Below, piece after piece: positions 1 through 64,000 of a stretch of DNA of 64,000 nucleotides. The stretch is from assembly GCF_963378085.1 (NCBI RefSeq), contig NZ_OY726395.1, positions 3,596,001 through 3,660,000 of the forward strand. The letters are read 5' to 3'. Below the pieces are notes generated by a model that saw only the letters and a list, made by a program, of their open reading frames with translations, was not told where the DNA came from and did no database searches. This stretch comes from Mycolicibacterium sp. MU0050. Its GTDB lineage: Bacteria > Actinomycetota > Actinomycetes > Mycobacteriales > Mycobacteriaceae. The stretch's first letter is position 1; each line of letters opens with the position of its first letter. The position numbers and the translations under genes are program-made.

Positions 1-56
1 ACCACGGGCATGCTCTGTGCGGAGCGCGTATGAGACGGAATGGGCACGTTATCCAT
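1..56 (-). CDS. purK: PurK N-terminus (5-(carboxyamino)imidazole ribonucleotide synthase), partial
   Basis: Only the first codons lie in the window. Read from the ATG at 56 the frame is open to the edge and reaches a second ATG at 11 followed by P-V-V, which resembles the start of mycobacterial PurK, where a short leader precedes a V-x-M-[IV]-G-G-G-Q-L nucleotide-binding loop. PurK carries out the ATP-dependent carboxylation of AIR in purine synthesis. The call leans on gene order: in M. tuberculosis purK is divergent from the GtrA gene that follows here. Which of the two ATGs is used cannot be told. The fragment is too short for a firm assignment. Confidence 0.45.
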   Translation of the reverse strand, partial: MDNVPIPSHTRSAQSMPV

Positions 57-123
57 GGTGTCATGGCCGGTTTCCGGTGCATGATCAAGCGTCGCCATCC
101 GACGTTCCGTACACTGGCTATTC

Positions 124-876
124 GTGTCCTTTGCCGATGCCACGATCGCGCGCCTGCCGCGCCCGGTCCGACCGTTCGCCGAGCGGCACCATGAGCTGAT
201 CAAATTCGCGATCGTCGGGGCAACCACTTTCGTCATCGATTCGGCAATCTTCTACACGCTGAAGCTCACCATTCTCGAACCCAAGCCCGTGACGGCCAAG
301 ATCATCGCGGGCATCGTCGCGGTCATCGCGTCCTACATCCTCAACCGGGAGTGGAGTTTCCGGGACCGCGGCGGCCGCGAGCGACACCACGAGGCCCTGC
401 TGTTCTTCGGCGTCAGCGGGGTCGGCGTGCTGCTGTCCATGGCTCCGCTGTGGGTCTCCAGCTACGTGTTGATGCTGCGCGTCCCCATGGTGTCGCTGAC
501 CACCGAGAACATCGCCGACTTCATCTCGGCCTACATCATCGGCAATCTGCTGCAGATGATGTTCCGGTTCTGGGCATTTCGGCGGTTCGTCTTTCCCGAC
601 GAATTCGCCCGCAATCCGGACAAGGCGCTGGAGTCCACCTTCACCGGCGCCGGCCTGGCCGAGGCGCTCGAGGATCATTACGAGCTACGCCACCCCATGG
701 GCGCACCGGACCCCAGCAACAGTGCGGGCAACGCGGGTGTTGCCCGGCCTCTTCCTCGCGGAACTACACCGCTCGTCGAACCGGGCAATGTGGTGACGCC
801 GCTGCGCCGGTCGCGGCGCCGGGCGGCGCGTCAGCTGGGGAACTCGTCGGACCCCACGGTGTCGAAGACCTCGTGA
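124..876 (+). CDS. GtrA family membrane protein
   Basis: A 250-residue integral membrane protein of the GtrA family, whose members help move polyprenyl-phosphate-linked sugars across the cytoplasmic membrane for wall polysaccharide decoration. The family signature is visible: 'LIKFAIVGATTFVIDSAIFY' at about residues 25-44, then three further hydrophobic segments (about 58-72, 93-115 and 130-150) with the basic loop containing 'LNREWSF'. The start is a GTG at 124. The last ~90 residues are hydrophilic, Pro/Arg-rich and probably cytoplasmic, longer than in minimal GtrA proteins. It corresponds to Rv3277 by position. Its 3' end overlaps the convergent PH-domain gene by 46 bp. Confidence 0.85.
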   Translation: MSFADATIARLPRPVRPFAERHHELIKFAIVGATTFVIDSAIFYTLKLTILEPKPVTAKIIAGIVAVIASYILNREWSFRDRGGRERHHEALLFFGVSGVGVLLSMAPLWVSSYVLMLRVPMVSLTTENIADFISAYIIGNLLQMMFRFWAFRRFVFPDEFARNPDKALESTFTGAGLAEALEDHYELRHPMGAPDPSNSAGNAGVARPLPRGTTPLVEPGNVVTPLRRSRRRAARQLGNSSDPTVSKTS

Positions 877-1349
877 TACAGCAGCGCGTGCACCTTCTCG
901 ACGCGCGGGATGTCGTAGAACTCCAAGGGATCCTGGCTCGCTGACTCGATGATCAGGGTGCCGGTGCGCAGCATCCGGTCGACGATGCCGTGCCGGAATT
1001 CCACGCTGTTGATACGCGCCAGCGGGATGTCGATGCCCGCGCGGGTCAGCAGCCCGTGCCGGAACATCACCCGGCGATCGGTGATCACGAAGTGCGTGGT
1101 CCACCACGTCAGGAACGGCCACACCGAGAGCCAGCCGACGATCACCAGCCAGATCGCCAGGATCACCAGCGAGACCACCGCGGCGGCGTTGCCGTCCCAA
1201 TTCAACGAGTTGACGTAGGCCGCGCCGAAGGACGCCAGCGCGGTGACGACCAACAGGATCAGCACCGGGCCCACCAGCCGCTTCCAGTGCGGATGCCGGT
1301 GCAGCACCACCTGCTCGTCGCTGGCCAAAACATTGTCGGGGTATCCCAC
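831..1349 (-). CDS. Membrane-bound PH domain protein (DUF304, YdbS/YdbT-like)
   Basis: A 172-residue protein with two transmembrane segments (about 28-48 and 57-80) followed by a bacterial PH fold of the DUF304 type: 'TWWTTHFVITDRRVMFRHG', then 'IPLARINSVEF' and 'GTLIIESAS'. This tryptophan-rich membrane hairpin plus 'ITDRRV' arrangement is characteristic. The function of this family is poorly defined; it is membrane associated and probably structural or regulatory. The GTG start at 1349 is preceded by a purine-rich stretch. It matches Rv3278c. In M. tuberculosis the biotin ligase gene birA follows upstream; here the next gene is accD5 and birA is missing. Convergent overlap with the GtrA gene. 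Confidence 0.85.
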   Translation of the reverse strand: MGYPDNVLASDEQVVLHRHPHWKRLVGPVLILLVVTALASFGAAYVNSLNWDGNAAAVVSLVILAIWLVIVGWLSVWPFLTWWTTHFVITDRRVMFRHGLLTRAGIDIPLARINSVEFRHGIVDRMLRTGTLIIESASQDPLEFYDIPRVEKVHALLYHEVFDTVGSDEFPS

Positions 1350-1463
1350 CGAGGGGAGTTTACTGGGGCCGGGCGGGCCCGCAGGCGCGAATTTCGCGGC
1401 TTATTAAGGGACTAGTAAGGGCCGAGCGTCAGGGCGCGACGGCTCGCCGATAGCATCTACGCC

Positions 1464-3089
1464 ATGACGAGCGTTACCGAGCCCGAGAACGAGACCGCCG
1501 ACATCCACACCACCGCCGGCAAGCTGGCCGAGCTGCGCAAGCGCGCCCAGGAGGCCCTGCACCCGGTCGGCGAAGCCGCCGTGGAGAAGGTGCACGCCAA
1601 GGGCAAGCTGACCGCTCGCGAGCGGGTGCTGGCGCTGCTGGACGAGGGCTCGTTCGTCGAGCTCGACGCGCTGGCCAAGCACCGCAGCAAGAACTTCGGC
1701 CTGGAGAAGAACCGTCCCACCGGCGACGGCGTGGTCACCGGCTACGGCACCATCGACGGCCGGGACGTGTGCGTGTTCAGCCAGGACGCCACGGTGTTCG
1801 GCGGCAGCCTCGGCGAGGTCTACGGCGAGAAGATCGTCAAGGTCCAGGAACTGGCCATCAAGACCGGCCGCCCGCTGATCGGCATCAACGACGGCGCCGG
1901 CGCCCGCATCCAGGAGGGTGTGGTCTCGCTGGGGCTCTACAGCCGGATCTTCCACAACAACATCAAGGCCTCCGGCGTCATCCCGCAGATCTCGCTGATC
2001 ATGGGCGCCGCGGCCGGCGGTCACGTGTACTCCCCCGCCCTGACCGACTTCGTCATCATGGTCGACCAGACCAGCCAGATGTTCATCACCGGCCCCGACG
2101 TCATCAAGACCGTCACCGGCGAGGACGTCACCATGGAGGCCCTCGGCGGCGCCCAGACGCACATGTCGAAGTCCGGCACCGTGCACTACGTCGCCTCGGG
2201 CGAGCAGGATGCGCTGGAGTACGTGCGTGACCTGCTGAGCTACCTGCCGCCCAACAACTACGCCGAGCCGCCGCGCTACCCCGCGCCGCCGCACCCGGGC
2301 GCCATCGAGGACAACCTCACCGACACCGACCTCGAGCTGGACACGCTGATCCCGGATTCGCCGAACCAGCCGTACGACATGCACGAGGTCATCACCCGGA
2401 TCCTCGACGACGAGGATTTCCTGGAGATCCAGGCGAACTACGCGCAGAACATCGTGGTCGGGTTCGGCCGCATCGACGGCCGGCCGGTGGGCATCGTCGC
2501 CAACCAGCCCACCCAGTTCGCGGGTTGCCTCGACATCAACGCCTCGGAGAAGGCCGCCCGGTTCGTGCGGACCTGCGACTGCTTCAACATCCCGATCGTC
2601 ATGCTCGTCGACGTTCCCGGCTTCCTGCCCGGCACCGACCAGGAGTACAACGGCATCATCCGGCGCGGCGCCAAGCTGCTGTACGCCTACGGCGAGGCCA
2701 CCGTGGCCAAGATCACCGTCATCACCCGCAAGGCCTACGGCGGCGCGTACTGCGTGATGGGCTCCAAGGACATGGGTTGCGACGTCAACGTCGCGTGGCC
2801 GACCGCCCAGATCGCCGTGATGGGCGCCTCCGGCGCGGTGGGCTTCGTCTACCGCTCGGAGCTCAAGGAGGCCGCCAAGGACGGCCGTGACGTCGACGCG
2901 CTGCGCCTCGAGTTGCAGCAGTCCTACGAGGACACGCTGGTGAACCCGTACGTGGCGGCCGAGCGCGGCTACCTCGACGCGGTCATCCCGCCGTCGCACA
3001 CCCGCGGCTACATCTCGACCGCGCTGCGGCTGCTGGAGCGCAAGATCGTGCAGACCCCGCCGAAGAAGCACGGCAACATCCCGCTCTGA
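1464..3089 (+). CDS. accD5: Acyl-CoA carboxylase carboxyltransferase beta subunit AccD5
   Basis: 541-residue biotin-dependent carboxyltransferase. It transfers CO2 from the biotin of AccA3 to propionyl-CoA (and acetyl-CoA), giving methylmalonyl-CoA for methyl-branched lipids. It has the two crotonase-like halves of the family: an N-terminal domain with '[16 protein letters not shown]' and '[16 protein letters not shown]', and a C-terminal domain with '[20 protein letters not shown]' and '[17 protein letters not shown]'. Length and ending ('KKHGNIPL') match mycobacterial AccD5. accE5 follows after 16 bp, so the beta and epsilon subunits are co-transcribed. No strong Shine-Dalgarno precedes the ATG; a 114-bp intergenic region upstream holds the promoter. 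Confidence 0.97.
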
Positions 3090-3105
3090 TCCGGAGGAAA
3101 CCCGA

Positions 3106-3378
3106 ATGGACACCGACATCACCGAGGTCAGCGACCCGCGGGACATGACCATCGACGACCCGGCCCCGCCGGTGCCGGAGATCCAGGTCCTCAAGGGCAA
3201 CCCGACCGTCGAAGAGGTCGCCGCGCTGGCCACCGTGCTGGCCGCCGCCGGCGGGGGTCAGCATGCGCCCGGCCCGCAGGAACTCAACCCGTGGGGCCAC
3301 CCGGTCGACAAGCTGCGCTACGCGATCACCAGCTGGCAACGGGTCACCCTGCTGGAGCGCACCCACATGCGGCGTTGA
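3106..3378 (+). CDS. accE5: Acyl-CoA carboxylase epsilon subunit AccE5
   Basis: 90-residue small subunit that stimulates and stabilises the AccA3-AccD5 holoenzyme. The C-terminal half carries the epsilon-subunit pattern: '[20 protein letters not shown]' (about 27-46), then a Gly/Pro linker and '[15 protein letters not shown]'. The N-terminal ~25 residues are acidic and variable, as usual. A good ribosome site (GGAGGAAA) lies 7 bp before the ATG. It sits directly behind accD5, consistent with stoichiometric expression. Confidence 0.93.
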
Positions 3379-3406
3379 TGAGCCGCTGGCGCGAAGCACA
3401 GCACTG

Positions 3407-4075
3407 ATGACCCGGGTCGTCCTGGGTTCGGCGTCCTCGGGCCGGCTCTCGGTGCTGCGCGGCGCGGGCATCGAGCCGCTGGTCATCGTGTCGCATGTCG
3501 ACGAGGACGCGCTGTTGGCGGCCCACGCCGACGCACCGGCGGCCGACCGGGTCCGGGTGCTCGCGGAGGCCAAGGCCGCCGCGGTCGCCGCCACGTTGCC
3601 CGCCGACGTCGCCGCCGATTGTGTTGTCGTCGGCTGTGATTCGATGCTGCTGCTCGACGGCGCGCTGTGCGGCAAACCCGGCGACGCCGCCGCCGCGCAC
3701 GCGCAGTGGCAGGCGATGGCCGGCCGCGCCGGTGAGCTGCTGACCGGGCACTGCCTGGTCCGGGTGCGCGCCGGCCGCACCGTCGACACGGTCAGCGAAA
3801 CAGGCGGCACGACAGTGCATTTCGACTCCCCCGCCGACGCCGACCTGGCCGCCTACATCGCCGGCGGCGAACCGCTGCGGGTGGCGGGCGGCTTCACCCT
3901 GGACGGTCATGGCGGCTGGTTCGTCAAGTCCATCGAGGGAGATCCGTCCAACGTGATCGGATTGAGTTTGCCGCTGACCCGCAGGCTGTTCGAGCGGCTC
4001 GGGCTGAGCGTCGGTGAACTGTGGCGGGCGCCCGGTCCCTCCACCGATCTACAACGGCGAGGTACTGCCCGGTAG
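3407..4075 (+). CDS. Maf-like nucleotide pyrophosphatase
   Basis: 222 residues from the ATG at 3407, chosen because the family begins with a strand followed by '[12 protein letters not shown]'. Maf enzymes hydrolyse canonical and modified NTPs to NMP plus pyrophosphate (house-cleaning role). Visible motifs in order: GSASSGR (phosphate loop), [37 protein letters not shown], and the C-terminal '[13 protein letters not shown]' with '[14 protein letters not shown]'. In the second-last motif an Arg stands where a Lys is common (EP-x-x-KAG). Corresponds to Rv3282. It follows accE5 by 28 bp and precedes sseA by 10 bp, so it is likely in the accD5 operon. Confidence 0.9.
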
Positions 4076-4085
4076 GCTCGGGTTC

Positions 4086-4979
4086 GTGCCGCTCCCCGCA
4101 GATCCCAGCCCCGCCCTGAAGGCTTACGCCCATCCCGAACGTCTGGTGACCGCCGACTGGCTGTCGGCCCACCTGGGCGCCAAGGGCCTCGCCATCGTCG
4201 AGTCCGACGAGGACGTCCTGCTCTACGACGTCGGGCACATCCCCGGCGCCGTCAAGATCGACTGGCATACCGACCTCAACGACCCCAGCGTGCGCGACTA
4301 CATCACCGGCGAGCAGTTCGCCGCGCTGATGGACCGCAAGGGCATCGCCCGCGACGACACCGTGGTGATCTACGGCGACAAGAGCAACTGGTGGGCGGCC
4401 TACGCGCTGTGGGTGTTCACCCTGTTCGGCCACGAGGACGTCCGCCTCCTCGACGGTGGTCGTGATCTGTGGATCTCCGACGGCCGCGACACGACGCTGG
4501 AGGTGCCCAACCGGACCTCGACCGGCTACCCGGTGGTGCAGCGCGACGACGCGCCCATCCGCGCGTTCAAGGAGGACGTGCTGGCCACCCTGGGCACCGA
4601 GACGCTGATCGACGTCCGCTCGCCGCAGGAGTACACCGGCGAGCGCACCCACATGCCCGACTATCCCGAAGAGGGCGCGCTGCGCGGCGGCCACATCCCC
4701 ACCGCGGTGTCGGTGCCGTGGTCCAAGGCCGCCGACGACCACGGCCGGTTCCGCAGCCGGGCCGAACTCGACGAGATCTACGCGTTCGCCCGCGACGACG
4801 ACAAGCCCGTCATCGCCTACTGCCGCATCGGCGAGCGGTCCAGCCACACCTGGTTCGTGCTGACGCATTTGCTGGGAATGGACAACGTGCGCAACTACGA
4901 CGGTTCGTGGACGGAGTGGGGCAACACCGTGCGGGTGCCGATCGTGGCCGGCGAGCAGCCCGGAGCGATGCCCGGGTGA
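4086..4979 (+). CDS. sseA: Thiosulfate sulfurtransferase (rhodanese) SseA
   Basis: 297 residues from GTG 4086, exactly the length I recall for M. tuberculosis SseA. Two rhodanese domains: an inactive N-terminal one (about 20-140, with '[15 protein letters not shown]' and '[17 protein letters not shown]') and an active C-terminal one (about 160-290) with '[10 protein letters not shown]', 'RGGHIPTA' and the catalytic loop '[14 protein letters not shown]', nucleophile Cys246. The enzyme moves sulfane sulfur from thiosulfate or a similar donor to thiols and protein acceptors. Its stop overlaps the GTG start of the SufE-like gene (GTGA), so the sulfur donor and the acceptor-type protein are translationally coupled. 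Confidence 0.93.
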
Positions 4980-5386
4980 GCATGCCCGCGCCGCTGGCCG
5001 AGGTGGTCTCCGACTTCACCGAAGTCGAGGGGCAGGACAAGCTGCGGCTGCTCCTGGAGTTCGCCGAGGAGCTGCCCGCGCTGCCCGCCGATCTGGAAGA
5101 GGCGGCCATGGAACCGGTGCCCGAATGCCAGTCACCGTTGTTCCTGCATGTCGACGCCGGCGATCCCGAGCATGTCCGGCTGTACTTCTCCGCGCCCGCC
5201 GAGGCGCCGACGACGCGGGGGTTCGCCTCCATCCTGGCCACCGGGCTCGACGGTCAGGCCAAGGCGGACATCCTGGCGGTGCCCGACGACTTCTACACCG
5301 CGCTGGGGTTGGCGGCATTGATCAGCCCGCTGCGGTTGCGCGGCATGTCGGCCATGCTGGCGCGGATCAAGCGCCGCCTGCGGTAA
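4976..5386 (+). CDS. SufE family sulfur acceptor protein
   Basis: 136 residues. The GTG at 4976 overlaps the sseA stop codon; an ATG at 4982 is the alternative start. SufE proteins accept persulfide sulfur on a conserved Cys. Here it is Cys51 in '[11 protein letters not shown]', the counterpart of the family's G-C-x-S loop. The rest matches the fold: '[15 protein letters not shown]' near the N-terminus and a C-terminal helix 'LIGLA'-like region reading '[19 protein letters not shown]'. Corresponds to Rv3284. Coupling to the rhodanese SseA suggests it receives sulfur from SseA; it is not next to the suf operon. The partner is inferred, not shown. Confidence 0.85.
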
Positions 5387-5467
5387 CCACCCGGACGCCG
5401 GGCCTCAGTTGCTAGGGTGCAGCTCTAACCGCATTCGTCACACCGGATCAACCAGGGAGATACCTGC

Positions 5468-5794
5468 ATGCCCACCGTCGGTCGCAACGCCGCGCGCACA
5501 CTGGCGGTCGCCGGTGCGTTCCTGCTCGCCGCCTCCCTCGCCGTGATGACCCCCGGACTCCCGGCGGCGCAGGCCGACGTGTACGAGGTGGAGCCGAACC
5601 CCACCGTCAGCAGCCGGCAGGCCGACGCGGTGGCGGGTAACTCCACCCACGGCGGGGTCCGCAGCTCGCGGCCGGGCGTGGCGCGCGGGGCGGGCGAGGT
5701 CCGCGGTTCCATGAAGGCGGTCCCCGGACGCGACGGCCGGGCCGCCCCGTTCCAGCGGGGCCGCTACAACGGCCCCGGCATGGGCGCCTGGTGA
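5468..5794 (+). CDS. Small secreted Arg/Gly-rich protein, unknown function
   Basis: 108 residues that I do not recognise. It has a clear Sec signal peptide: basic N-terminus, hydrophobic core (about 12-30) and a probable cleavage after 'PAAQA' (residue ~36). The mature part of ~72 residues is Arg/Gly-rich, lacks Cys and predicted secondary structure, and ends 'NGPGMGAW'. A purine-rich ribosome site (AGGGAGA) lies just upstream. It sits alone between the sufE-like gene and accA3, where M. tuberculosis has no annotated gene as far as I recall. It could be lineage-restricted; codon use and GC are ordinary. Confidence 0.6.
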   Translation: MPTVGRNAARTLAVAGAFLLAASLAVMTPGLPAAQADVYEVEPNPTVSSRQADAVAGNSTHGGVRSSRPGVARGAGEVRGSMKAVPGRDGRAAPFQRGRYNGPGMGAW

Positions 5795-5980
5795 CGGCGT
5801 CGGTGCTGGCCTGCCCGTAGGCACACCTGCCACCCCAAAGCGCGACCTCAGCGGGCCCGTCGGCGAACTTACTCCTCGGTAACCGGCACCGGGTCATCGG
5901 ACGCGAGTCGCGCCGCATAAACTTCCCCCGATACATTCTTAAAGACGTTTCTTAGACATGCCCAGCAGTAGGAGGCACAG

Positions 5981-7777
5981 GTGCCCAGTCACGCCAGCTC
6001 GACCATCACCAAGGTCCTGGTAGCCAACCGTGGCGAGATCGCCGTCCGGGTGATCCGGGCGGCCAAGGATTCGGGCTTGGAGAGCGTGGCGGTCTACGCC
6101 GAACCCGACGCCGACGCGCCCCACGTGCGGTTGGCGGACGAGGCCTTCGCGCTGGGCGGCCAGACCTCGGCGGAGTCCTACCTGGACTTCGGCAAGATCC
6201 TCGACGCCGCTGCCAAGTCCGGCGCCAACGCGATCCACCCCGGCTACGGATTCCTTTCCGAGAACGCCGATTTCGCCCAGGCCGTCATCGACGCGGGCCT
6301 GATCTGGATCGGGCCCTCCCCGCAGTCCATCCGCGACCTCGGCGACAAGGTCACCGCGCGCCACATCGCGGCGCGCGCCGAGGCCCCGCTGGTCCCGGGC
6401 ACGTCGGACCCGGTCAAGGACGCCGACGAGGTCGTCGCCTTCGCCAAGGAGTTCGGCGTGCCGATCGCCATCAAGGCCGCCTTCGGCGGTGGCGGCCGCG
6501 GCATGAAGGTGGCCCGGACCATCGAGGAGATCCCCGAACTGTTCGAGTCCGCCACCCGTGAGGCCGTCGCGGCCTTCGGTCGCGGCGAGTGCTTCGTCGA
6601 GCGCTACCTGGACAAGCCCCGCCACGTGGAGGCCCAGGTGATCGCCGATCAGCACGGCAACGTGGTGGTCGCCGGGACCCGCGACTGCTCGCTGCAGCGG
6701 CGCTTCCAGAAGCTGGTGGAAGAGGCTCCGGCGCCGTTCCTGTCCGAGGAGCAGCGCAAGGAGATCCACGAGTCCGCCAAGCGGATCTGTAAGGAGGCCG
6801 GCTACTACGGTGCGGGCACCGTCGAGTACCTGGTGGGCCAGGACGGCCTGATCAGCTTCCTGGAGGTCAACACCCGCCTGCAGGTCGAGCACCCGGTCAC
6901 CGAGGAGACCGCGGGCATCGACCTGGTGCGTCAGCAATTCCGGATCGCCAACGGCGAGAAGCTGGACATCACCGAGGATCCCGAGCCGCGCGGGCACTCG
7001 TTCGAGTTCCGCATCAACGGCGAGGACGCCGGTCGCGGGTTCCTGCCCGCCCCCGGCCCGGTCAACAAGTTCACCCCGCCGACGGGGCCCGGCGTGCGCC
7101 TGGACTCCGGCGTGGAGAGCGGCTCGGTCATCGGTGGCCAGTTCGACTCGATGCTGGCCAAGCTGATTGTCACCGGCGCCAACCGCACCGAAGCCCTGGA
7201 GCGTTCGCGCCGCGCGCTGGCCGAGTTCGAAATCGAGGGCCTCGCGACCGTGATCCCGTTCCACCGTGCCGTGGTGTCCGACCCGGCCTTCATCGGTGAC
7301 GAGAACGGTTTCTCGGTGCACACCCGCTGGATCGAGACCGAGTGGGAGAACACCGTCGAGCCGTTCACCGGCGGTGGCGAGGTCGACGCCGAGGAAGAGC
7401 AGCCGCGCCAGAAGGTCGTCGTCGAGGTCGGCGGTCGTCGCCTCGAGGTGTCGCTGCCCAGCGACATGGCCATCGGCAACGGCGGCGCCAGCGCCAGCGG
7501 AGCCATCCGCAAGAAGCCGAAGGCCCGCAAGCGCGGAGGCCACGGCGGTGCCGCGGCCTCCGGCGACTCGGTGACCGCGCCCATGCAGGGCACCGTCGTC
7601 AAGGTGGCCGTGGAAGAGGGACAGCAGGTTTCGGCCGGCGACCTGGTGGTGGTGCTCGAGGCCATGAAGATGGAGAACCCGGTCACCGCCCACAAGGACG
7701 GCACCGTCACGGGCCTGTCCGTCGAGGCCGGCGCCGCGGTCACCCAGGGCACCGTGGTCTGCGAACTCAAGGACTGA
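5981..7777 (+). CDS. accA3: Acyl-CoA carboxylase alpha subunit AccA3 (biotin carboxylase + BCCP)
   Basis: 598 residues, the usual length. Biotin carboxylase domain: '[19 protein letters not shown]' (12-30), the ATP-grasp glycine loop '[11 protein letters not shown]', and the active-site stretch '[18 protein letters not shown]'. Linker region about 470-530 is Lys-rich. The biotinyl domain at the C-terminus has '[11 protein letters not shown]', with Lys563 as the biotinylation site. It supplies carboxybiotin to AccD5 (and AccD4/AccD6) for malonyl-, methylmalonyl- and carboxylated mycolate precursors. Start is GTG 5981 behind AGGAGG (5970-5975). It has its own 187-bp upstream region. It ends directly against the convergent SDR gene, with no spacer. 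Confidence 0.97.
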
Positions 7778-8503
7778 TCAAGAAAATCGCGCGCTGCCCA
7801 GCACCGCATCGGTACCGGTGACCAGACTGGTGCGGTCCAGGGGCGTCCCGAAGTACTCGGCGGCCGGATCGACGACGACGGGTGTCCGCACCCGTTGTCG
7901 GTCCAGCACCACGCGCGCCAACTCGGCGAAGCTGATCTTGTCCGGTCCGCCGATGTTGACCACGGCGTTGCATGCCGGGGCCGTCGCGATTCCGGCCACC
8001 AGGGCCGCCACGTCCGCGGCGGCGATCGGCTGGATCAGCGCGTCGGGCACCCGCACCTCGCCGTCGGCGGTCATGCCGGCGACGATCGCCTCGGCGAACT
8101 CCTGGAACTGGGTGGCGCGCACGATCGTGTACGGCAGTCCCGACTCGACGATGATCCGTTCCTGGACCACCTTCGCGCGCAGATAGCCGCTGTCGGGCAG
8201 TCCGTCCGCCCCGACGATCGACAATGCGACGTAGTGCCGCGTCCCGGCCAGCCGCGCCGCTGCAGCCAGGTTGGTGGTGGCGGTGGTGAAGAAATCCAGC
8301 ACCGCCCGGTCCTCGAACGACGGCGAATTCGTCACGTCCACCAGGACCTCGGCGCCCGCCAGCGCTTCGGCCAGACCCGTGCCGGTGATGACATCCGCAC
8401 CGGTGCCGCGGGCGGCCGCGACCACCCGGTGGCCGGCGCTGGTGAGGTTGTCGACCACCCGACTGCCGATCAGTCCGCTCGCTCCCATCACGGTGACCAC
8501 CAT
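7778..8503 (-). CDS. NAD(P)-binding atypical SDR family protein
   Basis: 241 residues. N-terminal Rossmann motif 'VTVMGASGLIGSRVVDNL' (about 3-20) with the GxxGxxG of atypical, NmrA/YwnB-like SDRs. A later 'HYVALSIVGAD', 'GYLRAKVVQERIIVESGLPY' and 'IVRATQFQEF' are typical of the family that binds NAD(P) and acts as reductase or redox sensor. The canonical YxxxK catalytic pair is only loosely present (Y-L-R-A-K). ATG start behind a GGGGGT run. Not part of the M. tuberculosis synteny here. Substrate unknown. Confidence 0.85.
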   Translation of the reverse strand: MVVTVMGASGLIGSRVVDNLTSAGHRVVAAARGTGADVITGTGLAEALAGAEVLVDVTNSPSFEDRAVLDFFTTATTNLAAAARLAGTRHYVALSIVGADGLPDSGYLRAKVVQERIIVESGLPYTIVRATQFQEFAEAIVAGMTADGEVRVPDALIQPIAAADVAALVAGIATAPACNAVVNIGGPDKISFAELARVVLDRQRVRTPVVVDPAAEYFGTPLDRTSLVTGTDAVLGSARFS

Positions 8504-8582
8504 GATTACCCCCTGCTCCCCCGGTCAGCACCTGCGCAGTCCGAGCCTACGACTGCGGCCGGGCCGTGAGACGCTGTTCGGC

Positions 8583-8921
8583 ATGGAACCCGTGGAGATC
8601 AACGCCGGCAACTGGTACCTGCGGGCGGTGCGGGCCGACGAGCGGATGGACGACCGGCCCTCGCTGGCACAGCTCGGGGAAACCGACCCCGACTACGCGG
8701 CGCGGGTGCAACGGCAGTGGGCCTCCGATACCCGCTACGCCTGGGCGGTGTGCGAGCCCACCACCGGCGAGATGCTCGCCGAGGTGACGCTGTGCCCGCG
8801 CACCGGCGCCGTCGACACCCGCTTCCGCGACGGGCAGGCCGACGCCGCCCGCGCCGCGGCCGAGGCGGTGGGACGGTTCGCCACCGCCTGCGGGATCGCC
8901 GGGGCGGACCGGAGGGCGTAG
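8583..8921 (+). CDS. Small GNAT-like protein (probably truncated acetyltransferase)
   Basis: 112 residues. The sequence reads like the core of a GNAT N-acetyltransferase: '[20 protein letters not shown]' near the start, '[20 protein letters not shown]' as the central beta strands, and a C-terminal amphipathic helix '[20 protein letters not shown]'. The acetyl-CoA loop (R/Q-x-x-G-x-G/A) is not evident, and the protein is shorter than the usual 150-180 residues. It is either a minimal GNAT or a remnant, and activity is doubtful. The stop is 2 bp before the mdh GTG, and GGAGGG near its end probably serves as the mdh ribosome site. Confidence 0.5.
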
Positions 8922-8923
8922 CC

Positions 8924-9916
8924 GTGGTCTCACCCCAGATCGTCACCGTCACCGGAGCGGCCGGCCAGATCGGGTACGCGGCGCTGTTCCGCATCGCCGC
9001 CGGGGCCATGCTGGGCCACGACACCCCGGTGTTGCTGCGCCTGCTGGAACTGCCGGGCGCGGTACGCGCCGCCGAGGGTGTGGTGATGGAACTCGAGGAC
9101 GGCGCGTTCGGCTTGTTGGCCGGCACCGAGGTCCACGACGATCCGGCCGCGGCGTTCGACGGGGTGGACGTCGCGCTGCTGATCGGGGCCAAACCGCGCC
9201 ACAAGGGCATGGAACGCGCAGATCTGTTGTCGGCCAACGCGGAGATCTTCGCCGACGCGGGTCGGGCGCTCAACGACGGCGCCGGTTCGCAGGTCCGGGT
9301 CCTGGTGGTGGGCAATCCCGCGAACACCAACGCGATGGTGGCGGCCGCGCACGCCCCGGACATCCCGGCCGAACGGTTCACCGCGCTGACCCGGCTGGAC
9401 CACAACCGGGCCGTTGCCGCGCTGGCGCGGCACGCACAGGTCCCGGTCACGGAGATCACCGGGATGTCGATCTGGGGCAACCACTCCCCCACCCAATACC
9501 CGGACATCTTCCACGCCGTCGTGGCCGGCCGCTCCGGAGCCGACTACGCCGCCGACACCCATTGGCTCAGCGACGTTTTCATCCCCACCGTGGCCCGCCG
9601 CGGCACCGCCATCATCGAGGCGCGCGGAACCAGTTCGGCCGCCTCGGCGGCCAACGGCGCCATCGACCACGTCGACGACTGGCTGCACGGCACCCCCGAA
9701 GGTGACTGGACGTCGGTCGCATTGCCGTCACCGGGGGTCTACGGGGTCGACGAGGGGCTGGTGTGTTCGTTCCCGTGCCGGTCGGTCGACGGGCAGTGGG
9801 AGATCGTCGACGGCCTCGACATCAATGCGTTCTCGCGGGCACGGATCGACGCCTCGGTCGCCGAGCTGCGCGCCGAGCGCGACGCCGTCGCCGCGCTCGG
9901 ACTGCTGCCGTCCTAA
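8924..9916 (+). CDS. mdh: Malate dehydrogenase (NAD-dependent, actinobacterial type)
   Basis: 330 residues from GTG 8924. Interconverts malate and oxaloacetate. Motifs in order: dinucleotide loop '[19 protein letters not shown]' (9-27), substrate arginines in '[15 protein letters not shown]' (Arg92, Arg98), 'GNPANTNA', 'TRLDHNRA' (Asp159, Arg162) and the catalytic His187 in '[13 protein letters not shown]'. This is the cytosolic/actinobacterial branch (Rv1240 type), of equal length. In M. tuberculosis mdh is elsewhere (Rv1240), so this is either a relocated mdh or a paralogue. The terminal 4 bp overlap the convergent nucleotidyltransferase-like gene. Confidence 0.9.
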
Positions 9917-10461
9917 CCTGAGCGGGTGTCGATGTCGGCACCCGTGGCGAGGTCGGCGCATTCGACGGCCACCACGTCGGTCCGGGCGGCCAGGAAGTCG
10001 CGGGCTCCGTGATCGCCGCGCAGACTCGCCGTCACCGCCGGCCAGTGCGCGGCCGCGATGACCACCGGGTGGCCGGGGCGGCCCGCGAAAGTGGCTCGGG
10101 CCAAGCCGGATTCGGCCTTTCGGGCGGCGGTCAGCAGGCGGGCCACCACGTCGGCTCCGACGTCGGGGGTGTCCACCACGTGCAGGACCGCGTAGCCGCC
10201 GTCGGCGGCGGCCAGCCCGGCGCGCACCGAGGCGCTCATCCCGTCCGACCAGTCCTCGGCGAGCACGGCCCGGGCGGGCGCGGGCGGCTCGACCACGGCC
10301 GCGCCCAGCACCACGATCACCTCGTCGCAGCCCCCGTCGGCCAGCGCGGCCACCGCGCGCCGCAGCCAGTCACCGTTTTCGGCAAGCACTTTCGGCATGC
10401 CGTAGCGGGAGCCGGAACCCGCCGCCAACACGATGCCGACGGCCCCGTTCGCTCGCGACAT
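9913..10461 (-). CDS. MobA/MocA-like NTP transferase
   Basis: 182 residues with the nucleotidyltransferase signature '[18 protein letters not shown]' (10-27): the LAAGxSxRxGxPK loop that binds CTP/GTP. Further on are '[11 protein letters not shown]' and 'VVDTPDVG' (the metal-binding D-x-P), 'GRPGHPVVI', and a C-terminal 'DIDT'. These are the MocA/MobA features for making molybdopterin cytosine or guanine dinucleotide. No molybdoenzyme genes lie nearby, so the cofactor role is inferred from family only. It ends tail to tail with mdh and lies 6 bp downstream of sigF on the same strand, so it may be read through from the SigF operon. Confidence 0.82.
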
Positions 10462-10467
10462 CGGCGG

Positions 10468-11265
10468 CTACTCCAACTGGTCGCGCAGCCGACCCAGGGC
10501 CCGGGCCAGCAGCCGTGAGACATGCATCTGCGAAACCCCGACCCGTTCGGCGATCTGGGTCTGGGTCATCGATTCGAAGAACCGCAGCACCACCACGACT
10601 CGCTCGCGCTCGGGCAGCGATTCCAGCAGCGGCCGCAACGCCTCGCGATTCTCGATCTGGTCCAGCGTGGTGTCCACGTCACCGAGACTGTCGGCGATCG
10701 CGGGAGCGTCGTCGTCCCCGCCCCCGCCGCCGCTGTCGATCGACAGGGTGTTGTAGGAGCTGCCGGCCACCAGACCCTCGACCACCTCGTTGCGGTCCAT
10801 CTCCAGTTCGGCCGCCAACTCGCTGGGTGTGGGTGCCCGGCCGAGCCGCTGGGACAGTTCGGCGGTCGCGGTGCCCAGCCGCAGATGCAGTTCCTTGAGG
10901 CGGCGCGGCACCTTCACCGACCAGCTGTTGTCCCGGAAGTGCCGACGGACCTCGCCCATGATGGTGGGGACGGCGAACGACACGAAGTCCGAGCCGGCGT
11001 TCACGTCGAACCGGATCACGGCGTTGACCAGGCCGACGCGCGCCACCTGTACCAGGTCGTCGCGCGGTTCGCCGCGGCCGTCGAACCGCCGCGCAATGTG
11101 GTCGGCCAGCGGCAGGCACCGTTCCACGATGCTGTCGCGTTGCCGCCGGAACTTCGGCGAGTCGGGCTCCAGCTTCGCCAACTCCCGGAACATGTCCGGC
11201 ACGTCGGCGTATTCGGAGCTCGATCGCGTGGACGAGCGGCGACCAGAGCGAGCCGAGGAAGTCAC
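10468..11265 (-). CDS. sigF: Stress/stationary-phase sigma factor SigF
   Basis: 265-residue group 3 (SigB/SigF family) sigma factor. Region 2: 'PLADHIARRFDGRGEPRDDL' to 'VQVARVGLVNAVIRFDVNAG'. Region 3: 'VPRRLKELHLRLGTATAELS'. Region 4: 'RLPLLESLPERERVVVVLRF'-type stretch, then the HTH 'MTQTQIAERVGVSQMHVSRL'. A Gly/Asp-rich insert (GGGGGDDD) joins regions 3 and 4. GTG start overlaps the rsbW stop (GTGA), so antisigma and sigma are translationally coupled. SigF directs envelope, pigment, osmotic and oxidative stress genes in mycobacteria. It is likely autoregulated from the promoter at 11842-11867. Confidence 0.96.
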   Translation of the reverse strand: MTSSARSGRRSSTRSSSEYADVPDMFRELAKLEPDSPKFRRQRDSIVERCLPLADHIARRFDGRGEPRDDLVQVARVGLVNAVIRFDVNAGSDFVSFAVPTIMGEVRRHFRDNSWSVKVPRRLKELHLRLGTATAELSQRLGRAPTPSELAAELEMDRNEVVEGLVAGSSYNTLSIDSGGGGGDDDAPAIADSLGDVDTTLDQIENREALRPLLESLPERERVVVVLRFFESMTQTQIAERVGVSQMHVSRLLARALGRLRDQLE

Positions 11266-11714
11266 CTCGCCGGGCTCACTCGCCTCGTGGTCAGTGCGAT
11301 GCCGAACACCGGCACTGTCCCTTCGACCTCGACACCGTCGGCGAAGGTCTGCACATCGTCGGTCAGCGAGGTCAGCACATGCCAGCTGAAGCTGCCCGAC
11401 GGGAGAATGTCATCGGTCGCGGTGGTCTCGGTGGAGACCTCGACCACGACCTCGTTGGGGCGCGGGTCGATCAACACCGAAAGCTCGGCGTCGGAGCTCG
11501 CGGAGCGGATCAACCGCGTACAGGCTTCGTCGACGGCGAGCCGGAGATCCGCGACGGTGTCGAGATCGAGGTCCTCGAACGTGCTCACCGCCCCGATGAT
11601 GGTGCGCAGCACCGCGAGGCTCTCCAGCTGCGCAGCCACTCGCACCTCGACGGCGTTGGCGCCTCGGGTGGAGCGGGATTGGACGCGCGATTCCGCGTTT
11701 TCGGCATTCGACAT
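11262..11714 (-). CDS. rsbW: Anti-SigF kinase-like protein RsbW (UsfX)
   Basis: 150 residues from ATG 11714, chosen because GGGAGG stands 8 bp upstream; an in-frame extension to 11801 has no such site and is low-complexity. It has a GHKL ATPase-like fold of the RsbW/SpoIIAB type: 'FEDLDLDTVADLRLAVDEAC' is the N-box helix with the LAVDEA motif, but the G-boxes are degenerate ('SWHVLTSLTDDVQTF'), as in mycobacterial UsfX. It sequesters SigF until an anti-antisigma frees it. First gene of the operon with sigF. A chaB or usfY gene is not found in front of it. Confidence 0.92.
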   Translation of the reverse strand: MSNAENAESRVQSRSTRGANAVEVRVAAQLESLAVLRTIIGAVSTFEDLDLDTVADLRLAVDEACTRLIRSASSDAELSVLIDPRPNEVVVEVSTETTATDDILPSGSFSWHVLTSLTDDVQTFADGVEVEGTVPVFGIALTTRRVSPAR

Positions 11715-11841
11715 GTGGTGGCCTCCCGGCGGTATCGAACCGAGACTACCGCAGCCCGGTGGTGTGTTACGCACGCCGGCAACCCCTCGCCGACGAGCCA
11801 TTTCGGTCCTGAAGTGGTGTACAAGTCATCGAGGCAGCGAG

Positions 11842-11867
11842 TACCCCAACCGCACCGAGAATCAAAC
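11842..11867 (-). promoter_or_regulatory. SigF-dependent promoter of rsbW-sigF
   Basis: On the minus strand GTTT (11867-11864) is followed after 17 bp by GGGTA (11846-11842). This is the mycobacterial SigF consensus GTTT-N15-17-GGGTA (from memory). It lies 128 bp before the rsbW ATG and points at it, so SigF is expected to drive its own operon with a leader of about 120 nt. Confidence 0.75.
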
Positions 11868-11941
11868 GCGCCGACCCCCATCTCGGGGTCGATGTGGTGG
11901 AGGCATCAATATTGCTGCGCCAGGCTGTTAGACCGCCGGAA

Positions 11942-12328
11942 TCAATTTCCGAGGATGGGTCCGATCATCGCCGGCACACCCATCAGAGTGATCAGCATGA
12001 CCATCATCAGGAACCAGCCGGCACCCTGCCAGCCCCACCACGTCCCCTCGGCCCGCCAGACGCGATAGGTCCGGTAGAACGCCCACAGGCCAGAGCCCAT
12101 CATGATGGCGGGCGCGCCGAGACCCAGCACGGTGCGCTGCGGTCCACCGCAGGCCACCGAGTCGGCGTCGGTGGTGGCGCCGTCGCAACCGCTCACCCAT
12201 ACTGCGGCGACAACCAGGAACGCCACGCCGACCAGTGTGGCGATCGCGGCGAACCGGATGGCCGAACGGACCTCGGCGTCTTCCTGGCCCAAGCGGTCGC
12301 CGCGCCTGCGTGGCCGTGTGGTGCCCAT
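11942..12328 (-). CDS. Small membrane protein (Rv3289c-like)
   Basis: 128 residues from ATG 12328, preceded by AAGGGGA; a longer frame to 12484 is possible but runs back through the region upstream of the next gene. It begins with a basic cytosolic segment ('[17 protein letters not shown]'). It then has three hydrophobic segments: about 29-47, 65-86 ('TVLGLGAPAIMMGSGLWAFY') and 104-125 ('WFLMMVMLITLMGVPAMIG'). Two Cys lie in the first external loop. The position between rsbW and lat matches Rv3289c. It may belong to the SigF stress locus. Function unknown. Confidence 0.75.
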   Translation of the reverse strand: MGTTRPRRRGDRLGQEDAEVRSAIRFAAIATLVGVAFLVVAAVWVSGCDGATTDADSVACGGPQRTVLGLGAPAIMMGSGLWAFYRTYRVWRAEGTWWGWQGAGWFLMMVMLITLMGVPAMIGPILGN

Positions 12329-12467
12329 GTGTTTCGCATCCCCTTCGCCGCTCGCCGTGTCCGTGGAATCCCCCGGAGCCGAGGTGATTGCCGGGTTCCC
12401 CTCCGGCCACACCGGTAAACGTCCACCAAACCCTGGGTTGTCGGTGGACGGCCCTACCATCCGGGGC

Positions 12468-13046
12468 GTGGTGCGGCGCAACATCCTCCGGTCGGCGAGG
12501 CTCTACCTCGCGTTGGCCGCCGCGTCCGGCGCGGCCGCCTACTTCGCCGGGCTCGACGCAACCTACAGCGTGGCGGTCGGCGTGGCGGTTCCGCCGGCCG
12601 TATACGCCCTGCCCCGTTTCGTCCGCGGCGCGTTGGCCGGTCTGCGCACGCCGGGGCGGCGAGAGCGTCCCGAGGAGGCCATGTCCGGCCTGGAGTTCGA
12701 GGACTACGTCGCCCGGGTGGCACGCAGCTGCGGCATCCCGGTGATCATGACCCCGCTCTCGGGCGATTGGGGGGTCGACCTCATCGTGGGCACCCGTCCC
12801 AATCGCATTGCGATCCAATGCAAGCGGCAGTCCCGCCCGGTGGGGCCGGCGGCGGTGCAGGAGGTGGTGGCCGGCGCCCCGATGCAGGACTGCGTCGCCA
12901 CCATGGTGGTGTCCAATCAGACGTTCACCCCGGCCGCGGTGCAGTTGGCCGAGTTGCACGGCTGCGTCCTGGTCGGCGGTCCCGAGCTGCGCTACCTGCG
13001 GGCCATCATCCGGCGGCTGACCGTCCCGGGCGCGCGGGCGGATTAG
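12468..13046 (+). CDS. Membrane-anchored Mrr-type restriction endonuclease-like protein
   Basis: 192 residues; tandem GTG codons at 12468 and 12471 are the plausible starts. An N-terminal pair of hydrophobic helices (about 11-28 and 33-50) is followed by a basic linker and a PD-(D/E)XK nuclease domain of the Mrr_cat type: 'GLEFEDYVARVARSCGI', then 'LSGDWGVDLIVG' with Asp104, and 'RIAIQCKRQ' with Gln117 and Lys119, i.e. the D-x(n)-Q-x-K active site. The rest ('VVSNQTFTPAAVQLAELHGC') is also Mrr-like. The active site looks intact. Such membrane-tethered Mrr proteins may act on foreign or damaged DNA; this is inference. No methyltransferase adjoins it. Confidence 0.82.
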   Translation: MVRRNILRSARLYLALAAASGAAAYFAGLDATYSVAVGVAVPPAVYALPRFVRGALAGLRTPGRRERPEEAMSGLEFEDYVARVARSCGIPVIMTPLSGDWGVDLIVGTRPNRIAIQCKRQSRPVGPAAVQEVVAGAPMQDCVATMVVSNQTFTPAAVQLAELHGCVLVGGPELRYLRAIIRRLTVPGARAD

Positions 13047-14368
13047 AGCGCGGCGCGCACCGCCTCGACGGCGGTGTCGAGCTCCTGGCGCCCCACGGTC
13101 AACGCCGGCCGGAACCGCACCGAGTCCACGCCGCTGCCCAACATCACGACGCCGCGGTCCCAAAGGCGGCGAAGCAACTCGTCGCGTTGCTCGCGCGAGG
13201 GCAGGCTGAACGCACACATCAGGCCGCGCCCGCGCGGGTCGAGGACGGTGTCGGGGAAGTCCCGGGACAGCTCCCGCAACCGGCCGAGGAGGTGATCGCC
13301 CAGGCGAGCCGCGTGCGCGAAAAGGCGCTCCGCCTCAATGGTTTCCAGGATGCGTCGGCTGCGCACCATATCGACCAGGTTGCCGCCCCAGGTGGAGTTG
13401 ATCCGCGAGCTCACCCGAAACACGTTGTCGGCGACCTCGTCGATGCGGCCGCCGGCCATCACTCCGCAGACCTGAGTCTTCTTGCCGAACGCCACCAGGT
13501 CGGGCGCCACCCCCAATTGCTGGTAGGCCCAGGCGGTCCCGGTGAGTCCGCAGCCGGTCTGCACCTCGTCGAAGATGAGCAGCGCGTCGAATTCGTCGCA
13601 CAACTGCCGCATGGCGGCGAAGAACTGCGGCCGGAAGTGCCGGTCACCGCCCTCGCCCTGGATCGGTTCGGCGATGAAGCAGGCGACGTCGTGACGGTGA
13701 GCCTCGAACGCCGCGCGGGCCTGACGCAACGCTTCGGCCTCCAGCGTCGCCGTGTCACCGCCCGGACGGACATGAGGCGCGTCGATGCGCGGCCAGTCGA
13801 ACTTGGGGAACCGCGCCACCTTCGCCGGATCGGTGTTGGTCAGCGACATGGTGTACCCGCTGCGGCCGTGGAACGCCCCGCGCAGGTGTAACACCTTGGT
13901 TCCTAGAGTCGCATCGATCCCGTGGGCCTCGTTGAAGCGGCTCTTCCAGTCGAAGGCGGCCTTGAGCGCGTTTTCGACGGCCAGTGCGCCGCCGTCGATG
14001 AAGAACAGGTGCGGTAACGCGGGGTCCCCGAGCACCCGCGCGAACGTATCGACGAAGCGCGCCATCGGCACGGTGTAGATGTCGGAATTGGAGGGCTTGT
14101 TGATGGCTGCCGCGGCCAACTCCGCGCGAAAGTCGGCGTCCTCGGCCAGGGCGGGGTGATTCATGCCCAACGCGGAGGAGGCGAAGAAGGTGAACATGTC
14201 CAGGAAACGTCGACCGGTGCGTTCGTCGACCAACTGCGATCCCCTCGACCGGTCCAGATCGAGCACCAGATCCATCCCGTCGGCGTGCAGGTGGCGGCCC
14301 ACGACGGTGGGCACGGAGATCGGCGACAGCGATTCAGACGCACACCGTGACCGAACAAGTTCAGCCAT
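13043..14368 (-). CDS. lat: L-lysine 6-aminotransferase Lat
   Basis: 441 residues from ATG 14368; M. tuberculosis Lat is 449. Class III PLP aminotransferase that moves the epsilon-amino group of lysine to 2-oxoglutarate, giving aminoadipate semialdehyde (P6C) and glutamate. Motifs: 'FFASSALGMNHP' (61-72), 'IDGGALAVENALKAA' , 'RGAFHGRSGYT' , 'FIAEPIQGEGGD', 'LLIFDEVQTGCG' (Asp267 for the pyridine nitrogen) and 'AFGKKTQVCGVMAGG' (PLP lysine 296/297). The Lrp gene lies 19 bp upstream in the same operon; hglS and pcd, which continue the pathway, are divergent. Lat is known to rise strongly in persistence in M. tuberculosis. Stop overlaps the convergent Mrr gene by 4 bp. Confidence 0.95.
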   Translation of the reverse strand: MAELVRSRCASESLSPISVPTVVGRHLHADGMDLVLDLDRSRGSQLVDERTGRRFLDMFTFFASSALGMNHPALAEDADFRAELAAAAINKPSNSDIYTVPMARFVDTFARVLGDPALPHLFFIDGGALAVENALKAAFDWKSRFNEAHGIDATLGTKVLHLRGAFHGRSGYTMSLTNTDPAKVARFPKFDWPRIDAPHVRPGGDTATLEAEALRQARAAFEAHRHDVACFIAEPIQGEGGDRHFRPQFFAAMRQLCDEFDALLIFDEVQTGCGLTGTAWAYQQLGVAPDLVAFGKKTQVCGVMAGGRIDEVADNVFRVSSRINSTWGGNLVDMVRSRRILETIEAERLFAHAARLGDHLLGRLRELSRDFPDTVLDPRGRGLMCAFSLPSREQRDELLRRLWDRGVVMLGSGVDSVRFRPALTVGRQELDTAVEAVRAAL

Positions 14369-14387
14369 AGTGCGCACTCTACCGCAA

Positions 14388-14846
14388 TTATTCCGGTATG
14401 AAGTGCCTGTCACTGTAGAACGTCTGTAGGATGATGGTGCTTCGCGTCTTGACGTTGGCGGCGGTGCGGATGCGCTGAAGCAGTCCTTCCAGCGCCCGCG
14501 CGGACTCCACGTGGACCAACAACACGTAGCTGTCGTCGCCGGCAACCGAGTGACACGACTCGATCTCGGGGAGGTGCTCCAACCGTGCCGGTGCATCGTC
14601 GGGCTGGGAAGGGTCCAGCGGCGTGATGGCCACGAACGCCGACAGCTGCTTGCCGACCGCATCGGGCGATACCCGGGCCGCGTATCCCGCGATGACCCCG
14701 CGCGATTCCAGCCGGCGGACCCGCGACTGCACCGCCGACACCGACAGCCCCGCGGTGGTGGCCAGGTGCGCCAGCGTGGCGCGGCCGTCGGCCACGAGTT
14801 CGCGGAGTAAGGCCCGGTCGATGTCATCGAGGTCGTCTGCGGCCAT
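14388..14846 (-). CDS. lrpA: Lrp/AsnC family regulator (LrpA) of lysine catabolism
   Basis: 152 residues. N-terminal HTH: 'DIDRALLRELVADGRATLAH' then 'LSVSAVQSRVRRLESRGVI'. C-terminal RAM (ligand-binding) domain from about 65 with 'CHSVAGDDSYVLLVHVESAR'. Corresponds to Rv3291c, whose product binds amino acids and is a known octameric regulator. It faces hglS across only 30 bp, so its own promoter and that of hglS-pcd must overlap, which allows one operator to control both sides of the lysine pathway. lat lies downstream in the same transcript. Confidence 0.9.
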   Translation of the reverse strand: MAADDLDDIDRALLRELVADGRATLAHLATTAGLSVSAVQSRVRRLESRGVIAGYAARVSPDAVGKQLSAFVAITPLDPSQPDDAPARLEHLPEIESCHSVAGDDSYVLLVHVESARALEGLLQRIRTAANVKTRSTIILQTFYSDRHFIPE

Positions 14847-14876
14847 TGCCGGAGACTATCCCAGCGAGGCGGCGCG

Positions 14877-16121
14877 ATGAGCCCGTCGCGAAACATCCCG
14901 ACGTGGCAATTGCGGGCCCGGTTCGCGGCGGCGCTGTCGGCGATGTACGGCGCCGAGGTGCCCGCCTACCCGACGTTGGTGGCGGTGAGCGCCGCGGTCA
15001 ACGCCGAGCACCTCGCGACGCATCCGCAGGCCCGACGCCTGGGCTCGGCGGACCGGGTCACCGCCGAGCGCCACGGCGCGATCCGCGTCGGCACCGCGCG
15101 TGAACTCCGCGAGGTGGCGACGCTGTTTGCCGCCTTCGGTATGCATCCGGTGGGGTTCTACGATCTGCGCGAAGCCCCGTCGCCGGTGCCGGTGATCTCC
15201 ACCGCGTTCCGGCCGACGACACCGGAGGAGCTGTCCCGCAACCCGTTTCGGATGTTCACCTCCGTACTCGCCACCGACGACCGGCGCTTCTTCGACGCCG
15301 GGCTGCGCGCCCGGATACAGAACTTCCTGGCTCGACGCGCCCTGTTCGACCCGGAACTCATCGCCTGGGCCCGCCGCGTCGGCGCCGACGGCGGGTGCCC
15401 GGCTGCGGCCGCCGACGAGTTCGTGGCCCGCGCGGTCGCCGCGTTCGCGCTGTCCCGCGACCCGATCGACAAGGCCTGGTACGAGGAACTCGCCGCCGTC
15501 TCCGCCGTCGCCGCCGACATCGCCGGGGTGGCCACCACGCACCTCAACCACCTCACTCCGCGCGTGCTCGACATCGACGAGCTGTACCGAAGAATGACCG
15601 CGGCCGGGGTCGCGATGATCGACGCCATCCAGGGGCCGCCGGCCGGCTCCGGGACGGCGGTCCTGTTGCGCCAGACGTCGTTCCGGGCGCTGGCCGAACC
15701 CCGGCGCTTTCGTCGGGTCGACGGGACCGTCCACGACGGCACGCTGCGGGTCCGGTTCGGCGAGGTCGAGGCCCGCGGCGTGGCCTTGACCCCGGCCGGT
15801 CGGCAGCGCTACGACGCGGCGATGGCCGCCCCGGACCCCGCCGCCGCGTGGCACCTGCACTTCCCGGGCACCGACCGCGAACTCGCGGCGCAACAGCTGG
15901 CCTACTACGTCGGCGGCGATCCCACCAAACCGGTTGTCTACGAGGACTTCCTGCCCGCCTCGGCGGCCGGGATCTTCCGGTCCAACCTGGACGGCGACGC
16001 CCGCCGCACCGCCGCCGACGACGACTCCGGGTACTCGCCGCAGTGGCTGGCCGGCGCGCTCGACACCGACCTGCGCGACCCTTACGCCCTCTACGAGAAA
16101 GCGGCATCATGTCCACCATGA
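14877..16121 (+). CDS. hglS: 2-oxoadipate dioxygenase/decarboxylase (DUF1338, HglS-like)
   Basis: 414 residues of the DUF1338 family. HglS-type enzymes use Fe(II) and O2 to turn 2-oxoadipate into D-2-hydroxyglutarate, completing lysine breakdown. The metal and substrate residues known for Pseudomonas HglS have visible counterparts: His66 and Arg70 in 'ERHGAIRVGTARE', a His in 'THLNHLTPRVLDID' (His225), and a Glu in 'VRFGEVEARGVALT' (Glu296). Corresponds to Rv3292, long annotated as hypothetical. pcd overlaps its 3' end; together with lat this gives lysine to aminoadipate to 2-oxoadipate to 2-hydroxyglutarate. The functional name is inferred from motif and context. Confidence 0.85.
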   Translation: MSPSRNIPTWQLRARFAAALSAMYGAEVPAYPTLVAVSAAVNAEHLATHPQARRLGSADRVTAERHGAIRVGTARELREVATLFAAFGMHPVGFYDLREAPSPVPVISTAFRPTTPEELSRNPFRMFTSVLATDDRRFFDAGLRARIQNFLARRALFDPELIAWARRVGADGGCPAAAADEFVARAVAAFALSRDPIDKAWYEELAAVSAVAADIAGVATTHLNHLTPRVLDIDELYRRMTAAGVAMIDAIQGPPAGSGTAVLLRQTSFRALAEPRRFRRVDGTVHDGTLRVRFGEVEARGVALTPAGRQRYDAAMAAPDPAAAWHLHFPGTDRELAAQQLAYYVGGDPTKPVVYEDFLPASAAGIFRSNLDGDARRTAADDDSGYSPQWLAGALDTDLRDPYALYEKAASCPP

Positions 16122-17656
16122 GCTCTCCCGTCATCGCCCTGCCCGACGCGTCGTGGTTGCGCGACCGGGCCCGCGCCGCGCTGGCCACCCTCGGCGCCGA
16201 ACCCGCCCTCGGCGACCCCGCCGCGCCGGGCCTGCCGGCGAGCACCCCGATCACCGGGGAGGTGCTGTTCCGGGTGGCCGAGTCCACCCCGAGCGACGTC
16301 GACGCCGCGGTCGACCGGGCGGCGCGGGCCTTCACCGCCTGGCGCCGCACCCCGGCGCCGGTGCGCGGCGCGCTGGTGGGCCGGCTCGGGGAACTGCTCA
16401 CCGAACACCAGGACGCCCTGGCCCGGCTGGTGACCATCGAGGCCGGCAAGATCGGTTCCGAGGCGCGCGGCGAGGTGCAGGAGATGATCGACGTCTGCCA
16501 GTTCGCCGTCGGGCTGTCCCGCCAGCTCTACGGCCGCACCATCGCCTCCGAGCGGCCCGGGCACCGGCTCATGGAGACCTGGCATCCGCTCGGCGTCACC
16601 GGCGTCATCACCGCCTTCAACTTCCCGGTGGCCGTCTGGGCGTGGAACGCCGCGGTGGCCCTGGTCTGCGGGAACACCGTGGTGTGGAAGCCCTCGGAGC
16701 TGACCCCGTTGACCGCGATCGCCTGCCAGACCCTGCTCGAGCGCGCCGCCGCCGACGTGGGCGCCCCGGCAGAGGTCGGTCGGCTCGTCCTGGGCGGCCG
16801 CGAACTCGGTGAGGCGTTGGTCGACGATCCCCGGGTCGCGCTCCTCAGCGCCACCGGGTCGGTGCGGATGGGCCGGGAGGTGGGTCCGCGGGTGGCGCGC
16901 CGCTTCGGGCGCTCACTGCTGGAACTCGGCGGCAACAACGCGGCGGTGGTGACCCCGGCCGCCGACCTGGAACTCGCGGTGCGCGCCATCGTGTTCGCCG
17001 CGGCCGGCACCGCCGGGCAGCGCTGCACCTCCCTGCGCAGGCTGATCGCCCACCGATCGGTCGTCGACACCCTGGTCGACCGCATCGCGGCGGCGTATCG
17101 CAGCCTGCCCGTCGGGGACCCGTTCGCCCCCGACACCCTGGTGGGGCCCCTGATCCACGAGACCGCCTACCGGTCGATGGTGGGCGCGCTGGAAACCGCG
17201 GCCGCCGACGGCGGCGAGGTGATCGGCGGCCGGCGCCACGATTCGCCCACCGAGTGTTTCTACGTCTCCCCCGCGCTGGCGCGGATGCCCGCGCAGACCA
17301 CGATCGTGCACGACGAGACCTTCGCTCCGGTGCTGTACGTCGTGGCCTACGACACCCTCGAGGAAGCGATCGAGCTCAACAACGCGGTGCCCCAGGGACT
17401 CTCCTCGGCCATCTTCACCACCGACCTCCGCGAGGCCGAGCGGTTCCTGGGCCCCGACGGCTCGGACTGCGGCATCGCCAACGTCAACATCGGGACCTCG
17501 GGTGCCGAGATCGGCGGGGCGTTCGGCGGCGAGAAGCAGACCGGCGGCGGGCGGGAATCGGGGTCGGATTCCTGGAAGGCCTACATGCGCCGCGCCACCA
17601 ACACCGTCAACTATTCCTCCGAGCTACCCCTGGCGCAGGGCGTGCAGTTCGGTTGA
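16109..17656 (+). CDS. pcd: Aminoadipate-semialdehyde (piperideine-6-carboxylate) dehydrogenase
   Basis: 515 residues from ATG 16109 (GAGAAAG 9 bp upstream); ATG 16118, which forms an ATGA overlap with hglS, is an alternative. ALDH superfamily, ALDH7-like. NAD loop 'VTGVITAFNFPVAVWAWN' (163-180), 'VVWKPSELTPLTAIA', 'LLELGGNNAAVV' with base Glu272, and 'GTAGQRCTSLRRL' with nucleophile Cys306. It oxidises the semialdehyde made by Lat to 2-aminoadipate. The C-terminus 'AYMRRATNTVNYSSELPLAQ' is typical of ALDH7. The last 46 bp overlap the convergent P450 gene. Confidence 0.93.
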   Translation: MSTMSSPVIALPDASWLRDRARAALATLGAEPALGDPAAPGLPASTPITGEVLFRVAESTPSDVDAAVDRAARAFTAWRRTPAPVRGALVGRLGELLTEHQDALARLVTIEAGKIGSEARGEVQEMIDVCQFAVGLSRQLYGRTIASERPGHRLMETWHPLGVTGVITAFNFPVAVWAWNAAVALVCGNTVVWKPSELTPLTAIACQTLLERAAADVGAPAEVGRLVLGGRELGEALVDDPRVALLSATGSVRMGREVGPRVARRFGRSLLELGGNNAAVVTPAADLELAVRAIVFAAAGTAGQRCTSLRRLIAHRSVVDTLVDRIAAAYRSLPVGDPFAPDTLVGPLIHETAYRSMVGALETAAADGGEVIGGRRHDSPTECFYVSPALARMPAQTTIVHDETFAPVLYVVAYDTLEEAIELNNAVPQGLSSAIFTTDLREAERFLGPDGSDCGIANVNIGTSGAEIGGAFGGEKQTGGGRESGSDSWKAYMRRATNTVNYSSELPLAQGVQFG

Positions 17657-19092
17657 CTGCCGCGCCGACGCAGGCCCAGCCGGAAATCCTTGGGCAGCAC
17701 CGTGAGCCGCTCGGTGACCGTCAGCCGGTAGTCCGGGTCGGCGATCAGGTCGTAGCGCCGGATCAGCAGGCCGAGGAGCAACACGGCCTCGTGCAGGGCG
17801 AATTGCCGTCCGATACAGGAACGTTCGCCGGTGCCGAACGGCTTGTAGAGGGTGCCGGGGCGGGCGCGCAGATGTTCCGGGGCAAACCGGTCGGGGTCGA
17901 ACTGGTCGACCGGCGCCAGGCCACCGCCGGTCCAGCGCGGATCGCGGTGCAACGTCCCGGTCAGCGCCAGCACCCACTGCCCCTTGCGGATCGGGTACCT
18001 GCCGGCCAGGGTGGTGTCCGCGCGCGCCTGCCGGTAATAGCCGGGCACGGTCGGCTGCAGTCGCAGCGACTCGTCGAGCACCCGCCGTACGTAACGCAGC
18101 TTGGCGACCTGCTCGAAGTCCGGGCGTCGCGCATCGCCCCAGATCTCGTCCACCTCGGCGCGGGCCCGAGCGAACACCTCGGGATGAGTGGAGAGGAAAT
18201 ACAACGCGAACGACAGTGCGCCGGACGTGGTTTCGTGTCCGGCGATCAAAAAGTTGATCAGCTGGTAGCGGATGTTCGCCTCGTCGAGGCGCGGCCCGCC
18301 GTCTGCGTCGGGGGTCAGCATGAGCTCCAGCAGGTCGTCGTGGTGGCCCAGGCCCTCCGCGCGGCGCGCGGCGATGATGTCGTCGGCGATGGCGTGCAGG
18401 TTCGCCGCATGCCTGCGGACCCGGCGCTCGTAACCGGCGGCGACGAACCGCGGCAGGTAGGTCGCCCACAACACCCCCACCCGATCCGAACCCCGCAGCG
18501 CGGCAATCATGTTGTCCACGAACGGATGCATCCGCTGCGAGGCGAAGGCGTCGAAGGAGTATCCGGCCGCACACCGGCCGATGGTCTCCAAGGTTACCCG
18601 GGTGGTGTCACCCGAGACCTCCGCCGCGGTCCCCGCGTGGGCGTGCGCGTCCCAGTGGTCGAGCAGTTCGGCGCCGACGTCGACCATGGTCGGGTGGTAG
18701 CGACGCATCGCGGCCTGGGTGAAGGCGGGCATCAACAGGTCGTGGGCGCGTCGCCAGTGGGGCTCGTCGTTGTGGGCGGTGAACAGGCCGTCGCCACCCA
18801 GGATGCGCAGCGCGATCATCTCCGGGCCCAGGTGCTTGCAGAACCGCTTCTCGTCGTTGAGGTCGGTGACGATGTCGGCGCCGGCGGCCACCACGTAGCG
18901 CGCGCCCATGAAGGTGAACTCGAAGATCGGGCCGAGTTGGGCGGCGTAGTCGAGGGCCGAGCCGGTGGGCTCGTCGCCCCGGAAGGTCAGGATGTCCCCC
19001 AGCAGCGGAACCCGTTTGGGCGGGCGCGGAATCCGCGGATCGCGCAGGGCTTCACCCGCGTCACGCCGGTCCGTCCCGAAAGCCGCCGTCAT
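17611..19092 (-). CDS. Cytochrome P450, CYP102 (P450 BM3 heme domain)-like, stand-alone
   Basis: 493 residues from ATG 19092. All P450 landmarks are present: I-helix 'FLIAGHETTSG' (281-291), ExxR 'ESLR' (341-344) and heme loop 'KPFGTGERSCIGRQFALHE' with Cys426. Against my memory of P450 BM3 the match is close over the whole length: 'GDGLFTAHNDEPHWRRAHDL' aligns with the BM3 segment around Phe87 (Phe104 here), and 'NIRYQLINFLIAGHETTSG' and 'GTLHRDP' also line up. CYP102 enzymes hydroxylate fatty acids, but they carry a fused reductase; here the protein ends after the heme domain and needs external redox partners. A divergent TetR gene lies 49 bp away. Confidence 0.9.
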   Translation of the reverse strand: MTAAFGTDRRDAGEALRDPRIPRPPKRVPLLGDILTFRGDEPTGSALDYAAQLGPIFEFTFMGARYVVAAGADIVTDLNDEKRFCKHLGPEMIALRILGGDGLFTAHNDEPHWRRAHDLLMPAFTQAAMRRYHPTMVDVGAELLDHWDAHAHAGTAAEVSGDTTRVTLETIGRCAAGYSFDAFASQRMHPFVDNMIAALRGSDRVGVLWATYLPRFVAAGYERRVRRHAANLHAIADDIIAARRAEGLGHHDDLLELMLTPDADGGPRLDEANIRYQLINFLIAGHETTSGALSFALYFLSTHPEVFARARAEVDEIWGDARRPDFEQVAKLRYVRRVLDESLRLQPTVPGYYRQARADTTLAGRYPIRKGQWVLALTGTLHRDPRWTGGGLAPVDQFDPDRFAPEHLRARPGTLYKPFGTGERSCIGRQFALHEAVLLLGLLIRRYDLIADPDYRLTVTERLTVLPKDFRLGLRRRGSQPNCTPCARGSSEE

Positions 19093-19141
19093 GCGACCAG
19101 CCTCCGGCGTTGTTATACATGTGTCAAGTAGTATCCCCGGC
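19093..19141. promoter_or_regulatory. Divergent P450/TetR control region
   Basis: The 49-bp gap between the two divergent starts is A/T-richer than its surroundings. It holds TATAAC (minus strand, 19117-19112, 20 bp before the P450 ATG) and TAGTAT (plus strand, 19128-19133, 8 bp before the TetR ATG). Both would give very short or absent leaders. An ACATGT palindrome (19117-19122) sits in the middle and could be the core of the TetR operator. Confidence 0.4.
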
Positions 19142-19777
19142 ATGTCCGGAAAGGCTCGCCGACGCCTCTCACCCGACGATCGCCGCACCGAACTGCTCGC
19201 GCTCGGCGCGGAGGCCTTCGGCCAACGCCCGTACGACGAGGTCCGCATCGACGAGATCGCTGCGCGCGCCGGCGTATCCCGCGCTCTGATGTATCACTAC
19301 TTCCCCGACAAACGGGCGTTCTTCGCCGAGGTCATCCGCACCGAGGCCGAGCGACTGTTCGAAGCCACCAGCACACCGGCGCGGCCCGGCCAGACGCTGT
19401 TCGAACGGCTACGGACCGGAGTGCTGGCCTACCTGGAATACCACGAACAGAATCCGCACGGTTCGTGGGCTGCGCACGTCGGGTTGGGCCGCACCGATCC
19501 GGTCCTGGCCGGCGTCGACAGCGCCGACAACGAGCGGCAGATGCAGCGCATCATGGCCGCCGTGCTCGAGGTGACCCCCGACCTGGACAGCAAGGTGGAG
19601 CGCGATCTGCAGGTCGTCGTCTACGGCTGGTTGGCCTTCACCCTCGAGATCTGCCGGCAGCGGATCATCGATCCCACCCTGGACGCCGACCAGCTCGCCG
19701 ATTCGGCCGCCTACAACCTGCTGGATGCGCTGGCTCGCATTCCGGGGATCCCGGCCGCGCTGCGCGAACAGCTCTGA
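19142..19777 (+). CDS. TetR family transcriptional regulator
   Basis: 211 residues. N-terminal HTH: 'RRTELLALGAEAFGQRPYDE' and 'VRIDEIAARAGVSRALMYHY', with the recognition helix ending 'FPDKRAFFAEVI'. The C-terminal ligand domain is variable ('QTLFERLRTGVLAYLEYHEQ'). By place it fits Rv3295, the TetR protein before lhr. The divergent P450 is its likeliest target, with a short shared control region. Ligand unknown; a fatty acid or hydroxylated lipid would fit the P450 type. Confidence 0.9.
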   Translation: MSGKARRRLSPDDRRTELLALGAEAFGQRPYDEVRIDEIAARAGVSRALMYHYFPDKRAFFAEVIRTEAERLFEATSTPARPGQTLFERLRTGVLAYLEYHEQNPHGSWAAHVGLGRTDPVLAGVDSADNERQMQRIMAAVLEVTPDLDSKVERDLQVVVYGWLAFTLEICRQRIIDPTLDADQLADSAAYNLLDALARIPGIPAALREQL

Positions 19778-19789
19778 AGACTCGGCGGG

Positions 19790-20140
19790 TCAATCCGTGA
19801 GCGGGACACCGCACCGGGCTCGGAAATCCATCATCGGCTGCCGGATCGCGGTGAGTTCGGCTCGAACCTGCGGATTGGCGTCCAGATAGGTCGAGATCTG
19901 TTCCGCGCGCTGTTCTTTCGGCTGCCCCTTGAGGCTGGTGAAGAACGCGTTGACCTGGGGATGGGTGAACATGTAGGCCGACATCGAGGCCGACACCCCC
20001 GACATGATCCCGGTCATGTCACCCACCGAGCAGTACGGCGGGGGTGGCGGCGGGTCTTCGGCGAGCGCAACCGGGGCCGCCGCGAACAGCGCCCCGACAG
20101 CCACCGCGGCAAACGCTGCAGATCGAACGAAAACGGACAT
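19790..20140 (-). CDS. Secreted hemophore-related protein (mycobacterial heme-binding MHB type)
   Basis: 116 residues from ATG 20140, preceded by AGGAG; an in-frame start at 20194 has no ribosome site and would bury the signal peptide. The Sec signal peptide ends near 'APVALA'. The mature part starts with 'EDPPPPPPYC'. It continues with a helical domain of the Rv0203 hemophore family: 'SYVG'-type start reading 'YCSVGDMTGIMSGVSASMSA', 'YMFTHPQVNAFFTSL', 'YLDANPQVRAELTAIRQPMM' and a closing 'FRARC'. The two Cys may form a disulfide. Heme scavenging is the family role and is not proved here. The small acidic secreted gene lies 50 bp upstream in the same direction. Confidence 0.75.
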   Translation of the reverse strand: MSVFVRSAAFAAVAVGALFAAAPVALAEDPPPPPPYCSVGDMTGIMSGVSASMSAYMFTHPQVNAFFTSLKGQPKEQRAEQISTYLDANPQVRAELTAIRQPMMDFRARCGVPLTD

Positions 20141-20190
20141 ACCCGCTCCTTCGCGTAGTCGGATCTGGTGCAAGCCGGAAACCAGGACGG

Positions 20191-20457
20191 TCACCGCCCG
20201 CCGCGGTCGCGGTTGGGCCGGTCCCGATCAGGGCGATCACGGCCCGGCAGGTCGTTGTCCACGTGAGGACGATCGGGTCCCTCGTCGAGCAGCACGCCCA
20301 GATCGTCGTCGTCGCAGTACCAATCGAAGTCGCACCACGGGTACGTGCTCGGCGCGACCTGATCCCCGTCCGCGCTCGCACCGGCCGGGGTCGCGAACAT
20401 CAAACACGCGATGACACCGAGAGCCGGCACCGCGAGGGAAAACGCCTTGCGCATCAT
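20191..20457 (-). CDS. Small secreted acidic protein with Asp/Arg-Pro tail, unknown
   Basis: 88 residues, or 87 if the second of the tandem ATG codons (20454) is used; that one lies at the better distance from AGGAG. Signal peptide with cleavage near 'PAGASA'. The mature part has 'YPWCDFDWYCDDDDLGVLLD', two Cys and a cluster of Trp/Tyr/Asp, then a tail of D-R-P-[DN]-R-D-R-P repeats. I do not recognise a family. The acidic Cys/Trp patch could bind metal. It probably forms a two-gene unit with the hemophore-like gene. Confidence 0.6.
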   Translation of the reverse strand: MMRKAFSLAVPALGVIACLMFATPAGASADGDQVAPSTYPWCDFDWYCDDDDLGVLLDEGPDRPHVDNDLPGRDRPDRDRPNRDRGGR

Positions 20458-20695
20458 GGTCTCCTGCCCGAGGGTCGATAGGCCGCCAAGTCACCCCCGC
20501 GGGCGCCCAACAACGACGTCACCAGGGCGGTCCGGGGCACAGCCGCAGCGGCCGTGCCGGGCCGCCCGACCATGGCAGCCGGCGGGCGCGGTTGCCAGTC
20601 CCCCGCCACCACGATGGAATCGTATACACGGCGCCGTGACCTGCGCGCGGCTTCGGCAATGCAAAATTGTCACCCTCACTTGGCACCATGGAGGG

Positions 20696-23600
20696 ATGGC
20701 CCGTCGACGTGATCCGCTGGCTCGCTTCGGCGAGCTCACCCGGGATTGGTTCGCGGGCACCTTCGTGGCACCCACCCCGGCCCAGACCCAGGCCTGGTCA
20801 GCGATCGCCGACGGCGACAACACCCTGGTCATCGCCCCCACCGGGTCCGGTAAGACGTTGGCGGCCTTCCTGTGGGCCATCGACCGCCTGGCCCAGGATC
20901 CGGCGCCCACCCCCAGCACCCGGGTGCTCTACATCTCCCCGCTCAAGGCGCTGGCCGTCGACGTCGAACGCAACCTGCGGACCCCGCTGACCGGCATCGC
21001 GCGGATCGCCGAGCGCAACAATCTGCCGGCACCGGCCATCAGCGTCGGCGTCCGCTCCGGGGACACCCCGCCGAACCGCCGCCGGGAACTGATCGCCAAG
21101 CCGCCCGACATCCTGATCACCACCCCGGAGTCGCTGTTCCTCATGTTGACCTCGGCCGCGCGCGAGTCGCTGACCGGAGTGCAGACGGTCATCGTCGACG
21201 AGGTGCATGCGGTGGCCGGCACCAAGCGCGGCGCCCACCTGGCGTTGTCACTCGAGCGCCTTGACGCCCTGCTGGAAGCGCCCGCCCAGCGGATCGGCCT
21301 GTCGGCCACCGTCCGGCCCGCCGAGGAGGTGGCCCGGTTCCTGTCCGGTGCCACCGGCGCCGCGACCACCATCGTCGCGCCGCCGGCGACCAAGACCTTC
21401 GAGCTCAGCGTGCAGGTGCCCGTGCCGGATATGGCCAACCTGGCCGAGGGCTCGATCTGGCCCGACGTCGAGGAGCGCATCGTCGACCTCATCGAGGCCC
21501 ACAACTCCTCGATCGTGTTCGCCAACTCGCGGCGGCTGGCCGAGCGGCTCACCGCCCGGCTCAACGAGATTCACGCCGAGCGGCTCGGACTCGAGGGACC
21601 GGCGCCGCGCAACCCCACGGTGGCCGGCGGTGCCCCGGCCTACGTGATGGCCAGCGGGCAGACCTTCGGCGCCGAGCCGATATTGGCCCGCGCCCACCAC
21701 GGTTCGGTGTCCAAGGAGTCGCGGGCCGAGGTCGAAAACGCGCTCAAGAGCGGGCAACTCAAGGCGGTGGTGGCGACCTCGAGCTTGGAGCTGGGCATCG
21801 ACATGGGCGCCGTCGACCTGGTGATCCAGGTCGAGACCCCGCCGTCGGTGGCCAGCGGTCTGCAGCGGATCGGCCGGGCCGGCCACCAGGTCGGCGAGAT
21901 CAGTCAGGGCGTGCTGTTCCCCAAACACCGCACCGACCTGATCGGCTGCGCGGTCACCGTGCAACGGATGCTGGGCGGGTCCATCGAGGCCATGCGGGTG
22001 CCGGCCAACCCGCTCGACGTACTGGCCCAACACACGGTGGCGGCCTGCGCGCTCGACGCCCTCGACGCCGACGTGTGGTTCGACACCGTCCGCCGCAGCG
22101 CCCCGTTCGCGACGCTGCCGCGCAGCGCCTTCGAGGCCACCCTGGACCTGCTGAGCGGCAAGTACCCGTCCACGGAGTTCGCCGAGTTGCGGCCCCGCAT
22201 CGTCTACGACCGCGACACCGGCACCCTCACCGCGCGGCCCGGCGCCCAACGCCTGGCGGTGACCTCCGGCGGCGCCATCCCGGACCGCGGCCTGTTCACG
22301 GTGTACCTGGCCAGCAGCGCGGACACCGAGAAGCCCTCGCGGGTAGGCGAACTCGACGAGGAGATGGTCTACGAATCCCGGCCCGGCGACGTGATCTCGC
22401 TGGGTGCCACCAGTTGGCGGATCACCGAGATCACGCACGACCGGGTGCTGGTGGTCCCGGCCCCGGGCGAGCCGGCGCGGCTGCCGTTCTGGCGCGGTGA
22501 CGGGGTGGGCCGCCCGGCCGAACTCGGGGCCGCCATCGGCGAGTTCACCGGCCAATTGGCCCGCCTCGACCGCCAGGAGTTCGACGAGCGCTGCGCGCGG
22601 ATCGGCTTCGACGAGTACGCAGGAGACAACCTGTGGCAACTGCTGGACGAGCAGAAATCGGCCACCGGCACCGTCCCGTCCGATAGCGCCCTGCTCGTCG
22701 AGCGGTTCCGCGACGAACTCGGCGACTGGCGGGTCATCCTGCACTCCCCCTACGGATTGCGGGTACACGGGCCGCTGGCATTGGCCGTCGGCAAGCGGAT
22801 CTACGACCGCTACGGCATCGACGAGAAACCCACCGCATCCGACGACGGCATCATCGTGCGCCTGCCCGAGACCCTCAACGGTCCCGAAACCGCGCCCGGG
22901 GCAGACATTTTCGTCTTCGAGCCTGACGAGATCGAGCCGTTGGTCACGGCCGAGGTCGGCGGTTCGGCGCTGTTCGCGTCCCGGTTCCGGGAGTGCGCCG
23001 CCCGGGCGCTGCTGCTGCCGCGCCGCCACCCCGGCAAGCGTTCCCCGCTGTGGCACCAGCGTCAGCGCGCCGCGCAGCTGCTCGACGTGGCCCGGCACTA
23101 CCCCGACTTCCCCATCGTGTTGGAAGCCGTGCGGGAATGCCTCCAGGACGTCTACGACGTGCCGAGCCTGGTGGCGCTGATGGGCCGCATCGCGCAGCGC
23201 CGGGTGCGCGTCACCGAGGTGGAGACCACCACCCCGTCACCGTTCGCGGCATCGCTGCTGTTCGGCTACGTCGGGGCGTTCATGTACGAGGGGGACAGCC
23301 CGCTGGCCGAACGGCGCGCCGCCGCCCTGGCGCTGGACCCCACCCTGCTCGCCGAGCTGCTGGGCCGCATCGAGCTGCGCGAACTGCTCGACACCGACGT
23401 GATCGCCGCGACCACCCGGCAGCTGCAGCACCTCACCCCGGAGCGGGCCGTCCGCGACGCCGAGGGGATCGCCGACCTGCTCCGCCTGCTCGGACCGCTG
23501 ACCGTCGAGGAGATCGCCGCACGGGCCGGCGGCGCCGAGGTCGCACCGTGGCTGGACGGTCTGCACGCGGCCAAACGGGCGCTGCCGGTGTCCTACGCCG

Positions 23601-25258
23601 ACAACCGATGGTGGGCCGCGGTCGAGGACATCGCCCGGCTGCGCGACGGGGTCGGTGTCGCGGTGCCGGTCGGCGTCGCGACCGCGTTCCTCGAACCCGT
23701 GGTCGATCCGCTCGGCGAGCTCCTGGGGCGCTACGCCCGCACCCGCGGCCCGTTCACCACCGCCGACGCCGCGGCGCGGTTCGGTCTGGGCCTGCGGGTG
23801 GCGGGCGACGTGTTGGGCCGGCTGGCCATCGACGGCAAGCTGGTGCGCGGCGAGTTCACCGATCTGCCCACCGACACCGCCCACGGCGACCAGTGGTGCG
23901 ACGCCGAGGTGCTGCGCATCCTGCGCCGGCGCTCGCTGGCGGCGCTGCGCGCCCAGATCGAGCCGGTCAGCACCCCCGCGTACGCCCGCTTCCTGCCGTC
24001 CTGGCAACTGGTGGGCGACGAGGCGGTGACCGGCGTGGACGGTCTCGCCACGGTGATTGATCAGCTGGCGGGGGTGCCCGTGCCGGCCTCGGCCGTCGAG
24101 CCGCTGATCTTCGGGCAACGGGTGCGCGACTACCAGCCGGCGATGCTGGACGAACTGCTGGCCTCCGGCGAGGTGATCTGGTCCGGTGCCGGCGCGCTGG
24201 CCACCGGCGACGGCTGGATCGCCTTCCACGCCGCGGACACCGCCCCGCTGTCGTTGTCGCCTCCGACCGAGCTCGAACACACCGACGCGCACCGGGCGAT
24301 CCTGGACGCGTTGGGCGGCGGCGGCGCTTATTTCTTCCGTCAGCTCAGCGCCGACGGGATCGGCACCACGGAGCTCAAAGAAGCGTTGTGGCAGCTGATC
24401 TGGGCTGGGCACGTCACCGGGGACACGTTCGCTCCGGTGCGGGCCCTGCTGGCCGGTGAGCGCCGACCCGGCGCCCGGCGATCCGCCGCCCCGGCGCATC
24501 GCCACCGCCGCGCTCCGCGGATGCGCAACTTTACCGTCGGGGCCGGCCTGGGCATGCACGCCCGCGACACCGATCCAACGGTGGCCGGTCGGTGGTCGCA
24601 GCTGCCCGCCGTGGAGATGGATTCGACTGTGCGCGCGCACTTTTCGGCCGACCAGTTGCTGGCCCGGTACGGCGTACTCACCCGAGGCGCGGTGGCCGCC
24701 GAGAACACCCCGGGCGGCTTCGCCGTGCTCTACAAGGTGCTCGCCGCGCTGGAGGACGCAGGCCGCTGCCAGCGTGGTTACTTCGTCGAATCGCTGGGCG
24801 GGGCGCAGTTCGCGACGGCCAACACGGTGGACCGGTTGCGCGGCTTCGCCGACACCATCGACGACGAGCGCCGCGCCGGTGCCGCGGTGGTGCTGGCGGC
24901 GACCGACCCCGCCAACCCCTACGGCGCGGCCCTGCCCTGGCCGGCCCGCCCGGCCGACACCGACAACGCGCACCGACCGGGCCGCAAGGCCGGTGCGCTG
25001 GTGGCCCTCGTCGACGGCGAGTTGGCGTGGTTCCTCGAGCGTGGCGGGCGGTCGCTGTTGAGCTTCACCACCGACGTCGGCGCTCAGAACGCCGCCGCCG
25101 CGGCGCTGGCGGATCTGGTGGCGCAGCGCCGCATTCCCGGCCTGCTGGTCGAGCGCATCGACGGTGTCCCGGTGCTCACGGACCGCGATTCGCCCGCCGG
25201 CGCCGCGCTGCTCGGCGCCGGGTTCGCCCACACCCCCCGCGGACTTCGGCTGCGCTGA
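20696..25258 (+). CDS. lhr: Lhr, large helicase-related ATP-dependent 3'-5' helicase
   Basis: 1520 residues; M. tuberculosis Lhr is 1513. Superfamily 2 DNA (and RNA:DNA) helicase in DNA repair. N-terminal helicase core: Q-motif region, Walker A 'APTGSGKT' (47-54), 'VIVDEVHAV' (motif II), 'GLSATVRP' (III), '[16 protein letters not shown]' (IV/V) and 'QRIGRAGHQ' (VI). Then come the winged helix, the beta-barrel and the long C-terminal Lhr-CTD needed for oligomerisation. ATG 20696 is chosen from '[11 protein letters not shown]', the typical start; GAGGG directly abuts it, so initiation may be leaderless or weak. It ends in TGATG, coupling it to nei2. Confidence 0.96.
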
Positions 25259-26010
25259 TGCCCGAGGGAGACACCGTTTTTCGGACCGCCGACAAACTCC
25301 GGACGGCATTGGTGGGCAAGGCGCTGACCCGCTGCGACGTCCGGGTCCCCCGCTACGCCACCGTCGACTTGAGCGGGCAGGTCGTCGACGAGGTGCTTAG
25401 CCGCGGCAAGCACCTGTTCATCCGGGTGGACAACGCCAGTATCCATTCCCATCTGAAGATGGACGGCAGCTGGCAGACCGGCCGGGTGCGTGTCCCGGTG
25501 CACAAGGTCCGCATCGTCCTCGAGACCGCCGATTCGCGTGCCGTCGGGGTCGACCTCGGCGTCCTGGAGGTGCTGGAGCGCGCCGGCGATGTCCAGACCG
25601 TCGCGCACCTGGGTCCCGATCTGTTGGGTCCCGACTGGTCCGCCGACGTCGCCGCCGCGAACCTGCTGGCCGACCCGGACCGTCCGCTGGCCGAAACACT
25701 GCTCGACCAGCGGGTACTGGCCGGGGTGGGCAACGTCTACGCAAACGAACTCTGCTACGTGTTCGGGCTGCGGCCGCACACGGCGGTCGGCGCCGTCGCG
25801 GACCCGCTGCGCCTGATGCAGCGGACCCAGCAGATGTTGTGGGCCAACCGGTTACGGGTGCAGCGGTGCACCACCGGCGACACCCGCCGGGGTCGCGAAC
25901 TGTGGGTGTACGGCCGGGCGAATGAGCCGTGCCGCCGCTGTGGGACGCGGATCGAGACCGACCGTTCCGGGGACCGGGTCACCTATTGGTGCCCGGCCTG
26001 TCAGCGCTAG
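25258..26010 (+). CDS. nei2: DNA glycosylase/AP lyase Nei2 (formamidopyrimidine-DNA glycosylase family)
   Basis: 250 residues. N-terminal 'PEGD' supplies the catalytic Pro2 (after Met removal) and Glu3; Lys51 in '[11 protein letters not shown]' is the conserved lysine. The H2TH region is '[20 protein letters not shown]', and the C-terminal zinc finger has four Cys in '[10 protein letters not shown]' and 'YWCPACQR'. It removes oxidised pyrimidines. The TGATG overlap with lhr means the helicase and glycosylase are made together, in line with a joint repair pathway. Matches Rv3297. Confidence 0.95.
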
Positions 26011-26011
26011 C

Positions 26012-26440
26012 TCAGACGGTGCATTCGGTGGCCGCCACCTGGGTGGCGATCACGCAGGCCGAGGCGTTGGACAGCTTCCAGTCGCCGCCCTGCTGCACCC
26101 AGTAGATGTCGTGGGTGCGGGTTCCCATCACCGGCACCGTGACCGCCAGCTGGGCGTCCAACCGGTCGCCGTTGACGGTGGGGTTTTGGACGCGCCAGTT
26201 GAACAGCGCCGAGTAACGGTTCATCTGGTTGGCGATGTTGTTCGCCGTGGGCACGGCGGCCTGCCCGCCCTCCAGCTTGGCGGCGCGCTCGGCGTCGGAG
26301 GCGCCGGTGTTGAGGACCACCTGCAACTGCGAGGTCAGCTGATCGGCCGTCGGCGCCGCGCTCGGTTCGGCCGCGGCCAGTCCCGCACCACTGAGCGCGC
26401 CCGCGCCCAAGATCACCATCGCCGCAATTGCCGCACGCAT
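26012..26440 (-). CDS. Secreted low-molecular-weight antigen MTB12-like protein
   Basis: 142 residues from ATG 26440, behind AGGCGG. Signal peptide with cleavage near 'GLAAAEP'. The mature protein resembles the MTB12/CFP2 family: 'TADQLTSQLQVVLNTGASDA' then 'RAAKLEGGQAAVPTANNIAN', a beta-rich middle ('VTVPVMGTRTHDIYWVQQGG') and a C-terminal Cys pair ('NASACVIATQVAATEC'). Exported and immunogenic in M. tuberculosis; molecular role unknown. In M. tuberculosis this place holds lpqC/atsB, so this is a different gene. It converges with nei2 with a 1-bp gap. Confidence 0.8.
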   Translation of the reverse strand: MRAAIAAMVILGAGALSGAGLAAAEPSAAPTADQLTSQLQVVLNTGASDAERAAKLEGGQAAVPTANNIANQMNRYSALFNWRVQNPTVNGDRLDAQLAVTVPVMGTRTHDIYWVQQGGDWKLSNASACVIATQVAATECTV

Positions 26441-26538
26441 GCTTCCGCCTCTCGCCTGGTCAGGTCCGGGCTCACCCAAGCACCCCGACGAAGACGCCGC
26501 AAGACCTACGTCCGCGCAATTGGTGAGCAGAACGCCGC

Positions 26539-26594
26539 CGAGCGGCCACCCTGGTACAGGATCCGAGCCGAAACCGTACCTGGATGGCCGCTCG
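26539..26594 (-). terminator. Hairpin terminator behind the desaturase operon
   Basis: Perfect 9-bp outer arms CGAGCGGCC (26539-26547) and GGCCGCTCG (26586-26594) enclose inner arms GGTAC (26553-26557) and GTACC (26576-26580). It begins 13 bp after the desA3 stop. No U-tract is present, as is common for mycobacterial terminators. Confidence 0.6.
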
Positions 26595-26607
26595 CGCAGG
26601 GGATTTG

Positions 26608-27723
26608 CTAGGGCAGCGCCAGCCGGAAGATCTTGCGCACCACCGAGGCGAACTGCCTGGGCAGCGAACCGGCGTTGTACGGGATCCCGTAGCGGCCGCA
26701 GATGTCGCGGACCTCCTCGGCGATCTCGGCGTACCGGTGCGCGGGGATGTCCGGGAACAGGTGGTGCTCGATCTGGAAGGACAGATTGCCGCTCAAGATG
26801 TGGAACAGCTTGCCGCCGGTCAGGTTCGCCGACCCCAGGATCTGCCGGAAGTACCACTGCCCACGCGTCTCGGCCTTGGTCTCCTCGATGGTGAACTCCT
26901 GGGTACCCGCCGGGAAGTGTCCGCAGAAGATGATCATGAACGCCCACACGTTGCGCATCAGGTTGGCCGTCATGTTGCCGGCGAACACCAGCGGGGCGAA
27001 CGGGCCGGCCAGCAGCGGGAACGCCACGTAGTCCCGGAGGGTCTGCGTCCTGGTCTTGGCCCAGATCTCGCGGAGCACCTCGCGCTTGTCGGCGACGGTG
27101 ATCTCACCGGCCCGGATGCGCTCGGTCTCCATCTCGTGCAGCGCCACCCCGTACTGGAACAGCACCATCAGCAGGAACGCGTACACCGGATTGCCCAGGA
27201 AGTACGGGCTCCACTTCTGGTCCTCGCTCATCCGCAGGACGCCGTACCCGATGTCGCGGTCCATGTCGACGATGTTGGTGTAGGTGTGGTGGGAGTAGTT
27301 GTGCGAGCGCCGCCAGTGCTCGGCGGGGCAGGCGGTGTCCCACTCGAAGTCCCGGCCCTGCAGTCCCGGATCGCCCATCCAGTCGTACTGGCCGTGCATG
27401 ACGTTGTGGCCGATCTCCATGTTGTCGATGATCTTGCTCAGCCCGAGCATCGCCGTGCCGGCCAACCAGAACGGCGGAAAAATCCCGGCAAACAGCAGTG
27501 CGCGGCCGCCGATTTCGAGGCCGCGCTGGGCCTTGACCATCCGGCGGATGTAGCCGGCGTCGCGCTCACCGAGGTCGGCGATCACGCGCTCCTTGATGGC
27601 GTCGAGTTCGGCGCCGAAGGCCTCCACCTGTTCGGGGGTCAGGCGCACGGTCGTGCCGTTGACGCGCTTTTCCAGCGTGCGTTGGGCCGGGGTGGTGACG
27701 GTGGGGTCGATGGTGGCGGTCAT
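26608..27723 (-). CDS. desA3: Acyl-CoA delta-9 desaturase, DesA3-like
   Basis: 371 residues, membrane-bound di-iron desaturase. Three histidine boxes: 'HNVMH' (106-110), 'HNYSHH' (141-146) and 'QIEHHLFP' (317-324). Hydrophobic spans lie at about 75-97 and 180-200, and again around 250-275. DesA3 makes oleoyl-CoA from stearoyl-CoA using electrons from the Rv3230c-type reductase, whose gene is directly upstream (18-bp gap). Ribosome site AAGGAGG 8 bp before the ATG. M. tuberculosis has this pair far away (Rv3229c-Rv3230c), and its DesA3 is longer at the N-terminus (427, from memory). Confidence 0.92.
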   Translation of the reverse strand: MTATIDPTVTTPAQRTLEKRVNGTTVRLTPEQVEAFGAELDAIKERVIADLGERDAGYIRRMVKAQRGLEIGGRALLFAGIFPPFWLAGTAMLGLSKIIDNMEIGHNVMHGQYDWMGDPGLQGRDFEWDTACPAEHWRRSHNYSHHTYTNIVDMDRDIGYGVLRMSEDQKWSPYFLGNPVYAFLLMVLFQYGVALHEMETERIRAGEITVADKREVLREIWAKTRTQTLRDYVAFPLLAGPFAPLVFAGNMTANLMRNVWAFMIIFCGHFPAGTQEFTIEETKAETRGQWYFRQILGSANLTGGKLFHILSGNLSFQIEHHLFPDIPAHRYAEIAEEVRDICGRYGIPYNAGSLPRQFASVVRKIFRLALP

Positions 27724-27741
27724 TGTTGAGCCTCCTTGGGG

Positions 27742-28815
27742 TTACAGCGCGATGTCGACGTCGCCGACGGGAACCGAGACGCAGATCCGCACGTCCTCGT
27801 CGTCGGCGGTGGACACCGCGCCGGTGGTCAGGTTCTTCACCGCACCGCGGGTCTTGCGGCGGGTGCAGGTGTTGCAGATGCCCATCCGGCATCCACTTTG
27901 GGGCCGCAGGCCGGCGTCCTCGGCCTGCTGCAGCAGTGGGCGGCCGTCGTCGTCGACGGTGACGGCGCTGTCGGAGAACGACACCCGCCCGCCGGTGGCC
28001 CCCGGGTCGACGGCGAAGACCGGCGGCACGAAGCTTTCCGACCGCGCCGTCGGGTGCTGGGCGCGCACCGCGTCGAGGAGCCCCTGGGGTCCGCAGACGT
28101 ACACCGCGTCGGGGGCGGTCATCGCGGCGTCGAGGTGGCCGGGTTCCAGGTGGCCCGCGAGGTCGCCGGCGCCGGAGCGGGTGTAGCCGTACAACACCCG
28201 GACGTCGGCCATCGCGGCGAGTTCGGGGGCGTAGGCGACGTCCTCGGGCCCGCGGGCGTAGTGCACGAACGCGATCTCGCTCGCGCCGCCGCGGGCGCGC
28301 AGCGTCCGCAGCATGGACAGCACCGGGGTGATGCCGCTGCCGCCCGAGACGAACAGCACCCGGCGGGCGCCCGGATCCAGGGTGAAGTCCCCGGCCGGCG
28401 CGCTCACCCCGACGACCAGCCCGGGCCGGGCGTGGTCGTACAGGTACGAGGACACCAGGCCGCCGTCGTGCCTACCGATCGTCAGTTCGATCAGTCGGGC
28501 GTTCTCGGCGTTGGCCGGCGAGTAGCAGCGGGTATGGCGGCGGCCGTCGACCTCGACGGTGACGCTGAGGTGCTGGCCCGCCCGAAATCCGGTGAACATA
28601 CGTTCGCCAAGACGGTTGGGCTCCAAGGTCAGCGTGACACTGCGCGGCGTTCGCCGGCGGACCGCCAGGACGGTGGCCCTGGCCTCGCGGCTCGTCCACG
28701 CCGGGTCCACCAGCTCGGTATAGCTGTCCACGCCGTGCGGCCCGGTCAGCACGCCCATCAGCGGCGATTGCAGCACTTTGTCCCACAGACGGAGCTTGCG
28801 TGTTTCAGTGAACAT
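27742..28815 (-). CDS. Ferredoxin reductase-like oxidoreductase, desaturase electron donor (Rv3230c-like)
   Basis: 357 residues from ATG 28815; a GTG at 28821 is possible. FNR-type FAD domain: 'GQHLSVTVEVDGRRHTRCYS' (R-x-Y-S). NAD(P)-binding: 'VLFVSGGSGITPVLSMLR' and 'AVYVCGPQGLLDAV'. C-terminal plant-type [2Fe-2S] ferredoxin domain: 'PQSGCRMGICNTCTRRK' plus the last Cys in 'VRICVSV'. It passes electrons from NADPH to DesA3 and is co-transcribed with it. A 16-bp palindrome overlaps its start codon. Confidence 0.92.
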   Translation of the reverse strand: MFTETRKLRLWDKVLQSPLMGVLTGPHGVDSYTELVDPAWTSREARATVLAVRRRTPRSVTLTLEPNRLGERMFTGFRAGQHLSVTVEVDGRRHTRCYSPANAENARLIELTIGRHDGGLVSSYLYDHARPGLVVGVSAPAGDFTLDPGARRVLFVSGGSGITPVLSMLRTLRARGGASEIAFVHYARGPEDVAYAPELAAMADVRVLYGYTRSGAGDLAGHLEPGHLDAAMTAPDAVYVCGPQGLLDAVRAQHPTARSESFVPPVFAVDPGATGGRVSFSDSAVTVDDDGRPLLQQAEDAGLRPQSGCRMGICNTCTRRKTRGAVKNLTTGAVSTADDEDVRICVSVPVGDVDIAL

Positions 28816-28823
28816 ATGTACAC
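28808..28823. promoter_or_regulatory. Palindromic operator over the reductase start codon
   Basis: GTGAACATATGTACAC matches its own reverse complement at 14 of 16 positions and is centred on the reductase start codon. With one flanking base it reads AGTGAAC-ATA-TGTACAC, close to the remembered DesT/FabR operator pattern (AGTGAAC...TGTT.ACT). It is the likely binding site of the divergent TetR protein. Confidence 0.55.
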
Positions 28824-28877
28824 CGTGCGGGAGTACGCGCCGTCGCGTCAATGAATCTCCGCCCCATTGTGGTAGGT

Positions 28878-28892
28878 TTCACACTCGGTGAA
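28878..28892. promoter_or_regulatory. Second inverted repeat over the TetR start codon
   Basis: TTCAC (28878-28882), 5-bp spacer, GTGAA (28888-28892). The right arm is the GTG start codon of the TetR gene itself and shares the GTGAAC half-site with the palindrome at 28808-28823, 70 bp away. This fits autoregulation. Confidence 0.45.
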
Positions 28893-29577
28893 CAGTCGTA
28901 CTCCGAAATCACATTCGTCGCGGTCCGGGCGCTCCTCCCGCGGATCGCGAGCCGGAGATGCCCTCTCCCGGATCGAACGCAAGGAGGCCACCCGGCGCGC
29001 GATCGTCGACGCGGCGCTCAAACTGCTGGCCGAGGACAGCTTCAGCGCGCTGAGCCTGCGTGAGGTGGCCCGAGAGGCCGGCATCGCCCCCACCGCGTTC
29101 TACCGGCACTTCGACTCCATGGAGGCGCTGGGCCTGGTTCTCATCGACGAGTCGTTCCGCACCCTGCGCGACATGCTGCGCGGCGCGCGCGCCGGCAAGC
29201 TGGACCCGACCCGCACCATCGACTCCTCGGTCGACATCGTGATCAGCGGCATCACCGCGCGGCCCGAACACTGGCGATTCATCACCCGCGAACGCTCGAG
29301 CGGGGTCGCGGTGCTGCGTTACGCCATCCGCACCGAGATTCGCCTGCTCACCTCGGAACTGGCCATCGACCTGGCCCGGTTCCCGGGGCTGTCGGACTGG
29401 AGCAGCGAGGATCTGAACATCCTGGCGATGCTGTTCGTCAACGCGATGATCTCCATTGCCGAGGCCCTGGAGGACACCACGGATCCCGCTGCCATCGAGG
29501 AGATTCGGCGCACCGCCGTCCGACAGTTGCGGATGATCACCGTGGGTGTGATCGGCTGGCGCGCCGAGGGCCGATGA
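28888..29577 (+). CDS. TetR family regulator, FabR/DesT-like, of the desaturase operon
   Basis: 229 residues from GTG 28888. After a ~28-residue Ser/Arg-rich N-terminus comes 'RIERKEATRRAIVDAALKLL' and the HTH 'LREVAREAGIAPTAFYRHFD'. This is followed by 'MEALGLVLIDESFRTLRDML', which closely follows the FabR/DesT pattern (FYRHF..ME.LGL...DE). FabR and DesT sense acyl-CoA or acyl-ACP saturation and repress unsaturated fatty acid genes. Here the divergent target is the reductase-desA3 operon, with two related palindromes in the 72-bp gap. It ends flush against the convergent pseudouridine synthase gene. Confidence 0.88.
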   Translation: MNSRTPKSHSSRSGRSSRGSRAGDALSRIERKEATRRAIVDAALKLLAEDSFSALSLREVAREAGIAPTAFYRHFDSMEALGLVLIDESFRTLRDMLRGARAGKLDPTRTIDSSVDIVISGITARPEHWRFITRERSSGVAVLRYAIRTEIRLLTSELAIDLARFPGLSDWSSEDLNILAMLFVNAMISIAEALEDTTDPAAIEEIRRTAVRQLRMITVGVIGWRAEGR

Positions 29578-30426
29578 TCACGGCGTGCGCGCGCTGACGA
29601 ATCGGCGTGGCCGTCCGGTGATCGGGTCCTCGAATTCCAACGCCTGCGCCACCAGCCGCAGGGGCGTCGAAAAATCCTCTGGTGCAACCTCTTCGACTTG
29701 CGGGTAGAGCGGGTCGCCGGCGATCGGCGCCCCGATCGAGGCCATGTGCACCCGCAACTGATGGGTCCGGCCCGTCCGCGGGGTCAGCCGGTAGGTGTCC
29801 GCGCCGACGGCCTCGATGAACGTCTCGGCGTTCGGTTCTCCGGGTTCGACGACCGCCTGCAACTGCCCGCGCCGCTTGACGATCCGGTTGCGGATCACCG
29901 CCGGCAGCGTCACGCTCGGCTCGCCCTGGGCCACCGCGAGATAGGTCTTGTCGACCGCGCCCCGGGAGAACATCGTCTGATAGGCGCCTCGCACCTCGCG
30001 GCGCGCGGTGAACAGCAGCACCCCGGCCGTCAACCGGTCCAGGCGGTGCGCTGGGGCGAGTTCGTCGAGGTCGAGTTCCCGACGCAGGCGGACCAGCGCG
30101 GTCTGTACTACGTGCGCGCCGCGCGGCATCGTCGCGAGGAAGTGCGGCTTGTCGACCACCACGATGTCGCTGTCCCGGTGCAGGATCGGGAGTTCGAACG
30201 GGACCTCCACCTCCTCGGGCAGGTCGCGATAGAAGAAGACGTGCGCCCCGGCGGGCAGCGACGTGGTGGCATCGACGACCGCACCGTTCGGCAGAACCAC
30301 CTCGCCGGCGAGCACTTTGGCGCCGATCCCGAAGCGGGATTGAAGTTCGTCGTGCACGTTGCCGCCGCGCAACCGCAGCCGCGCCGGCCCCAACCCGTCA
30401 CGCACCGGCAGCGGCGGGACCTTCAA
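29578..30426 (-). CDS. RluA-family pseudouridine synthase (Rv3300c-like)
   Basis: 282 residues if started at TTG 30426, which overlaps the glpD2 stop as TTGA. This start gives '(M)KVPPLPVRDGLGPARLRL', like the family's usual beginning. An S4-like N-terminal part is followed by 'ILHRDSDIVVVDKPHFLAT', the catalytic 'PAHRLDRLTAGVLLFT' (Asp130) and 'TGRTHQLRVHMASIGAPI' with 'GDPLY'. It isomerises uridines in rRNA or tRNA; target unknown. In M. tuberculosis phoY1 lies between this gene and glpD2; here the two are translationally coupled and phoY1 is absent. Confidence 0.88.
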   Translation of the reverse strand: MKVPPLPVRDGLGPARLRLRGGNVHDELQSRFGIGAKVLAGEVVLPNGAVVDATTSLPAGAHVFFYRDLPEEVEVPFELPILHRDSDIVVVDKPHFLATMPRGAHVVQTALVRLRRELDLDELAPAHRLDRLTAGVLLFTARREVRGAYQTMFSRGAVDKTYLAVAQGEPSVTLPAVIRNRIVKRRGQLQAVVEPGEPNAETFIEAVGADTYRLTPRTGRTHQLRVHMASIGAPIAGDPLYPQVEEVAPEDFSTPLRLVAQALEFEDPITGRPRRFVSARTP

Positions 30427-32153
30427 TTGAGCGGAACGGGTTCGAGGATCTCGGCGCGCGCCTCCGGGGCCGAGGCCCGCAGCGCGTCGGCCGACTCGTC
30501 GTCGGGTTGCGCCTGCGATTGCACCTCGGCCTCCACCCGCGCGACGTAGGTCGCCACCTCGCGCTCCACGTCGTCCTCGGTCCACCCCAGGTAGGGCGCG
30601 ACCACCCCGGCCACCTCGCGCGCGCAATCCACGCCGCGATGCGGGTATTCGATGGAGATCCGCATCCGGCGCGCTAGGATGTCCTCGAGATGCAGCGCCC
30701 CCTCGGCCGCGGCCGCATACGCCGCCTCCACCTTGAGATACACCGGCGCCTCGGCGATGGGTTCCAACAAGTCCCGGTCCTCGGCCGCGAGCGCCAGCAC
30801 CTCGTCGATCAGCGAGCCGTAGCGGTCCAACAGATGGCGAATCCGGTACGGGTGCAGCCCGTTTCGCTCCCCCACGTGCTCGGTCTGGTTGATCAGGGCA
30901 AAGTAGCCGTCGGCGCCGGCCAGCGGCACTTTCTCGGTGATCGACGGGGCCACCCGGGTCGGGACGAACTCCGCGGCCGCGTCGATCGCGTCGGCGCCCA
31001 TCACCCGATAGGTCGTGTACTTGCCACCGGCGATTGCCACCAGACCCGGCGCGGGCACCGCGACGGCATGTTCGCGCGACAGTTTCGAGGTGTCGTCGCT
31101 CTCCCCGGCCAGCAGGGGGCGCAATCCCGCGTAGACGCCGTCGATGTCGTCGTGGCTCAACGGGGTGGCCAACACGGTGTTGACGTGCTCGAGGATGTAG
31201 TCGATGTCGGCCTTGGTGGCGGCCGGGTGCGCGAGGTCGAGATTCCAGTCCGTGTCGGTGGTCCCGATGATCCAGTGCGTCCCCCACGGGATCACGAACA
31301 GCACCGACTTCTCGGTGCGCAGGATGATGGCCACCTCGCTGACGATGCGGTCGCGCGGGACCACGATGTGCACCCCCTTGGAGGCGCGCACCCGGAATCG
31401 TCCGCGTTGCTTGGACAGGGCCTGGATCTCGTCGGTCCACACGCCGGTGGCGTTGACCACGACGTGGCCATGCACGTCGGTGACCGCGCCGTCCTCGGAG
31501 TCACGGATCCGCACGCCGATGACGCGGTCCCCCTCCCGCAGCAGCGCCACCACCTGCGTCGAGGTCCGTACCACCGCGCCGTAGTGGGCCGCGGTGCGCG
31601 CCACCGTCATGGTGTGCCGGGCGTCATCGACCACGGTGTCGTAATAGCGGATGCCGCCGATCAGCGAGCTGCGCTTGAGGCCCGGCGCCAACCGCAGCGC
31701 GCCGGACTTGGTCAGATGCTTTTGCGCCGGAACCGATTTCGCGCCGCCTAGTTGGTCGTAGAGGAAGATTCCCGCGGCCATGTAGGGCCGCTCCCACCAA
31801 CGGTTGGTCAGCGGGAACAAAAACGGCAGCGGTTTGACCAAATGCGGCGCCAACGTCGTCAGGGACAGCTCGCGCTCGTAGAGCGCCTCGCGCACCAGGC
31901 CGAACTCGAGTTGCTCGAGGTAGCGCAGACCGCCGTGGAACATCTTGGACGACCGGCTCGAGGTGCCCGAGGCGAAGTCGCGCGCCTCGACCAGCGCGAC
32001 GCGCAGCCCGCGGGTGGCGGCGTCCAACGCGGCCCCGGCGCCCACCACCCCGCCGCCGATGACCACCACGTCGAACTGTTCGGAGCCGAGGCGTTCCCAC
32101 GCCCTGGCGCGTTGGGCGGGATTCAGCACCGCATCCGTGTCCGGAACGCCCAC
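30423..32153 (-). CDS. glpD2: Glycerol-3-phosphate dehydrogenase GlpD2
   Basis: 576 residues from GTG 32153, chosen because GGAGGAG lies 8 bp upstream; the frame stays open to 32279, but that part is made of a duplicated DNA repeat and is unlikely to be protein. FAD loop 'FDVVVIGGGVVGAGAALDAA', then 'SSRSSKMFHGGLRYLEQ', 'IIGTTDTDW', 'AIAGGKYTTYRVMG' and the C-terminal DAO_C domain 'MRISIEYPHRGVDCAREVAG'. A peripheral membrane flavoenzyme that oxidises glycerol-3-phosphate to DHAP and feeds the quinone pool. Downstream of lpdA, as in M. tuberculosis. Confidence 0.94.
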   Translation of the reverse strand: MGVPDTDAVLNPAQRARAWERLGSEQFDVVVIGGGVVGAGAALDAATRGLRVALVEARDFASGTSSRSSKMFHGGLRYLEQLEFGLVREALYERELSLTTLAPHLVKPLPFLFPLTNRWWERPYMAAGIFLYDQLGGAKSVPAQKHLTKSGALRLAPGLKRSSLIGGIRYYDTVVDDARHTMTVARTAAHYGAVVRTSTQVVALLREGDRVIGVRIRDSEDGAVTDVHGHVVVNATGVWTDEIQALSKQRGRFRVRASKGVHIVVPRDRIVSEVAIILRTEKSVLFVIPWGTHWIIGTTDTDWNLDLAHPAATKADIDYILEHVNTVLATPLSHDDIDGVYAGLRPLLAGESDDTSKLSREHAVAVPAPGLVAIAGGKYTTYRVMGADAIDAAAEFVPTRVAPSITEKVPLAGADGYFALINQTEHVGERNGLHPYRIRHLLDRYGSLIDEVLALAAEDRDLLEPIAEAPVYLKVEAAYAAAAEGALHLEDILARRMRISIEYPHRGVDCAREVAGVVAPYLGWTEDDVEREVATYVARVEAEVQSQAQPDDESADALRASAPEARAEILEPVPLN

Positions 32154-32161
32154 AGGTGTGG

Positions 32162-32282
32162 CTCCTCCGCCCGCTCGTGCCGCCCCTGCAAGCGGGGGAC
32201 CCCAGCTGGCTGCGTCGTCCACGCGGCCAGATGGCGTAACTCCTCCGCCCGCTCGTGCCTCACTGGCTGCGTCGTCCACGCG
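32162..32282 (-). repeat. Imperfect tandem duplication in front of glpD2
   Basis: Two 20-bp blocks occur twice in the same order: CTCCTCCGCCCGCTCGTGCC at 32162-32181 and 32240-32259, and CTGGCTGCGTCGTCCACGCG at 32206-32225 and 32263-32282. The spacing differs (24 bp vs 3 bp). Read on the minus strand each unit carries GGAGGAG, the proximal copy being the glpD2 ribosome site. It looks like an internal duplication with a 21-bp length change, or two copies of a dispersed repeat. Confidence 0.75.
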
Positions 32283-32356
32283 TGCTCCTCGCTGCTCGGG
32301 GCTACTTGGGCCGTACCGAACTCAGGTTACGTGCTGTCCACCCCGAGTGTGCCCCT

Positions 32357-32417
32357 CGCGAGCGTGCGTAAACCCGGGGACAGCCCGGCGTGTCGGCCGG
32401 GGACGCGCACCTTCGCG
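32357..32417. repeat. Long imperfect palindrome between lpdA and glpD2 (possible terminator)
   Basis: From CGCGA (32357) to TCGCG (32417) the 61 bp fold back on themselves. Outer arms are CGCGA/TCGCG and GTGCG/CGCAC, with inner GACA/TGTC. Another perfect stem CCCGGC-(6)-GCCGGG lies at 32384-32401. It follows the lpdA stop by 18 bp and could end or attenuate the lpdA transcript before glpD2. The 'CGCGAGCGTGCG' edge resembles a palindromic motif I remember from many mycobacterial intergenic regions. Confidence 0.5.
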
Positions 32418-32435
32418 CTGGAAAAACAGGGGGCA

Positions 32436-33851
32436 TCAGTCGAGGTCGTCGTGGGCCATCAGGCGTCGGGCTGCCTCCACGATCGAGCCCGACAGCGACG
32501 GGTACACCGACAGCGTCTGCGCCAGGTCCGTCACCGAGATGCGGTTCTGCACCGCCAACGCGATCGGCAGGATCAGCTCCGAGGCGATCGGCGCCACCAC
32601 CACTCCGCCGATCACCACGCCGGTGGCCGGCCGGCAGAAGATCTTGACGAAGCCGTGGTGCAGCAGCGACATCTTGGCGCGCGCGTTGGTGTTCAGCGGC
32701 AGCATCAGGGTGCGGGCCGGCACGCTGCCGTCGTCGATCGCGCTCTGCGGGATGCCCACCGCCCCGATCTCCGGGCTGGTGAATGTCGCCGCCGCGACGG
32801 TGCGCAGCCGGATCGGCGACACCCCCTCACCCAGCGCGTGGTACATCGCGATGCGGCCCTGCATCGCCGCGACCGACGCCAGCGGCAGCAGGCCGGTGCA
32901 GTCGCCGGCGGCATAGATTCCCGCGGCCGGGGTGCGCGACACCCGGTCGACCGGGATGTAACCGCCGGGGGCCAGTTCGACGCCCACGCGTTCCAGCCCC
33001 AGACCGCTGGTGTTGGGCACCGACCCGACGGTCATCAGCGCGTGGCTGCCCTCGACGGTGCGGCCGTCGGCCAGGTTCACCCGCACCCCGGTCGCGGTGC
33101 GTTCCACGGAGTTGGCGCGGGCGTTCTTCACCAGCGTGACGCCGCGCTCGGCGAACACCTGCTCGAGCACGGCGGCGGCGTCGCTGTCCTCGTGCGGCAG
33201 GATCTGGTCGCGGCTGGCCACCACGGTGACGGTCACCCCGAGCTCGGTGTAGGCGTGGCAGAACTCGGCGCCGGTCACGCCGGAACCGACGATGACCAGG
33301 TGCTCGGGCAGCTCGTCGAGGCCGTAGAGCTGCCGCCAGGTCAGGATCCGCTCGCCGTCGGGTTCGGCGTTGGGCAGCACCCGCGGGCGGGCTCCGGTCG
33401 CGATGAGCACGACGTCGGCCTTGAGCACGCCAACCCGGCCGTCGGACCCGGTCACCTTGACCCGGTGGTGCGCCATCCCGGACACGTCGTCGACCAGCTC
33501 GCCGCGCCCGCTGACCACGGTCACGCCGCTGTTGAGCAGCTGGTTGCCGATGTCGGCGGACTGCGAGGCCGCCAGTGTCATGGCGCGGTTGTTGATCTGG
33601 CTGACGGTGATCTTCGCGGCGTCGATGCCGATGTCGAAGCCCAGTCCTTCGGCCCGGCGCAGCTCGGTGCGCACCCCGGTCGAGGCGATGAACGCCTTGG
33701 AGGGCACGCAGTCCACCAGGACCGCGGCCCCGCCGATGCCGTCCGAGTCGACCACGGTGACGTGGTTGGCGTCCTTGCCGTACCCGGCGGCCACCAGGGC
33801 CGCCTCGTAGCCGGCCGGTCCACCACCGATGATCACGATGCGTCTCACCAC
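32436..33851 (-). CDS. lpdA: NAD(P)H quinone reductase LpdA (flavoprotein disulfide reductase family)
   Basis: 471 residues. FAD motif 'RIVIIGGGPAGYEAALVAA', second nucleotide loop 'HLVIVGSGVTGAEFCHAYTE', FAD motif 'AAGIYAAGDCTGLLPLAS', and a dimerisation domain with 'VAAATFTSPEIGAVGI'. The redox-active disulfide of lipoamide dehydrogenases (C-x4-C) is broken: 'GIGGAAVLVDCVPSK' keeps only Cys48, with Ala at the first site. This agrees with M. tuberculosis LpdA (Rv3303c), which lacks lipoamide activity and reduces quinones. It heads the lpdA-glpD2 unit. Confidence 0.93.
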   Translation of the reverse strand: MVRRIVIIGGGPAGYEAALVAAGYGKDANHVTVVDSDGIGGAAVLVDCVPSKAFIASTGVRTELRRAEGLGFDIGIDAAKITVSQINNRAMTLAASQSADIGNQLLNSGVTVVSGRGELVDDVSGMAHHRVKVTGSDGRVGVLKADVVLIATGARPRVLPNAEPDGERILTWRQLYGLDELPEHLVIVGSGVTGAEFCHAYTELGVTVTVVASRDQILPHEDSDAAAVLEQVFAERGVTLVKNARANSVERTATGVRVNLADGRTVEGSHALMTVGSVPNTSGLGLERVGVELAPGGYIPVDRVSRTPAAGIYAAGDCTGLLPLASVAAMQGRIAMYHALGEGVSPIRLRTVAAATFTSPEIGAVGIPQSAIDDGSVPARTLMLPLNTNARAKMSLLHHGFVKIFCRPATGVVIGGVVVAPIASELILPIALAVQNRISVTDLAQTLSVYPSLSGSIVEAARRLMAHDDLD

Positions 33852-33951
33852 AGCTGCTCCACGTGGTTCAACCTAGGCCAACCGCGGCCGCGACGTCGCC
33901 CGGGCGGCGGATGTCGGCGCTCCCGCTCGCTGTCCGTCTAAGATTCCCCCC

Positions 33952-34425
33952 GTGCCGCTCTACGCTGCCTACGGGTCCAACATGCATCCAGAGCAGATGC
34001 TGGAACGGGCACCGCACTCCCCGATGGCCGGGACCGGCTGGCTGCACGGCTGGCGGCTGACCTTCGGCGGTGCGGACATCGGGTGGGAAGGCGCGCTGGC
34101 CACCGTCGTCGAGGACCCGCAGTCGAAGGTTTTCGTCGTGCTCTACGACATGACCAAAGAGGACGAGGAGAACCTGGACCGCTGGGAGGGCTCCGAACTC
34201 GGCGTGCACAAGAAGATCCGCTGCCGGGTACACCGGGAGACCTCGGACACCGACACCGGCCCGGTGCTGGCCTGGCTCTACGTCGTCGACGCCTGGGAGG
34301 GCGGCATCCCGTCGGCGCGCTATCTGGGAGTGATGGCCGAGGCCGCCGAGATCGCCGGGGCGCCCCCCGAGTACGTCCACGACCTGCGGACCCGGCCCGC
34401 CAGCAACATCGGTCCGGGGACCTGA
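33952..34425 (+). CDS. Gamma-glutamylcyclotransferase-like (AIG2/GGCT fold) protein
   Basis: 157 residues from GTG 33952. GGCT fold signature 'LYAAYGSNMHPEQM' (3-16) with the Y-G-S-N phosphate/anion loop, 'GTGWLHGWRLTFGG', 'VFVVLYDMTKEDEENLDRWE' and 'LAWLYVVD'. The acidic residue expected for catalysis is in 'DRWEGSELG'. Members cleave gamma-glutamyl amines or dipeptides to 5-oxoproline; substrate here unknown. Matches Rv3304. It runs towards the amiB1-amiA1 operon with a 4-bp gap. Confidence 0.85.
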   Translation: MPLYAAYGSNMHPEQMLERAPHSPMAGTGWLHGWRLTFGGADIGWEGALATVVEDPQSKVFVVLYDMTKEDEENLDRWEGSELGVHKKIRCRVHRETSDTDTGPVLAWLYVVDAWEGGIPSARYLGVMAEAAEIAGAPPEYVHDLRTRPASNIGPGT

Positions 34426-34429
34426 CGGC

Positions 34430-35608
34430 CTAGAACGCCGCGCTGTGGTCCACCAGATTGGCCATCACGCGCACCCCCACGGCCAGCGCCCGCTCGTCGA
34501 GGTCGAAGTTGGGCTGGTGCAGGTCCACCTGCGGGCCGCTGCCGCTCCAGACCCCCAACCGCGCCATGGCGCCCGGGATCTCCTCCAGGTACCAGGAGAA
34601 GTCCTCGCCGCCGCCGGATTGCCGGGTGTCGGCGAGCGTGTCCGGGCCCAGGGCCTCGATCGAATGGGTGAGGATCCGCGTCGAGACCTCCTCGTTGACC
34701 ACCGGCGGAACGCCGCGGCGGTACTGCAGGGTGTGCTCGATGCCCAGCGGCGCCAACAGCCCCGACACCGTCTCGGCGACCAGGTCTTCCAGTTCCAGCC
34801 AGGTCTCCCGGCTGGCGGTGCGCACGGTGCCGGCCAGCGTCCCGGTCTGCGGAATCGCGTTCGCGGCCACGCCGGACTTGACCGCGCCCCACACCATCAC
34901 CGTGCTGTGCCGCGGGTCGACGCGGCGCGACAACACCCCGGGCAGGCCGGTGATCAGCGTGCCGAGCCCGTAGACCAGGTCGCCGGTCAGGTGCGGCCGG
35001 GAGGTGTGCCCGCCCGGTGAGTGCAGGGTGATCTCGATCGAATCCGCCGCCGAGGTGATGGGCCCCGGCGTGGTCGCCACCCGGCCGACCGCCAGCCGCG
35101 GATCGCAGTGCAGCGCGAAGATGCGCGACACCCCCGTCAAGGCGCCGGCGGCGATCGCGTCGATGGCGCCGCCCGGCATCAGCTCCTCGGCGGCCTGGAA
35201 GAGCAGCCGCACACCGACCGGCAGCTCGGGTGCGGCGGCCAGCGCCAGCCCGGTGCCCAGCAGGATCGCGGTGTGCCCGTCGTGACCGCAGGCGTGCGCG
35301 ACGTTCGGCACCACCGACGAGTAGACGGCACCGGTGCGCTCGGCCATCGGCAGCGCATCCATGTCGGCGCGCAACGCGATGCGCGGTCGGTGCTCCGGGC
35401 CGATGTCGCAGGTCAGCCCGGTGCCGCCCGGCAGGACCTTGGGGTTCAGGCCGGCGTTGGCCAGTCGCTCGGCGACGAACTGTGTGGTTTCGAACTCCTG
35501 GCGGCCCAGCTCGGGATGCCGATGCAGGTGCCGACGCCATTCGACCAGGTCGTCGAAGTTGGCGGCCAACCAGGACTCGGCGACGTCGGCGACAGTCGGT
35601 GCGGTCAT
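34430..35608 (-). CDS. amiA1: M20 family amidohydrolase AmiA1
   Basis: 392 residues from ATG 35608, which overlaps the amiB1 stop (ATGA). Dinuclear-metal M20D hydrolase: 'WRRHLHRHPELGRQEFETT' (N-terminus), 'LRADMDALPMAERTG', 'VAHACGHDGHTAILLG', 'LFQAAEELMPGGA' and 'SGGGEDFSWYLEEIPGAM'. The lid domain is near 'SPGGHTSRPHLTGDLVYGL'. Cleaves N-acyl or amide bonds of amino acid derivatives (hippurate/IAA-amino-acid hydrolase type). True substrate unknown. Paired with AmiB1, a paralogue. Confidence 0.92.
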   Translation of the reverse strand: MTAPTVADVAESWLAANFDDLVEWRRHLHRHPELGRQEFETTQFVAERLANAGLNPKVLPGGTGLTCDIGPEHRPRIALRADMDALPMAERTGAVYSSVVPNVAHACGHDGHTAILLGTGLALAAAPELPVGVRLLFQAAEELMPGGAIDAIAAGALTGVSRIFALHCDPRLAVGRVATTPGPITSAADSIEITLHSPGGHTSRPHLTGDLVYGLGTLITGLPGVLSRRVDPRHSTVMVWGAVKSGVAANAIPQTGTLAGTVRTASRETWLELEDLVAETVSGLLAPLGIEHTLQYRRGVPPVVNEEVSTRILTHSIEALGPDTLADTRQSGGGEDFSWYLEEIPGAMARLGVWSGSGPQVDLHQPNFDLDERALAVGVRVMANLVDHSAAF

Positions 35609-36795
35609 GCCACCCGCCTCTCCCGCAACTCGAGTACCCGGTCGCGCTGCAGCGGGGTCTCGGCGAGTTCGACGACGGTACGCGCCAACAGCACCGCCCC
35701 GTCGATCACCGCCCGGTCGCCGCTGGGGCTCGCCGCCGCCGCCGCGAACGCGGGCTGATGCACGGACGCGCCGCCGGCCTCGACGCCGACGATGGGGTGG
35801 ATGCCCGGCAACAGCTGGGTGACGTTGCCCATGTCGGTGCTGCCCAACGGGAACGCGGCCTCGACGTCGGCGGGCACCGGGTTGCGCCCGGCCCGCCGCA
35901 TCTCGGCCCGGAACGCGTCGGCCAGCCAGCGGTCGGGACGCAGTTCCCGATACACCGGGGAGACCGGGGTGACGTCGTACTCGCACCCGGTGCCGACGGC
36001 GCCGGCCAGAAAACATCCGGCCACCTTGTCCTCCAGGTCACGCAGCGCCTCGGTGTCGTTGGCGCGCAGGGTGTAACGCAGCGCGGCGCGGCCGGGCACG
36101 ATGTTGGGCGCCTGTCCCCCGTCGGTCACGATGCCGTGCAGCATCTGGCCGGGCAGCAGGTGTTGCCGGGCCAGCCCGATCGCGACCTGCGCGACGGTGA
36201 CCGCGTCGGCGGCGTTGACCCCCAGAAACGGCGCCACCGCCGCATGCGCCTCGCGCCCGGTATAGGTCGCGGTCACCTCAGCCAGCGCCAGCGACCGCGC
36301 CGCGGCGATGTCGAGCGGACCGGGGTGGATCATGACCGCCGCGGCCAGGTCGTCGAACACCCCGGCTTCCAGCATCAGGACCTTGCCGCCGCCGGCCTCC
36401 TCGGCCGGCGTGCCGATCAACACGACGGTCAGACCCAACTCGTCGGCCACCTCGGCCAGCGCGAGCGCGGCGCCGACGGCGGCCGCGGCAATGATGTTGT
36501 GCCCGCAGGCGTGGCCGATCTCCGGCAGCGCGTCGTATTCAGCGCACACCCCGACAGTCAGGGGCCCGCTGCCGAACGACGCGCGGAAGGCGGTCGGCAG
36601 GCCGCCCGCGCCGGGTGTCACCTCGAAGCCCCGTTCGGCCGCCAACGCCTGGGTTTTGGCGCAGCTGCGGTGCTCCTCGAAGGCCAGTTCGGGTTCGGCG
36701 TGGATGTCGTGCGACAGCTCGATCAGATCGTTGCGGTGCCGCCCGACGGTGTCTTCGACGACGTCGGCGCACGCCGATGAGGAGACACTGGGCAT
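35605..36795 (-). CDS. amiB1: M20 family amidohydrolase AmiB1
   Basis: 396 residues from ATG 36795; a longer frame to 36951 would run through the divergent deoD gene. M20 peptidase motifs: 'LIELSHDIHAEPELAFEEHR', 'CAEYDALPEIGHACGHNI', 'TPAEEAGGGKVLMLEAGVFD' and 'AFPLGSTDMGNVTQLLPG'. It is of the AbgB/p-aminobenzoyl-glutamate hydrolase-like branch. Upstream, GATACT ends about 6 bp before the ATG with no ribosome site, so the mRNA may be leaderless. First gene of the amiB1-amiA1 operon, divergent from deoD. Confidence 0.92.
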   Translation of the reverse strand: MPSVSSSACADVVEDTVGRHRNDLIELSHDIHAEPELAFEEHRSCAKTQALAAERGFEVTPGAGGLPTAFRASFGSGPLTVGVCAEYDALPEIGHACGHNIIAAAAVGAALALAEVADELGLTVVLIGTPAEEAGGGKVLMLEAGVFDDLAAAVMIHPGPLDIAAARSLALAEVTATYTGREAHAAVAPFLGVNAADAVTVAQVAIGLARQHLLPGQMLHGIVTDGGQAPNIVPGRAALRYTLRANDTEALRDLEDKVAGCFLAGAVGTGCEYDVTPVSPVYRELRPDRWLADAFRAEMRRAGRNPVPADVEAAFPLGSTDMGNVTQLLPGIHPIVGVEAGGASVHQPAFAAAAASPSGDRAVIDGAVLLARTVVELAETPLQRDRVLELRERRVA

Positions 36796-36833
36796 CGTTG
36801 CAGTATCGCACTGGCGGATTAGGGTGATCCCTC

Positions 36834-37631
36834 GTGACCGTCGATCCCGTTCCATCGGTGTCCGAGGCCGCCGCCGCGATCGCGCACCGCACCGGAGTCG
36901 ATCGGCACGACGTCGCGGTGGTGCTCGGCTCCGGCTGGGCCGCCGCGGCACAGACCCTGGGCGAGCCCACCGCCACCCTGCCGATGTCGGAGCTGCCCGG
37001 TTTCACCCCGCCGAGCGCCGCGGGCCACCGCGGCCAGGTCCTCTCGGTGCGGGTCGGTGACCGCCGGGTGCTGGTGATGCTGGGTCGCATCCACGCCTAC
37101 GAGGGTCACGACCTGCAGCATGTGGTGCATCCGGTGCGCGCGGCCTGCGCGGCCGGCGTCGACACCGTGGTGCTGACCAACGCCGCCGGCGGGCTGCGCG
37201 CGGACTTCTCGGTGGGTCAGCCGGTGCTGATCAGCGACCACCTCAACCTGACCGCCCGCTCGCCGCTGGTGGGCGCGCAGTTCGTCGATCTGGTCGACGC
37301 GTACTCGCCGCGCCTGCGGGCGCTGGCCAAACAGATCGACCCGACGCTGACCGAGGGCGTGTACGCCGGGCTGCCCGGCCCGCACTACGAGACCCCCGCC
37401 GAGATCCGGATGCTGCGCACCCTGGGCGCCGACCTGGTGGGCATGTCCACGGTGCATGAGACCATCGCCGCGCGCGCCGCCGGCGCGCAGGTGTTGGCGC
37501 TGTCGCTGGTGACCAACCTGGCCGCCGGGATGACCGGTGCGCCGCTGAGCCACGCCGAGGTGCTCGAGGCGGGGCGTCAGTCCGCGGCGGCGATGGGTGC
37601 CCTGCTGGCCGCCGTCGTCGCGCGGCTCTGA
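36834..37631 (+). CDS. deoD: Purine nucleoside phosphorylase DeoD (PNP, trimeric type)
   Basis: 265 residues from GTG 36834. Phosphorolyses purine (deoxy)ribonucleosides. Motifs: '[19 protein letters not shown]' (phosphate loop), '[11 protein letters not shown]', '[20 protein letters not shown]', '[20 protein letters not shown]', '[20 protein letters not shown]' and '[16 protein letters not shown]'. This is the mammalian-like trimeric PNP class, as in Rv3307. Starts 38 bp from the divergent amiB1. Its last 55 bp overlap the convergent AbrB-like gene. Confidence 0.95.
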
Positions 37632-38704
37632 CGGCCGAAGCGCCGGCCCAACGCCACGATGCCGCGCGCCAGTAGCGGGGCCGCGAACAGCATCGCCAGG
37701 ATGCGCAGCACCTGCGCGGCGACGATGAACGTGACGTCGGAACCGGTCTCGACCGCCGTCGCCAGGACCGCGTAGACCCCGCCCGGGCTGGTCGCCAGGT
37801 ACCCCTCCAGCGGGCTCAGCCCGGTGACTCGCGCCAGCAGCAGACCCAGGCCGGCGGTGGCCACCCCGAGCGCCACGATCAACGCCAACGCCAACGGCAG
37901 CGTGCGGCCGACGGCGCGCAGCGCCTCCTGGGTGAAGGCCAGGCCGGCCTGCCAGCCGACCAGCGCGTAGGCCACCTGGACCAAAACCATCGGCACCGCC
38001 AGGCCCAGCGACCAGCCCGCGACCTCCAGGCACACCGTCACCGCCATCGGACCCAGCAGACCCGCCCCGGGCAACCGTGCCCAGCGGCCCGCCACGACGC
38101 CGACCACCGCGATGACGGCCACCATCGCGAGGCTCAGGTACCACGGCGCCGCGCGGGCCTGCTCGGGCAGCGACGCCGGTTGCGAGCGGTCGGCCACGAA
38201 GATCACCGTCACGACGACCGGCATGGACGCGGTGATGAGGCCGACGCGCAGGTACTGCACCACCGCCACCACCCGGTCGTCGCCGCCGAGTTCTCGGGCG
38301 ATGGCCACCAGGCCCGAGGCGCCCCCGGCCACCAGGGCCAGCGCCCCGGTCAGCGGACTGACGTCGCGGTGCAACCCCAGCAGCGCGCCCGCGGCGAGGC
38401 TGATCACCAGCGTGGCGACCACCACGCCGACGACGATCGGCCAGTGCGCGCCAAGTGCGGACAGGGAGTCCGAGGTCACCATGGTGCCGATGTAGACGCC
38501 GAGGACGGCCTGGGCGGCCAGCCCGCCACGGCGCGGCACCCCGGCGGGCGCGAAGGAGGCCAGCGCCAGGACGATGCCCACCACCAAGGCGGCGAACAAG
38601 GCCGCCGACGGCACCCCGACCCGGTTCAGCACCACGCTGGCCGCGGTGGTGACAGCGACGAGCACCAGCCAGCGCACCACCGACCGCCCACGCTCCCTCA
38701 CCAT
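37577..38704 (-). CDS. AbrB family (ammonia monooxygenase-like, PF05145) membrane protein
   Basis: 375 residues from ATG 38704; nearby GTG and TTG codons up to 38716 are alternative starts. About ten hydrophobic spans arranged in two similar halves. Each half has a glycine-rich motif of the family: '[19 protein letters not shown]' with '[20 protein letters not shown]' in the first, and '[20 protein letters not shown]' with '[18 protein letters not shown]' in the second. Members are regulators of nitrosative resistance or transporters; role unclear. Absent at this place in M. tuberculosis. Divergent from a MarR gene, its likely regulator; the 3' end overlaps deoD by 55 bp. Confidence 0.82.
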
Positions 38705-38741
38705 CACGATTACCAAGTATGCCCTTGTTTTCTGTGCGGTT

Positions 38742-38765
38742 GAATTGGTTAAATTCTGTGAATTT
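38742..38765. promoter_or_regulatory. AT-rich palindromic operator between AbrB and MarR genes
   Basis: Two overlapping inverted repeats: GAATT-(5)-AATTC (38742-38756) and the perfect AAATTC-TGT-GAATTT (38751-38765). Such A/T-rich dyads are typical MarR binding sites and stand out in this GC-rich DNA. They lie between the -35-like and -10-like boxes of the MarR gene, where a bound repressor would block transcription. Confidence 0.65.
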
Positions 38766-38777
38766 CGAAGGTATAAC
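38749..38777 (+). promoter_or_regulatory. Probable promoter of the MarR-pmmB unit
   Basis: TTAAAT (38749-38754), 17-bp spacer, TATAAC (38772-38777). The ATG at 38785 is 8 bp after the -10 box, so the transcript would be leaderless or nearly so. The operator dyads overlap the spacer. Confidence 0.5.
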
Positions 38778-38784
38778 TTTGCAT

Positions 38785-39234
38785 ATGAGCACTGACGCCA
38801 CCGAGGCGACCGAACTGCGCGAGTCGGTGATGGCCCTGGCCCGGCAGATGCGCCGCCACCGCCGCGCCGGGGGGCTGACCCTGTCGCAGATCGAGGTGCT
38901 GGGCGAGATCAGCCGTAGCACCGTGATTACCCCGGCCGCGCTCGGCGCACGCCTGCAGGTGCGGGCCCAGTCGCTGACCGACACCATCAACGACCTCGAG
39001 AGCGCCGGCCTGGTCTCGCGGCGGCCGGATCCCCACGACCGTCGTCGTCAACTTCTCGAGCTCACCGAGCTTGGCCGCCGGTTCCTCGCGGACGACCGCG
39101 CCCAGCGCGACCGCTGGCTGCACGGCGTGATGTCGGAACATCTCTCCGACCTGGAGACCAGCCTGCTGATGCTCGTCTCGCCGATCTTGCGCAAGCTCGC
39201 CGACGCCGAGCGGGCACAATCGGGCCCATGCTGA
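38785..39234 (+). CDS. MarR family transcriptional regulator
   Basis: 149 residues from ATG 38785. Winged HTH: 'LTLSQIEVLGEISRSTVITP' then 'AALGARLQVRAQSLTDTIND' and the wing 'LVSRRPDPHDRRRQLLELTE' (the DxR signature D-P-H-D-R-R). It faces the AbrB-family membrane gene across an 80-bp region with A/T-rich palindromes and probably represses both. Its last 7 bp overlap pmmB, so pmmB is in its transcript. This regulator is not in the M. tuberculosis order. Confidence 0.9.
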   Translation: MSTDATEATELRESVMALARQMRRHRRAGGLTLSQIEVLGEISRSTVITPAALGARLQVRAQSLTDTINDLESAGLVSRRPDPHDRRRQLLELTELGRRFLADDRAQRDRWLHGVMSEHLSDLETSLLMLVSPILRKLADAERAQSGPC

Positions 39235-40754
39235 GGTTCGGTACCGCGGGATTGCGCGGCCCCATGCGCCCGGGTCCCGACGGCATGAACATCGCCACGG
39301 TCAGCACCGCGACGTGGGCCGTGGCCAGGGTCCTCAAGGATCGGCGCCTGGGCAGATCGACGGTCGTGGTGGGCCGCGACGCCCGCCACAACTCCGCCGA
39401 CTTCGCCCTGGCCACCGCCGAAGTACTTGCCGCCGAGGGGTTTTCGGTGGTGTTGCTGCCGGATCCACTGCCCACCCCGGTGCTTGCTTTCGCCGTGCGC
39501 GAGCTGAATGCCGCCGCGGGCGTGCAGATCACGGCGTCGCACAACCCGGCCGGGGACAACGGCTACAAGGTCTACTTCGACGGCGGGATTCAGATCGTCT
39601 CCCCCACCGACGTCGAGATCGAGGCGGCCATCGCGGCGGCCCCGCCGGTCGCCGACATCGCGCGCACGCCCGTGCTGCCGGCGGACACCGAGCTGATCCA
39701 GCGCTACATCGCGCGGGCCGCGACGGTGCGGCGGGGCGAGCACCCGGTGCGGGTGGCACTGACGGCGATGCACGGCGTGGGGGGCGCCACCGCGCTGGCC
39801 GTCCTGCGCCGGGCGGGCTTCGACGACGTCCACGTGGTGCCCGAGCAATTCGAGCCCGATCCCGACTTCCCGACCGTCGCGTTCCCCAACCCCGAGGAAC
39901 CGGGCGCCGCCGACGCGGTGCTGGCGCTCGCGGCCGAGGTGGGCGCCGACCTGGCGATCGCGCTGGACCCCGACGCGGACCGCTGCGCGGTGGGTGTCAC
40001 CACGCCCGCCGGCTGGCGGATGCTCTCCGGCGACGAGACCGGGTGGCTGCTCGGCGATCACGTGCTGGCCGGGCTGGCGCCGGAGGCCGCCGAGCGCAGC
40101 GTGGTGGCCAGCACCGTGGTGTCCTCGCGGCTGCTGGCGGCGATCGCCGCCGAGTACGGCGCCACCCACGTCGAGACGCTCACCGGGTTCAAGTGGCTGG
40201 CCCGCGCCGACGCCGACCTGCCCGGCAAGACGCTGGTGTATGCGTACGAAGAGGCGATCGGGCACTGCGTGGATCCCGCGGCGGTCCGGGACAAGGACGG
40301 CATCAGCGCCGCGGTGCTGGCCTGCGACCTGGTGGCCACCCTCAAGGCGGCCCGGCGCACGGCGCTCGACGTGCTCGACGACATCGCCGGCCGCCACGGG
40401 GTGCATCTGACCTCGGCGGTGACCGTGCGCGCCGACGACGCCGCGGCGGCGCTGGCCGCGCTGCGCGCCGCACCACCGGCCACGCTGGCCGGTGCGCCCG
40501 CCGTGGTCGAGGATCTGCAGCAGCGGCCGGGTCCCGACGGCACCGACGCGTTGATCATCGCCGCCAACCGCGCCGATGCATCGGTGCGCATGGTCGTGCG
40601 GCCCTCGGGCACCGAACCGAAGCTCAAGTTCTATCTCGCGGTCAGCCGAGCACCCGAGACGCCGGTTGCGCCCGCGCGCGCCGCGGCCGAGGCGCTGTGC
40701 GACGAATTGGTCGGCGCGGCCCGGCAACTCGGGGACCGGCTGCTGTCCGGTTAG
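39228..40754 (+). CDS. pmmB: Phosphomannomutase/phosphoglucomutase PmmB, short N-terminus
   Basis: 508 residues, alpha-D-phosphohexomutase. Begins '[19 protein letters not shown]', already inside the conserved first motif. Then '[14 protein letters not shown]' with phosphoserine Ser104, '[14 protein letters not shown]' for Mg2+, '[11 protein letters not shown]' for sugar choice, and '[13 protein letters not shown]' for phosphate. M. tuberculosis PmmB is 534 residues (from memory) with ~35 extra residues before this motif; here the upstream DNA encodes MarR in another frame. The enzyme core seems whole. It interconverts hexose (or pentose) 1- and 6-phosphates, next to nucleoside salvage genes. 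Confidence 0.92.
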
Positions 40755-41374
40755 CGGGGTCCGAACTGCCGATCGCCGGCGTCACCGAGTCCGGGGACGA
40801 TGTAGGCGACCTCGTTGAGTCCGTCGTCGATGGCGGCGGTGAACAACCGGACGTCCGGGGCGGCTGCCTCGACCGCGGCCAGCCCCTCCGGGGCGGCCAC
40901 CACGCACACCACGGTGATGTCGGTGGCGCCGCGGGTCCGCAACGCCGCCAAGGTGTGCACCATCGATCCGCCGGTGGCCAACATCGGGTCGAGCACCATC
41001 ACCGGCTGGGTGTGCAGATCGCGGGGCAACGACTCCAGGTAGGTCGTCGGCTGGAAGGTCTCCTCGTCGCGCGCCATCCCCACGAAGCCCACCCGGGCCT
41101 CCGGGATCAGCGCGTGCGCCTGGTCCACCATCCCCAGCCCGGCCCGCAGCACCGGCACCAGCAGCGGCGGTTCGGCCAGCCGGCACCCCGTGGTGGGCGC
41201 CACCGGGGTCTGCACGGCGACCTCGACGCAACCCACGTCGCGGGTGGCCTCGTAGACCAGCATCAGCGTCAGGTCGCGCAGCGCGGCGCGGAACCCGGCG
41301 TTGCCGGTGCGCTCGTCGCGCAGCGTGGTCAGCCGGGCGGCGGCCAACGGGTGATCGACGACGCGAACCTGCAT
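40751..41374 (-). CDS. upp: Uracil phosphoribosyltransferase
   Basis: 207 residues from ATG 41374, identical in length to M. tuberculosis Upp. Forms UMP from uracil and PRPP. '[20 protein letters not shown]' at the N-terminus, '[20 protein letters not shown]', PRPP loop '[20 protein letters not shown]', and the uracil-binding C-terminus '[15 protein letters not shown]'. The sequence in front of the ATG (TTAGGGTG... 7 bp away) suggests a leaderless or poorly led message, or coupling to the membrane gene 11 bp upstream. Overlaps pmmB by 4 bp at the stop. Confidence 0.96.
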
Positions 41375-41385
41375 AACGCAGCACC

Positions 41386-41784
41386 CTAATCCGCGGCACG
41401 GGGCCGGCGGCGCACAAACCACGCCGACACCAGCCCCAACACCAGGATGATCGCCGGCGGCGCCACCCACAGCAGCGCCAGGAACACCGCGCCGGATCCC
41501 GACCCGCTCAGCGACAACCCCAACGCCAGCACGAACAGCACCCCGGCGGCGAGCACCGCCAGGCCGGTGATCACCGTCGCGAGCACGCCGGCCAGCACCG
41601 GGCCGTAGTGCCGATACCCGCTGACCCACAACAGCGCCCAGGGGATGGCGGCATAGGCGACACCGGCCCAGTTCAGCTGGCCGTAGCCGAACGCCTCCAG
41701 CGCGGGACGCAGCACCGCCACCGCGGCCAGCGCGGCGACGACCACGCCGAGCAGCGCGATTCGGCGGGGATTGGGGGTCTGCAT
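41386..41784 (-). CDS. Small four-helix membrane protein, unknown
   Basis: 132 residues with four hydrophobic segments (about 9-27, 38-56, 62-86 and 94-120), a short basic start '[11 protein letters not shown]' and a basic end '[13 protein letters not shown]'. A Trp-rich loop '[20 protein letters not shown]' lies in the middle. No family recognised. It is 11 bp upstream of upp and probably co-transcribed, which raises the possibility of a role in uracil uptake, but nothing in the sequence shows a permease motif. Confidence 0.7.
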
Positions 41785-41855
41785 CCGTTCATTGTGGCCG
41801 CACGTTTGGCATAGGGCCCGACCGGCGGCGCAGTGGCGTCGTTATTCTGTGCCGC

Positions 41856-43112
41856 ATGGCTGCTGACCTTGTGCCGATCCGCCTCGGCGTGACCGCGGGC
41901 GACCTTTACACCCTCTGGGCCCCGCGCTGGCGCGAGGGCGGAGACGAATGGGAGGCGTTCCTCGGCGAGGGTGAGGACCTCTACGGATTCGCCAGCGTGG
42001 CCGATCTGGTGGCGTTCGTCCGCAGCGGCGCGGACAACGACCTGTCCGACCACCCCGCGTGGGACAAGGTCACCGAGGCCAACGCGCACCGGTTGGACCC
42101 GGCCGAGGACCGGCGCTTCGATCTGATCACGGTCGAGGAACTGCTCGCCGAGAAGCCCACCGAGGACAGCGTCAACTCGCTGGCCCGCACCTTGGCGGTG
42201 GTGTCGTCGCTGGGCTCGGTGTGCGAACTGCCCACTGTCACCAAGTTTTTCAACGGCAACCCGACGTTGGCGGCGGTCAACGGCGGCGCCGCGGAGTTCT
42301 CCGGCAAGGCCGGGCTCAAGCGCTGGGCCAATATCGCCGCGATCGTGGGGCGCAGCTGGGACAAGATCATCGCCGCGATCGACGAGATCATCACCACACC
42401 CGACGTCGACGCCACGCTGGCGGCCAAGGCCGCCAAGGAGCTGGCCGAGCCCGCGCCGCCGGACGAGGACGATCTCGCCGACGACGGCGCGCTGGAGGCC
42501 GCCGACGACGCCGAGCGCGAGGAGCCCGCGCAGCGCGCCGTCGGCGACACCGTGGTGCTCGGTGACGACGACGACTTCTGGGCCAAGGTGGGCATCGACC
42601 CGATCCGGGTGATGACCAGCGGCGGCACGTTCTACACGCTGCGCTGCTACTTCGACGACCGGCCGATCTTCCTGGGCCGCAACGGCCGGGTCAGCGTGTT
42701 CGGCTCCGAGCGCGCCCTGGCCCGCTATCTGGCCGACGAGCACGACCACGACCTCTCGGACCTGAGCACCTACGACGACATCCGCACCGCGGCCACCGAC
42801 GGCTCGCTGGACATCGACATCACCGACGACAACGTCTACGTGCTCACCGAGCTGGCCGACGACATCGCCGACGGGCCCGACGCCGTCGACCGCGATCAGC
42901 TGGAGTTGGCGGTGGAGTTCCTGCGCGACCTCGGCGACTACTCGGAGGAGGACACCGTCGACAAGGCGCTGGCCCCCGATGCGCCGCTGGGCCGCTACGT
43001 CGACTACGTCCTCGACGGCACCGGCCGCAAGCCCACGGGCTCCTTCGCCGAGGCCGTCACGCAGTTCGAGCGGCTGGAACGCTTCGTCGAATCCCGCCTG
43101 CGCAGCGAGTGA
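41856..43112 (+). CDS. Conserved acidic protein with internal repeat (Rv3311-like)
   Basis: 418 residues, strongly acidic, soluble. Two related halves: 'GDLYTLWAPRWREGGDEWEA...FLGEGEDLYGF' followed by 'ASVADLVAFVRSGADNDLSD' near the N-terminus, and 'GGTFYTLRCYFDDRPIFLGR...VSVFGSERALARYLADEHDH' with 'DLSDLSTYDDI' near 250-310. Each half has the order YTL, FLG, [YV]FG, a helix, then DLSD. A Glu/Asp/Ala-rich linker joins them. Corresponds to Rv3311, conserved in mycobacteria; function unknown. No enzyme motif seen. Confidence 0.82.
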   Translation: MAADLVPIRLGVTAGDLYTLWAPRWREGGDEWEAFLGEGEDLYGFASVADLVAFVRSGADNDLSDHPAWDKVTEANAHRLDPAEDRRFDLITVEELLAEKPTEDSVNSLARTLAVVSSLGSVCELPTVTKFFNGNPTLAAVNGGAAEFSGKAGLKRWANIAAIVGRSWDKIIAAIDEIITTPDVDATLAAKAAKELAEPAPPDEDDLADDGALEAADDAEREEPAQRAVGDTVVLGDDDDFWAKVGIDPIRVMTSGGTFYTLRCYFDDRPIFLGRNGRVSVFGSERALARYLADEHDHDLSDLSTYDDIRTAATDGSLDIDITDDNVYVLTELADDIADGPDAVDRDQLELAVEFLRDLGDYSEEDTVDKALAPDAPLGRYVDYVLDGTGRKPTGSFAEAVTQFERLERFVESRLRSE

Positions 43113-43114
43113 TC

Positions 43115-43155
43115 TCGGTGCGCTGGGCTGCGCTGCGCGCTACTGAGCGCACCGA
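43115..43155. terminator. Bidirectional hairpin terminator
   Basis: Perfect 10-bp arms TCGGTGCGCT (43115-43124) and AGCGCACCGA (43146-43155) with a 21-nt loop fill the 45-bp gap between the convergent Rv3311-like gene and add. Placed to stop transcription from both sides. Confidence 0.75.
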
Positions 43156-43157
43156 CA

Positions 43158-44246
43158 TCACCCGACGAGGACGGCGTAGCGCGGCTTGATGATGTCGTCG
43201 ATGATGGCGAGGCGCTCGGGGAACGGGATGAACGCCGATTTCATCGCGTTGATGGTGAACCGCTCCAGATCGCTCCAGCCGTAGCCGAACGCCTCGACGA
43301 GCTTGCTCATCTCGTGGCTCATGGTGGTGTCGCTCATCAGCCGGTTGTCGGTGTTGACCGTGACCCGGAACCGCAGCCGCGCCAGCTTGTCGAACGGGTG
43401 CTCGGCGATCGAGGGGGCCGCACCGGTCTGCACGTTCGACGACGGGCACATCTCCAGCGGGATGCGCTTGTCGCGCAGGATCGAGGCCAGCCGGCCCAGC
43501 TTCGCAGTGCCGTCCTCGCCGATGGTGATGTCGTCGACGATGCGGACGCCGTGCCCCAGCCGGTCGGCGCCGCAGAACGCGATGGCCTCGTGGATGGACG
43601 GCAGCCCGAACGCCTCACCGGCGTGAATCGTGAAGCGCGCGTTGTTGCTTCGCATGTACTCGAACGCGTCGAGGTGCCGCGTCGGCGGATAACCCGCCTC
43701 CGCGCCGGCGATGTCGAAGCCCACCACGCCCCGGTCCCGGAACCGGATGGCCAGCTCGGCGATCTCACGGGAGCGCGCCGCGTGGCGCATGGCGGTGACC
43801 AGGCAGCGCACGGTGATCGTCCGGCCGGTGCGGGCCGCGGCCCGCTCGCCGTCGACGAATCCGGCCAGCACCGCGTCGACCACCGCGTCCAGCGAGAGCC
43901 CGCCCTCGATGTGCAGTTCGGGGGCGAACCGGACCTCGGCGTAGACCACGTTGTCGGCGGCCAGGTCCTCCACGCATTCGTAGGCGACCCGGTGTAGCGC
44001 CTCGGCGGTCTGCATCACCCCGACCGTGTGCGCGAAGGGTTCGAGGTAGCGGACCAGGGATCCGCTGTGCGCCGCGGTGCGGAAGAACTCGGTCAGCGCG
44101 TCGAGTTCGGTCGCCGGTAGGTCGTCGTAGCCGTACCGGTCGGCCAGTTCGAGGACGGTGGCGGGACGTAACCCCCCGTCGAGGTGGTCGTGGAGCAGGG
44201 CCTTGGGGGCGTGCTGGATCCGGTCCAGACTCAGCGGCGTACTCAT
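43158..44246 (-). CDS. add: Adenosine deaminase
   Basis: 362 residues from ATG 44246, behind a TGGGGGT ribosome site. Zinc hydrolase that deaminates (deoxy)adenosine. Motifs: '[20 protein letters not shown]' (zinc His pair), '[17 protein letters not shown]', '[11 protein letters not shown]', '[14 protein letters not shown]' (zinc His and catalytic Glu), '[12 protein letters not shown]' and '[19 protein letters not shown]' (zinc Asp). Third gene of the cdd-deoA-add salvage operon; 26 bp after deoA. Confidence 0.96.
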
Positions 44247-44272
44247 ACCCCCATCATCCGGGATGCGGGACG

Positions 44273-45514
44273 TCAGCCGAGGCGATCGATCAGCAGCGGC
44301 AACTGCGGCGGCGCGCCGTCGCCCACCGACCAGGCGCCGTCGAGCTCGGCCAGGGCGGGCCGAAGCCGCTCCGGGGTGTCGGTGTACAGCGTGAACAGGG
44401 TCTCGCCGGCGGTCACCGGCTCCCCGGGCCGACGATGGATCCGCACCCCGGCGCCGGCCTGCACCGGGTCCCCGGGACGCGCGCGCCCGGCGCCCAGGCG
44501 CCAGGCCGCCATCGCCACCCCCATGGCGTCGATGTCGCCCATCACGCCGCCGCGGTCGGCGGTGACGGTCTCGACGGCGGCGCCGGTGGGCAACTCGACG
44601 CTCAGGTCGCCGCCCTGGGCGGCGACCAGCCGCCGGAACCGGTCCATCGCCGAGCCGTCCCGCAGGGTCTCGGCGGGATCGACGCCGTCGATACCGGCGG
44701 CCGCCAGCATCTCGGTGGCCAGGGCCAGCGTCAGGGCGACCACGTCGTCCGGTCCGCCGCCGGCGAGCACCTCCAGCGATTCGGCCACCTCGACGGCGTT
44801 GCCGACGGCGCGACCCAGCGGACGGTTCATGTCGGTGAGCAGCGCGCGGGTCGGCACGCCGTGGGCGGCCCCGAGGTCCACCATGGTCTGGGCCAGCGCA
44901 CGCGACTCGGTCTCGGTCTTGAGGAAGGCGCCGCGGCCCACCTTGACGTCGAGCACCAGCGCCCGCGCGCCCTCGGCCAGCTTCTTGCTCATCACCGAGC
45001 TGGCGATCAGCGGCAGCGACTCGACGGTGCCGGTGATGTCGCGCAGCGCGTAGATCTTGCGGTCGGCCGGGGCCAGCTCGCCCGCGGCGAAGACAGCCGC
45101 GCCGACGTCGCAAAGTTGCTGCCGGATCTGGTCTTTGGACAGCTCGGCGGTGAAGCCCCGGATGGCCTCGAGCTTGTCCAGGGTGCCGCCGGTGTGGCCC
45201 AGGCCACGGCCCGCGGCCTGGGGCACCGACCCGCCGCAGGCCATCACGACCGGCAACAGCGGGATGGTGATCTTGTCCCCGACCCCGCCGGTGGAGTGCT
45301 TGTCGACCAGCGCCAGCGGCTTGCCGTCGCGACGCAGATCGGTGAAGTCGAACCGCTGACCGGACTCCACCATGGCCGCGGTCCACCGGGCGATCTCCCC
45401 CGGCGCCATCCCGCGCAGGTAGATCGCCATCAGCAGGGCCGCCATCTGTTCGTCGGCGACCCGGCCGTGGGTGTAGCCGTCGATCACCCAGTCGATCTGG
45501 GCATCGGAGAGCAC
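44273..45514 (-). CDS. deoA: Thymidine phosphorylase DeoA, start codon uncertain
   Basis: 413 residues from the first standard start, GTG 45514. Phosphorolyses thymidine/deoxyuridine. Motifs: '[20 protein letters not shown]' (phosphate/pyrimidine loop), '[19 protein letters not shown]', '[20 protein letters not shown]' and 'GRGAFLKT'. Conserved coding sequence continues upstream of the GTG: the reading frame gives [15 protein letters not shown], the invariant N-terminal start of this family, and reaches an ATC at 45580, 10 bp after the cdd stop. No ATG, GTG or TTG is in frame there, so initiation may use ATC or the gene may be impaired. Confidence 0.92.
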
Positions 45515-45590
45515 CCCGCCGTCGCGCTTGATCGCGATGACCGTGGGGGCGTCGAAGGGTTCCGGTGTCGTCGTGTCGATGGCCGAGAGC

Positions 45591-45989
45591 CTAGCGACGC
45601 TCGAGGTCCTGCGGCCCGAAGGCGTCGGGCAGCAACTCGCGCAGCGGTCGCGCCCCGCTCGGGTGGTCGATCAGCAGTTCGGGCCCGCCGTGTTCGAGCA
45701 GCACCTGCCGGCAGCGGCCGCAGGGCATCAACACCTCGCCGTCGGGGCCGACGCACGCCAGCGCCACCAGTCGCCCGCCACCGCCGGCATGCAGGGCGCA
45801 GACCACAGCGCACTCGGCACAGAGACCTAGGCCATATGAGACATTCTCCACATTGCATCCGGTGACGATCCGATGATCGTCGACCAGCGCGGCGGCGCCC
45901 ACCGGGAAGCCCGAGTAGGGCGCGTAAGCGTGCCTACTGACCTCAATAGCCTTGTTACGCAGCGCTTTCCAGTCCACGTCACGTTGCAT
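45591..45989 (-). CDS. cdd: Cytidine deaminase
   Basis: 132 residues from ATG 45989, with GGAGGT 6 bp upstream. Homotetrameric zinc enzyme that converts (deoxy)cytidine to (deoxy)uridine. 'AYAPYSGFPVGAAALVDD' near the N-terminus, 'GCNVENVSYGLGLCAECAVV' with zinc Cys57 and proton-shuttle Glu59, and 'MPCGRCRQVL' with Cys90 and Cys93. First gene of the operon cdd-deoA-add; its transcript starts in the 267-bp region shared with the divergent sdh operon. Confidence 0.95.
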   Translation of the reverse strand: MQRDVDWKALRNKAIEVSRHAYAPYSGFPVGAAALVDDHRIVTGCNVENVSYGLGLCAECAVVCALHAGGGGRLVALACVGPDGEVLMPCGRCRQVLLEHGGPELLIDHPSGARPLRELLPDAFGPQDLERR

Positions 45990-46052
45990 GACCACACCTC
46001 CGACTCGGGTTTGAATACATTCCTGCGACCCACTTCCGGCGCGCCCAATCAT

Positions 46053-46066
46053 TTAGGGCACCCTAA
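46053..46066. promoter_or_regulatory. TTAGGG-CA-CCCTAA palindrome, IdeR-box-like
   Basis: A perfect 6-bp dyad with 2-bp spacer in the cdd/sdhC divergent region. With the following CTTTT it matches about 12 of 19 positions of the IdeR/DtxR consensus (TTAGGTTAGSCTWACCTAA, from memory). It may bind an iron regulator or an unrelated one. It lies 64 bp before cdd and 191 bp before sdhC. Confidence 0.4.
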
Positions 46067-46150
46067 CTTTTCGCTGATAACGGCCGTTTCCGTGTCGACG
46101 GCAATTCGGTCGTTACTGAGAATGGGATTAGAGTCCATCCGACGGTCTCG

Positions 46151-46170
46151 CTCGAGGTTCCTCGAGGTTC
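46151..46170 (+). repeat. Tandem 10-bp direct repeat upstream of sdhC
   Basis: CTCGAGGTTC occurs twice without spacer (46151-46160 and 46161-46170), about one helical turn apart. This is suggestive of an activator or repressor site in the sdh promoter region, 87 bp before the sdhC ATG. Confidence 0.45.
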
Positions 46171-46203
46171 ACAGTAGGAACGAGCGACATTCGAGACACC
46201 GCC

Positions 46204-46232
46204 ACGCCGGGGTTGCCGAGAAGCCCCGGCGT
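46204..46232 (+). promoter_or_regulatory. Stem-loop in the sdhC leader
   Basis: ACGCCGGGG (46204-46212) pairs perfectly with CCCCGGCGT (46224-46232), and a U-G and a U-A pair extend the stem into an 11-nt interval. It ends 14 nt before the sdhC ribosome site GGAGG (46247-46251) and could affect translation or mRNA stability. Confidence 0.5.
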
Positions 46233-46256
46233 CCACCCAAGGCGTTGGAGGCGCTG

Positions 46257-46673
46257 ATGACGACAGCGGCACAAGCCGAGCCGGCGCACACTGACCGGCC
46301 GCGACGTCGCACCCTGTACCGGGGAGACCCAGGCATGTGGTCCTGGGTCCTGCACCGCATCACCGGGGCAACCATTTTCTTCTTCTTGTTCGTGCACGTG
46401 CTCGACACTGCACTGGTCCGCGTCAGCCCGCAGGCCTACAACGAAGTCATCGAGACCTACAAGACCCCGCTCGTCGGGCTGATGGAGGTCGGGCTGGTGG
46501 CCGCGGTGCTGTTCCACGCGCTGAACGGGTTGCGCGTGATCGCGGTCGACTTCTGGGCCGAGGGTCCGCGGCATCAGCGCAAGATGCTCGCGGCGGTCGG
46601 CGTCATCTGGTTCGTGGTCATGGTCCCGGCACTGGTGGTACTGGGCATGCATATGGCAGAGAGGTTCCTGTGA
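46257..46673 (+). CDS. sdhC: Succinate dehydrogenase cytochrome b subunit SdhC
   Basis: 138 residues from ATG 46257 (GGAGG 5 bp upstream). Three transmembrane helices: about 36-57, 75-97 and 108-130. Family motif 'WSWVLHRITGATIFFFLFVH' includes the R-x-[ST]-G quinone-site signature and a heme-ligand-type His; a second His is in 'AAVLFHALNGLRVIAVDFWA'. Membrane anchor of complex II. First gene of sdhCDAB, the Rv3316-Rv3319 (Sdh2) type. It follows a leader with a strong stem-loop. Confidence 0.94.
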   Translation: MTTAAQAEPAHTDRPRRRTLYRGDPGMWSWVLHRITGATIFFFLFVHVLDTALVRVSPQAYNEVIETYKTPLVGLMEVGLVAAVLFHALNGLRVIAVDFWAEGPRHQRKMLAAVGVIWFVVMVPALVVLGMHMAERFL

Positions 46674-47134
46674 GCAGCGTCGAGCAGCCCCGAGTCCGGC
46701 CGGTGGCCCCGGTCCTGGAGAAGAGCTTCGACCGGCCGGCCGCGCTGGACAACCCGCGCGCGCCGCGGCGCCCCGGCGGCATGCCGAACTTCGAGAAGTA
46801 CGCATGGCTGTTCATGCGGTTCTCCGGTATCGCGCTGGTCTTCCTGGCGCTGGGCCACCTGTTCATCATGCTGATGTGGCAGGACGGCGTGTACCGGATC
46901 GACTTCAACTATGTGGCGGAGCGCTGGGCCTCCCCGTTCTGGCAGACCTGGGACCTGCTGCTGCTGTGGCTGGCCCAGTTGCACGGCGGCAACGGCATGC
47001 GCACCATCATCGCCGACTACACCCGCAAGGACTCCACCCGTTTCTGGCTGAATGCGTTGCTGGCACTGTCGATGATCTTCACGCTGGTACTGGGTACCTA
47101 CGTGCTGCTGACCTTCGACGCCAACATCGCCTGA
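46670..47134 (+). CDS. sdhD: Succinate dehydrogenase membrane anchor subunit SdhD
   Basis: 154 residues from GTG 46670, overlapping the sdhC stop as GTGA. A ~38-residue Pro/Arg-rich cytosolic start precedes three helices (about 45-66, 88-105 and 121-146). Conserved 'WLFMRFSGIALVFLALGHLF' and 'LAQLHGGNGMRTIIADYT' carry the His and Arg expected at the quinone/heme site. Binds SdhC to form the membrane domain of complex II. Confidence 0.92.
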   Translation: MSSVEQPRVRPVAPVLEKSFDRPAALDNPRAPRRPGGMPNFEKYAWLFMRFSGIALVFLALGHLFIMLMWQDGVYRIDFNYVAERWASPFWQTWDLLLLWLAQLHGGNGMRTIIADYTRKDSTRFWLNALLALSMIFTLVLGTYVLLTFDANIA

Positions 47135-47147
47135 GTGTGAGGTTTTC

Positions 47148-48902
47148 ATGATTCAAGAGCATCGCTATGACGTCGTCATCGTCGGTGCCGGCGGGGCCGG
47201 CATGCGTGCCGCCGTCGAGGCCGGTCCGCGCGTGCGGACCGCCGTGCTGACCAAGCTGTACCCCACGCGCAGCCACACCGGCGCCGCGCAGGGCGGCATG
47301 TGCGCCGCGCTGGCCAACGTCGAGGAAGACAACTGGGAGTGGCACACCTTCGACACCGTCAAGGGCGGTGACTACCTGGCCGACCAGGACGCCGTCGAGA
47401 TCATGGCCAAGGAGGCCATCGACGCGGTGTTGGACCTCGAGAAGATGGGGATGCCGTTCAACCGCACCCCCGAGGGCCGCATCGACCAGCGCCGCTTCGG
47501 TGGGCACACCCGTGACCACGGCAAGGCCCCCGTGCGCCGCGCCTGCTACGCCGCCGACCGCACCGGCCACATGATCCTGCAGACGCTGTACCAGAACTGC
47601 GTCAAGCACGACGTCGAGTTCTTCAACGAGTTCTACGCGCTGGATCTGATCCTCACCGAAACCCCCGGTGGCCCGGTCGCCACCGGGATCGTCGCCTACG
47701 AGCTGGCCACCGGTGACATCCACGTCTTCCACGCCAAGGCCATCGTCTTCGCCACCGGCGGCTCGGGGCGGATGTACAAGACCACCTCCAACGCGCACAC
47801 CCTGACCGGTGACGGTATGGCCGTGGTGTTCCGCAAGGGACTTCCGCTGGAGGACATGGAATTCCACCAGTTCCACCCGACGGGCCTGGCCGGTCTCGGC
47901 ATCCTGATCTCGGAAGCGGTGCGCGGCGAGGGCGGACGCCTGCTCAACGCCGACGGCGAACGGTTCATGGAGCGCTACGCCCCCACCATCGTCGACCTGG
48001 CCCCGCGTGACATCGTCGCGCGCTCCATGGTGCTCGAGGTGCTCGAGGGCCGCGGGGCCGGGCCGAACAAGGACTACGTCTACATCGACGTGCGGCACCT
48101 CGGCGAGGAGGTGCTGGAGGCCAAGCTGCCGGATATCACCGAATTCGCCCGCACCTACCTGGGTGTCGACCCGGTCAAGGAGCTGGTACCGGTCTACCCG
48201 ACCTGCCACTACGTGATGGGCGGCATCCCCACCACCGTCACCGGACAGGTGCTGCGGGACAACAACAACACCGTCCCGGGGCTGTACGCCGCGGGCGAGT
48301 GCGCCTGCGTGTCGGTGCACGGCGCCAACCGGCTGGGCACCAACTCGCTGCTGGACATCAACGTGTTCGGCCGGCGCGCGGGTATCGCCGCGGCCGAGTA
48401 CGCCGCCAACAACGACTTCGTCGACCTGCCGCCGGAGCCGGAGGCCATGGTCAGCGGCTGGGTGTCGCACATCCTGAGCGACCACGGCCACGAGCGGGTC
48501 GCCGACATCCGGGGTGCGCTGCAGCAGTCGATGGACAACAACGCCGCGGTGTTCCGGACCGAGGAGACCCTCAAGCAGGCGCTGACCGACATCCACGCGC
48601 TCAAGGAGCGTTACTCGCGAATCACGGTGCACGACAAGGGCAAGCGCTACAACAGCGACCTGCTCGAGGCCATCGAGCTGGGCTTTTTGCTGGAGCTCGC
48701 CGAGGTGACCGTGGTGGGTGCGCTCAACCGCAAGGAGTCCCGCGGCGGCCACGCCCGCGAGGACTACCCCAACCGTGACGACACGAACTACCTGCGTCAC
48801 ACCATGGCCTACAAGGAAGGCACCGACCTACTTTCGGACATCCGGCTGGATTACAAGCCCGTGGTCCAGACCCGGTACGAGCCAATGGAACGGAAGTACT
48901 GA
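47148..48902 (+). CDS. sdhA: Succinate dehydrogenase flavoprotein subunit SdhA
   Basis: 584 residues. FAD loop 'YDVVIVGAGGAGMRAAVEAG', the covalent-FAD His in 'PTRSHTGAAQGGMCAAL', 'DRTGHMILQTLYQNC', the active-site 'HQFHPTGLAGLGILISEAVR' with 'EGGRL', 'TCHYVMGGIPT' and 'ANRLGTNSLLDINVFGRRAG'. Oxidises succinate to fumarate. GAGG 7 bp before the ATG. The C-terminal region ends 'YKPVVQTRYEPMERKY' as in Rv3318. Confidence 0.97.
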   Translation: MIQEHRYDVVIVGAGGAGMRAAVEAGPRVRTAVLTKLYPTRSHTGAAQGGMCAALANVEEDNWEWHTFDTVKGGDYLADQDAVEIMAKEAIDAVLDLEKMGMPFNRTPEGRIDQRRFGGHTRDHGKAPVRRACYAADRTGHMILQTLYQNCVKHDVEFFNEFYALDLILTETPGGPVATGIVAYELATGDIHVFHAKAIVFATGGSGRMYKTTSNAHTLTGDGMAVVFRKGLPLEDMEFHQFHPTGLAGLGILISEAVRGEGGRLLNADGERFMERYAPTIVDLAPRDIVARSMVLEVLEGRGAGPNKDYVYIDVRHLGEEVLEAKLPDITEFARTYLGVDPVKELVPVYPTCHYVMGGIPTTVTGQVLRDNNNTVPGLYAAGECACVSVHGANRLGTNSLLDINVFGRRAGIAAAEYAANNDFVDLPPEPEAMVSGWVSHILSDHGHERVADIRGALQQSMDNNAAVFRTEETLKQALTDIHALKERYSRITVHDKGKRYNSDLLEAIELGFLLELAEVTVVGALNRKESRGGHAREDYPNRDDTNYLRHTMAYKEGTDLLSDIRLDYKPVVQTRYEPMERKY

Positions 48903-48903
48903 C

Positions 48904-49689
48904 ATGAGTGCACCCGTGATCGACAAGCCCGAAGCCGGCGATCCGCCGCTGCCGCCGATCCCCGACGAAGCCGTCATGGTGACGTTGAAGATCGCCAGGT
49001 TCAACCCGGAGAACCCGGATGCGGCGGGATTCCAGAGTTTCCGCGTGCCGTGTCTGCCCACCGACCGGCTGCTGAACCTGCTCACCTACGTCAAGAGCTA
49101 CCTCGACGGCACGCTGACCTTCCGGCGGTCCTGCGCGCACGGCGTGTGCGGCTCGGATGCCATGCGGATCAACGGCGTCAACCGGTTGGCCTGCAAGGTG
49201 CTGATGCGCGACATGCTGCCGAAGAAGCCCGGCAAGCAGCTGACCATCACCATCGAGCCCATCCGCGGTCTGCCCGTGGAGAAGGACCTCGTGGTGGACA
49301 TGGAGCCGTTCTTCGACGCCTACCGCGCGGTCAAGCCGTTCCTGGTCACCAGCGGCAATGAGCCCACCCGGGAACGGATTCAGAGCCAGACCGACCGCGC
49401 CCGCTACGACGACACCACCAAGTGCATCCTGTGCGCGTGCTGCACGACGAGCTGCCCGGTGTTCTGGAGCGAGGGTTCGTACTTCGGGCCGGCGGCGATC
49501 GTCAACGCCCACCGGTTCATCTTCGACTCCCGCGACGAGGCCGCCGCCGAACGGCTCGACATCCTCAACGAGGTCGACGGGGTGTGGCGCTGCCGCACCA
49601 CGTTCAACTGCACGGAGTCCTGCCCGCGCGGTATCGAGGTGACCAAGGCGATCCAGGAGGTCAAGCGCGCGCTGATGTTCGCGCGCTGA
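48904..49689 (+). CDS. sdhB: Succinate dehydrogenase iron-sulfur subunit SdhB
   Basis: 261 residues, start 1 bp after the sdhA stop. N-terminal ferredoxin domain with the [2Fe-2S] ligands 'RRSCAHGVCGSDAMRINGV' and a later Cys in 'LACKVLMRDMLP'. C-terminal domain with [4Fe-4S] and [3Fe-4S] ligands 'TKCILCACCTTSCPVFW' and 'FNCTESCPRGIEV'. Passes electrons from SdhA to the quinone. Last gene of the operon; a large inverted repeat follows its stop by 46 bp. Confidence 0.96.
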   Translation: MSAPVIDKPEAGDPPLPPIPDEAVMVTLKIARFNPENPDAAGFQSFRVPCLPTDRLLNLLTYVKSYLDGTLTFRRSCAHGVCGSDAMRINGVNRLACKVLMRDMLPKKPGKQLTITIEPIRGLPVEKDLVVDMEPFFDAYRAVKPFLVTSGNEPTRERIQSQTDRARYDDTTKCILCACCTTSCPVFWSEGSYFGPAAIVNAHRFIFDSRDEAAAERLDILNEVDGVWRCRTTFNCTESCPRGIEVTKAIQEVKRALMFAR

Positions 49690-49735
49690 TCCCCGCAGGT
49701 GACGCCGGGCCTGCCGGCCGGCGTCCCGAGAATGC

Positions 49736-49791
49736 TGGTGGCCACCGAGGAACACTTTCGCAGCCCGAAATGTGTTCCTCAGTGGCCACCA
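49736..49791. repeat. Large inverted repeat, copy 1 (behind sdhB)
   Basis: A 25-nt left arm (49736-49760) and 26-nt right arm (49766-49791) pair almost perfectly around a ~5-nt loop. The core of each arm is GTGGCCAC-[CT]-GAGGAACAC. The same core recurs in an inverted pair at 50254-50301 beyond the DUF559 remnant. It can act as terminator for sdhCDAB; the second copy suggests a repeat or mobile element edge. Confidence 0.75.
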
Positions 49792-49875
49792 GATTCATCC
49801 ACAGGGCCGGACCTCGTCGGGAACCTTCCACAGGGCTGAATACCACCGCGGCCCAGGGCGCTACACGATGCCTGC

Positions 49876-50231
49876 GTGCCGCCCGAACTCCGCGAGCTCT
49901 TCCTTTCCCAGCAGCGCGTGGCGACCTTTGCCCAGATCGTCGGCGCATGGACGGCGGACTGCCGGAACCCGTGTTGCAGTACGAGATCATCGACCGCGAC
50001 GGCCGTTGCTGGCGCGTCGATTTCGCTTGGCCCGAGCACAAGGTGGCCGTCGAGTATGACGGTTTCGACTTTCACAGCACTACCGAGCATCTGCGTCGGG
50101 ATCGGCAAAAGCGGGCGGCGTTGCAGGAGCTCGGCTGGACCGTGCTCTCGGTTGTCTGCGACGACGTGCGAGGCCGGCCCGACACGACGGTGCGCCGGAT
50201 CAGCACCCAGCTGCACCGGCTCGCGGCGTGA
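49876..50231 (+). pseudogene. Remnant of a DUF559/AbiEi-type endonuclease-like gene, internally deleted and frameshifted
   Basis: From GTG 49876 one frame reads 'VPPELRELFLSQQRVATFAQ', the usual N-terminus of mycobacterial DUF559 proteins with an AbiEi-like HTH. At about 49948 the homology moves to another frame, 'MDGGLPEPVLQYEIIDRDG', and continues through the DUF559 domain, 'WRVDFAWPEHKVAVEYDGFD', 'RRDRQKRAALQELGWTVLSV', to the stop at 50231. DUF559 is a Vsr-like PD-(D/E)XK nuclease fold. Intact relatives are ~280-300 residues, so about 170-200 residues are missing at the junction. The C-terminal domain is well preserved, so the decay is recent. Flanked on both sides by related inverted repeats. 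Confidence 0.75.
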
Positions 50232-50253
50232 GCAGACGCCTGCCTCCGCACGG

Positions 50254-50301
50254 GTGGCCACCCAGGAACACTCTCAGTCGGCAAATGTGTTCCTCCGTGG
50301 A
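50254..50301. repeat. Inverted repeat, copy 2 (before the PTS genes)
   Basis: Left arm GTGGCCACCCAGGAACACT (50254-50272) and right arm ATGTGTTCCTCCGTGGAC (50284-50301) pair imperfectly. The core GTGGCCAC..AGGAACAC is shared with copy 1 at 49736-49791. It lies 22 bp after the DUF559 remnant stop and 32 bp before the PTS gene. Confidence 0.65.
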
Positions 50302-50333
50302 CGCTGGGCCGGAAAACACGTTACGGTCCACCC

Positions 50334-51107
50334 ATGGCCGGCCTGTCAGAACTGCTGTCCGAAGACCGCATCGCCCTCGACGTGACCGCCGACGGCTGGC
50401 GGCAGGCCATCAGGGCCGCCGGCGGCCTGCTCGAACGAGCCGGTATCGCCGAGTCCGCCTACACGGATTCGATGATCGACAACGTCGAGTCCAACGGGCC
50501 CTACATCGTGGTGGCGCCGGGATTCGCGTTCGCGCACGCCCGCCCGTCCGAGGCGGTGCACCGCACCGCGATGTCCTGGGTGCGGCTGGCCGCACCAGTG
50601 GAGTTCGGGCACAAGACAAATGACCCCGTGACGCTGGTGGTGGCGCTGGCGGCCACCGACGCGGGCGCCCACAACACCGCCATGGCGGAACTGGCCAAGG
50701 TGCTCGGCGACCCGGCCCGGCGCGCGGCGCTGGACACCGCGGCGACACCCGCCGAACTGCTGCGGGCCCTCGGCGGCAGCACCGACCGGGCACCCGCCGC
50801 GACCAAGCAGGGCACCAACCTCATCCTCACGGTGTGCGGAAACGGCCTGGGCACCAGCCTGTTTCTGAAGAGCACCCTCGAACAGGTGTTGCAGACCTGG
50901 CGCTGGGACCGCTTCATCACCGTCGAGGCCACCGACACCATCTCGGCGAAGGGCAAGGCCGCCGGCGCCGACCTGATCCTGACCTCCGGTGAGATCGCCA
51001 AGACGCTGGGCGATGTGGGAATCCCGGTCAAGGTCATCGAGAACTTCAGCTCCACCACCGAGGTCGACGCGGCCCTGCGCGACAGCTACGACATCGAGGA
51101 GATGTGA
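50334..51107 (+). CDS. PTS ascorbate-type IIA-IIB fusion protein
   Basis: 257 residues. N-terminal IIA domain (mannitol/fructose fold, ascorbate subfamily) with phospho-His68 in 'VAPGFAFAHARPSEAV'. A linker of ~25 residues is followed by the IIB domain, with phospho-Cys168 in 'LILTVCGNGLGTSLFLKS' and 'ADLILTSGEIA'. It receives phosphate from HPr and gives it to the sugar carried by the IIC protein next door (TGATG coupling). In E. coli UlaC and UlaB are separate; here they are fused. No EI, HPr or ula catabolic genes are in the window. Substrate is inferred from the family. Confidence 0.88.
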   Translation: MAGLSELLSEDRIALDVTADGWRQAIRAAGGLLERAGIAESAYTDSMIDNVESNGPYIVVAPGFAFAHARPSEAVHRTAMSWVRLAAPVEFGHKTNDPVTLVVALAATDAGAHNTAMAELAKVLGDPARRAALDTAATPAELLRALGGSTDRAPAATKQGTNLILTVCGNGLGTSLFLKSTLEQVLQTWRWDRFITVEATDTISAKGKAAGADLILTSGEIAKTLGDVGIPVKVIENFSSTTEVDAALRDSYDIEEM

Positions 51108-52666
51108 TGGACTGGCTGGTCACGGTCGCCGAATTCGTCGTCAACGAGATCCTGGCGGTCCCCGCCTACCTGATCGGCATCATCACTGCCGTCGGCTTGA
51201 TCGCGCTGCGCAAGAACGTCGGGCAGGTCGTCGGCGGGGCGCTCAAAGCCACCCTCGGCTTCCTGTTGCTCAACGCCGGCGCGGCGCTGGTGATCGCGTC
51301 GCTGGAGCCGCTGGGGGTGATGATCCAGGGCAGCACCGGCAGCCAGGGCGTGGTGCCCACCAACGAGGCGATCGTCGGGATCGCCCAGAACGAGTTCGGC
51401 GCGCAGGTGGCCTGGCTGATGATCCTGGGCTTCGGCTTCAGCCTGCTGCTGGCCCGCTTCACGCCGCTGCACTACGTGTTCCTCACCGGTCACCACATGC
51501 TGTTCATGGCAACGCTGTTGACCATCGTGCTGGCCACCGCGGGCTACTCCACCACGGTGGTCGTGGTCCTCGGCGGCATCCTGCTCGGCGTCATCCTGGT
51601 GTCGCTGCCGGCGATCTCGCAGCCCTGGACCAAGCGAATCACCGGTGACAACAGCATCGCCATCGGCCACTTCGGCACCCTGGGCTACATCTCGGCCGGC
51701 ATCACGGGACGCTTCGTGGGCGGCAAGAACAGCAGGTCCACCGAAGACCTGAAGCTGCCCGAATCGCTGCGCTTCCTGCGCGATTCGATGGTCACCACCG
51801 CGCTGTCGATGGTGCTGATCTATCTGGCGGTCTCCCTGATCTACCTGACCCGGGAAGGGCAGGACACCGCATTCGCGGCATTCGCCGACGACACCGGCGC
51901 CGGGGCGGCCACCGACGTGGGCAACTACCTGATGATGGGCGTCACCGAGGGACTCGGCTTCGGCGTGGCCGTGGCGGTGATCCTGTTCGGCGTGCGCACC
52001 ATCCTCGGTGAGTTGGTACCCGCGTTCCAGGGCATCGCCAAGCGGGTGGTGCCCGGTGCGGTGCCCGCCCTCGACGCGCCCATCGTGTTCCCGTACGCGC
52101 AGAACGCGGTGCTCGTCGGGTTCCTCTCGAGCTTCACCGCGGGGCTGATCGGCCTTGCCGCGCTTGCGGTCTGGTTGGGCCCCGCCTTCGGTTGGGTGCT
52201 GGTGCTTCCTGGTCTGGTGCCGCACTTCTTCACCGGCGGCGCGGCCGGCGTCTACGGCAACGCCACCGGTGGCCGGCGCGGCGCCATCGCCGGCGGCTTC
52301 GTCAACGGCCTGCTGATCACCTTCCTGCCCGCCATCCTGGTCGGGGTCCTCGGCGCCCTCGGCGAGGAGAACACCACCTTCGGCGACACCGACTTCGGTT
52401 GGTACGGAATCCTGATGGGCAACGCCGCCAAGCTGGGCACGGTATGGGGCGTGGTGGTGATGCTGCTGATCAGCATCATCCTGCTCGGGTTGGCGATTCT
52501 GGTGCAGAAGCGTCTCGTCGACACCGGCTGGGACGCCTCCCCGGGCCGCCCGGCGCCGTCCGCGGGTGACGCGGATGGCGACGCGGTGGCCACGGCCGCC
52601 GGCCGCAGCTATCCGAAGATCGCTCCCCCGGCGGGCGCGCCGCCGCCCCCGCCGCCCCCGGCCTGA
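51107..52666 (+). CDS. PTS ascorbate-type IIC permease (UlaA/SgaT family)
   Basis: 519 residues from ATG 51107, overlapping the IIAB stop. About 11 hydrophobic spans up to residue ~470. UlaA-like segments: 'VPAYLIGIITAVGLIALRKN' near the start, 'LHYVFLTGHHMLFMATLLTI', 'ALDAPIVFPYAQNAVLVGFL' and 'LPHFFTGGAAGVYGNATGGR'-type loop ('VPHFFTGGAAGVYGNATGG'). The C-terminal ~45 residues are hydrophilic and end in a run of Pro ('APPAGAPPPP'), unusual for the family. Transports L-ascorbate or a related polyol/sugar acid with phosphorylation. Confidence 0.88.
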   Translation: MDWLVTVAEFVVNEILAVPAYLIGIITAVGLIALRKNVGQVVGGALKATLGFLLLNAGAALVIASLEPLGVMIQGSTGSQGVVPTNEAIVGIAQNEFGAQVAWLMILGFGFSLLLARFTPLHYVFLTGHHMLFMATLLTIVLATAGYSTTVVVVLGGILLGVILVSLPAISQPWTKRITGDNSIAIGHFGTLGYISAGITGRFVGGKNSRSTEDLKLPESLRFLRDSMVTTALSMVLIYLAVSLIYLTREGQDTAFAAFADDTGAGAATDVGNYLMMGVTEGLGFGVAVAVILFGVRTILGELVPAFQGIAKRVVPGAVPALDAPIVFPYAQNAVLVGFLSSFTAGLIGLAALAVWLGPAFGWVLVLPGLVPHFFTGGAAGVYGNATGGRRGAIAGGFVNGLLITFLPAILVGVLGALGEENTTFGDTDFGWYGILMGNAAKLGTVWGVVVMLLISIILLGLAILVQKRLVDTGWDASPGRPAPSAGDADGDAVATAAGRSYPKIAPPAGAPPPPPPPA

Positions 52667-52738
52667 GCTCGGGATTCGACCATTTCGCAGCAACAATTGA
52701 GCCTTCTGCTTATTCGACTGAGCGTCTGGCCGCCGGTG

Positions 52739-52765
52739 TGTCACACATCGGCGGGCAGTCTCGTC
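52739..52765 (+). promoter_or_regulatory. SigJ (ECF41) promoter of the CMD gene
   Basis: TGTCACA (52739-52745), exactly 16 bp, CGTC (52762-52765). This equals the ECF41 promoter consensus as I remember it (TGTCACA-N16-CGTC). It stands 8 bp before the ATG of the carboxymuconolactone decarboxylase-like gene, next to the ECF41 factor SigJ. The short distance implies a leaderless or nearly leaderless mRNA. Confidence 0.8.
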
Positions 52766-52773
52766 TGAAAGGT

Positions 52774-53346
52774 ATGACCCAAACCCGTATTCCCGCCCTG
52801 CCCCCGCACAAGACCGGCCTGCTGACCCGCCTGATGTACCGCTACACCAAGCGACGGTTCGGTGCAGTCCCCGAGCCGTTCGCCGTGGTCGCGCACCACC
52901 CGCGCCTGCTGATCGCCAATGCCGTGCACGAGTCGCTGCTGCAGGGCGGGTCCAAGAAGCTACCCACCAGCGTCCGCGAACTCGCGGTGTTCTGGACCGC
53001 CCGCGCGATCGGCTGCTCGTGGTGCGTGGACTTCGGCTCCATGCTGCAACGCCTCGACGGCCTCGACGTCGACCGCCTGAGATCGATCGACGACTACGCC
53101 ACCTCGCCCCTGTTCAGCGACGACGAGCGCGCCGCCATCGCCTACGCCGACACCATGACCACCGACGCCCACGCCGTGACCGACGAGCAGGTCGGTGACC
53201 TGCGCCGCCGGTTCGGCGACGACGGGGTGATCGAGTTGACCTATCAGATCGGGGTGGAGAACATGCGGGCCCGGATGTACGCCGCGCTCGGCATCACCGA
53301 GCAGGGCTTCAACTCCGGGGACGCGTGCCGGGTGCCCTGGGCGTAG
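52774..53346 (+). CDS. Carboxymuconolactone decarboxylase/AhpD-like protein, SigJ partner
   Basis: 190 residues from ATG 52774; an upstream in-frame start would fall inside the promoter. AhpD-like alpha-helical fold with a Cys pair in 'RAIGCSWCVDFGSMLQRLDG' (Cys81, Cys84). The usual following His of the AhpD triad is Ser here, so peroxidase relay may be altered. 'LPTSVRELAVFWTARAIG' is the typical preceding helix. Genes of this kind are the classic neighbours and targets of ECF41 sigma factors. Its 3' end overlaps sigJ by 38 bp, tail to tail. Confidence 0.87.
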   Translation: MTQTRIPALPPHKTGLLTRLMYRYTKRRFGAVPEPFAVVAHHPRLLIANAVHESLLQGGSKKLPTSVRELAVFWTARAIGCSWCVDFGSMLQRLDGLDVDRLRSIDDYATSPLFSDDERAAIAYADTMTTDAHAVTDEQVGDLRRRFGDDGVIELTYQIGVENMRARMYAALGITEQGFNSGDACRVPWA

Positions 53347-54250
53347 CGCCCAGCGGCGACCCGCCGAACTTGTCCGGGTTGGCGATATCCCATACCGCCC
53401 AGACCTTTCCGTCCTTGACCGTCATCGCCGCGATGCGCGGTGACAGCGGGGCGAAGCCGGATTCGGCGGACTGGCCCGCCGTGAAAGACCCGAGCTCGCC
53501 GTTGACCAGCGCCAGTCGCTGGGTCGTCACGAAGCCCGGCCCATAGCGCCGGGCCAGGCCGAGCAGGAGCCGGGCCACCTTGTCGGGGCCCACGACGATC
53601 TGGGCGGCGGTGGGCGCACGGCGGTTGGCATCGCCGGTGAAGCGCACCTCGGGATGCAGCTGCGCGACCACCGCGGCCAGGTCGCCGTCGGCGATCGCGG
53701 CCATCAGCTTGCCGACGGCCTCGTCGTGGCGCGGGTCCGACGGCGGGGCCGGGGCGTGGGCCACCGCACGGCGGGCCCGCGAGGCGAGCTGCCGCGCGGC
53801 GGTCGCGGTGGTGTCCAGCACCTCGGCGATCTCGGTGAAGGGCACCCCGAAGCCGTCGTGCAACACGAAGGCGACCCGTTGATCCGGTGAGAGGCGTTCC
53901 AGCACAACCATTGCCGCATACCGGGCACCTTCGGCCGCGACAACCGCGGCCAGGGGTTCGTCGGCGCCGAATTCCAGCACCACGGGCTCGGGCAGCCAGC
54001 TGCCGAAGTAGCTCTCCCTGCGGTGCGCGGCCGAGCGCAGCCAGTCCAGGCTCAGCCGGCTCACCACCGTCGTCAGCCAGGCGCGCAGATCCGCGATCTC
54101 GCGTCGGCGGTCCCCGAGCCCTTCCAGGCGCAGCCACGCGTCCTGCACCATGTCCTCGGCATCGGCGATCGTGCCGGTCAACCGGTAGGCCACCGCAAGC
54201 AGATGGGGTCGCACCGCCTCGAATTCGGCGGCTTCCGCGATCGAGCTCAC
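53309..54250 (-). CDS. sigJ: ECF41-group sigma factor SigJ with C-terminal SnoaL-like domain
   Basis: 313 residues from GTG 54250. Sigma region 2: 'FEAVRPHLLAVAYRLTGTIA' and 'DAEDMVQDAWLRLEG'. Region 4: 'LSPDQRVAFVLHDGFGVPFT' and 'EIAEVLDTTATAARQLASRA'. Between them is the ECF41 signature WLPEP (85-89). A C-terminal NTF2/SnoaL-like domain (about 185-300) ends with 'VWDIANPDKFGG', the NPDK[LF] motif that in ECF41 factors regulates activity in place of an antisigma. No antisigma gene is next to it. Matches Rv3328c. Tied to the hydrogen peroxide response in M. tuberculosis (from memory). Confidence 0.93.
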   Translation of the reverse strand: MSSIAEAAEFEAVRPHLLAVAYRLTGTIADAEDMVQDAWLRLEGLGDRRREIADLRAWLTTVVSRLSLDWLRSAAHRRESYFGSWLPEPVVLEFGADEPLAAVVAAEGARYAAMVVLERLSPDQRVAFVLHDGFGVPFTEIAEVLDTTATAARQLASRARRAVAHAPAPPSDPRHDEAVGKLMAAIADGDLAAVVAQLHPEVRFTGDANRRAPTAAQIVVGPDKVARLLLGLARRYGPGFVTTQRLALVNGELGSFTAGQSAESGFAPLSPRIAAMTVKDGKVWAVWDIANPDKFGGSPLGATPRAPGTRPRS

Positions 54251-54313
54251 GGGCCCAGCCTATTCCGTCGTTGCACCGACGATGAGCCCGCGGCGACCGT
54301 ACTATCCGTGGGC

Positions 54314-55822
54314 ATGGCAATCGCGGAGCCGCCGGCCCGTCCCCGCTCGGACAAGGGACTGCAGGCCGACGCGCTCGGCCTGACGGGCAACATCGTCATC
54401 GGGTTGGCGGCCACCGCCCCGGCCTACAGCCTCGCCGCGACGCTCGGCTACATCGTGCTGGCGGTCGGCGACAAGGCGCCCTCGATGTTCATCCTCGCCT
54501 TCATCCCGATGCTGATGGTGGCGTTCGCGTACCGCGAGCTGGCGCGCGACACCCCGGACTGCGGCACCACGTTCACCTGGGGCACCAAGGCATTCGGGCC
54601 GTGGATCGGTTGGATCGGCGGCTGGGGTCTGGCCGTCTCGGCGATCATCGTGCTGGCCAACGTCGCCGAGATCGCGGCGATCTACCTGTTCCGGTTCGTC
54701 GGGTTGGACTCGCTGGCCGAGTCGCTGACCGCCAAGGTGCTGCTGGGGTCCTTCTTCATCATCGCGATGACCGTGGTCAGTGCGCGGGGCATCGTGCTCT
54801 CGGAGCGCATTCAGAGCGTCCTGATGGTGATCCAGTTCGTGATCCTGATCGGGGTGAGCGTCATCGCCCTGGTCCGGGTGTTCAGCGGCACCGCCGGCGA
54901 GCAGGCGGTGCTGCCGTCGTGGAGCTGGCTGTGGCCCTCCGGGCTGGACGCCAGTTCCATTGCGGCCGCGGTGATTCTCTGCATCTTCATCTATTGGGGC
55001 TGGGATGCGTGTCTGGCCGTCGGCGAGGAGACCAAGGATTCGGCGAACACCCCCGGGCGGGCCGCGATCATCACGACGCTGATCCTGGTCGCGACCTACG
55101 TGCTGGTGGCGTATGCCATCCAGTCGTTCGCCGGCTTCGGCGACACCGGGATCGGACTGGGCAACGAGGACAACGTCGACGACGTACTCACCGTGCTCGG
55201 CGGGCCGGTGGCCGGCGGGGTCGCCGCGGCGCTGCTGCTGCTGACGGTGTCCGTCTCGGCGCTGTCCTCGACGCAGACCACCATTCTGCCGACCGCGCGG
55301 GGCACCCTGTCGATGGCGGTGTACGAGGCGATTCCGAAGCGCTTCTCCTTCGTCCACCCGCGCTACATGACGCCCACCTTCGGCACCGTCGTGATGGGCA
55401 TCTCCGCGCTCGGCTTCTTCTTCCTGCTCAGTTTCATCAGCCAGAACGCGCTGGCCGACTCGATCGCGTCGCTGGGGCTGGCGGTGGCCTTCTACTACAT
55501 GATCACCGCGTTCGCCTGCGTCTGGTACTTCCGCCGAACCCTGCTGGATTCTGCGCGAAACCTGTTGATGCGCGGCGTGTTCCCGTTCCTGGGCGGCACC
55601 GCGATGGTGTGGGCGTTCTTCCAGAGCGCGGTCGACATGGTCGATCCGGAGTACGGCTACACCGCCTTCGGACCCGTCGGCGGGGTGTTCGTCTTCGGCG
55701 TCGGAATGCTGGTGCTGGGAGTTCCGCTGATGCTGCTGTGCTTCGCGTTCGGCACCAAGCGCTTCTTCCGCGGTGAGACCCTGACCCCCGAGACCACGGT
55801 CAAGGTGCCCGACATCTACTGA
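54314..55822 (+). CDS. APC superfamily amino acid/polyamine permease
   Basis: 502 residues from ATG 54314. Twelve hydrophobic spans. The family start is 'LQADALGLTGNIVIGLAATA' with 'PAYSLAATLGYIVLAVGDKA', then 'YRELARDTPDCGTTFTWGTK' and 'GWIGGWGLAVSAIIVLANVA'. The middle has 'IFIYWGWDACLAVGEETKDS'. Imports amino acids or amines; the specificity is not readable. TACTAT ends 9 bp before the ATG, so the start may be almost leaderless. A universal stress gene follows by 17 bp. Next to an aldehyde dehydrogenase and an aminotransferase, amine uptake for catabolism is plausible. Confidence 0.88.
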   Translation: MAIAEPPARPRSDKGLQADALGLTGNIVIGLAATAPAYSLAATLGYIVLAVGDKAPSMFILAFIPMLMVAFAYRELARDTPDCGTTFTWGTKAFGPWIGWIGGWGLAVSAIIVLANVAEIAAIYLFRFVGLDSLAESLTAKVLLGSFFIIAMTVVSARGIVLSERIQSVLMVIQFVILIGVSVIALVRVFSGTAGEQAVLPSWSWLWPSGLDASSIAAAVILCIFIYWGWDACLAVGEETKDSANTPGRAAIITTLILVATYVLVAYAIQSFAGFGDTGIGLGNEDNVDDVLTVLGGPVAGGVAAALLLLTVSVSALSSTQTTILPTARGTLSMAVYEAIPKRFSFVHPRYMTPTFGTVVMGISALGFFFLLSFISQNALADSIASLGLAVAFYYMITAFACVWYFRRTLLDSARNLLMRGVFPFLGGTAMVWAFFQSAVDMVDPEYGYTAFGPVGGVFVFGVGMLVLGVPLMLLCFAFGTKRFFRGETLTPETTVKVPDIY

Positions 55823-55839
55823 AAGTGCGGAGGCGTGCG

Positions 55840-56700
55840 ATGCATCTGACCGTTGGCTACCTGGCCACCCCCACCGGCGACGACGGGGTGGCGCTGGCCG
55901 TCGCGCTGGCACGCACATTCGGCGCCGAGGTCGACGTGGTGCTGGTGGTACGCCACGAACTCCCCGACGGCAGCCCGGGCCGGGCCCAGTACCAGGACCT
56001 GCTCATCCGGCGCGGCAACCGGTGGGTCGACGCCGCGGTGGCGACGTTGGCGGCCGCGGGCATCACCGCCACCGGCAACGTGCTCGTGGGCGAGTCCTTC
56101 GCCGAGTCGCTGTCGAGCTTCGCCGAGGAGCACGGTTCCGATCTGATCGTCGTCGGGGGCGCCCGCGACGGGTTCTTCGGCGGGCACGTCATCGGCCCGG
56201 TTTCCAGTGCGCTGCTGCACAGTTCGACCATCCCGGTCGCGTTGGCCCCGCGCGGCTACGCCGAGGACCCGCCACCGGCCCTGACCGCGGTCACCGCCGC
56301 GGTGCCCACCAAACCCGGCGACGACAACCCGTTGCCGTTCGCGATCAGGCTCGCCGGGGCGGCGGGCCTGCCGATGCGCATGGTCTCGCTGGTGTCGGCG
56401 GAGAATCTCGCCGAGGCGGACAACATCGCCGAGTTGCGCGCAATGCAGATCGCCGCCGCCGAGGAGAACCTCGAGGTGGCCGCCCGCGCCCTGCCCAAGC
56501 CCGCCGACATCGAATCCCGCGTGGCCGAGGGCATGACGCTGGAGTCGGCGTTGAAGAAGCTGACCTGGACGCAGTCCGACGTCCTGGTGGTGGGCTCGAG
56601 CCGGTTCGCTGCGCCCCGGCGGATCTTCCTGGGGTCCACGGCCGCGCGCATCCTGGCCGGGACCGACGCTCCGGTGATCGTCATCCCCCGCGGCGACTGA
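55840..56700 (+). CDS. Universal stress protein with two Usp domains
   Basis: 286 residues from ATG 55840, with GGAGG 6-7 bp upstream. Two tandem Usp folds. The first ends with '[20 protein letters not shown]' and '[16 protein letters not shown]'; the second with '[20 protein letters not shown]' and '[18 protein letters not shown]'. The ATP-binding pattern G-2x-G-9x-G-S/T is only partly met in either half, so nucleotide binding is uncertain. Probably co-transcribed with the permease, a common pairing for Usp proteins and transporters. It ends flush against the convergent dehydrogenase gene. Confidence 0.85.
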
Positions 56701-58203
56701 TCAGCGCTTCCTGAAAATGGTGCGGTGCCAGTCCTTTTCCGCCACGCCGGTGATGTCGCTCATCACGTGCTTGATGGTCAGGTACTCCTCGAACGAGTAG
56801 TCGCTCATGTCCTTGCCGAAGCCGGAGGCCCCGACACCGCCGTGCGGCATCTCGCTGATGATCGGGATGTGGTCGTTGATCCACACGCAGCCGGCGTTGA
56901 TCTCCCGCGACGCCCGCTGCGCACGGTAGACGTCCCGCGTCCAGGCCGAGGCCGCCAGCCCGTACCGGGTGTCGTTGGCCTGACGCAGCGCATCGTCGTC
57001 GTCGGTGAAACTCCGCACCGTCAACACGGGGCCGAAGATCTCCTCCCGGTAGACCTCGGAGTCCTCCTCGACATCGGCGATCAGCGTCGGCGCGTAGAAG
57101 GCACCCGGCCCGTCGAGGGCACGGCCCCCGGTGACGATGCGGCCGCCCTGATCCGGTGACCGCGCCACCATGGCGGCGACCTTGTCGCGGTGGGCGGTCG
57201 AGATGAGCGGGCCCAGGTCGGTGTCGGGATCCTGCGGGTCGCCGACCACCACCTTGCCCATCAGCTCGGCGACCCCGGCCACGAAGTCGTCGTAGAGGTC
57301 GGCCGCGACGATCGCCCTGGTCGCGGCCGTGCAGTCCTGGCCGGTGTTGATCAGCGAGCCGGCGACCGCTCCCTGCACCGCGGCATCGAGGTCGGCGTCG
57401 GCGAAGACCACGAACGGGGCCTTGCCGCCGAGTTCGAGCTGGGTGCGGTGGCCGTGGACCGCCGCGGCCGCCATCACCTGCCGGCCGACCGCCGTCGACC
57501 CGGTGAACGTGACGACGTCGACGCCGGGATGGCCGGCCAGCGCCGCGCCCACGTCGGCGCCCGCGCCGGTGACCACGTTGAGCACGCCGTCCGGCAGGCC
57601 GGCCTCGGCGGCCAGGCGGGCCAGTGTCAGCGTGGTCAGCGGGGTCAGCTCGGCAGGCTTGATCACCACGGTGCAGCCGGCGGCCAGCGCGGGGATGACC
57701 TTCCACACCGCCATCTGCAGCGGGTAGTTCCAGGGCGTGATGGTCGCGACGACGCCGACGGCCTCGCGCCGGATGCTCGACGTGTGGTCCGGGGAGTACT
57801 CGGCGGTGGCCTTGCCCTCCAATCGTCGTGCCGCACCGGCGAAGAACGCGACGTTGTCGATGCTGCCCGGCAGGTCGAACTCGGTGGCCAGTCGGACCGG
57901 TTTCCCGGTCTGGCGCACTTCCTCGGCGATGAACACCTCGCTGTGGGCGTCCATCAGCGCGGCGAGCTTGGCCAGCACGGCGGACCTGTCGACCGGGGCG
58001 GCTGTGGCCCAGCCGCGCAGCGCGGCTCGCGCGGCCTCGACCGCGGCGTCCACCGTCGCCGGGGTGGCCAGCGCCAGTTCGGCGACGACGCTGCCGTCGG
58101 CGGGGTTGACGACGCGGTGCGCCGGCCCGGCGGTCCGGGTGGCGGTGCCGTTGATCCAGCTGCCTGCCACGGTGGCGGCCCGGTCGGATGCGGTCGCGGT
58201 CAT
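56701..58203 (-). CDS. Aldehyde dehydrogenase, probably aminoaldehyde (gamma-aminobutyraldehyde) type
   Basis: 500 residues from ATG 58203. ALDH fold: '[20 protein letters not shown]' (151-170), '[20 protein letters not shown]', '[20 protein letters not shown]', general base Glu257 in '[11 protein letters not shown]', nucleophile Cys291 in '[11 protein letters not shown]', and '[11 protein letters not shown]'. The sequence '[20 protein letters not shown]' near the C-terminus is typical of aminobutyraldehyde/betaine-aldehyde enzymes (PatD, KauB). Fits putrescine or related amine breakdown with the aminotransferase and permease nearby. Not part of the M. tuberculosis order here. Confidence 0.88.
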
Positions 58204-58336
58204 GCCGACACGGTAGTCCACCGGGCCCGCGCCGACCACCGATACGGCTACGTATTCGGCGGGTAGAACCGATCATTACTTCGGATATTGACCGGATTGG
58301 TTGCTGTGGACAACTGATTCCGTGCACAATCGGGGG

Positions 58337-58843
58337 ATGTCGGATTCGTCGCTGCCGTCGCCGGGTGGGTCCCGCGCCGCCGGCCCGGCCCCCTCGATGC
58401 AACTCGATGACCTTTCGAAGGCCATCATCGAGAAGCTGCAGGAGGATGGCCGTCGTTCCTACGCCGGGATCGGCAAGGCCGTCGGGCTGTCCGAGGCGGC
58501 CGTCCGCCAACGCGTGCAACGGCTCACCGATGCGGGTGTCATGCAGATCGTGGCCGTCACCGACCCCATGCAACTCGGCTTCGCGCGCCAGGCCATGATC
58601 GGCATCCGCTGCACCGGCGACACCCGCAAGGTCGCCGAGGAGTTGGCCGCCATCGACGAGGTCGATTACGTGGTGCTCACGGCGGGCTCGTTCGACGCCA
58701 TCGCCGAGGTGGTCTGCGAGGACGACGACGGGCTGTTGGAACTGCTGAACACCAAGATCCGCGCGGTGCCGGGAGTCATCGCGACCGAGACCCTGGTCTA
58801 CTTGAAACTCGTCAAGCAGCAATACAATTGGGGAACTCGATGA
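58337..58843 (+). CDS. Lrp/AsnC family regulator of the adjoining aminotransferase
   Basis: 168 residues from ATG 58337, directly behind CGGGGG. After a Ser/Pro-rich start, the HTH is '[20 protein letters not shown]' and '[20 protein letters not shown]'. The RAM domain follows with '[20 protein letters not shown]'. Its stop overlaps the aminotransferase ATG (ATGA), so both are made from one transcript. It stands divergent from the aldehyde dehydrogenase (133-bp gap) and may regulate both directions. The layout repeats that of lrpA-lat. Confidence 0.9.
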
Positions 58844-60210
58844 CGCCGACCGGTCCCGGCGGACTGTCCGCGAAGGCCGACCGCCACCTGTGGGGCCACT
58901 TCGCCCGCCACGGTGCCGGCATCACCCCGCCCATCATCACCCGCGGCGAGGGCGTGCACATCTGGGATGACAAGGGGCGCCGGTACATCGACGGATTGTC
59001 CGGACTGTTCGTCGTCCAGGTGGGCCACGGCCGGGCCGAACTCGCCGAGGCCGCGGCCAAGCAGGCCGAGACGCTCGCCTTCTTCCCGCTGTGGAGCTAC
59101 GCCACGCCACCGGCCATCGAATTGGCCGACCGGCTGGCCGGGTACGCGCCGGGCGACCTGAACCGGGTGTTCTTCACCACCGGCGGCGGTGAGGCCGTCG
59201 AGTCGGCCTGGAAACTGGCCAAGCACTACTTCAAGCTGACCGGTAAACCCGGTAAGCACAAGGTGATTTCGCGGGCCATCGCCTACCACGGCACGCCGCA
59301 GGGCGCGCTGGCCATCACCGGCCTGCCGGCGTTCAAGGCGCCGTTCGAGCCGCTGACCCCGGGCGGCTTCCGGGTGCCCAACACCAACTTCTACCGCGCG
59401 CCCGAGCAGTACCGGACCGACATCAAGGCGTTCGGCGAATATTGCGCCGACCGCATCGCCGAGGCCATCGAGTTCGAGGGCCCCGACACGGTGGCGGCGG
59501 TGTTCCTCGAACCCGTCCAGAACGCCGGCGGGTGCTTCCCGCCCCCGCCCGGGTACTTCGAACGGGTGCGGCAGATCTGCGACGAGTACGACGTGCTGCT
59601 GGTCTCCGACGAGGTGATCTGCGCCTACGGCCGGGTCGGGTCGATGTTCGCCTGCGACGACTTCAACTACGTGCCGGACATCATCACCTGCGCCAAGGGG
59701 TTGACGTCGGGGTACTCCCCGATCGGCGCGATGATCGCCGCCGACAAGCTCTTCGAGCCGTTCGACGACGGCAAGACCGTGTTCCCGCACGGGTACACCT
59801 TCGGCGGGCATCCGGTGTCCTCGGCGGTCGCGCTGGCCAACCTCGACATCTTCGAGCGCGAGGGCATCAACCAGCACGTGAAGGAGTCGGCCCCGGCCTT
59901 CCGGTCGACGCTGGAGAGGCTGCTCGAGCTGCCGATCGTCGGCGATGTGCGCGGCGAGGGCTTCTTCTACGGCATCGAACTGGTCAAGGACAAGAACACC
60001 CGCGAATCGTTCGACGACGCCGAGTCCGAACGGTTGCTGCGCGGTTATCTGACGCCCGCGCTGTGGGATGCCGGCCTGTACTGCCGCGCCGACGACCGCG
60101 GCGACCCGGTGGTGCAGCTCGCGCCGCCGTTGATCTGCGGCCAGCCGGAGTTCGACGCCATCTACGAGATTCTGCACGGCGTGCTGACCGAGGCGGGTCG
60201 ACGACTGTAG
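58840..60210 (+). CDS. Class III PLP-dependent aminotransferase (Rv3329-like)
   Basis: 456 residues from ATG 58840, overlapping the Lrp stop; a TTG at 58828 is less likely. Fold type I. '[20 protein letters not shown]' , '[16 protein letters not shown]', '[20 protein letters not shown]', '[15 protein letters not shown]' (Asp257) and '[18 protein letters not shown]' with PLP Lys286. The branch contains putrescine/diamine:pyruvate and beta-alanine transaminases. Expected to remove an amino group from a diamine or omega-amino acid, the product then going to the nearby aldehyde dehydrogenase. Matches Rv3329 by position. Confidence 0.92.
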
Positions 60211-60316
60211 ACCCGCCCGCCCGGCGAGACTAGTTGTCACTTTCGCAACAGAAACCACACCCGTCACAGCGCGCCTCCACGGCACAGGCCCGCGACCGGC
60301 CTAATCTGCACCCACG

Positions 60317-61534
60317 ATGGCCAGTTCACGAACCACCAGCCTGGGTGCCTTGCTGCGGGGTACCGCGCTGGCTACCGCGCTACTTCTGGGCGCCGCGCCG
60401 GCGGTGGCGGTCGCCGAGCCGGACGCCTGCCCCTACCGGGTGCACACGCCACCGGCCGTCGATGCCTCCGAGGTGCCCAAGCCCGGTCAGGCGCCGCCGG
60501 CCCCGCTGCCGGTTCCGGTCAAGCCCGTCGGCGGGGACGCCCTGGGCAGCTGCGGGCTGGTGACCGCACCCGGAACCCCGCCGGTGCCCGGCGACGTGTC
60601 GGCCGAGGCCTGGCTGGTGGCCGACCTGGACACCGGCGACGTGATCGCCGCCAAGGACCCGCACGGCCGGCACCGCCCCGCCTCGATCATCAAGGTGCTC
60701 ACCGCCATGGCGGCCATCAACGAACTCAACGTCAACAAGCGGATCCCCGGGACCCAGGAGGACGCCAACCAGGAGGGCACCCGCGTCGGCGTCGCGCCGG
60801 GCGGCCTGTACACGGTCAACGACCTGCTGCACGGGCTGCTCATGCATTCCGGCAACGACGCCGCCTACGCGCTGGCGACCCAACTCGGCGGGATGGACAC
60901 CGCGCTGGGCAAGCTGAACACGTTGGCCAGCAAGCTGGGCGGCCGCGACACCCGCGCGGCGACCCCGTCCGGGTTGGACGGACCCGGCATGAGCACGTCG
61001 GTCTACGACATGGCCCTGTTCTACCGGTACGCCTGGGACAACCCGACTTTCGCGAACATCGTCGCGACCAAGACCTACGACTTCCCCGGCCGCGACGGCA
61101 ACCCGCCGTATGAGATCTACAACGACAACCGGCTGCTGGAGCACTACCCGGGAGCGCTCGGCGGCAAGACCGGCTACACCGACGACGCCGGGCAGACCTT
61201 CGTCGGCGCCGCCGAACGCGACGGCCGGCGCCTGGTCGCGGTGTTGATGCGCGGGACCCGGGTGCCGATCGCGCCCTGGGAGCAGGCCGCCCGCCTGCTG
61301 GACTACGGCTTCGCCACACCGCCCGGCACCCAGGTGGGCACCCTGGTCGACCCCGATCCGTCGCTGTCGCGCCCCGATCGCCCGGCCGACGCCGCGGTCG
61401 CTTCGCACGCATCCGGGGTGCTGTCCGAGGCCGACACCGTACCGGTCCGGGTCGGCGTGGCCGTGGTCGGCAGCCTCGTGGTGTTCGGCCTGATCATGGG
61501 CGCCCGGTCGATGAACCGCCGACCCCAGTACTGA
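60317..61534 (+). CDS. dacB1: D-alanyl-D-alanine carboxypeptidase DacB1
   Basis: 405 residues, the length I recall for Rv3330. Class C-type low-molecular-mass penicillin-binding protein (S11) that trims the stem peptide. Signal peptide to about residue 33 ('[10 protein letters not shown]'), Pro-rich linker, then catalytic motifs: SxxK 'SIIK' (123-126), SxN 'HSGN' (178-180) and KTG 'GGKTGYTDD' (284-286). A C-terminal transmembrane helix (about 375-395) followed by 'RSMNRRPQY' anchors it. A free-standing gene with a 106-bp upstream region. Confidence 0.95.
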
Positions 61535-61536
61535 CT

Positions 61537-61869
61537 TCACCAGCTCCCGACGAAGAATTCGAGCACGGCCAGCGCCGCGGCCCCGACGACGGCGATCGCG
61601 ACCGCCGCGCTCAGGGTCGGCACCGTCGCCCGGCCCGGCCGCCGGCTCGCCAGCAGCGCACCGGCGATCGCGCCCAAGCCGCCGACCACCACCGCCCCGC
61701 CGAGCGCCAGATAGAACAGCGCCGCGAGCGCGGCCGTCGGCGCCTCCGCGATCCCGGTGGCGTAGCCGCGGAAGGGCACCGGGAACCGGTACAGCGCGGC
61801 CAGCAGTGCCGCCGCCGCGGGCGCGCTCACGACGGCGGCGACGGCACCGAGCGCGCTGTGCCGGATCAT
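61537..61869 (-). CDS. Small membrane protein, unknown
   Basis: 110 residues from ATG 61869; a GTG at 61881 would add four residues. Three hydrophobic segments (about 5-28, 46-75 and 85-105), 'IRHSALGAVAAVVSAPAAAA' at the start and a basic loop 'LLASRRPGRA' in the middle. No family recognised. It begins 50 bp downstream of the nitronate monooxygenase-like gene on the same strand and may be co-transcribed with it. It converges with dacB1 with a 2-bp gap. Confidence 0.65.
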   Translation of the reverse strand: MIRHSALGAVAAVVSAPAAAALLAALYRFPVPFRGYATGIAEAPTAALAALFYLALGGAVVVGGLGAIAGALLASRRPGRATVPTLSAAVAIAVVGAAALAVLEFFVGSW

Positions 61870-61919
61870 GTCCGCGCACACCCTCCGCGCGGTGCGTTAC
61901 GTCGACGCATGGCCCGCCC

Positions 61920-62780
61920 TCAGGCTGTCGGACCCCAACGGCGCAGGAGCGCCTCGGCCCCATCGCTGAGCGTGCGCAGCACCTCGGCCGCGGGCGCTGC
62001 GGCGCGCACCGCCCCGACCCCCTGCCCGGCGTTGACGGGCGAGCCGCGCAGCACCCGCTCGGGAATGTCCGGCGGCCAACGGTATCCGGCGGCGACGTCG
62101 TAGGCGGTGGTCAGCTCGGTGTCCGCGTTCTCGGCGGCGATCAGTTCCGCGCGGGCCGGCGCCGGGGTCAGCGCCTCGGCGCAGGCCGCCAGCGCCGTCC
62201 CCACCCACGCCCCGGCGGCCCCGGCCGCCAGCACCGCGGCCACCGCCCGCGCCGAGGAGATGCCGCCCGCCGCCAGCACGGGGGCGTCGACGGCATCGAG
62301 GACCTCGGCCAGCAGCGGCAGGGTGCCGACGGCGGGCCGGCCGTGGCCGCCGCCCTCGGCGCCGCGCGCCACGATGACGTCCACACCGGCGTCGGCCGCG
62401 GCTCGGGCTTCATCGACGGTGGCCACCTGCGTCGCCACCGGTACTGCCGCGGCGTGGGCCGCGCGCACCCAGGCCCAGTCGTCGCCGAAGCTGACGGACA
62501 GCAGCGTCGGTCGCGCCGCCACCGCCACGTCGAGCAGTTCCGGGTCTGCCGCCGTCACCCAATGCACCAGTCCGATGCCGAAGCGGTCCACGTCGCCGAG
62601 CCGTGACAGTTCGGTCCGCAGCTGCGTCGCCGTGGCCGAACTGCCCATCCCGATCATGCCCAGCCCGCCGGCGCGCGAGACCGCCGCCGCCAACCGGCCG
62701 CCCGCCGCCCCGCCCATCGGCGCATTGACCAGCGGCACGGCCAACCCGAGGGCCGTCGACCAGGACGTCGCCAGCGCCAT
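61920..62780 (-). CDS. Nitronate monooxygenase-like flavoprotein (2-nitropropane dioxygenase family)
   Basis: 286 residues from ATG 62780, 1 bp behind the YihY stop. TIM-barrel FMN enzyme. 'PLVNAPMGGAAGGRLAAAVS' (N-terminal FMN loop), 'AGGLGMIGMGSS', 'VDVIVARGAEGGGHG' with the conserved GxEAGGH-type loop (Gly-Ala-Glu-Gly-Gly-Gly-His), and 'APVLAAGGISSARAVAAVLA' with 'GAAGAWVGTAL' for the phosphate. Oxidises alkyl nitronates such as propionate 3-nitronate, or acts as an enoyl reductase-like enzyme. It lies in an operon with the YihY gene. Confidence 0.87.
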   Translation of the reverse strand: MALATSWSTALGLAVPLVNAPMGGAAGGRLAAAVSRAGGLGMIGMGSSATATQLRTELSRLGDVDRFGIGLVHWVTAADPELLDVAVAARPTLLSVSFGDDWAWVRAAHAAAVPVATQVATVDEARAAADAGVDVIVARGAEGGGHGRPAVGTLPLLAEVLDAVDAPVLAAGGISSARAVAAVLAAGAAGAWVGTALAACAEALTPAPARAELIAAENADTELTTAYDVAAGYRWPPDIPERVLRGSPVNAGQGVGAVRAAAPAAEVLRTLSDGAEALLRRWGPTA

Positions 62781-62781
62781 G

Positions 62782-63828
62782 TCAGCGGTTCGGCTTGCGT
62801 TGAAACAGTCGCGAAAGACCCCAGGCGCCAACCGCTCCGACCGCCGCGGCCAGCGCCGCCTGCTCGGTGCCCAGCCCCCTGCGGGTGATCACCCGGTTCT
62901 GGATCACGGCCGGGGCGGGGGCCGGGACGAGGTCCTCGGACATGTTGTCGGTGGCCGTGGCCGCCCACGCCGTGGCAAACAGCACCAGCCGAGCGGTGAT
63001 GTAGGCGAACACCATCAGGCCCAGCACCGGCCCGAACGTGGCGCCCGCAGGCCCGGTGACCACCGACTTCAGGTAGATCGACGCCACCTGCTTGAAGATC
63101 TCGAAGCCGACGGCGGCGATCAGACCGGCGCGGATACAGCTGCGCAGGCTCGCCGATTCGCGCGGTAGCCGCGCGATCACCCAGGTGAACAGCGCCCACG
63201 CCACCAGCAGCGCCAGCAGGATCGAGGCGGCACCCAGCAGCGGCCCCAGCACCGGAGCGTCCTCGATCCCGATCCAGGACAGCACCTCTCGCATCACCGA
63301 GGTGGAACCCAGCGAACTCAGCAGCACCGTCACGACGATCGCGAGGAACGCCGACAGCAGGGCGGCCAGATCCGAGAGCTTGGTCCGCACGAAACCCGTC
63401 GACTCGTCACGGTACAGCCCCCACATCTGCGACAGCGCCTCGCGCAGATTGGCCATCCAGCCCAGGCCGGCCCAAGCCGCGGTGGCCAGCCCGATCACGC
63501 CCACCGAGGTGCGCGAGGCGATCGCCGAATCCATCAGCTCGACGAGCTGGCTCCCCAGGTCACCGCTGACGGTCTGGCGGATGGTGGCCTCGAGTTGCTC
63601 CAACAGGTCCGGCCGGCTGGCCAGCAGGAAGCCGCCCGCGGCGAAGCCGATCATGAGCAACGGGAACAGCGCGAAGACCGTGAAGTAGGTGATGCCCGCG
63701 GCGTAGAAGTCGCCCTTGCTGTCGTTGTACCGCTGCTGGGCCCGCATGACATGGTCGAACCAGGGCCATCGGGCGCGGAGGCGGTCGAGAAGTCCGGGCT
63801 TGGCGTCCGTTTCGGCCGGCTCGGTCAT
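62782..63828 (-). CDS. YihY/virulence factor BrkB family membrane protein
   Basis: 348 residues. Family motif near the start: 'GDFYAAGITYFTVFALFPLL' (39-58), then five further hydrophobic spans, 'WAGLGWMANLREALSQMWGL' and 'ATFGPVLGLMVFAYITARLV'. Formerly mistaken for RNase BN; actual role unknown. Corresponds to Rv3335c, which is shorter (289, from memory); the C-terminal ~55 residues here ('VITRRGLGTEQAALAAAVGA' and a final hydrophobic stretch) are extra. It is followed by the nitronate monooxygenase-like gene with a 1-bp gap and preceded by trpS. Confidence 0.88.
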   Translation of the reverse strand: MTEPAETDAKPGLLDRLRARWPWFDHVMRAQQRYNDSKGDFYAAGITYFTVFALFPLLMIGFAAGGFLLASRPDLLEQLEATIRQTVSGDLGSQLVELMDSAIASRTSVGVIGLATAAWAGLGWMANLREALSQMWGLYRDESTGFVRTKLSDLAALLSAFLAIVVTVLLSSLGSTSVMREVLSWIGIEDAPVLGPLLGAASILLALLVAWALFTWVIARLPRESASLRSCIRAGLIAAVGFEIFKQVASIYLKSVVTGPAGATFGPVLGLMVFAYITARLVLFATAWAATATDNMSEDLVPAPAPAVIQNRVITRRGLGTEQAALAAAVGAVGAWGLSRLFQRKPNR

Positions 63829-63844
63829 GCCCTCTTTCCTATCA

Positions 63845-64000
<156 letters not shown>

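Follow-up and report, generated by a model that had tools for sequence, protein, structure and literature searches.

The ECF41 group of sigma factors was delineated by Wecke et al. 2012 (PMC3426412), whose accessible text defines the promoter of the group, its CMD, oxidoreductase or epimerase targets, the lack of an anti-sigma gene and a regulon of one target, and states the WLPEP motif as a feature of these proteins. In the same part of that paper, the sigma factor and its target are convergent in 9 of 373 cases (2%), and the mapped targets have leaders, with untranslated regions of 22/23 nt by RACE, while Table 5 gives 31/32 for the same genes. An inhibitory C-terminal domain is described in the available part of PMC8999054, and the SigJ target named in the available part of PMC4821874 is sigI, not a CMD gene. 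Leaderless genes of mycobacteria are described in PMC4633059 and PMC3898074, both accessible in part. Among the titles and abstract beginnings of the literature matches listed, in which subscription journals are thinly covered, there was no paper on leaderless ECF41 targets or on a mycobacterial SigJ-CMD pair. The promoter and the type of target are already published for ECF41, as far as the accessible part of PMC3426412 goes, and the comparative picture is the new part.

The window is the whole stretch of 64,000 nucleotides of Mycolicibacterium sp. MU0050 that was analysed (contig NZ_OY726395.1, positions 3,596,001 to 3,660,000, forward strand), and coordinates are given within it. The comparison started from 270 confirmed loci that were found by patterns in the CMD protein, the promoter having no part in the search. 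The best 80 of these 270, all with mycobacterial record titles and, because of this selection, close relatives, form the named set. The features of the locus are the following.

52739..52745, plus strand: −35 element TGTCACA of the ECF41 type (pattern match; GTCAC invariant in 80/80 named loci)
52746..52761, plus strand: promoter spacer of 16 nt, its 3′ half (52753-52761) reading GGGCAGTCT here, consensus GGGCTGtCT
52762..52765, plus strand: −10 element CGTC (invariant in 80/80; gone in 22/23 genomes with CMD and without sigJ)
52766..52773, plus strand: stretch of 8 nt from the −10 element to the start codon (length invariant, 80/80)
52774, plus strand: predicted +1, the A of the CMD ATG, giving a leaderless mRNA (ninth base after CGTC)
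52774..53346, plus strand: CMD/AhpD-like gene of 190 aa with a CSWC motif, the target
53309..53346, both strands: overlap of 38 bp between the 3′ ends of CMD and sigJ (lengths vary among relatives)
53309..54250, minus strand: sigJ, ECF41 sigma factor of 313 codons with a C-terminal SnoaL-like domain (Pfam, NCBIfam SigJ model, 5xe7)
54257..54262, minus strand: TAGGCT, a −10 of the form TANNNT, predicted vegetative leaderless promoter of sigJ, 6 nt before its GTG

The initial annotation had read the minus-strand gene as an ECF41 sigma factor with the WLPEP and NPDK[LF] motifs and a SnoaL-like C-terminus, and all of these were found. Sigma regions 2 and 4 were matched in the sigJ product, and the SnoaL_2 match, with 24.4 bits, is slightly below the Pfam cut-off of 27. 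The NCBIfam SigJ model gives 380.5 bits (cut-off 271), and the sole solved sequence at E <= 1e-10 is the SigJ chain 5xe7 (9.2e-121, residues 5-303), which we take to be M. tuberculosis SigJ and which has the same domain order. The WLPEP linker motif appears in the translation as SWLPEPVV, and the NPDK[LF] motif, an ECF41 hallmark, appears near the C-terminus as ANPDKFGG; this latter term was not found in the accessible text of PMC3426412. In common with the ECF41 systems that have CMD targets (B. licheniformis ydfG and R. sphaeroides RSP_0606; PMC3426412, available part), the locus has a sigma factor with regions 2 and 4, a WLPEP linker and a C-terminal extension, a CxxC target of the CMD type, the promoter TGTCACA-N16-CGTC and no anti-sigma gene. 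Indeed, no anti-sigma gene was found among the scanned neighbours (CMD-like, PTS IIC, amino-acid permease), so that both the missing anti-sigma neighbour and the CMD neighbour agree with membership of ECF41. The locus is adjoined by an ascorbate-type PTS IIC gene, and the ORF upstream of this gene resembles EIIA/EIIB parts by eye (50334-52666).

The promoter was found where the initial annotation had placed it, with TGTCACA-N16-CGTC at 52739-52765, 8 nt ahead of the CMD ATG at 52774, and the CMD locus thereby carries the ECF41 target promoter. The genome-wide search that had been proposed was run, and in 5.2 Mb it gave this CMD promoter as the sole exact match with an N16 spacer. With a loose spacer (N14-18), one match was obtained in the window against 0.20 expected, and 3 were obtained in the genome against 8 for the reversed pattern, so that there is no genome-wide enrichment of the motif; a relaxed form (any seventh base, N15-17) gives 38 sites in the whole genome against 17 reversed. 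By itself the motif is weak evidence. Position and conservation raise it above chance, because it ends 8 nt ahead of the gene next to sigJ, is the sole N16 copy and is kept in 80/80 named loci. A coincidental match next to a sigma factor that has nothing to do with it could draw on the fact that 19 of 100 shuffles of the window contain at least one match to the loose pattern, but this explanation retains practically no probability, being refuted by conservation at a fixed distance in 80/80 loci. The ECF41-type promoter ahead of the CMD gene is real. A further site, TGTCACC-N16-CGTC (G000:C1:3895839-3895865; L042, L008), lies divergent from a SigJ-like paralogue of the same genome; it points away from that sigma gene and has no clear gene after it.

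The arrangement [N]GTCAC[A/G]-N16-CGTC-N8-ATG occurs without indel in all 80 named mycobacterial loci, where the seventh base of the −35 element is A in 95% and G in 5%, while GTCAC and CGTC do not vary and the twenty bases ahead of the −35 element are near random, the last one excepted. The 3′ half of the spacer, GGGCTGtCT, is kept in loci with sigJ and its core CTGtCT recurs in other genera, which is possibly the mark of an extra SigJ contact. The sigJ gene lies within the fetched flank in 79/80 named loci and is convergent to CMD in 79/79 of them, as it is in the 37/37 loci of other genera where it was found within the stretch; this differs from the 2% of convergent pairs in the accessible part of PMC3426412. 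The promoter is also intact in 17/17 genus genomes with sigJ, where the motif was read by eye, and in 20/20 further genomes with sigJ, which were hand-picked, not random, from the 241 genomes carrying both genes; species may recur between the named, 17-genome and 20-genome sets.

The two genes go together in the 296 genus genomes, each of which was searched for both; sorted by hand, the results give CMD with sigJ in 241, CMD only in 23, sigJ only in 2 (G374 and G504), neither in 24 and an intermediate sigJ in 6. The sigJ line was drawn by eye on a two-humped list (present at E < 1e-100, absent at > 1e-60), the 6 between comprising 5 with CMD and 1 without; CMD was counted as present at E <= 1e-40, with 3 of the 269 being weak (G284 2.9e-72, G308 3.2e-64, G457 1.5e-43). 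In the 23 genomes with CMD only, the promoter is broken in 22, and the one in which it is intact has a sigJ fragment beside CMD. All 22 broken promoters keep GTCACA, N16 and N8, and the −10 element has changed from CGTC to CATC in 20, TGTC in 1 and GGTC in 1; the motif of the 3′ half of the spacer is gone as well. For the 5 intermediate genomes with CMD, the promoter is intact in 4, and in the fifth the CMD match begins at residue 76, so that the promoter cannot be judged there. In the CMD tree, made by a quick method from 114 rows with every second named locus, the 22 sigJ-less sequences form one clade (SH-aLRT 98) inside the sigJ-bearing rows, with support of 72-89 for the branches around it. 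The loss of sigJ together with the −10 element is therefore a single event, not a repeated one, and as a sign of mutual dependence between promoter and sigma factor it is suggestive; the comparative evidence for this dependence, taken as a whole, is strong.

The upstream regions of this clade (L056, L057, L061, L257-L278) contain conserved blocks such as AACCCAATATTG and TAGTTAGTCCGTCAA ahead of the changed promoter. In the three sigJ-less loci whose ORFs were listed, the gene immediately after CMD encodes a permease of the type found past sigJ in the window, and a divergent acyl-CoA dehydrogenase-like gene lies upstream of CMD (names read from sequence). The fact that the clade keeps the −35 element and the N16/N8 spacing means that a factor other than SigJ may read the promoter there, and conceivably elsewhere too. 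Taken to its full extent, this would make TGTCACA a transcription-factor site and CGTC part of the promoter of another sigma factor, a reading to which the retention of GTCACA, N16 and N8 in 22/22 sigJ-less sequences and the other conserved blocks upstream lend some weight. It is very unlikely, given that the −35 element, the −10 element and their spacing equal the tested ECF41 promoter (PMC3426412, accessible part), and that CGTC and the spacer motif were lost in the clade where sigJ was lost. Recognition by SigJ is the preferred reading, and the self-contained SigJ/CMD pair of the initial annotation, with no anti-sigma gene among the scanned neighbours and a leaderless geometry, is well supported by the comparison, the promoter being kept in the examined genomes with sigJ and broken in the clade without it.

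The comparison extends to other genera of the same family. Forty-eight loci from these were hand-picked (8 from one listing and 40 fetched), and the promoter with N16 is found before CMD in 47 of them (46 with GTCAC and 1 with GTTAC). The start codon chosen in each of these 47 lies 34-67 nt past CGTC behind an SD-like string, defined as GGAG, GAGG, AGGA or AAGG at 5-16 nt before the start; for the mycobacterial loci, the 8 nt before the CMD ATG hold no well-placed SD. The leader is thus found in the sister genera only, and it appears to have been lost on the way to Mycobacterium. One locus with another genus code and outside the 48 (L058, genome G232) shows the leaderless arrangement, and the tree groups it with the mycobacterial rows.

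The comparison bears also on where transcription would begin. Bases 8-9 after CGTC are a pyrimidine followed by a purine in 41/47 leadered loci, mostly TA, with no start codon constraining them there; the 80 mycobacterial loci have T or C as base 8, while their base 9 belongs to the start codon as the A of the ATG. This pair fits the mycobacterial start sites of PMC3898074, the available part of which reports a purine at +1 in 85% of starts, with a pyrimidine as the usual flank. If the distances in Table 5 of PMC3426412, as seen in its accessible part, are measured from the −10 element, the start mapped there would be the ninth base after it, corresponding to the A of the ATG here. The geometry fits a leaderless CMD mRNA with +1 predicted at the ATG, and in this the CMD of the window, which looks leaderless, differs from the targets in the accessible part of PMC3426412, whose leaders of 22/23 nt contain a ribosome-binding site. 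An inner in-frame ATG does exist, and AUG at +1 is a prediction, so that SigJ could drive transcription from a point downstream of the first ATG, with the protein made from the inner Met (LTRLMYRY) or from another start. This is very improbable, since the SD-preceded start codon of other genera opens the same N-terminus (e.g., MTRIP...), several residues ahead of that Met (R5, P11, T18) do not vary in the alignment, and the sequence has no SD before the inner Met.

The sigJ gene itself seems to be read from another kind of promoter. TANNNT stands 6-8 nt before a sigJ start codon in 74/75 named loci (4 more skipped) and in 19/19 further mycobacterial controls (1 skipped), whereas control windows farther upstream contain it in 0-3/75 and 0-2/19; SD-like strings precede sigJ in 1/75 and 0/19. 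For the other genera, TANNNT is found 6-9 nt before the start in 32/35 loci (2 skipped; control windows 0-5/35), and 9 of these 35 loci also have an SD-like string, partly formed by the TANNNT hexamer itself. Given this placement and the few SD-like strings, sigJ is predicted to be leaderless and vegetatively transcribed across the family, and the target looks leaderless only in Mycobacterium. Autoregulation of sigJ through an ECF41 site was considered and rejected, with 1 degenerate match in 79 named and 0 in 37 other-genus upstream regions, the TANNNT promoter being present instead. With the mycobacterial leaderless genes of PMC4633059 and PMC3898074, in the parts available, the SigJ/CMD pair has in common an RTG at the predicted +1, no SD and, for sigJ, a TANNNT −10; it differs from them in that CMD, the target of an alternative sigma factor, would be leaderless beside a leadered form of the same gene in sister genera.

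The CMD protein has no Pfam family at E <= 0.001, and thus no match to PF02627; its NCBIfam scores (TIGR01926 43.6 bits, NF053654 69.4 bits) are both below the cut-offs, and its PDB relatives are 2gmy and 6ohi. Because those relatives are named CMD/AhpD while the family models are missed, the protein is by its sequence a distant CMD/AhpD member at best. The CxxC motif is present as CSWC in 80/80 named orthologues, and the position 12 residues before the first Cys is acidic in all of them (Glu in 67, Asp in 13); both features are in common with the AhpD-like or CMD-fold oxidoreductases 2gmy and the debrominase Bmp8 (6ohi), from which the protein differs by a Trp between the cysteines and by a Gly for the His at the fourth position after the second Cys. 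In AhpD, the His sits four residues after the second Cys, and 2gmy carries it in the alignment with the CMD protein. The initial annotation had a Ser in place of this His, which did not hold, given that the aligned residue is Gly and the Ser is the next residue along. The Gly is found in 80/80 named, 48/48 other-genus and 22/22 sigJ-less orthologues, so that none of these has the His required of an AhpD alkylhydroperoxidase proper, and its invariance makes it a trait of the subfamily and not a recent loss. Public records (P0007, P0014, P0033, P0042) call CMD orthologues 'transposase', which looks like a misannotation that has spread.

At the 3′ side, the overlap of 38 bp reported by the initial annotation is there, with the CMD stop ending at 53346 and the sigJ ORF at 53309-54250 on the minus strand. 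The further suggestion, that CMD transcription runs antisense into sigJ, was not borne out as a conserved feature. Overlaps are found in 30 of the 80 named loci (4-98 bp), the ends lie within 200 bp in 9, at 200-700 bp in 15 and farther in 23, and the remaining loci are 1 overlap of >200 bp left unchecked, 1 partial sigJ and 1 where no sigJ was in reach. In 5/9 inspected gapped loci (L106, L115, L116, L126, L131), sigJ is followed by another gene on the same strand, a PPOX-type oxidoreductase by eye. A built-in negative feedback by antisense transcription through the overlap would suit the convergent order, kept in all named and other-genus loci with sigJ in reach, and the window, where no terminator-like site was found at 52600-54400 (shuffle mean 0.6). 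It is unlikely, given that the overlap is limited to a minority of the named loci and variable in length, and that other genes intervene in part of the loci; such feedback is possible in the window, and by comparison it would not be a conserved design.

The same geometry was seen elsewhere. In some of the species, GTCACR-N16-CGTC-N8-ATG also precedes genes other than CMD (L302-L304, L307-L319), which encode small membrane proteins (DoxX_2 in one case), a membrane protein that matches PPOX weakly, an enoyl-CoA hydratase and an ECF41-like sigma factor, while in 4 of the 20 fetched stretches (L300, L301, L305, L306) only a short ORF follows the motif. As N8 was built into the search pattern for these non-CMD matches, the generality of N8 cannot be read from them. 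In the distance histogram (32 genus rows, one overlapping duplicate dropped), N16 sites peak at N8, which says nothing on the generality of N8 because CMD itself accounts for 9 of the 10 rows with N8. L310 and L311 contain, near 2070-2108, a back-to-back pair of divergent ECF41-type promoters, both at 8 nt from an ATG, one in front of a 129-aa membrane protein and the other in front of a 45/46-aa peptide. One motif of exact geometry is also present in a 3.3-Mb genus genome with no CMD or sigJ match at 1e-40 (G338:C1:832542-832578).

Altogether, it is highly probable that SigJ and CMD form a switch of one sigma factor and one target that works through leaderless mRNAs. The sigJ gene would be transcribed from the vegetative TANNNT promoter as a leaderless mRNA. 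Its product would be kept inactive by the SnoaL-like domain, in line with what is reported for ECF41, and a signal, which is probably a small molecule, would free it. RNA polymerase with SigJ, on which CMD transcription in this organism would depend, would then bind TGTCACA and CGTC, perhaps also touching the spacer in its 3′ half, and transcription would begin at the A of the ATG. The CMD mRNA would then be leaderless, and the CxxC enzyme that it encodes may clear the inducing compound or its damage. Against the switch stand the facts that the sigJ-less genomes are one clade, that G374 and G504 have sigJ without CMD, that the motif is unenriched and that the published targets are leadered.

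A wider reading, tentative and somewhat more apt to be wrong than right, is that the whole SigJ circuit in mycobacteria works on leaderless mRNAs. The sigJ gene would have done so since the ancestor of the family, and the target would have come to it by deletion of the SD leader, which fused the promoter to the start codon, N8 being fixed thereafter. After the loss of sigJ in one clade, the promoter would have lost its −10 element and spacer contacts, kept its −35 element and fused start, and been taken over by another factor. If this is true, the switch would be at its best under conditions that favour leaderless translation, such as starvation. The pair is a candidate for a system of one target whose promoter is fixed, with a leadered version in sister genera and a clade that has half of the promoter and no sigma factor, and it offers a natural experiment on the mutual dependence of promoter and sigma factor and on the effect of leader loss on output.
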